NCBI GenBank assembly: GCA_001515955.1
Contig: LOES01000189.1
Location: 1-18,478 of the forward strand
Source of the DNA: Clostridia bacterium BRH_c25
GTDB taxonomy: Bacteria > Bacillota_A > Clostridia > Lutisporales > Lutisporaceae
Direction: 5' to 3'
Length of the DNA stretch: 18,478 nucleotides
Position numbers and translations under genes: made by a program. The notes beneath the pieces are model-generated. The model was not told where the DNA came from. It did no database searches and saw nothing but the letters and a program-made list of their open reading frames with translations. This document shows, one piece after another, positions 1-18,478 of this stretch; the stretch's first letter is position 1; each line of letters opens with the position of its first letter.

Positions 1-981
1 TGCCTATTGATGTTTACCTTTGCCGATGGTGCTGCAAAAGCTATACAGGCATTTAAGTCCAATGTCAGAATAATATATAACAGCAAGGAAGTAAGCCTTG
101 GAGCAGAGGCTTTTTCAATAGGCGGTTCCGATTACCTTTCTATAAATGCATTGGCGGCGTTGTTTGATAAGAATATATTTTTAAATCAGAAAGAGCAGAA
201 GATTTTTATATCGGACAAGCCTGATACTTCAGCAGAAAGTTTAAAATCAGAGCTTGCTGCGAAGAATAAAAGCATAGCAGAGCTGCAGGAAAAAGTGAAA
301 CAGCTGGAAACGGATATTAATAGTGAAAGAAGGCTGAGCATTAACGAGCTGCAGAACAATATAAACAAAGATAATGCTGGGTATGAAGGGGTTTCCTACA
401 GGGTGATACTATCCGGCAATGAAGATGAAGTCAGAGTTAAAATTGAGATTGACCTTAGTTGGGACAAAGCGTCATGGGGCAGCATGAACACCAGTGAAAA
501 GAAAGAGATGATCAAAGAGATTTGCAATCCTGTATTAGGGGAATATGGTTATGTCAGAATCAATGGCTATATTAAGGACATATCCGGCTCAAGAAAGCTG
601 ATCACGTTCTATAACACCTATGAAGGTGAGATAGTGATAGGAACCTACAAGAGCTACAGCATAATCAGCGCATTGGAGGAGTCATTCAACGACAACTATG
701 ATGACTATTTCAAGGGAATCCATTTTACCTATGGTCTGAAAGGCAATGAAAATAGAGTTGAATATACGATATTTATTCAAGGAAACAAATTTGAGGAAAA
801 GTGGAATAAGTTAGCAGATAATAATATAAGGGGTTTTATGAAAAGGCTATGCAGCGAAATACAAAAAAATGAACTAAAAAAATGCCATATTACCGGGTAT
901 GTTTATAATACCGACAGCGGCAGTTATCGGGCTTCCTGCGAGTTGGCCCCCAATGGAGATTTTTATTTCGAAAGGGAGTAA
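1..981 (+). CDS. Exported protein with stalk-like N-terminal domain and two repeated C-terminal modules (5' truncated)
   Basis: The reading frame is open to the left edge, so the true start lies outside the window. The first residues seen, CLLMFTFADGAAKA, look like the end of a signal peptide. Residues below are numbered from the TTG at position 7. Residues 18-70 resemble the copper-amine-oxidase-type stalk domain common in Firmicute cell-surface proteins. Residues 75-120 are charged and heptad-like, probably a coiled coil. Two related modules follow, about 126-212 and 237-324. Both keep the pattern LxGNE(D/N), a Trp about 20 residues later, then GY(I/V) and SGS, with a constant offset of 109-111 residues, so this is an internal duplication. 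I do not recognise the repeated module. The role is unknown, probably at the cell surface. The gene converges on the YmaF-like gene with a gap of only 9 nt and no visible terminator. Confidence 0.75.
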   Translation, partial: CLLMFTFADGAAKAIQAFKSNVRIIYNSKEVSLGAEAFSIGGSDYLSINALAALFDKNIFLNQKEQKIFISDKPDTSAESLKSELAAKNKSIAELQEKVKQLETDINSERRLSINELQNNINKDNAGYEGVSYRVILSGNEDEVRVKIEIDLSWDKASWGSMNTSEKKEMIKEICNPVLGEYGYVRINGYIKDISGSRKLITFYNTYEGEIVIGTYKSYSIISALEESFNDNYDDYFKGIHFTYGLKGNENRVEYTIFIQGNKFEEKWNKLADNNIRGFMKRLCSEIQKNELKKCHITGYVYNTDSGSYRASCELAPNGDFYFERE

Positions 982-990
982 CAGCCGTAA

Positions 991-1278
991 TTATCTGTAG
1001 ATTAGGGTATAACCATATAGAAAATGCAAATGGTTGTGACTATCGCCGGTAACACCCTGATAGTAATGTATATGTCCATTATCAACAATAAGATCGGGAC
1101 CTGTGGTTATGCTGTAATAGTGTTCGTGTCCATGGTTGAAGGTTATATAGCCGACTATTCTATGGGTGTGGCCTGACCTGCTGTCTTCTTCACTGGTGAT
1201 GCCTGACAGACCGTGACGATGCTCATGGGTTGATGTGGTTTTCCCATTGAAGTTATGGCAGTGGATGGTTTGTGACAT
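991..1278 (-). CDS. YmaF-like histidine-rich protein
   Basis: This 95-residue protein resembles the YmaF family, whose function is unknown. It contains 15 histidines, mostly in HxH clusters (HCH, HEHRH, HTH, HGHEH, HIH, HNHLH) spaced along short beta-like segments, which suggests divalent metal binding; that is an inference. A GTG at 1287 would add three residues, but it lies inside the ribosome binding site. The GGGAGGTG at 1285-1292 sits 6 nt before the ATG at 1278, which decides the start. There is no signal peptide or membrane segment. It is shorter than Bacillus subtilis YmaF as I remember it (about 137 residues). It is the only minus-strand gene here and appears to be monocistronic. Confidence 0.75.
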   Translation of the reverse strand: MSQTIHCHNFNGKTTSTHEHRHGLSGITSEEDSRSGHTHRIVGYITFNHGHEHYYSITTGPDLIVDNGHIHYYQGVTGDSHNHLHFLYGYTLIYR

Positions 1279-1418
1279 CAGAATCACCTCCCGGAATTTA
1301 CAAATTATTCTGTATATTACAGTTTATGCAGAAAAGGTGAAAAACTTACTATATTGAACGCACAAAAGTATTTACATTGGGCAAAGTGCGAATTCAATAA
1401 CAATCAAGGAAACATTTA

Positions 1419-1477
1419 CGCGAAACCTGAATTAAGAATGTAAAATGGTTTTCGCGAAATATATAGCAGTGTATAAT
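1419..1477 (+). promoter_or_regulatory. Candidate promoter and operator of the alpha-hydroxy-acid oxidase gene
   Basis: A perfect TATAAT lies at 1472-1477. A weak -35 (TTTTCG, 1449-1454) precedes it at 17 nt. An inverted repeat overlaps this -35: CGCGAAACC at 1419-1427 and GGTTTTCGCG at 1447-1456, which are complementary apart from one extra T. A palindrome across a weak -35 is a common arrangement for an operator, but no regulator is encoded next to it. The rest of 1288-1518 holds nothing else I can support. Confidence 0.4.
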
Positions 1478-1519
1478 GTTAATAATGCAATATATATATT
1501 AAGGCATAGGAGGATTCAA

Positions 1520-2539
1520 ATGGAGTACAGAGAAGTTTTAGAAAAAGCAAAAACCTTGATTGGAGCAAGGTGCAGGATCTGCCGTGAATGTAATGGCGTA
1601 GTATGCAGGGGAGAGGTGCCCGGAATGGGTGGGAAAGGCAGCGGCAGCAGCTTTACCAGGAATTTTGCAAAGCTGAATGACATAAAGCTTAACATGGATA
1701 CAATATATGATTATAAGGAAGTGGATACGACGGTTGAGCTTTTTGGCAAGAGCTTCAGCTTTCCGATATTTGCCGCTCCTATTGGAGGTTTGTATCAGCA
1801 ATATGGAGAGGCATTGAATGACGAAGAATACAGCCATGCGATTGTAGCCGGCTGTAAGAATGCCGGTACCGCAGGCTTTACAGGTGATGGAGTAAAAGAG
1901 GAGCATTATGCTTTGCCTATAAAGGCCATTTCCGGTGTTGGCGGTTGGGGAATACCGACAATAAAGCCCTGGAAGAAGGATGAAGTTATAGCAAAGGTTA
2001 AAATGGCCGCGGAGATAGGAACTTTGGCTGTGGCTATGGATATTGATGCCGCCGGCTTAGCTGTTCTGGCTGCTGCGGGCAAGCCTGTAAGCCCGAAATC
2101 CGTTGAGGAAATAAGGGAAATAGTGTCCAGCACAAAGCTGCCATTTATAATAAAGGGCATAATGACTGCGACCGGAGCAATAAAAGCTGTTGAAGCGGGT
2201 GCTTATGGCATAGTGGTATCCAACCATGGTGGCAGGGTGTTTGACCATACTCCTGCAACGGTGGAGGTACTCCAGGAAATATATAAGGCAGTAGGTGGGA
2301 AAATAAAAATATTCATCGACGGCGGCATAAGAACAGGAATTGATGTTATGAAGGTGCTTGCTCTTGGCGCTGATGCGGTGCTTATTGGAAGACCTTACGG
2401 AGTTGCAGCCTACGGCGGAGGTGCAGAGGGTGTGGAGCTTTATACACGGAAGATAGGCTCTGAACTGAAGGATGCTATGATAATGACCGGCTGCAGCACG
2501 TTGAAGGACATAGATGAAAGAGTGATATATAAGTCGTAG
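1520..2539 (+). CDS. FMN-dependent alpha-hydroxy-acid oxidase/dehydrogenase (LldD/glycolate oxidase family)
   Basis: A cytoplasmic TIM-barrel flavoenzyme expected to oxidise a 2-hydroxy acid such as lactate; the exact substrate cannot be read from the sequence. Family landmarks in this 339-residue protein are APIGG at 86-90 (flavin contact), Lys212 in IIKG, the catalytic SNHGGR at 234-239 (His236 as base, Arg239 for the carboxylate), and the phosphate-binding DGGIRTG at 267-273 followed by IGRP. The N terminus carries Cys18-x2-Cys21-x2-Cys24-x4-Cys29, absent from classical glycolate oxidases, which may hold a metal or iron-sulfur centre. The frame extends upstream to 1445, but AGGAGG at 1508-1513, 6 nt before the ATG at 1520, fixes the start. 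The gene stands alone, and its stop codon lies inside hairpin A of element R1, which should terminate it. Confidence 0.85.
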   Translation: MEYREVLEKAKTLIGARCRICRECNGVVCRGEVPGMGGKGSGSSFTRNFAKLNDIKLNMDTIYDYKEVDTTVELFGKSFSFPIFAAPIGGLYQQYGEALNDEEYSHAIVAGCKNAGTAGFTGDGVKEEHYALPIKAISGVGGWGIPTIKPWKKDEVIAKVKMAAEIGTLAVAMDIDAAGLAVLAAAGKPVSPKSVEEIREIVSSTKLPFIIKGIMTATGAIKAVEAGAYGIVVSNHGGRVFDHTPATVEVLQEIYKAVGGKIKIFIDGGIRTGIDVMKVLALGADAVLIGRPYGVAAYGGGAEGVELYTRKIGSELKDAMIMTGCSTLKDIDERVIYKS

Positions 2540-2567
2540 AAGAATGCGACACAGTCGCATTTTTCTA
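2537..2567 (+). terminator. Intrinsic terminator of the alpha-hydroxy-acid oxidase gene (hairpin A of R1)
   Basis: A 14-bp stem (2537-2550 with 2554-2567, one G-T pair) closes on the loop ACA. Its core is AATGCGAC/GTCGCATT, and the 3' arm contains a run of five T. The stem begins at the TAG stop codon. The same core hairpin recurs at 7361-7385, where it does not follow a gene, so it probably belongs to the repeat element and was co-opted here. Confidence 0.7.
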
Positions 2568-2685
2568 CAGTCACTAGTCGCTGGTCACTAGTCTCTAGCT
2601 TTTAGGGTATTCCTTACAGGCATGAAAGCTCAGCCTTCGAAGACCAGCCCTAATCTAGCGACTAGCGACTCGTGACTAGTGACTG

Positions 2686-2710
2686 AATAAGATTGCTTCG
2701 CAATCTTATT
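2686..2710 (-). terminator. Bidirectional hairpin B of R1, likely terminator of the minus-strand operon
   Basis: A perfect 11-bp stem, AATAAGATTGC (2686-2696) with GCAATCTTATT (2700-2710), closes on the loop TTC. It begins 1 nt beyond the stop of the minus-strand gene at 2712. Read on the minus strand, the U-tract is short and lies partly inside the stem. The same hairpin core recurs at the right end of R3 (7505-7535). Confidence 0.55.
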
Positions 2711-2711
2711 A

Positions 2712-3299
2712 TTATATGCTTCTCAATTCATAGAACACCAGGTATTTTTCTCCCAGAGGCTTGTGGTCAATATCGGTATTATATGCAAAGCTCCATTCTG
2801 CTATTATTGACTTTCCCTCACTCATGGGCCTTCGATAATAGGACTTAATGCGATTGACATAATCAAGCAGAATATTAGATTCTTCTGCTGAAAGGAAGCT
2901 CTGATCCCCGAAGTATTCCGTAACTCCATTCTCAAGTACAAGGGTGATATTCTTGCGTCCATGGGTGACAAGATTCCATAGGTCTTTATCCACAGCTTCT
3001 ATCACAGTTCTGCTGCTTTTTATATCTATTACCCCGCTTTTGTCTGCTATAAAGTAGGGGTAATAGATAACCATACCGCTATCCTCATACTTTTCCAGTA
3101 GAGAGCTTCCTTTAGCTGCAGCCTCTTCTGCAGTAACACCGACGGCTCTGGGAAGATTCAGGTCATCGCCGTTTTTTACAGCAACTCTTATAGTCCACAG
3201 CATGTTGCTGTCCAGTGTTACTTCCCGGGAGTACCTCTCCCAGGGTACAGTGGGAATATTTATATCTTTAAGCTCATAAAACCCCATTAATTTATTCAA
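2712..3299 (-). CDS. Conserved-looking protein of unknown function, downstream of dgt
   Basis: I do not recognise this protein (195 residues from the TTG). It is soluble, rich in charged and aromatic residues, with no signal peptide or membrane segment. It reads like an alternating alpha/beta domain: repeated short strands (WTIRVAV, MVIYYPYFI, NITLVLENG) and helices (AEEAAAKGSSLLEKY, EESNILLDYVNRIKSYY), and a C terminus ending in YLVFYEL. The frame extends to 3368, but that part runs through a hairpin and towards repeat R4. The AGGGG at 3309-3313 is 9 nt before the TTG at 3299; the ATG at 3287 has no good site of its own and is the alternative start. It follows dgt by 105 nt on the same strand with no strong terminator between, so co-transcription is likely. 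Confidence 0.65.
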   Translation of the reverse strand: MNKLMGFYELKDINIPTVPWERYSREVTLDSNMLWTIRVAVKNGDDLNLPRAVGVTAEEAAAKGSSLLEKYEDSGMVIYYPYFIADKSGVIDIKSSRTVIEAVDKDLWNLVTHGRKNITLVLENGVTEYFGDQSFLSAEESNILLDYVNRIKSYYRRPMSEGKSIIAEWSFAYNTDIDHKPLGEKYLVFYELRSI

Positions 3300-3334
3300 A
3301 TCAAAAAACCCCTTTCTCCAACGCCATACTAAAT

Positions 3335-3351
3335 AGTGCGCTTCCCGCACT
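3335..3351. other. Short GC-rich hairpin ahead of the unknown gene
   Basis: AGTGCG (3335-3340) pairs with CGCACT (3346-3351) around a 5-nt loop. It lies in the spacer between dgt and the downstream gene, about 35 nt before that gene's TTG start. No T-run follows it on the minus strand, so it is more likely a processing or leader hairpin than a terminator. It may also be chance. Confidence 0.3.
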
Positions 3352-3362
3352 CCCCTGAAACC

Positions 3363-3397
3363 TCGCATCTCGTATCTATACCCTTAAGGAATACCCA
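3363..3397. repeat. Rearranged fragment of the heptad-arm element, R4
   Basis: Two 7-nt units, TCGCATC (3363-3369) and TCGTATC (3370-3376), are followed by CCCTTAAGGAATACCCA. This matches the unusual right-arm units of R2 (TCGCATC, TCGCATC, TCGTATC) and the conserved core end CCATAAGGAATACC. Relative to R2, arm and core fragment are in swapped order on the same strand. The remainder of the element is absent, so this is a remnant or a deletion product. Confidence 0.6.
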
Positions 3398-3404
3398 AGA
3401 TAAG

Positions 3405-4688
3405 TTATATCTTCGTAAATGGACCGAAAAGCTTGTCGTAGGTTTCCAGGGCTGAACGGTCTGTCATTTCTGCAATGTAATCACAAAGCACCCTGGCCGG
3501 AGTTGTCACATATCCCCCATAGGCACAGGTGCTGCTATTGATATTCTCAAGGCTTTCCTTTGAAGTACCGGAAGCATCAATGAACTTCTTATAGATCCGG
3601 CCTGGCATTTGTTTGGGGTTAGCCCAGTAGGTGTTGTATATCTCACTCACTATTTTCCTTGCTTTAACATCCATTATAGTTGTCATTGGGCTGTTGTAAA
3701 CATGATCAGTGACGAATTTCTTAAGGCTTCCAAAGGCTTTCTCATGCTTGCCCAGCCGGATGATCTTATTTCCCCGGACGCTCCTGTCGGTGAAGCTTCT
3801 TACTTGTTCAAGGGTAGTGATATTGTTGGTATCAATGACGTTCCAGGAGCTTTCCACCAGGTCCAGCACAAGGGTGTTTATGAGGGGGCTGATTCCGCTG
3901 CCGGGTTGAAGCCCGAAGTTCTCATACACCAGCTCATCAAAGGATTTCTGAGTCAGAAGGCCTTCATCAATGCTTTCCTTTATTAGCCTTGCATTTATAC
4001 CGTCATCCAGGTCATGGCATACATAAGCAAGGGTATCGGAAAGTGCTACTGCCTGGCCTTCAAGGCTTGATGGCTCTGAGGGCTTCAGGCTCTCATAAAT
4101 GCCTTCGGTATGGTCCCTGGTATGCTTGAGGATTCCTTCTCTTACCTCCCAGGTAAGATTAAGGCCGCAGTTATCCGTTCCATACTTTTGCTCGATAATA
4201 TCAACAACTCTGACACTGTTTTCATTGTGAAAAAAGCCATGTTCATTTTTAAGCTGATCGGACAAAAGCTCTTCTACAGCATGGCCAAAGGGGGTATGGC
4301 CCAGGTCGTGTCCTAAAGCTATAGCTTCAGTCAAATCCTCATTCAAGCCCAGTGAGCGGGCTATACCTCTGGCAATCTGGGAAACCTCAAGGCTGTGAGT
4401 CATTCTTGTCCTGTAGAAATCACCCTCATGGTTTACGAAGACCTGTGTTTTATACATGAGACGTCTAAAGGCACTGGAATGTATTATCCTGTCCCTGTCT
4501 CTCTGAAAGTCGCTTCTGGCTTCAAAGTTGCTGTTCTTTTCGCTGCAATTCCTTCTGCTTCCTTCTTTAGGCTTCTTTGTTGCATAGGGAGCCAGATAAA
4601 GGTCCTGTATAGCCTGGATCTTTTCCTTGTATCTGGGCGGTGTGCCCAATTCTTTATATATCTTATCTCTGATTTCGTTCAAATCCAT
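3405..4688 (-). CDS. dgt: Deoxyguanosinetriphosphate triphosphohydrolase-like dNTPase (HD domain)
   Basis: It is expected to cleave dNTPs to deoxynucleoside and triphosphate in the cytoplasm, limiting dNTP pools. In this 427-residue protein the HD-domain metal ligands are visible: His98 (in RMTHSLEV), His127-Asp128 (in GHDLGHTPFGH) and Asp218 (in ALSDTLAY). RDRDRIIHSSAFRRL, typical of the family, lies at 63-77, and HDLDDGI follows at 225-231. Length is usual for the Dgt-like subfamily. The frame extends to a GTG at 4718 inside repeat R2, but the GAGGAG before the ATG at 4688 (9-nt spacing) fixes the start. A minus-strand promoter at 4841-4870 predicts that the whole R2 element lies in this gene's 5' untranslated leader. 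It is bracketed by R2 upstream and R4 downstream. Confidence 0.9.
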   Translation of the reverse strand: MDLNEIRDKIYKELGTPPRYKEKIQAIQDLYLAPYATKKPKEGSRRNCSEKNSNFEARSDFQRDRDRIIHSSAFRRLMYKTQVFVNHEGDFYRTRMTHSLEVSQIARGIARSLGLNEDLTEAIALGHDLGHTPFGHAVEELLSDQLKNEHGFFHNENSVRVVDIIEQKYGTDNCGLNLTWEVREGILKHTRDHTEGIYESLKPSEPSSLEGQAVALSDTLAYVCHDLDDGINARLIKESIDEGLLTQKSFDELVYENFGLQPGSGISPLINTLVLDLVESSWNVIDTNNITTLEQVRSFTDRSVRGNKIIRLGKHEKAFGSLKKFVTDHVYNSPMTTIMDVKARKIVSEIYNTYWANPKQMPGRIYKKFIDASGTSKESLENINSSTCAYGGYVTTPARVLCDYIAEMTDRSALETYDKLFGPFTKI

Positions 4689-4713
4689 AATATATTTCTC
4701 CTCAAATTTTTCA

Positions 4714-4837
4714 GTCACTAGTCTCTAGTCTCCAGTCACTAGATTGGGGCAGGGCTCCGAAGACTGAGCTAAGCCTATGCCCATAAGGAATACCTGGAAA
4801 TCTAGAGACTAGTATCTCGCATCTCGCATCTCGTATC
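4714..4837. repeat. Intergenic heptad-arm element, copy R2
   Basis: The left arm is GTCACTA, GTCTCTA, GTCTCCA, GTCACTA (4714-4741). The core is 4742-4802, containing GGGCTCCGAAGACTGAGC and CCCATAAGGAATACC. The right arm is TAGAGAC, TAGTATC, TCGCATC, TCGCATC, TCGTATC (4803-4837). The core has the orientation of R3 and is inverted relative to R1. Hairpins A and B are missing. The outer right-arm units have drifted but keep the 7-nt register, and pairing between the arms is best next to the core. The element starts 26 nt upstream of the dgt start codon. Confidence 0.85.
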
Positions 4838-4840
4838 TCT

Positions 4841-4870
4841 ATTATATACAAGTTGAGGCAATCTTGGCAA
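4841..4870 (-). promoter_or_regulatory. Predicted sigma-A promoter of dgt
   Basis: Read on the minus strand, TTGCCA (4865-4870) is followed by an 18-nt spacer and a perfect TATAAT (4841-4846). Transcription would begin near 4834, so the leader would carry R2 in full before the dgt ribosome site. The plus-strand promoter of the gene at 5000 is not clear in the remaining 4871-4999. Confidence 0.6.
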
Positions 4871-4999
4871 TTATATGTATTTTGGCAATAGCAGAATTTA
4901 ATAGACTTTGGAGGTAAAAATAAAACTGGCTGGTATACAGTGAAATCGCTTATTTGAACAAGGATTGGAGAATAAAATGAAATACAGGGAGGTGCAGAT

Positions 5000-5887
5000 A
5001 TGCAAGAGGTGAAAAGCCTGACAGGTCGGATGAAGCTTAAGAGCTATTTTCAGCTATTAAGACCCAAGCAGTGGATAAAGAACCTATTCATATTTGCTGC
5101 TTTGATGTTTTCAAAAAGCATAGACAAACCGCCATACATATTGATTTCTTTTTATGCTTTTATTTGCTTCTGCATTACGTCCTCCACAGTCTATATATTC
5201 AATGATCTGCTGGATATAGAAAAAGACCGGAGACATCCAAGAAAGAGAAAACGCCCTTTAGCTGCAGGAGTTATAAGCAGGAGAGAAGCACAAATACTTA
5301 TAAGCTTTATGCTCCCTGCAGCAGTTGTATTTTCCTTTATGCTGAACTACAGCTTCGGTCTTATTGTCATGGCCTATCTGATTAATAACCTATTGTATAC
5401 ACTATATGTGAAAAACCTTGTTATCCTTGATGTAATGTCTATTGCCATGGGCTTCATACTGAGAGTTGCAGGAGGTGCGGTAGCCATAGGGGTGCTTATA
5501 TCTCCATGGCTGCTTTTATGCACCTTCCTGCTGGCTTTGTTCCTGGGCTTCAGCAAGAGACGGAATGAGCTTCTGATACTGCAGGAGGATGCCCAAAGTC
5601 ACAGAAGTATTCTTGAGCATTACTCCCTGGACTTTATTGATAATATGCTTTCGATTGTAACGGCATCTACGTTGATATCCTACAGCCTTTATACGTTTTT
5701 TTCCAGTGACGACAGGTATTCTATGGTGACGATACTATTCGTCCTATATGGAATTTTCAGGTACCAATATATAATATACAATAAAAAACTCGGTGAAAGT
5801 CCTGAGGAAATCGTGCTGACCGACAGGCCACTATTTATTAACATAATGCTTTGGATATTGACAAGTATAGTAATCTTATACAAGTAG
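5000..5887 (+). CDS. UbiA-family polyprenyl-phosphate phosphoribosyltransferase (decaprenyl-phosphate phosphoribosyltransferase-like)
   Basis: A polytopic membrane enzyme, about eight or nine helices in 295 residues, resembling the DPPR synthases that move phosphoribose from PRPP to a polyprenyl phosphate. Family signs are the N-terminal LRPKQWIKNLF (20-30), the metal and diphosphate motif NDLLDIEKDRRHP (68-80, Asp69, Asp72, Asp76), a second polar loop with LYVKNLVILDV, FSKRRNEL near 184, and PEEIVLTDRPL near 268-278. In actinobacteria the product feeds arabinan synthesis; in a clostridium the acceptor and end product are unknown, so only the reaction class is claimed. GGAGGTG at 4988-4994, 5 nt before the ATG, fixes the start. 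The 3' end overlaps the convergent glycosyltransferase gene by 12 bp. Confidence 0.8.
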   Translation: MQEVKSLTGRMKLKSYFQLLRPKQWIKNLFIFAALMFSKSIDKPPYILISFYAFICFCITSSTVYIFNDLLDIEKDRRHPRKRKRPLAAGVISRREAQILISFMLPAAVVFSFMLNYSFGLIVMAYLINNLLYTLYVKNLVILDVMSIAMGFILRVAGGAVAIGVLISPWLLLCTFLLALFLGFSKRRNELLILQEDAQSHRSILEHYSLDFIDNMLSIVTASTLISYSLYTFFSSDDRYSMVTILFVLYGIFRYQYIIYNKKLGESPEEIVLTDRPLFINIMLWILTSIVILYK

Positions 5888-7273
5888 CTGCGGGTCTGTA
5901 GGTGAAGAAATACGGGAGTTCGGTGTAAGGATTCCTGCAAGCAGGATGCCTATGGCAATGCATAAAAAGGGTTCGGCAGCTATTCTGTATCTGGGAGCAA
6001 AGTAGAATATTTGGACGATAAGGTTTATATATAAAAAATTTCCGATTATCCATGCAGGTTCGCAGAACAGTACATGGAAGGACATTGCTGTAATAAGCCT
6101 GAGGATGAAAAATGCCAATAGGATAAGGGCAGTCCTCCACAAGAATGCAAAAGACATTTGAGGAAGCTTGTAAAGGCCTTCCAGGGTGTCTTTTTTTACT
6201 ATGCCCATCTTTATCAGACTGCCGTATAGGGGGAGCTTATAGGTACGGTCCAGATGGTTTTGAGCTTCGGATATGTGAGGATCTCCATGATAAAGGAAAA
6301 GCCTCTGCTTAAGCCTTGAAAGCTTTATTTCTTTAGGAATATTCCTGATCATGTAAGAAAGGCCTTCACCATAGCCCGTTTCGTATAGCCTGTTAATATC
6401 GGTGTGTGGCTTTACATCCACCCATTGTCCGTTGGCAAGGGGATTGTGAGCTATGTAGAAATTGATAGGGCCGTTGGTATCCACAAGTATAAAGCGTCCT
6501 GTAACAGTATAGTTCCTTATGATCCAAGGTGATAATACCAGAAGCATGACTATGACAGTCAAGGCTCCATCCAAGGCAGCAACCTTTAGAGCCTTTCTCA
6601 TATCGAGCCTTTTCGCTATTGTGTACAGCAGTGCGAAAACAAGCATAACACCGGGAAGAAGAAGCAGCACAGGCCGTGTAAGGTTTCCGATGCCGAGAAA
6701 AAATGAGTACAGCAGCAGGTACCGGATCCGAACATAAACCTTGTGCAGGCCAAGCTTCCCTGATAGTTCATGCTTGAAATACTTCAGGGCAAAGTAAACA
6801 ACTGCAAGATAAATTGTAATAAATACAGTCTCAACGTATAAATGGTTGGTATATACTACCATTCTTGGATTCAAGGCCATGAGGAGACCGGCAATAAGCC
6901 CGGCTTCCTTGTGAAAATCGCTGTAGCTTTCCAAGGCTTCGCTGGCAATGCTGTAGCAGAGCAGACAGGATGCAGTGGAGAAGCCTGCTTGAATTACCCT
7001 CATTACCAGAAAATACTGTGATGTACCGAAAAACCTATATATAAAACCAGAAAGAAAGATGTATAAGGGAGGCCAATAGGCATACCTGGCCCAATGCTCA
7101 CCGAATTGGTGGCCATAGTATTCGCCGCCCATTATATTAAGGGCATAGTGGTACATGCTCCAGGCATCTATTTTGATTTCAAAAGGGGTGTATATGACGA
7201 AGCGGAGTCTTAAGTATAGTGCCAGGGAGAATATAATGATAATGTATAATACTGTTTTTCTTTTGAGGTCCAA
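5876..7273 (-). CDS. GT-C membrane glycosyltransferase, ArnT/PMT-like (GT39/GT83 type)
   Basis: A multi-spanning membrane protein of 465 residues, probably using a polyprenyl-phosphate sugar as donor on the outer face of the membrane. The first helix (8-24) is followed by an extracytoplasmic loop with Asp36 in KIDAW, the position of the catalytic or metal Asp in GT-C enzymes, and by YWPPLYIFLSGFIYRFFG (66-83), typical of the PMT_2 family. A large loop with NFYIAHNPLANGQW follows the central helices; two more helices end the protein. The start is TTG at 7273 with AAGGAAG 7 nt upstream; no ATG nearby is better. Overlap with the convergent phosphoribosyltransferase gene suggests, but does not prove, a shared lipid-linked glycan role. 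Donor and acceptor are unknown. Confidence 0.8.
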   Translation of the reverse strand: MDLKRKTVLYIIIIFSLALYLRLRFVIYTPFEIKIDAWSMYHYALNIMGGEYYGHQFGEHWARYAYWPPLYIFLSGFIYRFFGTSQYFLVMRVIQAGFSTASCLLCYSIASEALESYSDFHKEAGLIAGLLMALNPRMVVYTNHLYVETVFITIYLAVVYFALKYFKHELSGKLGLHKVYVRIRYLLLYSFFLGIGNLTRPVLLLLPGVMLVFALLYTIAKRLDMRKALKVAALDGALTVIVMLLVLSPWIIRNYTVTGRFILVDTNGPINFYIAHNPLANGQWVDVKPHTDINRLYETGYGEGLSYMIRNIPKEIKLSRLKQRLFLYHGDPHISEAQNHLDRTYKLPLYGSLIKMGIVKKDTLEGLYKLPQMSFAFLWRTALILLAFFILRLITAMSFHVLFCEPAWIIGNFLYINLIVQIFYFAPRYRIAAEPFLCIAIGILLAGILTPNSRISSPTDPQLLV

Positions 7274-7305
7274 AGATATTCTTCCTTTCTGTATTGATTC
7301 TCATG

Positions 7306-7332
7306 ATTATAGTATATACATTAGCTTGTTAA
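7306..7332 (-). promoter_or_regulatory. Possible promoter of the glycosyltransferase gene
   Basis: On the minus strand, TTAACA (7327-7332) precedes a perfect TATAAT (7306-7311) with a short 15-nt spacer. It is 33 nt upstream of the TTG start. The spacing is below the optimum, so confidence is low. It places element R3 directly upstream of this promoter. Confidence 0.35.
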
Positions 7333-7360
7333 TAAATAATGAGTTTATGAATATAAATAT

Positions 7361-7535
7361 AAGAATGCGACGTTGTCGCATTCTTAAGTCACTGGTCGCT
7401 AGACTCTAGTCGCTAGATTAGGGCAAGGCTTCGAAGACTGAGCTTTGTGCAGTACCCATAAGGAATACCAGGGATCTAGAGACTAGCGACTCGTGACTAG
7501 CGACTTGTAGAAGATTGCTTCGCAATCTTCTACAA
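7361..7535. repeat. Intergenic heptad-arm element, copy R3
   Basis: Parts in order: perfect 11-bp hairpin A (7361-7371 with 7375-7385, loop GTT); left arm GTCACTG, GTCGCTA, GACTCTA, GTCGCTA (7388-7415); core 7416-7476 with GGCTTCGAAGACTGAGCT and CCATAAGGAATACC; right arm TAGAGAC, TAGCGAC, TCGTGAC, TAGCGAC (7477-7504); perfect 14-bp hairpin B (7505-7518 with 7522-7535, loop TTC). The arms pair at 21 of 28 positions. Hairpins A and B are in the same order as in R1 but the core is inverted. It lies between divergent genes and their predicted promoters, so these hairpins are not gene terminators here. Confidence 0.85.
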
Positions 7536-7550
7536 CATTCACCATTTTTA

Positions 7551-7579
7551 TTGACATAAATGATATAAATGTCTATACT
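7551..7579 (+). promoter_or_regulatory. Strong sigma-A promoter of the gntR-family gene
   Basis: TTGACA (7551-7556), a 17-nt spacer and TATACT (7574-7579) form a near-consensus promoter. Transcription should start about 7586, giving a leader of roughly 140 nt before the ATG at 7727. The -35 box begins 16 nt after the end of element R3. Confidence 0.75.
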
Positions 7580-7627
7580 GTACATATATGGTATGAACGG
7601 TATGGACAGTATGCACACTATGAACGG
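7574..7627 (+). repeat. Six 9-nt iterated units overlapping the -10 and start of the gntR promoter
   Basis: The stretch reads in 9-nt steps as TATACTGTA, CATATATGG, TATGAACGG, TATGGACAG, TATGCACAC, TATGAACGG. The third and sixth units are identical; most share TATG at the same phase. The array starts in the -10 box and runs through the predicted transcription start. This is a natural place for repressor binding, perhaps autoregulation by the GntR protein, which is an inference. The remaining leader (7628-7710) shows nothing I can name. Confidence 0.6.
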
Positions 7628-7726
7628 AATACACAATTTCAACGCTTTTACTGTGCTTAGTATGGCATAACAGTCAGGACGGAATCTGTCTCGCATTCAG
7701 CTTCCACATAGGTGAGGTGTATATAT

Positions 7727-8101
7727 ATGGATATAACAGTTAGTAATTCGACACAGGAACCAATATATGAACAGATAGCGAATCAAATAAAAAAGCTTAT
7801 CATAAATCAGCAGCTCAGACCTGGAGAGGGTCTCCCCTCTATAAGAAAACTGGCAGCTGATTTGCACATAAGTGTTATTACAACCAAGAGAGCTTATGAT
7901 GAGCTTGAAAAAGAAGGGTTTATCGAGACTGTGATAGGCAAGGGCTGTTTTGTTTCCAGAGAGAATAAGGAGTTTATAAAGGAAAAGAAGATAAGAATGG
8001 TCGAAGACAAGCTGTCTGAGGTTATAAAGGAAAGCAGAGTGCTGAACATAGGACTGCAAGGCTTGAAAATGATGCTTGAGGTACTGTATAGGGAAGTATA
8101 A
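7727..8101 (+). CDS. GntR-family transcriptional regulator, YtrA subfamily
   Basis: A short 124-residue regulator. A winged helix-turn-helix fills residues 10-77: PIYEQIANQIKKLI, the LRPGEGLPSIRKLA motif, then the recognition helix VITTKRAYDELEKEGF and the wing IGKGCFVS. A helical tail of about 45 residues, without ligand-binding domain, is the mark of the YtrA subfamily, in which it serves for dimerisation. Such regulators usually sit first in an operon with an ABC transporter; here a terminator follows directly and no transporter is adjacent, so the target is unknown. The ATG at 7727 is chosen over the in-frame GTG at 7712, because that GTG is part of the ribosome site GTGAGGTG. Confidence 0.85.
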   Translation: MDITVSNSTQEPIYEQIANQIKKLIINQQLRPGEGLPSIRKLAADLHISVITTKRAYDELEKEGFIETVIGKGCFVSRENKEFIKEKKIRMVEDKLSEVIKESRVLNIGLQGLKMMLEVLYREV

Positions 8102-8104
8102 CAG

Positions 8105-8140
8105 CAAGGGTGGAAATGTAAATTTCCGCCCTTGTTTTTT
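8105..8140 (+). terminator. Intrinsic terminator of the gntR-family gene
   Basis: A 13-bp stem, CAAGGGTGGAAAT (8105-8117) with ATTTCCGCCCTTG (8122-8134) and one T-G pair, closes on the loop GTAA and is followed by TTTTTT. It isolates the regulator from the germination operon. In 8141-8224 I could not identify a convincing promoter, including no clear sigma-G match. Confidence 0.9.
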
Positions 8141-8235
8141 CGTGTTATAAAAGTACAGCACTATGAGGATAATAACCTATATGGAATTTGATTTACTGAT
8201 TAAATGAGAATATGGGGCAGTGACAAGGAGAGCTA

Positions 8236-9837
8236 ATGGTGAAACGGCTTATTACCAGCAAGCACAATATAAAACCCAAAAAATATAAGACAATAAAGGA
8301 AATTGCGGCAACAGCACATTTAAGAGCGGATAATTCCAGGAAGATTATTTCCCCTGTCAAAGATAAAGAGGAGTGGTTCAGATATGAGCTTGCAGGCAAT
8401 GGGGATATAGTATTCAGGGAACTGTTTATTGGAGGCAATGAAGAGTTGGACGCCATACTTATATATATGTATGGCAGTATAGATAAGAACATGCTTAATG
8501 CATATGTTATCAAACCTCTGATGAGCTTCAAGGGAGGCAAAGAAAAGAGCATTGAAGGCAGTATATCTTATAAGAGTATAATGGATAGCTGTTTAAGTGT
8601 AGGAACAATAAAGGCAGTAACGGATAAAGACCTTGCTAAAAATGAGATGTTTGAAGGCAAAGTTATTTTGCTAGTGAATAGTATTGACCAGATTATCATA
8701 ATGGAAGTAGCCGGGGGGAAAGCAAGACAGGTAACTGAACCGGAAAGTGAGAAGACCCTGAGAGGTACAAAGGAAGGTTTCATAGAGGACATATGGAACA
8801 ATGTGGCCGTTATAAGGAAGACACTGCCTGACCCGAGCCTAAAAGTTGAAGTATCTAAAGTTGGAAGGAGAACAAAGACCAGCCTTGCTGTCGTATATTT
8901 GAAGAGTCTGGCGGATGACAAGCTGGTAAAAGAGGTAAAAAGCCGTATAAAAAAGATAGATATAGATGGAGTGTTGGCCAATGGATATATAGAAGAATTC
9001 ATTGAAGACAACCCTTACTCTCCTTTTCCGCAGACTCAAGGAACAGAGAAGCCTGATAAGGTTGTTGCCGCCCTGCTTGAAGGAAGGATTGCAATCTTTC
9101 TGGACAGAACGCCTTATGTACTTTTGGTGCCTGCTCAGCTTATTCAGTTTTTCCAAGCACCGGAGGATTATTACGAGCGTCCCTATATGGGTACATATAT
9201 AAGACTTCTGAGAGCTATCGCATTTCTTGTAACGACAAGTGCTGCCCCGGCTTATATTGCGCTGACCTCCTTCCACCCGGAGCTGGTTCCTTTAGAGCTG
9301 CTCCTGAATATTGCCGAGCTTAGGAAACAGGTGCCCTTCCCTCCGGTGGTAGAGGCATTGATAATGGAGTTTGTAATAGAATCACTCCGGGAAGCAGGCT
9401 TGAGACTGCCTACGGCAGTAGCAACAACATTAGGAGTTGTAGGGGGTATAATTCTGGGGGATGCGGCAGTCAGATCAAATCTGGTCAGCCCTGCCATGAT
9501 TATTGTAATAACTATAACAATAATATGCAATTTCATTATACCAAACTACAGCATGTCTCTTGTCATCAGGCTTGTCAGGCTTTATCTTATTCTGCTGGCT
9601 GCCGCTTTTGGAGCTTTCGGGATTACACTGGGCTGGCTGGTAATGATAATACACCTATGCAAATTGGAAAGCTTCGGTGTCCCGTATTTTGCCCCTCTTG
9701 CACCAACCAGATTCAAGGATTTGAAGGATCTGTATGTAAGGGTGCCTATATGGGCAATGAAGGATAGGCCTGATTCAATCCCTGTCAAGGATAAGAAGAG
9801 AACGGTCAATGCAAGGGAGCAAAAAAATGGAAATTAA
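8236..9837 (+). CDS. gerAA: Spore germinant receptor subunit A (GerA family)
   Basis: The A subunit of a GerA-type nutrient receptor in the spore inner membrane; with B and C subunits it senses germinants. The 533-residue length fits the family. Residues 1-280 form the hydrophilic N-terminal domain. The membrane part follows, with EGRIAIFLDRTPYVLLVPA and the conserved EDYYERP near 310, then helices about 325-500, including LRLPTAVATTLGVVGGIILGDAAV and LVSPAMI. The C-terminal tail (500-533) is charged and cytoplasmic. AAGGAG at 8225-8230, 5 nt before the ATG, fixes the start. First gene of the operon, overlapping the next by 11 bp. Family members are normally expressed in the forespore. The symbol is a family name; which paralogue this is, and its germinant, cannot be told. 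Confidence 0.92.
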   Translation: MVKRLITSKHNIKPKKYKTIKEIAATAHLRADNSRKIISPVKDKEEWFRYELAGNGDIVFRELFIGGNEELDAILIYMYGSIDKNMLNAYVIKPLMSFKGGKEKSIEGSISYKSIMDSCLSVGTIKAVTDKDLAKNEMFEGKVILLVNSIDQIIIMEVAGGKARQVTEPESEKTLRGTKEGFIEDIWNNVAVIRKTLPDPSLKVEVSKVGRRTKTSLAVVYLKSLADDKLVKEVKSRIKKIDIDGVLANGYIEEFIEDNPYSPFPQTQGTEKPDKVVAALLEGRIAIFLDRTPYVLLVPAQLIQFFQAPEDYYERPYMGTYIRLLRAIAFLVTTSAAPAYIALTSFHPELVPLELLLNIAELRKQVPFPPVVEALIMEFVIESLREAGLRLPTAVATTLGVVGGIILGDAAVRSNLVSPAMIIVITITIICNFIIPNYSMSLVIRLVRLYLILLAAAFGAFGITLGWLVMIIHLCKLESFGVPYFAPLAPTRFKDLKDLYVRVPIWAMKDRPDSIPVKDKKRTVNAREQKNGN

Positions 9838-10933
9838 AAGCGGATCTAGTATAACAAGCAAACAGCTTATTTTTATTATGATAGGAACTATGCTGGGCTC
9901 CGGTATACTGAGCCTTCCCAGACTTGCGGCAAAGGAGGCCGGGCAGGATGCCTGGCTGGCTGTAATTCTTGGTTCCATGTTTCCCCTTGCTTCACTTTCA
10001 TTAATAAGGCTTCTTTACAAAAAAAATGATGCGGCCAGCTTTGTAGAAATATGCAGAAAGGTTGGTGGCAGGTGGTTGGGAAGCTTGTTTAGCATAATAC
10101 TGGCATTATATTCAGTACTCACAGCTTCAGTTCTTCTCAGGGTTTTCATAGAGGTAATTTCAATGTTCCTTCTCAATGATACACCTATGCTGGCCAAGCT
10201 TGTGTTGATGCTTTCCGTATGTGCATATCTGGCATCTACTAATGCAAAGGTGATAGGAAGATTAAACGAATTTCTTTTTTACGTACTTCTGCCTATAGTA
10301 TTTTTCTCTCTGCCTGCGATTGTCAAAAACTCTGATATACGGAATCTGATGCCCGTACTGAATTTTGAAGTATCGGATTATGCCAGAGCCGCACTGACAA
10401 CGGGTTTTGCCTTCTCGGGGTTTGAGTTGTATATTGTTTTTCATCCCTATGTCTTGAAAGAGAAAGAAGCTTATGGTGCAAGCCTGTATGCCCTCCTGAT
10501 AACCCTTGTTATTTATTTGTATTTTGTTATAGGAGTTATTTCGGTCTTTGGGTCTGAGCTCACACAGAAATTTACATGGCCTACGCTCAGAGTACTTGCA
10601 ACAGCGGAGGTGCCGATACTTGAAAGAATAGAGTTCCTGTTCATACAGGCATGGATAGGTGTATCCTTCAGACCCATCAGCATACAGTATTTTTGTGCAA
10701 GTCATATAATAGCAGAGCTGTTGAAGCTAAAATCCCAGAAGTGGAGTACTTTGGGACTGTTTCCGGTAATGATACTCATAGCGTATTACCCCAAGAACAT
10801 TTTCCAGGTTTTCAAGCTTTCCGATTACGTGGGGCAGATTGCATTGTCAATTGGAATAGCTTTGCCGCTCATACTCATTGTATTCGGAATGTTCACTGTA
10901 AAAAGGAAGGCGGTGAATGATGAAAATGCATAG
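9827..10933 (+). CDS. gerAB: Spore germinant receptor subunit B (GerAB/APC-type transporter fold)
   Basis: An integral membrane protein of 368 residues with about ten helices, related to amino-acid permeases; in GerA receptors this subunit binds the germinant. ITSKQLIFIMIGTMLGSGILSLPR at the N terminus contains the unwound-helix Gly-Ser-Gly typical of the APC fold. Further helices follow to about 360. The frame also offers an ATG at 9809, but AGGGAG at 9814-9819, 7 nt before the ATG at 9827, selects the shorter form. It overlaps the A subunit gene by 11 bp and the C subunit gene by 17 bp, indicating translational coupling. The germinant cannot be inferred. Confidence 0.9.
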   Translation: MEIKSGSSITSKQLIFIMIGTMLGSGILSLPRLAAKEAGQDAWLAVILGSMFPLASLSLIRLLYKKNDAASFVEICRKVGGRWLGSLFSIILALYSVLTASVLLRVFIEVISMFLLNDTPMLAKLVLMLSVCAYLASTNAKVIGRLNEFLFYVLLPIVFFSLPAIVKNSDIRNLMPVLNFEVSDYARAALTTGFAFSGFELYIVFHPYVLKEKEAYGASLYALLITLVIYLYFVIGVISVFGSELTQKFTWPTLRVLATAEVPILERIEFLFIQAWIGVSFRPISIQYFCASHIIAELLKLKSQKWSTLGLFPVMILIAYYPKNIFQVFKLSDYVGQIALSIGIALPLILIVFGMFTVKRKAVNDENA

Positions 10934-12053
10934 AAAATTAATACGCTTGTCTGCTGCCTTACTATGTCTGATTATGCTCACAGGCTGCTGGGATGCCAAG
11001 GAATTGGATGATTTATCCATACCACTTGTCGTTGCATACGACACAATACTGGAAAAGGAAAAGGAATATCCTGATGACAAGTACCTTGTTACCGTGGGAG
11101 TCCCTGTATTCTATGAGGATGTTGAGAGTAAATTTCATGTAATAGATACCACAGGCCAAATAATTGGAGAAGCAAGAGGCAGGAAGAACACGCAGCTTGG
11201 AGAGCAGGTGATATTCGGGCAACTGCAGGTTCTGCTTTTGGGAGAAGAGCTTGCTAAAAAAGAAAACCTATTGGAAATAACTGATGTAATTGCGAGAAAC
11301 CCCAGGGTAAAGGCTTCAATATTCATTATAATAGTCAAGGGAAGGGCGGTAGATCTTATAAAAAAGCCACCCCACAATTATCCTAATGTGGGAATATATT
11401 TGAAAGCTCTGATGAAGAACAGCAAGGATACGAATTTCTTCCCGTACACGACCTTATTTCGCTTCAACAGAAGCTTGATCAGCTATGAGACAGCGGCTTT
11501 GCTGCCACATGTCATATGCAGGGATGGGGAAATTATGCTGGCAGGCTCATGTCTGGTGAATGAAGGGAAAATATCAGGAGAAATGGGCAGGGAGGAAACA
11601 GAGACAGCAGTCATGTTAAGCGGTATAGAATGTAAGGGAACTCTGTCCTTTGAGGCAAAAAAGGATGGAAAGGTTATTGATGAAGCAACCTTTGAAGGCA
11701 GGAACAGCCGGAAAGTGACTTTGAAAATAATAGAGGGTAAATATGTTTTCAATATACAGATAAAGCTGTCGGGAACAATAGTAGAGCATAAAAAGGAAGT
11801 ACCGATGCAGGATGGCACCGATTTATTAATGGTCTTTCAGGATTCCCTGGAGCAGCACATTAAAAAAAGAGCAGAAGCTCTTGTGGAAAAAACTCAGGAG
11901 GAATTCAAGTTTGATGCCTTGTGCCTTGCTAAGTATATAAAGGCACATACACGGGAAAAGCTTACGAAGGAGGATATCGACAGGATAGTTCAGGAATCTG
12001 AGATTAATGTTGAGGTCAAAGTGCAGATACGGAATGTCGGCGGGAAAATGTAG
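10917..12053 (+). CDS. gerAC: Spore germinant receptor lipoprotein subunit C (Ger(x)C family)
   Basis: The lipid-anchored C subunit of the receptor, on the outer side of the spore inner membrane. In 378 residues, a signal peptide of positively charged (MHRKLIR) and hydrophobic parts ends in the lipobox LTGC, with lipidation at Cys24, followed by WDAKELDDLSI, the usual start of mature GerC proteins. The FxxSLISYETAALLPHV segment near 185-200 and the mixed alpha/beta C-terminal domain also fit. Start: ATG at 10917 or the adjacent ATG at 10920, both served by AAGGAAGG at 10903-10910. It ends the operon. No strong terminator is visible in 12054-12069. Confidence 0.9.
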   Translation: MMKMHRKLIRLSAALLCLIMLTGCWDAKELDDLSIPLVVAYDTILEKEKEYPDDKYLVTVGVPVFYEDVESKFHVIDTTGQIIGEARGRKNTQLGEQVIFGQLQVLLLGEELAKKENLLEITDVIARNPRVKASIFIIIVKGRAVDLIKKPPHNYPNVGIYLKALMKNSKDTNFFPYTTLFRFNRSLISYETAALLPHVICRDGEIMLAGSCLVNEGKISGEMGREETETAVMLSGIECKGTLSFEAKKDGKVIDEATFEGRNSRKVTLKIIEGKYVFNIQIKLSGTIVEHKKEVPMQDGTDLLMVFQDSLEQHIKKRAEALVEKTQEEFKFDALCLAKYIKAHTREKLTKEDIDRIVQESEINVEVKVQIRNVGGKM

Positions 12054-12069
12054 AAGTTTTGAATACGTT

Positions 12070-12102
12070 TTGATTTTAATATAATATAATATAGTATATA
12101 AT
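12070..12102 (+). promoter_or_regulatory. AT-rich candidate promoter for the CDF transporter-glpK operon
   Basis: Very AT-rich DNA with TTGATT at 12070-12075 and TATAAT at 12097-12102. The 21-nt spacing is too long; overlapping alternatives exist (TATAGT at 12090-12095, TTTTAA at 12074). The region is promoter-like, but I cannot pick one pair with confidence. Confidence 0.3.
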
Positions 12103-12150
12103 GAGTTAATACAAAAAAATCCATAATTAAGGTGTGCTAGAGGTGTTAAA

Positions 12151-13335
12151 TTGCTTACAAACTTGCTGGTTAAAACCTTTATAAGAAATAATGAAAACAC
12201 CAGGGATAAAGAAGTCAGGCAGAAATACGGATATTTGGGAGGCTTCGTAGGGATAATCTGCAATGTGATACTTTCAGCGGTGAAGATTGTAATAGGGCTT
12301 ATGGTCAATAGCATAGCAATCACTGCCGATGCTGTGAACAACCTGACTGATGCCGCCTCTTCAATAATTACACTGATCGGCTTCAAAATAACCAACAAGC
12401 CTGCCGACAGGGAGCATCCCTTCGGACATGCCAGGATAGAATACATATCCGCTATGATTGTATCCTTTTTGGTAATACTGGTAGGCTTTGAGTTCTTGAA
12501 AAGCTCTTTTGAAAGAATAAAAAACCCTGAGATGCTGAAATTTGATACGATATCCTTTTTAATACTGATAATATCCATAGGGGTAAAGGTATGGCTAAGC
12601 AGGTTCTATAAAAATATCGGAGGAAGAATAAACAGCAAGACTATGAAGGCTTCTGCTGCAGACAGCCTCAGTGATGTGATAACTACATCGGTTGTCGCTT
12701 TTTCCCTGCTGAGCTCCAGATGGATAGCCTTTCCCATTGACGGATATATTGGACTTCTGGTATCGGTATTTATAATTTATGCAGGAATATCTCTTACCAA
12801 AGAGACTTTGGATCCGTTGCTGGGAGAGGCTCCGGAGCCCGAGTTCATAACTGAGATTACCGAAAAAACCATGAGATATGACGGCATCATAGGGGTGCAT
12901 GATATGATAGTGCACAACTATGGCCCCGGCAGGTGCGTAGTATCACTGCATGCTGAGATCCCTGCCAAAATGGATATCATGGAAGCTCACGATATAATAG
13001 ATATAGCCGAACAGGAAATCTCCGAAGAACTGGACATACATATTGTAATACATATGGATCCTATCAATACTGATGATAAAATAGTACAGAAGACGCAGGA
13101 CAGGGTAATGGAAGTCATTACCGGGCTGCATGAGGAATTGACGATACATGATTTCAGAATAGTCGGAGGGGAAGAACATATGAATCTCATATTCGACCTG
13201 GTGGTGCCCTACGAATATGATGAGAAGATGGCTAAGGATCTCTCAAAAGAAGTGGCTTATACCATAAAAGCAAGGTACCCGAATTACAATGCAGTTATTT
13301 ACATTGACAGGGCATACGCTGTTTTGAATAAATAG
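12151..13335 (+). CDS. Cation diffusion facilitator (CDF) metal exporter with two C-terminal domains
   Basis: A proton-coupled divalent metal exporter of the cytoplasmic membrane. Six helices span about 30-215. The transport site is read as Asn63-x3-Asp67 in helix 2 and Asp171-x3-Asp175 in helix 5, with HPFGH at 89-93 between. An N-D/D-D set differs from the D-D/H-D set of the zinc exporter YiiP and is closer to manganese-type members; this assignment is tentative. At 394 residues it is about 100 longer than YiiP, because the cytoplasmic domain occurs twice: residues 232-304 and 313-387 align with a constant offset of 83 (HD at 250 and 333, VI-x2-D at 299 and 382). The start is TTG at 12151 with GAGGTG 5 nt upstream. 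glpK follows after 19 nt. Confidence 0.88.
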   Translation: MLTNLLVKTFIRNNENTRDKEVRQKYGYLGGFVGIICNVILSAVKIVIGLMVNSIAITADAVNNLTDAASSIITLIGFKITNKPADREHPFGHARIEYISAMIVSFLVILVGFEFLKSSFERIKNPEMLKFDTISFLILIISIGVKVWLSRFYKNIGGRINSKTMKASAADSLSDVITTSVVAFSLLSSRWIAFPIDGYIGLLVSVFIIYAGISLTKETLDPLLGEAPEPEFITEITEKTMRYDGIIGVHDMIVHNYGPGRCVVSLHAEIPAKMDIMEAHDIIDIAEQEISEELDIHIVIHMDPINTDDKIVQKTQDRVMEVITGLHEELTIHDFRIVGGEEHMNLIFDLVVPYEYDEKMAKDLSKEVAYTIKARYPNYNAVIYIDRAYAVLNK

Positions 13336-13339
13336 TTGA

Positions 13340-14848
<1,509 letters not shown>

Positions 14849-14941
14849 GCATCTATATCTGATTCTATCCAAAGTTTATTTTTGTGCGAATCAACATATA
14901 ATGCCTATTCCCACTAATCTTCGGGTATAATAGTAAAGAAC

Positions 14942-14971
14942 TTGACAGGGCAATATTTCATAATATATAAT
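14942..14971 (+). promoter_or_regulatory. Sigma-A promoter of the ileS T-box transcript
   Basis: A perfect TTGACA (14942-14947), an 18-nt spacer and a perfect TATAAT (14966-14971) lie in AT-rich DNA. Transcription would start about 14978, some 25 nt before the first conserved T-box bases. Another TATAAT at 14926-14931 lacks a good -35. The rest of 14849-14941 contains nothing I can support. Confidence 0.75.
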
Positions 14972-15002
14972 TATGTGTATTGATTTTAATGAATATAATG
15001 GC

Positions 15003-15240
15003 ATTGAAGAGGACAGTAGTAAAGGAAGCAAATTATAGAGAGACAGTCGCCTGGTGAAAGATTGTCATTTGCCGTTTTACGAAAATCACCTTGGAGCTGG
15101 AGGGCTGAATCAAGTAAGCCTTTTCGCAGGCATGCGTTACATGCATTGAGTGATGCACTGATTGATTACAGTTGTGCATAACCTGGGTGGTACCGCGGTA
15201 TAATATCGTCCCTTTGGCTTTGGCTGAAGGGGCTTTTTAT
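15003..15240 (+). promoter_or_regulatory. T-box riboswitch leader of ileS, isoleucine specifier AUC
   Basis: The conserved T-box sequence GGGTGGTACCGCGG lies at 15185-15198. The stem I start GAAGAGGACAGTAG and the AGAGAG bulge region are both present upstream. The likely specifier is ATC at 15085-15087 in the segment GAAAATCACC, which matches isoleucine and the downstream gene. Uncharged tRNA-Ile should pair its 3' end with the antiterminator bulge and let transcription continue; charged tRNA should favour the terminator at 15208-15238. The specifier call rests on position and match to the gene, since I could not fold the RNA. Confidence 0.92.
15208..15238 (+). terminator. T-box-controlled attenuator of ileS
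   Basis: GTCCCTT (15208-15214) pairs with AAGGGGC (15227-15233, one T-G pair), followed by TTTTT (15234-15238). The left arm also belongs to the alternative antiterminator that includes the T-box sequence. Confidence 0.85.
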
Positions 15241-15310
15241 TTTTCCAGAGCCCTAACCCGTACCTACACCCATGTACAAAGTATATATATTCTTAGAAAG
15301 GATGTTTTAT

Positions 15311-18300
15311 ATGGACAAATTCAAATTTTTATCCGACAAGAGAGTGGCAGAAAATGAAAAAAGCATATCGGAATATTGGAAGGAGATAGATATCCTCAAA
15401 AAGAGCATAGAAACAAGAGCGGACAAGAAGCCGTTCATATTCTATGAGGGACCTCCAACTGCCAACGGCAGACCCGGCATACACCATGTAATAGCCAGAA
15501 CATTGAAGGATACGGTGTGCCGCTATAAAACAATGAAGGGCTATCAGGTCAAGAGGAAGGCAGGCTGGGACACTCACGGGCTTCCTGTTGAGATTGAGGT
15601 TGAAAAGGAGCTTAAGATATCAGGAAAACAGGATATAGAAAAGTACGGCATAAAGGAATTTAACCAGAAATGCCGTGAGTCTGTATTCAAGTACGTAGGA
15701 CAGTGGCAGGATATGACCGAAAAAATGGCTTATCTGATAGACATGGAGCACCCCTATATAACCTATGACAACAATTATATTGAGACAATCTGGTGGATAT
15801 TGGACAAATTCAACAAGGAAGGTTATATCTATGAAGGACACAAGATATCCCCTTACTGCCCAAGATGCGGTACAGGACTTGCGACCCATGAGGTAGCTCA
15901 AGGCTATAAGGAAATAAAGACAACTACGGTAATAGTTAAATTCAAGAGAAAAGGCACCGATGAATACTTCCTGGTGTGGACAACTACACCATGGACACTG
16001 CCTTCCAACGTGGCGCTTACAGTGAACCCAAAGGAAACATACCTTAAGGTAAAACAGAAGGATGAAATATACTATTTAGAAAAGACATTGGCCAATAAGG
16101 TGCTGGGAGAAGACTTTGAGGTGCTTCAGGAATTAAAAGGCACAGAGCTGGAGCATATGGAATACGAGCAGCTGATGCCCTTTGTAGACCCTGAAAAGAA
16201 AGCCTTCTTTGTAACCCTGGCTGATTATGTAACTACTGAGGATGGAACAGGCATAGTCCATACAGCTCCCGCCTTCGGCGAAGACGACTACAACACAGGA
16301 AGAAGATATGACCTTCCGGTATTGCAGCCCGTCAATGAAGCAGGCAAATTCACAGCTACCCCATGGGAAGGGCAGTTTGTAATAGATGCGGACCCTGAGA
16401 TAATAAAGTGGCTGGCAATAGAAGGCAAGCTTTTTAAGAAGGAAAAGATAGACCACAACTATCCGCACTGCTGGAGATGCAAGACTCCTTTGCTTTATTA
16501 CGCAAAACCAAGCTGGTACATCGAAATGACAAAGCTCAGGGATAATCTTGTGGCTAACAATAATGAAGTAAATTGGTTTCCGGATTATGTAGGAGAGAAG
16601 CGCTTTGGCAACTGGCTTGAAAACGTGAACGACTGGGCCCTTTCCAGAAACAGATACTGGGGTACGCCTCTCAACATATGGAGATGCGAGTGCGGACACT
16701 TTGACTCCATAGGCTCCAGAAAAGAGCTGGTTGAGAAGTCAATGGAAAAAATAGACGAGAGTATTGATATGCACAGGCCTTATGTGGATGAGGTTCATAT
16801 AAGGTGTGAGAAATGCGGCGGCACCATGACAAGAGTAAAGGAAGTCATAGACTGCTGGTTTGACAGCGGAGCCATGCCCTTCGCACAGCATCACTATCCT
16901 TTTGAGAACAAGGAGAACTTTGATGAACTGTTCCCTGCTGACTATATCTGCGAAGCTATAGACCAGACAAGAGGCTGGTTCTATTCGCTGATTGCGATAT
17001 CAACCTTTGTAATGGGGACATCTCCGTACAAGAATGTACTTGTATGCGGACATCTGGTAGACAAGGAAGGCAGGAAGATGTCAAAATCCCTTGGAAATAC
17101 CGTAGACCCCTTCGAAATGTTCGATAAGTGCGGTGCTGATGCTTTAAGATGGTATATGATGTATGTATCTCCGGTATGGACTACCACCAAGTTTGACGAG
17201 GAAGGCCTGAAGGAGGTTCTCAGCAAGTTCTTCGGAACACTTAAGAATGTTTATGCCTTCTTTGCACTGTATGCAAATACCGACAGCATAGATCCCAAGG
17301 ATTTCTTTGTGGAGTACAGTGAGCGTCCCGAGCTTGACCGCTGGATGCTTTCCAAGTACAACAATCTTGTAAGGGAAGTTAATGCGGAGCTTGATATATA
17401 TGACCTTACAAAGGCAGTAAGAAAGATACAGTATTTTATAAATGAAGACCTTTCCAACTGGTATATAAGACGCTCCAGAAGAAGGTTCTGGGAAACAGAG
17501 CTTACAGAAGACAAGAAAGCGGTTTACAACACCACCTATGAGGTATTGGTAGGAGTATCAAAGCTGATTGCTCCATTTGCCCCGTACATTTCAGAGGAAA
17601 TATACAGGAGCCTCACAGGAGAGCTTTCGGTGCATGTGGCTTATTTCCCTGAAACAAATAAAAGCCTCATCGATGACAAGCTGGAAGAAAGAATGGACCT
17701 GGTCAGGAGTCTGGTAGGCCTGGGCAGAGCTTCAAGGGAGCAGGTCAGGATAAAGGTTCGTCAGCCGATACAGAAGGTATTCATAGACGCAAAATATGAA
17801 GAGCTGATATCCTATCTGATACCGCTTATACAGGAAGAGCTTAATGTCAAGGAAGTAATATTTGAAAAAGACCTCAACAGATACATGAACTTCAGCCTGA
17901 AGCCCAACTACAAATTTGCCGGCTCGATACTTGGGGCAAAGATAAAAACCTTCGCAAAGCTACTGCAGGAAATGGATGCAGCAGTATATGCACCGAAGCT
18001 GGAAGCAGGGGAGACAGTCAAGGTTGACCTTGAGGGAGAGACATTGGAGATAAACAAAGATTACGTAATAACCAGCATAGCAGCCAAAGAAGGCTTTACA
18101 GTGACAACAGAGAACAACCTTTTTGTAATACTTGATACTACCCTTACAAAAGAGCTTATAGAAGAGGGCTATGCAAGGGAATTCATCTCCAAGGTACAGC
18201 AGATGAGAAAGAACAACAATTATGAGATGATGGACAAAATAAACATATATTTCGACGGAGACGATGAAATAGCAAATGCAGTTTCCGCATTCAAGGACTA

Positions 18301-18418
18301 CATCATGCAGGAGACTCTGGCTGAAAAAGTGGAAAGAGTCACAGACAAGAGCTTTGAGGCTCAGGACCTGAACGGACATGAGACAGGAATGAAGCTTGAA
18401 AAGAAACCCGGCGTATAG
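15311..18418 (+). CDS. ileS: Isoleucyl-tRNA synthetase, type 2 (IleRS2), with GIHH signature
   Basis: Charges tRNA-Ile in the cytoplasm. The 1035-residue length and the PPTANGRPGIHHV form mark the type 2, eukaryote-like IleRS class. The class I signature is Gly56-Ile57-His58-His59 instead of HxGH. Asp72 onward in the catalytic half is normal, and KMSKS is intact at 589-593. The editing domain has TTTPWTLPSN near 225 and HTAPAFGEDD near 316-326. Cysteine pairs that may bind zinc are at 183/186, 387/390, 459/461 and 499/502. The anticodon-binding and C-terminal domains are complete. The frame starts at 15272, but the ATG at 15311 has GAAAGG 9 nt upstream and begins the usual MDKFKFLSD. Expression is controlled by the Ile T-box; a terminator overlaps the stop. 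Confidence 0.95.
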   Translation: MDKFKFLSDKRVAENEKSISEYWKEIDILKKSIETRADKKPFIFYEGPPTANGRPGIHHVIARTLKDTVCRYKTMKGYQVKRKAGWDTHGLPVEIEVEKELKISGKQDIEKYGIKEFNQKCRESVFKYVGQWQDMTEKMAYLIDMEHPYITYDNNYIETIWWILDKFNKEGYIYEGHKISPYCPRCGTGLATHEVAQGYKEIKTTTVIVKFKRKGTDEYFLVWTTTPWTLPSNVALTVNPKETYLKVKQKDEIYYLEKTLANKVLGEDFEVLQELKGTELEHMEYEQLMPFVDPEKKAFFVTLADYVTTEDGTGIVHTAPAFGEDDYNTGRRYDLPVLQPVNEAGKFTATPWEGQFVIDADPEIIKWLAIEGKLFKKEKIDHNYPHCWRCKTPLLYYAKPSWYIEMTKLRDNLVANNNEVNWFPDYVGEKRFGNWLENVNDWALSRNRYWGTPLNIWRCECGHFDSIGSRKELVEKSMEKIDESIDMHRPYVDEVHIRCEKCGGTMTRVKEVIDCWFDSGAMPFAQHHYPFENKENFDELFPADYICEAIDQTRGWFYSLIAISTFVMGTSPYKNVLVCGHLVDKEGRKMSKSLGNTVDPFEMFDKCGADALRWYMMYVSPVWTTTKFDEEGLKEVLSKFFGTLKNVYAFFALYANTDSIDPKDFFVEYSERPELDRWMLSKYNNLVREVNAELDIYDLTKAVRKIQYFINEDLSNWYIRRSRRRFWETELTEDKKAVYNTTYEVLVGVSKLIAPFAPYISEEIYRSLTGELSVHVAYFPETNKSLIDDKLEERMDLVRSLVGLGRASREQVRIKVRQPIQKVFIDAKYEELISYLIPLIQEELNVKEVIFEKDLNRYMNFSLKPNYKFAGSILGAKIKTFAKLLQEMDAAVYAPKLEAGETVKVDLEGETLEINKDYVITSIAAKEGFTVTTENNLFVILDTTLTKELIEEGYAREFISKVQQMRKNNNYEMMDKINIYFDGDDEIANAVSAFKDYIMQETLAEKVERVTDKSFEAQDLNGHETGMKLEKKPGV

Positions 18419-18430
18419 CCGGGTTTCTTT
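18400..18430 (+). terminator. Intrinsic terminator of ileS, overlapping its stop codon
   Basis: A 13-bp perfect stem, AAAGAAACCCGGC (18400-18412) with GCCGGGTTTCTTT (18418-18430), closes on GTATA. The left arm encodes the last residues of IleRS, and the TAG stop lies at the loop boundary. Confidence 0.85.
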
Positions 18431-18432
18431 AA

Positions 18433-18478
18433 GTGCCAGGCACGACGTTTAGACGGTTATTGAAACAATAACCGTCTA
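18433..18478. repeat. Palindrome plus 13-bp hairpin at the window edge
   Basis: GTGCCAGGCAC (18433-18443) is a short palindrome. It is followed by a perfect 13-bp hairpin, TAGACGGTTATTG (18450-18462) with CAATAACCGTCTA (18466-18478), loop AAA, ending at the last base of the window. It may be the start of another dispersed intergenic repeat, or a second terminator. The context to the right is needed. Confidence 0.5.

Follow-up and report, generated by a model that had tools for sequence, protein, structure and literature searches.

Palindromic elements with heptad arms around a conserved core in a Clostridia-like bacterium: a candidate family of small interspersed repeats

What kind of entity is a short palindromic element that occurs three times within 5 kb, each time with tandem 7-nt units on both sides of a related core? 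The question arises from the window, i.e., the whole stretch of 18,478 nt analysed here, an 18.5-kb contig with a GC-content of 0.43 from a spore-forming, uncultured Clostridia-like bacterium. The original prediction had proposed either a non-autonomous mobile element or a structured RNA. Based on three copies of 126-175 nt and one fragment on this single contig, we lean towards a family of small palindromic DNA repeats which are interspersed and non-autonomous, similar to MITEs or BOX elements, and rate this reading as slightly better than an even bet.

Architecture of the elements and the fragment

Each element consists of heptad arms in a 7-nt register which flank a core of 56-59 nt (Table 1). 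In the orientation of the core, every copy reads four AGTCNCT-type heptads, the core and then heptads of the inverse type. The register is kept, as originally claimed, throughout the six arms: at a lag of 7, 16-19 of 23 positions match, at lags of 6 and 8 only 0-2. The best 30-nt stretches of 60 shuffled windows contained on average 14.6 lag-7 matches with a maximum of 17, and three arms (16, 17 and 17 matches) taken singly lie inside this range. By their number and their arrangement as three inverted pairs, however, the six arms are hardly a product of chance. Tandem 7-nt units, the hallmark of heptamer short-sequence repeats, are present in all six arms, and terminal inverted repeats as demanded of a MITE were found as well, with 17-25 of 30 arm positions being complementary within a copy. 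The 3′ arm of copy 2 is composite, with two TAGNGAC-type units being followed by CTCGCAT-type heptads. Between the two arms located beside hairpin alpha (copies 1 and 3), 28 of 30 positions are the same, in comparison to 17-25 of 30 for the remaining 14 pairs of arms.

Table 1. Positions of the elements, their parts and the fragment within the window
Feature	Position	Strand	Basis
Copy 1, whole with outer hairpins; minus-strand core; occupies the gap of a convergent gene pair	2536..2710	-	sequence, profile search, fold
Copy 1, outer hairpin beta; apex ATGCGAC-ACA-GTCGCAT, foot GTAGAA/TTCTAC	2536..2568	.	sequence, fold
Copy 1, heptad arm (3′ arm in core orientation)	2569..2598	.	
Copy 1, core, 56 nt	2599..2654	-	
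Copy 1, heptad arm (5′ arm in core orientation)	2655..2684	.	
Copy 1, outer hairpin alpha; apex ATTGC-TTC-GCAAT, foot AATAAG/CTTATT	2686..2710	.	sequence, fold
Rearranged fragment; CTCGYAT-type heptads, then core 3′ half (3376-3395)	3362..3395	+	sequence
Copy 2, without outer hairpins; flanked by a promoter-like site on the minus strand (4870-4841) and the HD-domain gene which this site would serve	4713..4838	+	
Copy 2, 5′ heptad arm	4713..4742	.	
Copy 2, core, 59 nt	4743..4801	+	
Copy 2, 3′ arm; heptads switch from TAGNGAC to CTCGCAT type	4802..4838	.	
Copy 3, whole with outer hairpins; divergent intergenic region	7360..7534	+	sequence, profile search, fold
Copy 3, outer hairpin beta; apex ATGCGAC-GTT-GTCGCAT, foot TAAG/CTTA	7360..7386	.	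fold
Copy 3, 5′ heptad arm	7387..7416	.	
Copy 3, core, 59 nt	7417..7475	+	
Copy 3, 3′ heptad arm	7476..7505	.	
Copy 3, outer hairpin alpha; apex ATTGC-TTC-GCAAT, foot GTAGAAG/CTTCTAC	7506..7534	.	sequence, fold

The core had been described as conserved, and with pairwise identities of 71, 72 and 78% among the three copies this description holds. According to the profile search it lies on the minus strand in copy 1 and on the plus strand in copies 2 and 3. The elements as first described are thus real, but the strand of the core of copy 1 had been overlooked. Similarly, the two core strings given at first are narrower than stated, as GGCTTCGAAGACTGAGC is exact in copy 3 only and CCATAAGGAATACC in copies 2 and 3 only. 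The two halves of the core are also represented by TAAGGAATACC, with four exact sites in the window (0.36 expected with one mismatch; four reached in one of 200 shuffles), and GAAGRCTGAGC, likewise with four exact sites (0.62 expected with one mismatch; four reached in three of 200 shuffles), one of which is located outside the elements at position 329.

An nhmmer search with a profile of the three copies returned 2690-2564 (minus), 4706-4837 (plus) and 7380-7509 (plus), each with E ≤ 1e-40; the reverse-strand matches at the same three places were weak and came about via the arms. As the profile was built from these very copies, the search checks their coordinates and not their independence. 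The fragment matches the 3′ half of the copy 2 core at 18 of 20 positions, and none of 200 shuffled windows contained an equally good match. Its heptads stand directly upstream of the core 3′ half and are of the type found in the outer part of copy 2's 3′ arm. Because of this position of the heptads the fragment is regarded as a rearranged remnant. Together, profile search and fragment match bear out the three full copies and one fragment within 5 kb that had been predicted, with the amendment that the order of parts in the fragment is rearranged.

Outer hairpins, predicted folds and CTAG content

Two short outer hairpins, perfect or nearly so (one G-T pair in copy 1), flank copies 1 and 3, whereas copy 2 is devoid of them. 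Counted from the loop outward, their pairing survives three double changes (pair 12 of beta, pairs 9 and 11 of alpha). On the plus strand both copies display the same order of beta, arm, core, arm and alpha, despite the opposite directions of their cores. When the outer segments, each comprising three outer heptads and a further 40 nt, were aligned, the summed score was 56.5 with the core regarded as flipped and 43.0 with the core regarded as fixed. The close agreement of the two arms beside alpha points in the same direction. A core that has flipped inside fixed flanks between copies 1 and 3 is therefore favoured but unproven, the comparison being one of two copies. The hairpin feet, with TAAG at the 5′ and GTAGAA at the 3′ side, track the orientation of the core in both hairpin-bearing copies, which counts against a simple flip.

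With the outer hairpins included, the predicted folds of copy 1 (z -10.5) and copy 3 (z -8.6) are strong, and it is conceivable that the arms, once transcribed, form a long stem which is flanked by the outer hairpins and acts on the neighbouring genes. The double changes in the hairpins would fit such a structured RNA or leader, and so would the location of copy 2 downstream of a promoter-like site as well as the beta hairpin of copy 3, which is terminator-like on the minus strand. However, any inverted repeat folds well, so that strong folds are to be expected of copies 1 and 3, and copy 2 reached a z of only -2.2, with three of 200 shuffles being equally good. Watson-Crick pairs between the arms of one copy number 25, 17 and 23 of 30 in copies 1, 2 and 3, respectively; when arms of different copies are combined (six combinations), they number 19-28 of 30. 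As the pairing within copies is no better than between them, there is no sign of the arms changing together. The best core folds differ among the copies as well (three cores, two strands; z +0.6 to -2.7): one of the six is better than most shuffles (minus-core strand of copy 1, P 0.007) and another yielded P 0.053, five of the six thus having P ≥ 0.05. Terminator-like sites are no more frequent in the scanned region than in shuffles (4 vs. 4.1), and besides beta of copy 3 none of the outer hairpins was called, including both of copy 1.

No Rfam family matches the elements, the sole match in the window above the gathering threshold being a T-box at 14995-15216, and a relaxed search of 2500-7600 yielded four matches, all far under the gathering scores (E 2.1-6.1). 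The comparison with Rfam, which had been suggested as a check, thus brought up no known RNA family. As for the proposed structured RNA itself, with neither arm covariation nor a common core fold nor an Rfam match among the three copies compared, few as they are for a firm test, a conserved RNA structure is not supported, and we consider an RNA or leader function of the elements quite unlikely.

The most unusual property of the elements is their concentration of CTAG, which was absent from the first reading of this DNA. CTAG is rare in many bacteria. Its rarity is stated for E. coli and Salmonella in PMC5337935. Outside the elements, the window contains three CTAG in about 18 kb, or, counting both strands, 6 in comparison to 43.1 expected from trinucleotides (ratio 0.14), which makes it the most depleted of all 256 tetranucleotides. 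The second most depleted one there is GCGC with a ratio of 0.40. Of the 20 CTAG sites of the window, 17 are located inside the three elements (489 nt as counted). This richness may reflect a function, or it may reflect young copies residing in DNA that is slowly losing CTAG.

One possible function is the binding of a protein. The heptads would then be phased CTAG sites with the core as a second site, and the array would serve regulation or chromosome organisation instead of mobility; with a 7-nt unit, every third unit is back on the same helix face after two turns. Such CTAG arrays might be occupied by a TrpR-like protein. It fits a binding array that CTAG, scarce elsewhere, is kept in the arms at a spacing of 7 or 14 nt, that all three copies have the innermost CTAG in either arm, with a span across the core of 60, 63 and 63 nt, and that the heptad motif is kept though the arms pair no better within copies than between them. 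Yet gene context and orientation are inconsistent, no candidate protein was identified, and the abundance of CTAG might just mirror the youth of the copies, as several irregular heptads are irregular at CTAG itself (CTGG, CTCG, CCAG). A binding array without mobility hence appears unlikely to us.

Gene context, distribution and origin

Copy 1 is located between convergent genes (an FMN-dehydrogenase gene and the gene at 2712-3368) and copies 2 and 3 between divergent ones (copy 2 between the HD-domain gene and a UbiA gene, copy 3 between the gene at 5876-7273 and the GntR gene). The neighbouring genes are unrelated, and no gene or orientation is common to the three contexts. The original statement that the elements carry no coding sequence needs a qualification, as five mechanically called open reading frames (ORFs) of at least 80 amino acids overlap them (2057-2560, 3405-4718, 4395-4721, 7155-7409 and 7418-7696). 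We take these overlaps as spurious: an ATG outside copy 2, at 4689, is the probable true start of ORF 3405-4718, and a protein search with ORF 7418-7696, which crosses copy 3 and is the one of the five that was searched, returned only the identical protein of the window itself, for which, unexpectedly, the longest contig is recorded as 5410 bases. The elements thus seem to be non-coding.

The promoter-like site next to copy 2 scores 11/12 on the minus strand, and from this predicted promoter copy 2 would lie in the 5′ leader of the HD-domain (dGTPase-like) gene. A second promoter-like site (7551-7579) is located outside copy 3. The regional scan called 17 promoter-like sites where 12.9 were expected; such sites, like the terminator-like ones, are no more than suggestions. 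Between the second site and a GntR-family gene at 7712 there is also a 9-nt tandem repeat (7583-7645, TATGNACRG type, about 4-5 units), which could be the operator of this gene.

Spore germination genes of the GerA type occupy 8236-12053, with GerA (PF03323) and GerAC being present and ORF 9809-10933 reading like a GerAB-type transporter. The nearest relatives of the GerA-type protein share 80-84% identity, the only named one being from "Clostridia bacterium", and a more distant relative is labelled Pseudomonadota. The T-box leader (138 bits) is an ordinary one directly upstream of the isoleucyl-tRNA synthetase gene (15272-18418), the product of which shares 69% identity with its counterpart in Acetoanaerobium noterae, the top match within the plasmid collection only. 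ORFs 7-981 and 2712-3368 have no Pfam match. Neither a transposase family nor a TnpA-REP gene was found among the ten window proteins scanned (of 44 listed ORFs).

Further copies were searched for in several collections. The core pattern, which recovers all three copies of the window, gave five matches in 84,980 species genomes (one per species, contigs of at least 3,000 bases), none of them with heptads, and we read these five as chance matches. Among the 59 relatives of genome G001 a single one matched, at a place already included in these five. In the viral collection the core pattern had no match, and the same was true for further patterns covering the core, arm-core joints and hairpins; applied to the window, two of these each recover two of three copies, another one both alpha hairpins and yet another one of the two beta hairpins. 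The zero result of an arm-core-arm pattern in that collection is uninformative, as this pattern recovers none of the three copies. A looser arm pattern, which recovers copy 1 only, matched 0 of 387, 0 of 392 and 0 of 398 genomes from three phyla other than that of the window; these are weak negatives. Copy 3 compared with plasmid and phage collections yielded 24-30 nt matches to arm or core in two plasmid and six phage records (E 0.5-7). The Acetoanaerobium match among these appears to fall in a thymidylate kinase-like gene. The same place was the best match (E 0.0027) of a DNA search of six genomes or records, four of which had a match at E ≤ 10. In the Acetoanaerobium record a CTAG-array pattern with one mismatch allowed gave 12 scattered matches, in comparison to 0 for the reversed pattern, and none was array-like.

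Heptads alone were found more readily. A pattern of three TAGNGAC units matched 24 stretches of the viral collection (20 distinct contexts, GC 0.28-0.68), and its reversed control (TCAGNGA type) was even commoner with 117. As heptads are frequent in unrelated DNA and the core was not found there, the arms represent a widespread sequence type and the core, as searched, does not. One may hence ask whether the elements arose passively, by slippage which expanded arrays around an old hairpin and by segmental duplication into three copies, with nothing being mobile or selected. The over-representation of heptamers in bacteria, ascribed to polymerase slippage (PMC4692102; PMC4679880, in the parts seen), would be in line with such an origin. 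Slippage, however, does not create a common core in both orientations between unrelated genes, inverse heptads occurred within 200 nt in only one of the 20 distinct viral contexts, and the heptads of the elements carry CTAG in DNA which is otherwise poor in it. We therefore regard a purely passive expansion as very unlikely.

The mobile element of the original prediction is compatible with the data and is the best reading, as the unit is repeated, occurs with both core orientations and stands in varied gene contexts. The conservation of the core next to unrelated genes, the missing Rfam match and the concentration of CTAG are further points in its favour. Target duplications, which had been proposed as a check, were not convincing at any of seven boundary choices: the only candidate is a 4-nt TATA, and 592 of 2000 random places display a duplication of 4 nt or more. 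As no target duplication was found, the element is not called a MITE here. Besides this, the absence of a transposase family from the ten proteins scanned, of any locus outside the window and of a credible copy of the exact core in the 84,980 species genomes argues against a mobile element.

If the elements are small mobile repeats nevertheless, a trans-acting enzyme would copy or insert them, with core and arms as its recognition sequence. The arms would evolve via slippage and exchange of heptads with the register being preserved, and recombination between the inverted arms might flip the core within the outer flanks. Effects on neighbours would then be a by-product of position, copy 2 lying in a 5′ leader, copy 1 in a convergent spacer and copy 3 in upstream DNA. 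A bolder version, which we hold to be a long shot, is a new class of palindromic element with arrays of CTAG, otherwise avoided in the window, in exact 7-nt phase on either side of an oriented core. These arrays would be the binding or crossover sites of a dedicated protein, by which the element is moved or its core inverted between the fixed outer hairpins in the manner of a small DNA switch. Bacterial heptamer repeats are widespread and poorly understood; in the present elements they make up the arms on both sides, and the conserved core ties them to an entity that may move. The enrichment of CTAG offers a concrete handle, as it may point to a protein or repair process recognising this tetranucleotide. 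If the core flips, the elements would in addition report naturally on recombination between short inverted arrays.

Comparison with known systems

MITEs are short (<300 bp), non-coding and present in several copies per genome. Among small palindromic repeats with tandem units, BOX carries boxB modules of about 45 nt, in contrast to the 7-nt units found here in both arms. Streptococci carry such small palindromic, probably parasitic repeats, for example BOX and RUP (PMC3049150; PMC2229807). BOX, RUP and SPRITE of Streptococcus pneumoniae resemble our elements in being small intergenic palindromic repeats of a Firmicute with predicted stem-loops, BOX being also modular with tandem units; they are thought to be parasitic and non-autonomous, and they are enriched between convergent genes (PMC3049150). 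Unlike the present elements, for which no duplication was found, BOX and RUP have termini similar to a resident IS and target duplications, and the excerpt describes no CTAG array for BOX, RUP or SPRITE (PMC3049150).

REP and REPIN sequences with their TnpA-REP transposase (the subject of PMC8266576 and PMC3116915) are a second point of comparison. They too consist of paired palindromes in intergenic DNA. They differ in that TnpA-REP was not found among the scanned proteins of the window and in that copy 2 lacks outer hairpins. The GTAG at the foot of two of the outer hairpins may resemble the foot of a REP.

The heptads had been said to fit no family that could be named, and for the core-bearing element as a whole this stands, as it remained unmatched in the searches. 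Cyanobacterial heptamer repeats are named STRR. As arrays, though, heptanucleotides are known and form an over-represented class: in most genomes examined they are the most abundant category of 5-11 nt repeats, according to a 2007 study cited by PMC4679880 and PMC4692102, which ascribe this abundance to the length of DNA contacting the polymerase and to slippage. The bacterial heptamer repeats TAACTGA (PMC4679880) and GGGAATC/GGGGATT (PMC4692102) are likewise tandem 7-nt units in mostly intergenic positions, and inverted pairs of heptamer arrays are mentioned for Xanthomonas and Nostoc (PMC4692102). These are plain arrays, however, and a conserved core between inverse arrays is not described in the excerpts of either paper (PMC4692102; PMC4679880). 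A complementary heptad stem is also known, namely P6b of the Nostoc trnL group I intron, where the strands consist of complementary 7-nt repeats with a loop at the tip and vary by whole units (PMC4476775). It differs from the elements in occupying one intron site instead of being interspersed, in its motifs (TDNGATT or NNTGAGT) and, as far as the excerpt describes it, in having no conserved core of the kind found here (PMC4476775). No intron family of Rfam matches the window, which separates the arms from such a P6b stem.

In the literature searched, which mostly excludes subscription papers, no element came up in which inverse heptad arrays enclose a conserved core, and the papers listed for strings of the element or its heptads were on other subjects, as judged by title. 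The element is thus probably undescribed so far and perhaps restricted to its lineage, and its closest filing is that of a small palindromic interspersed repeat.
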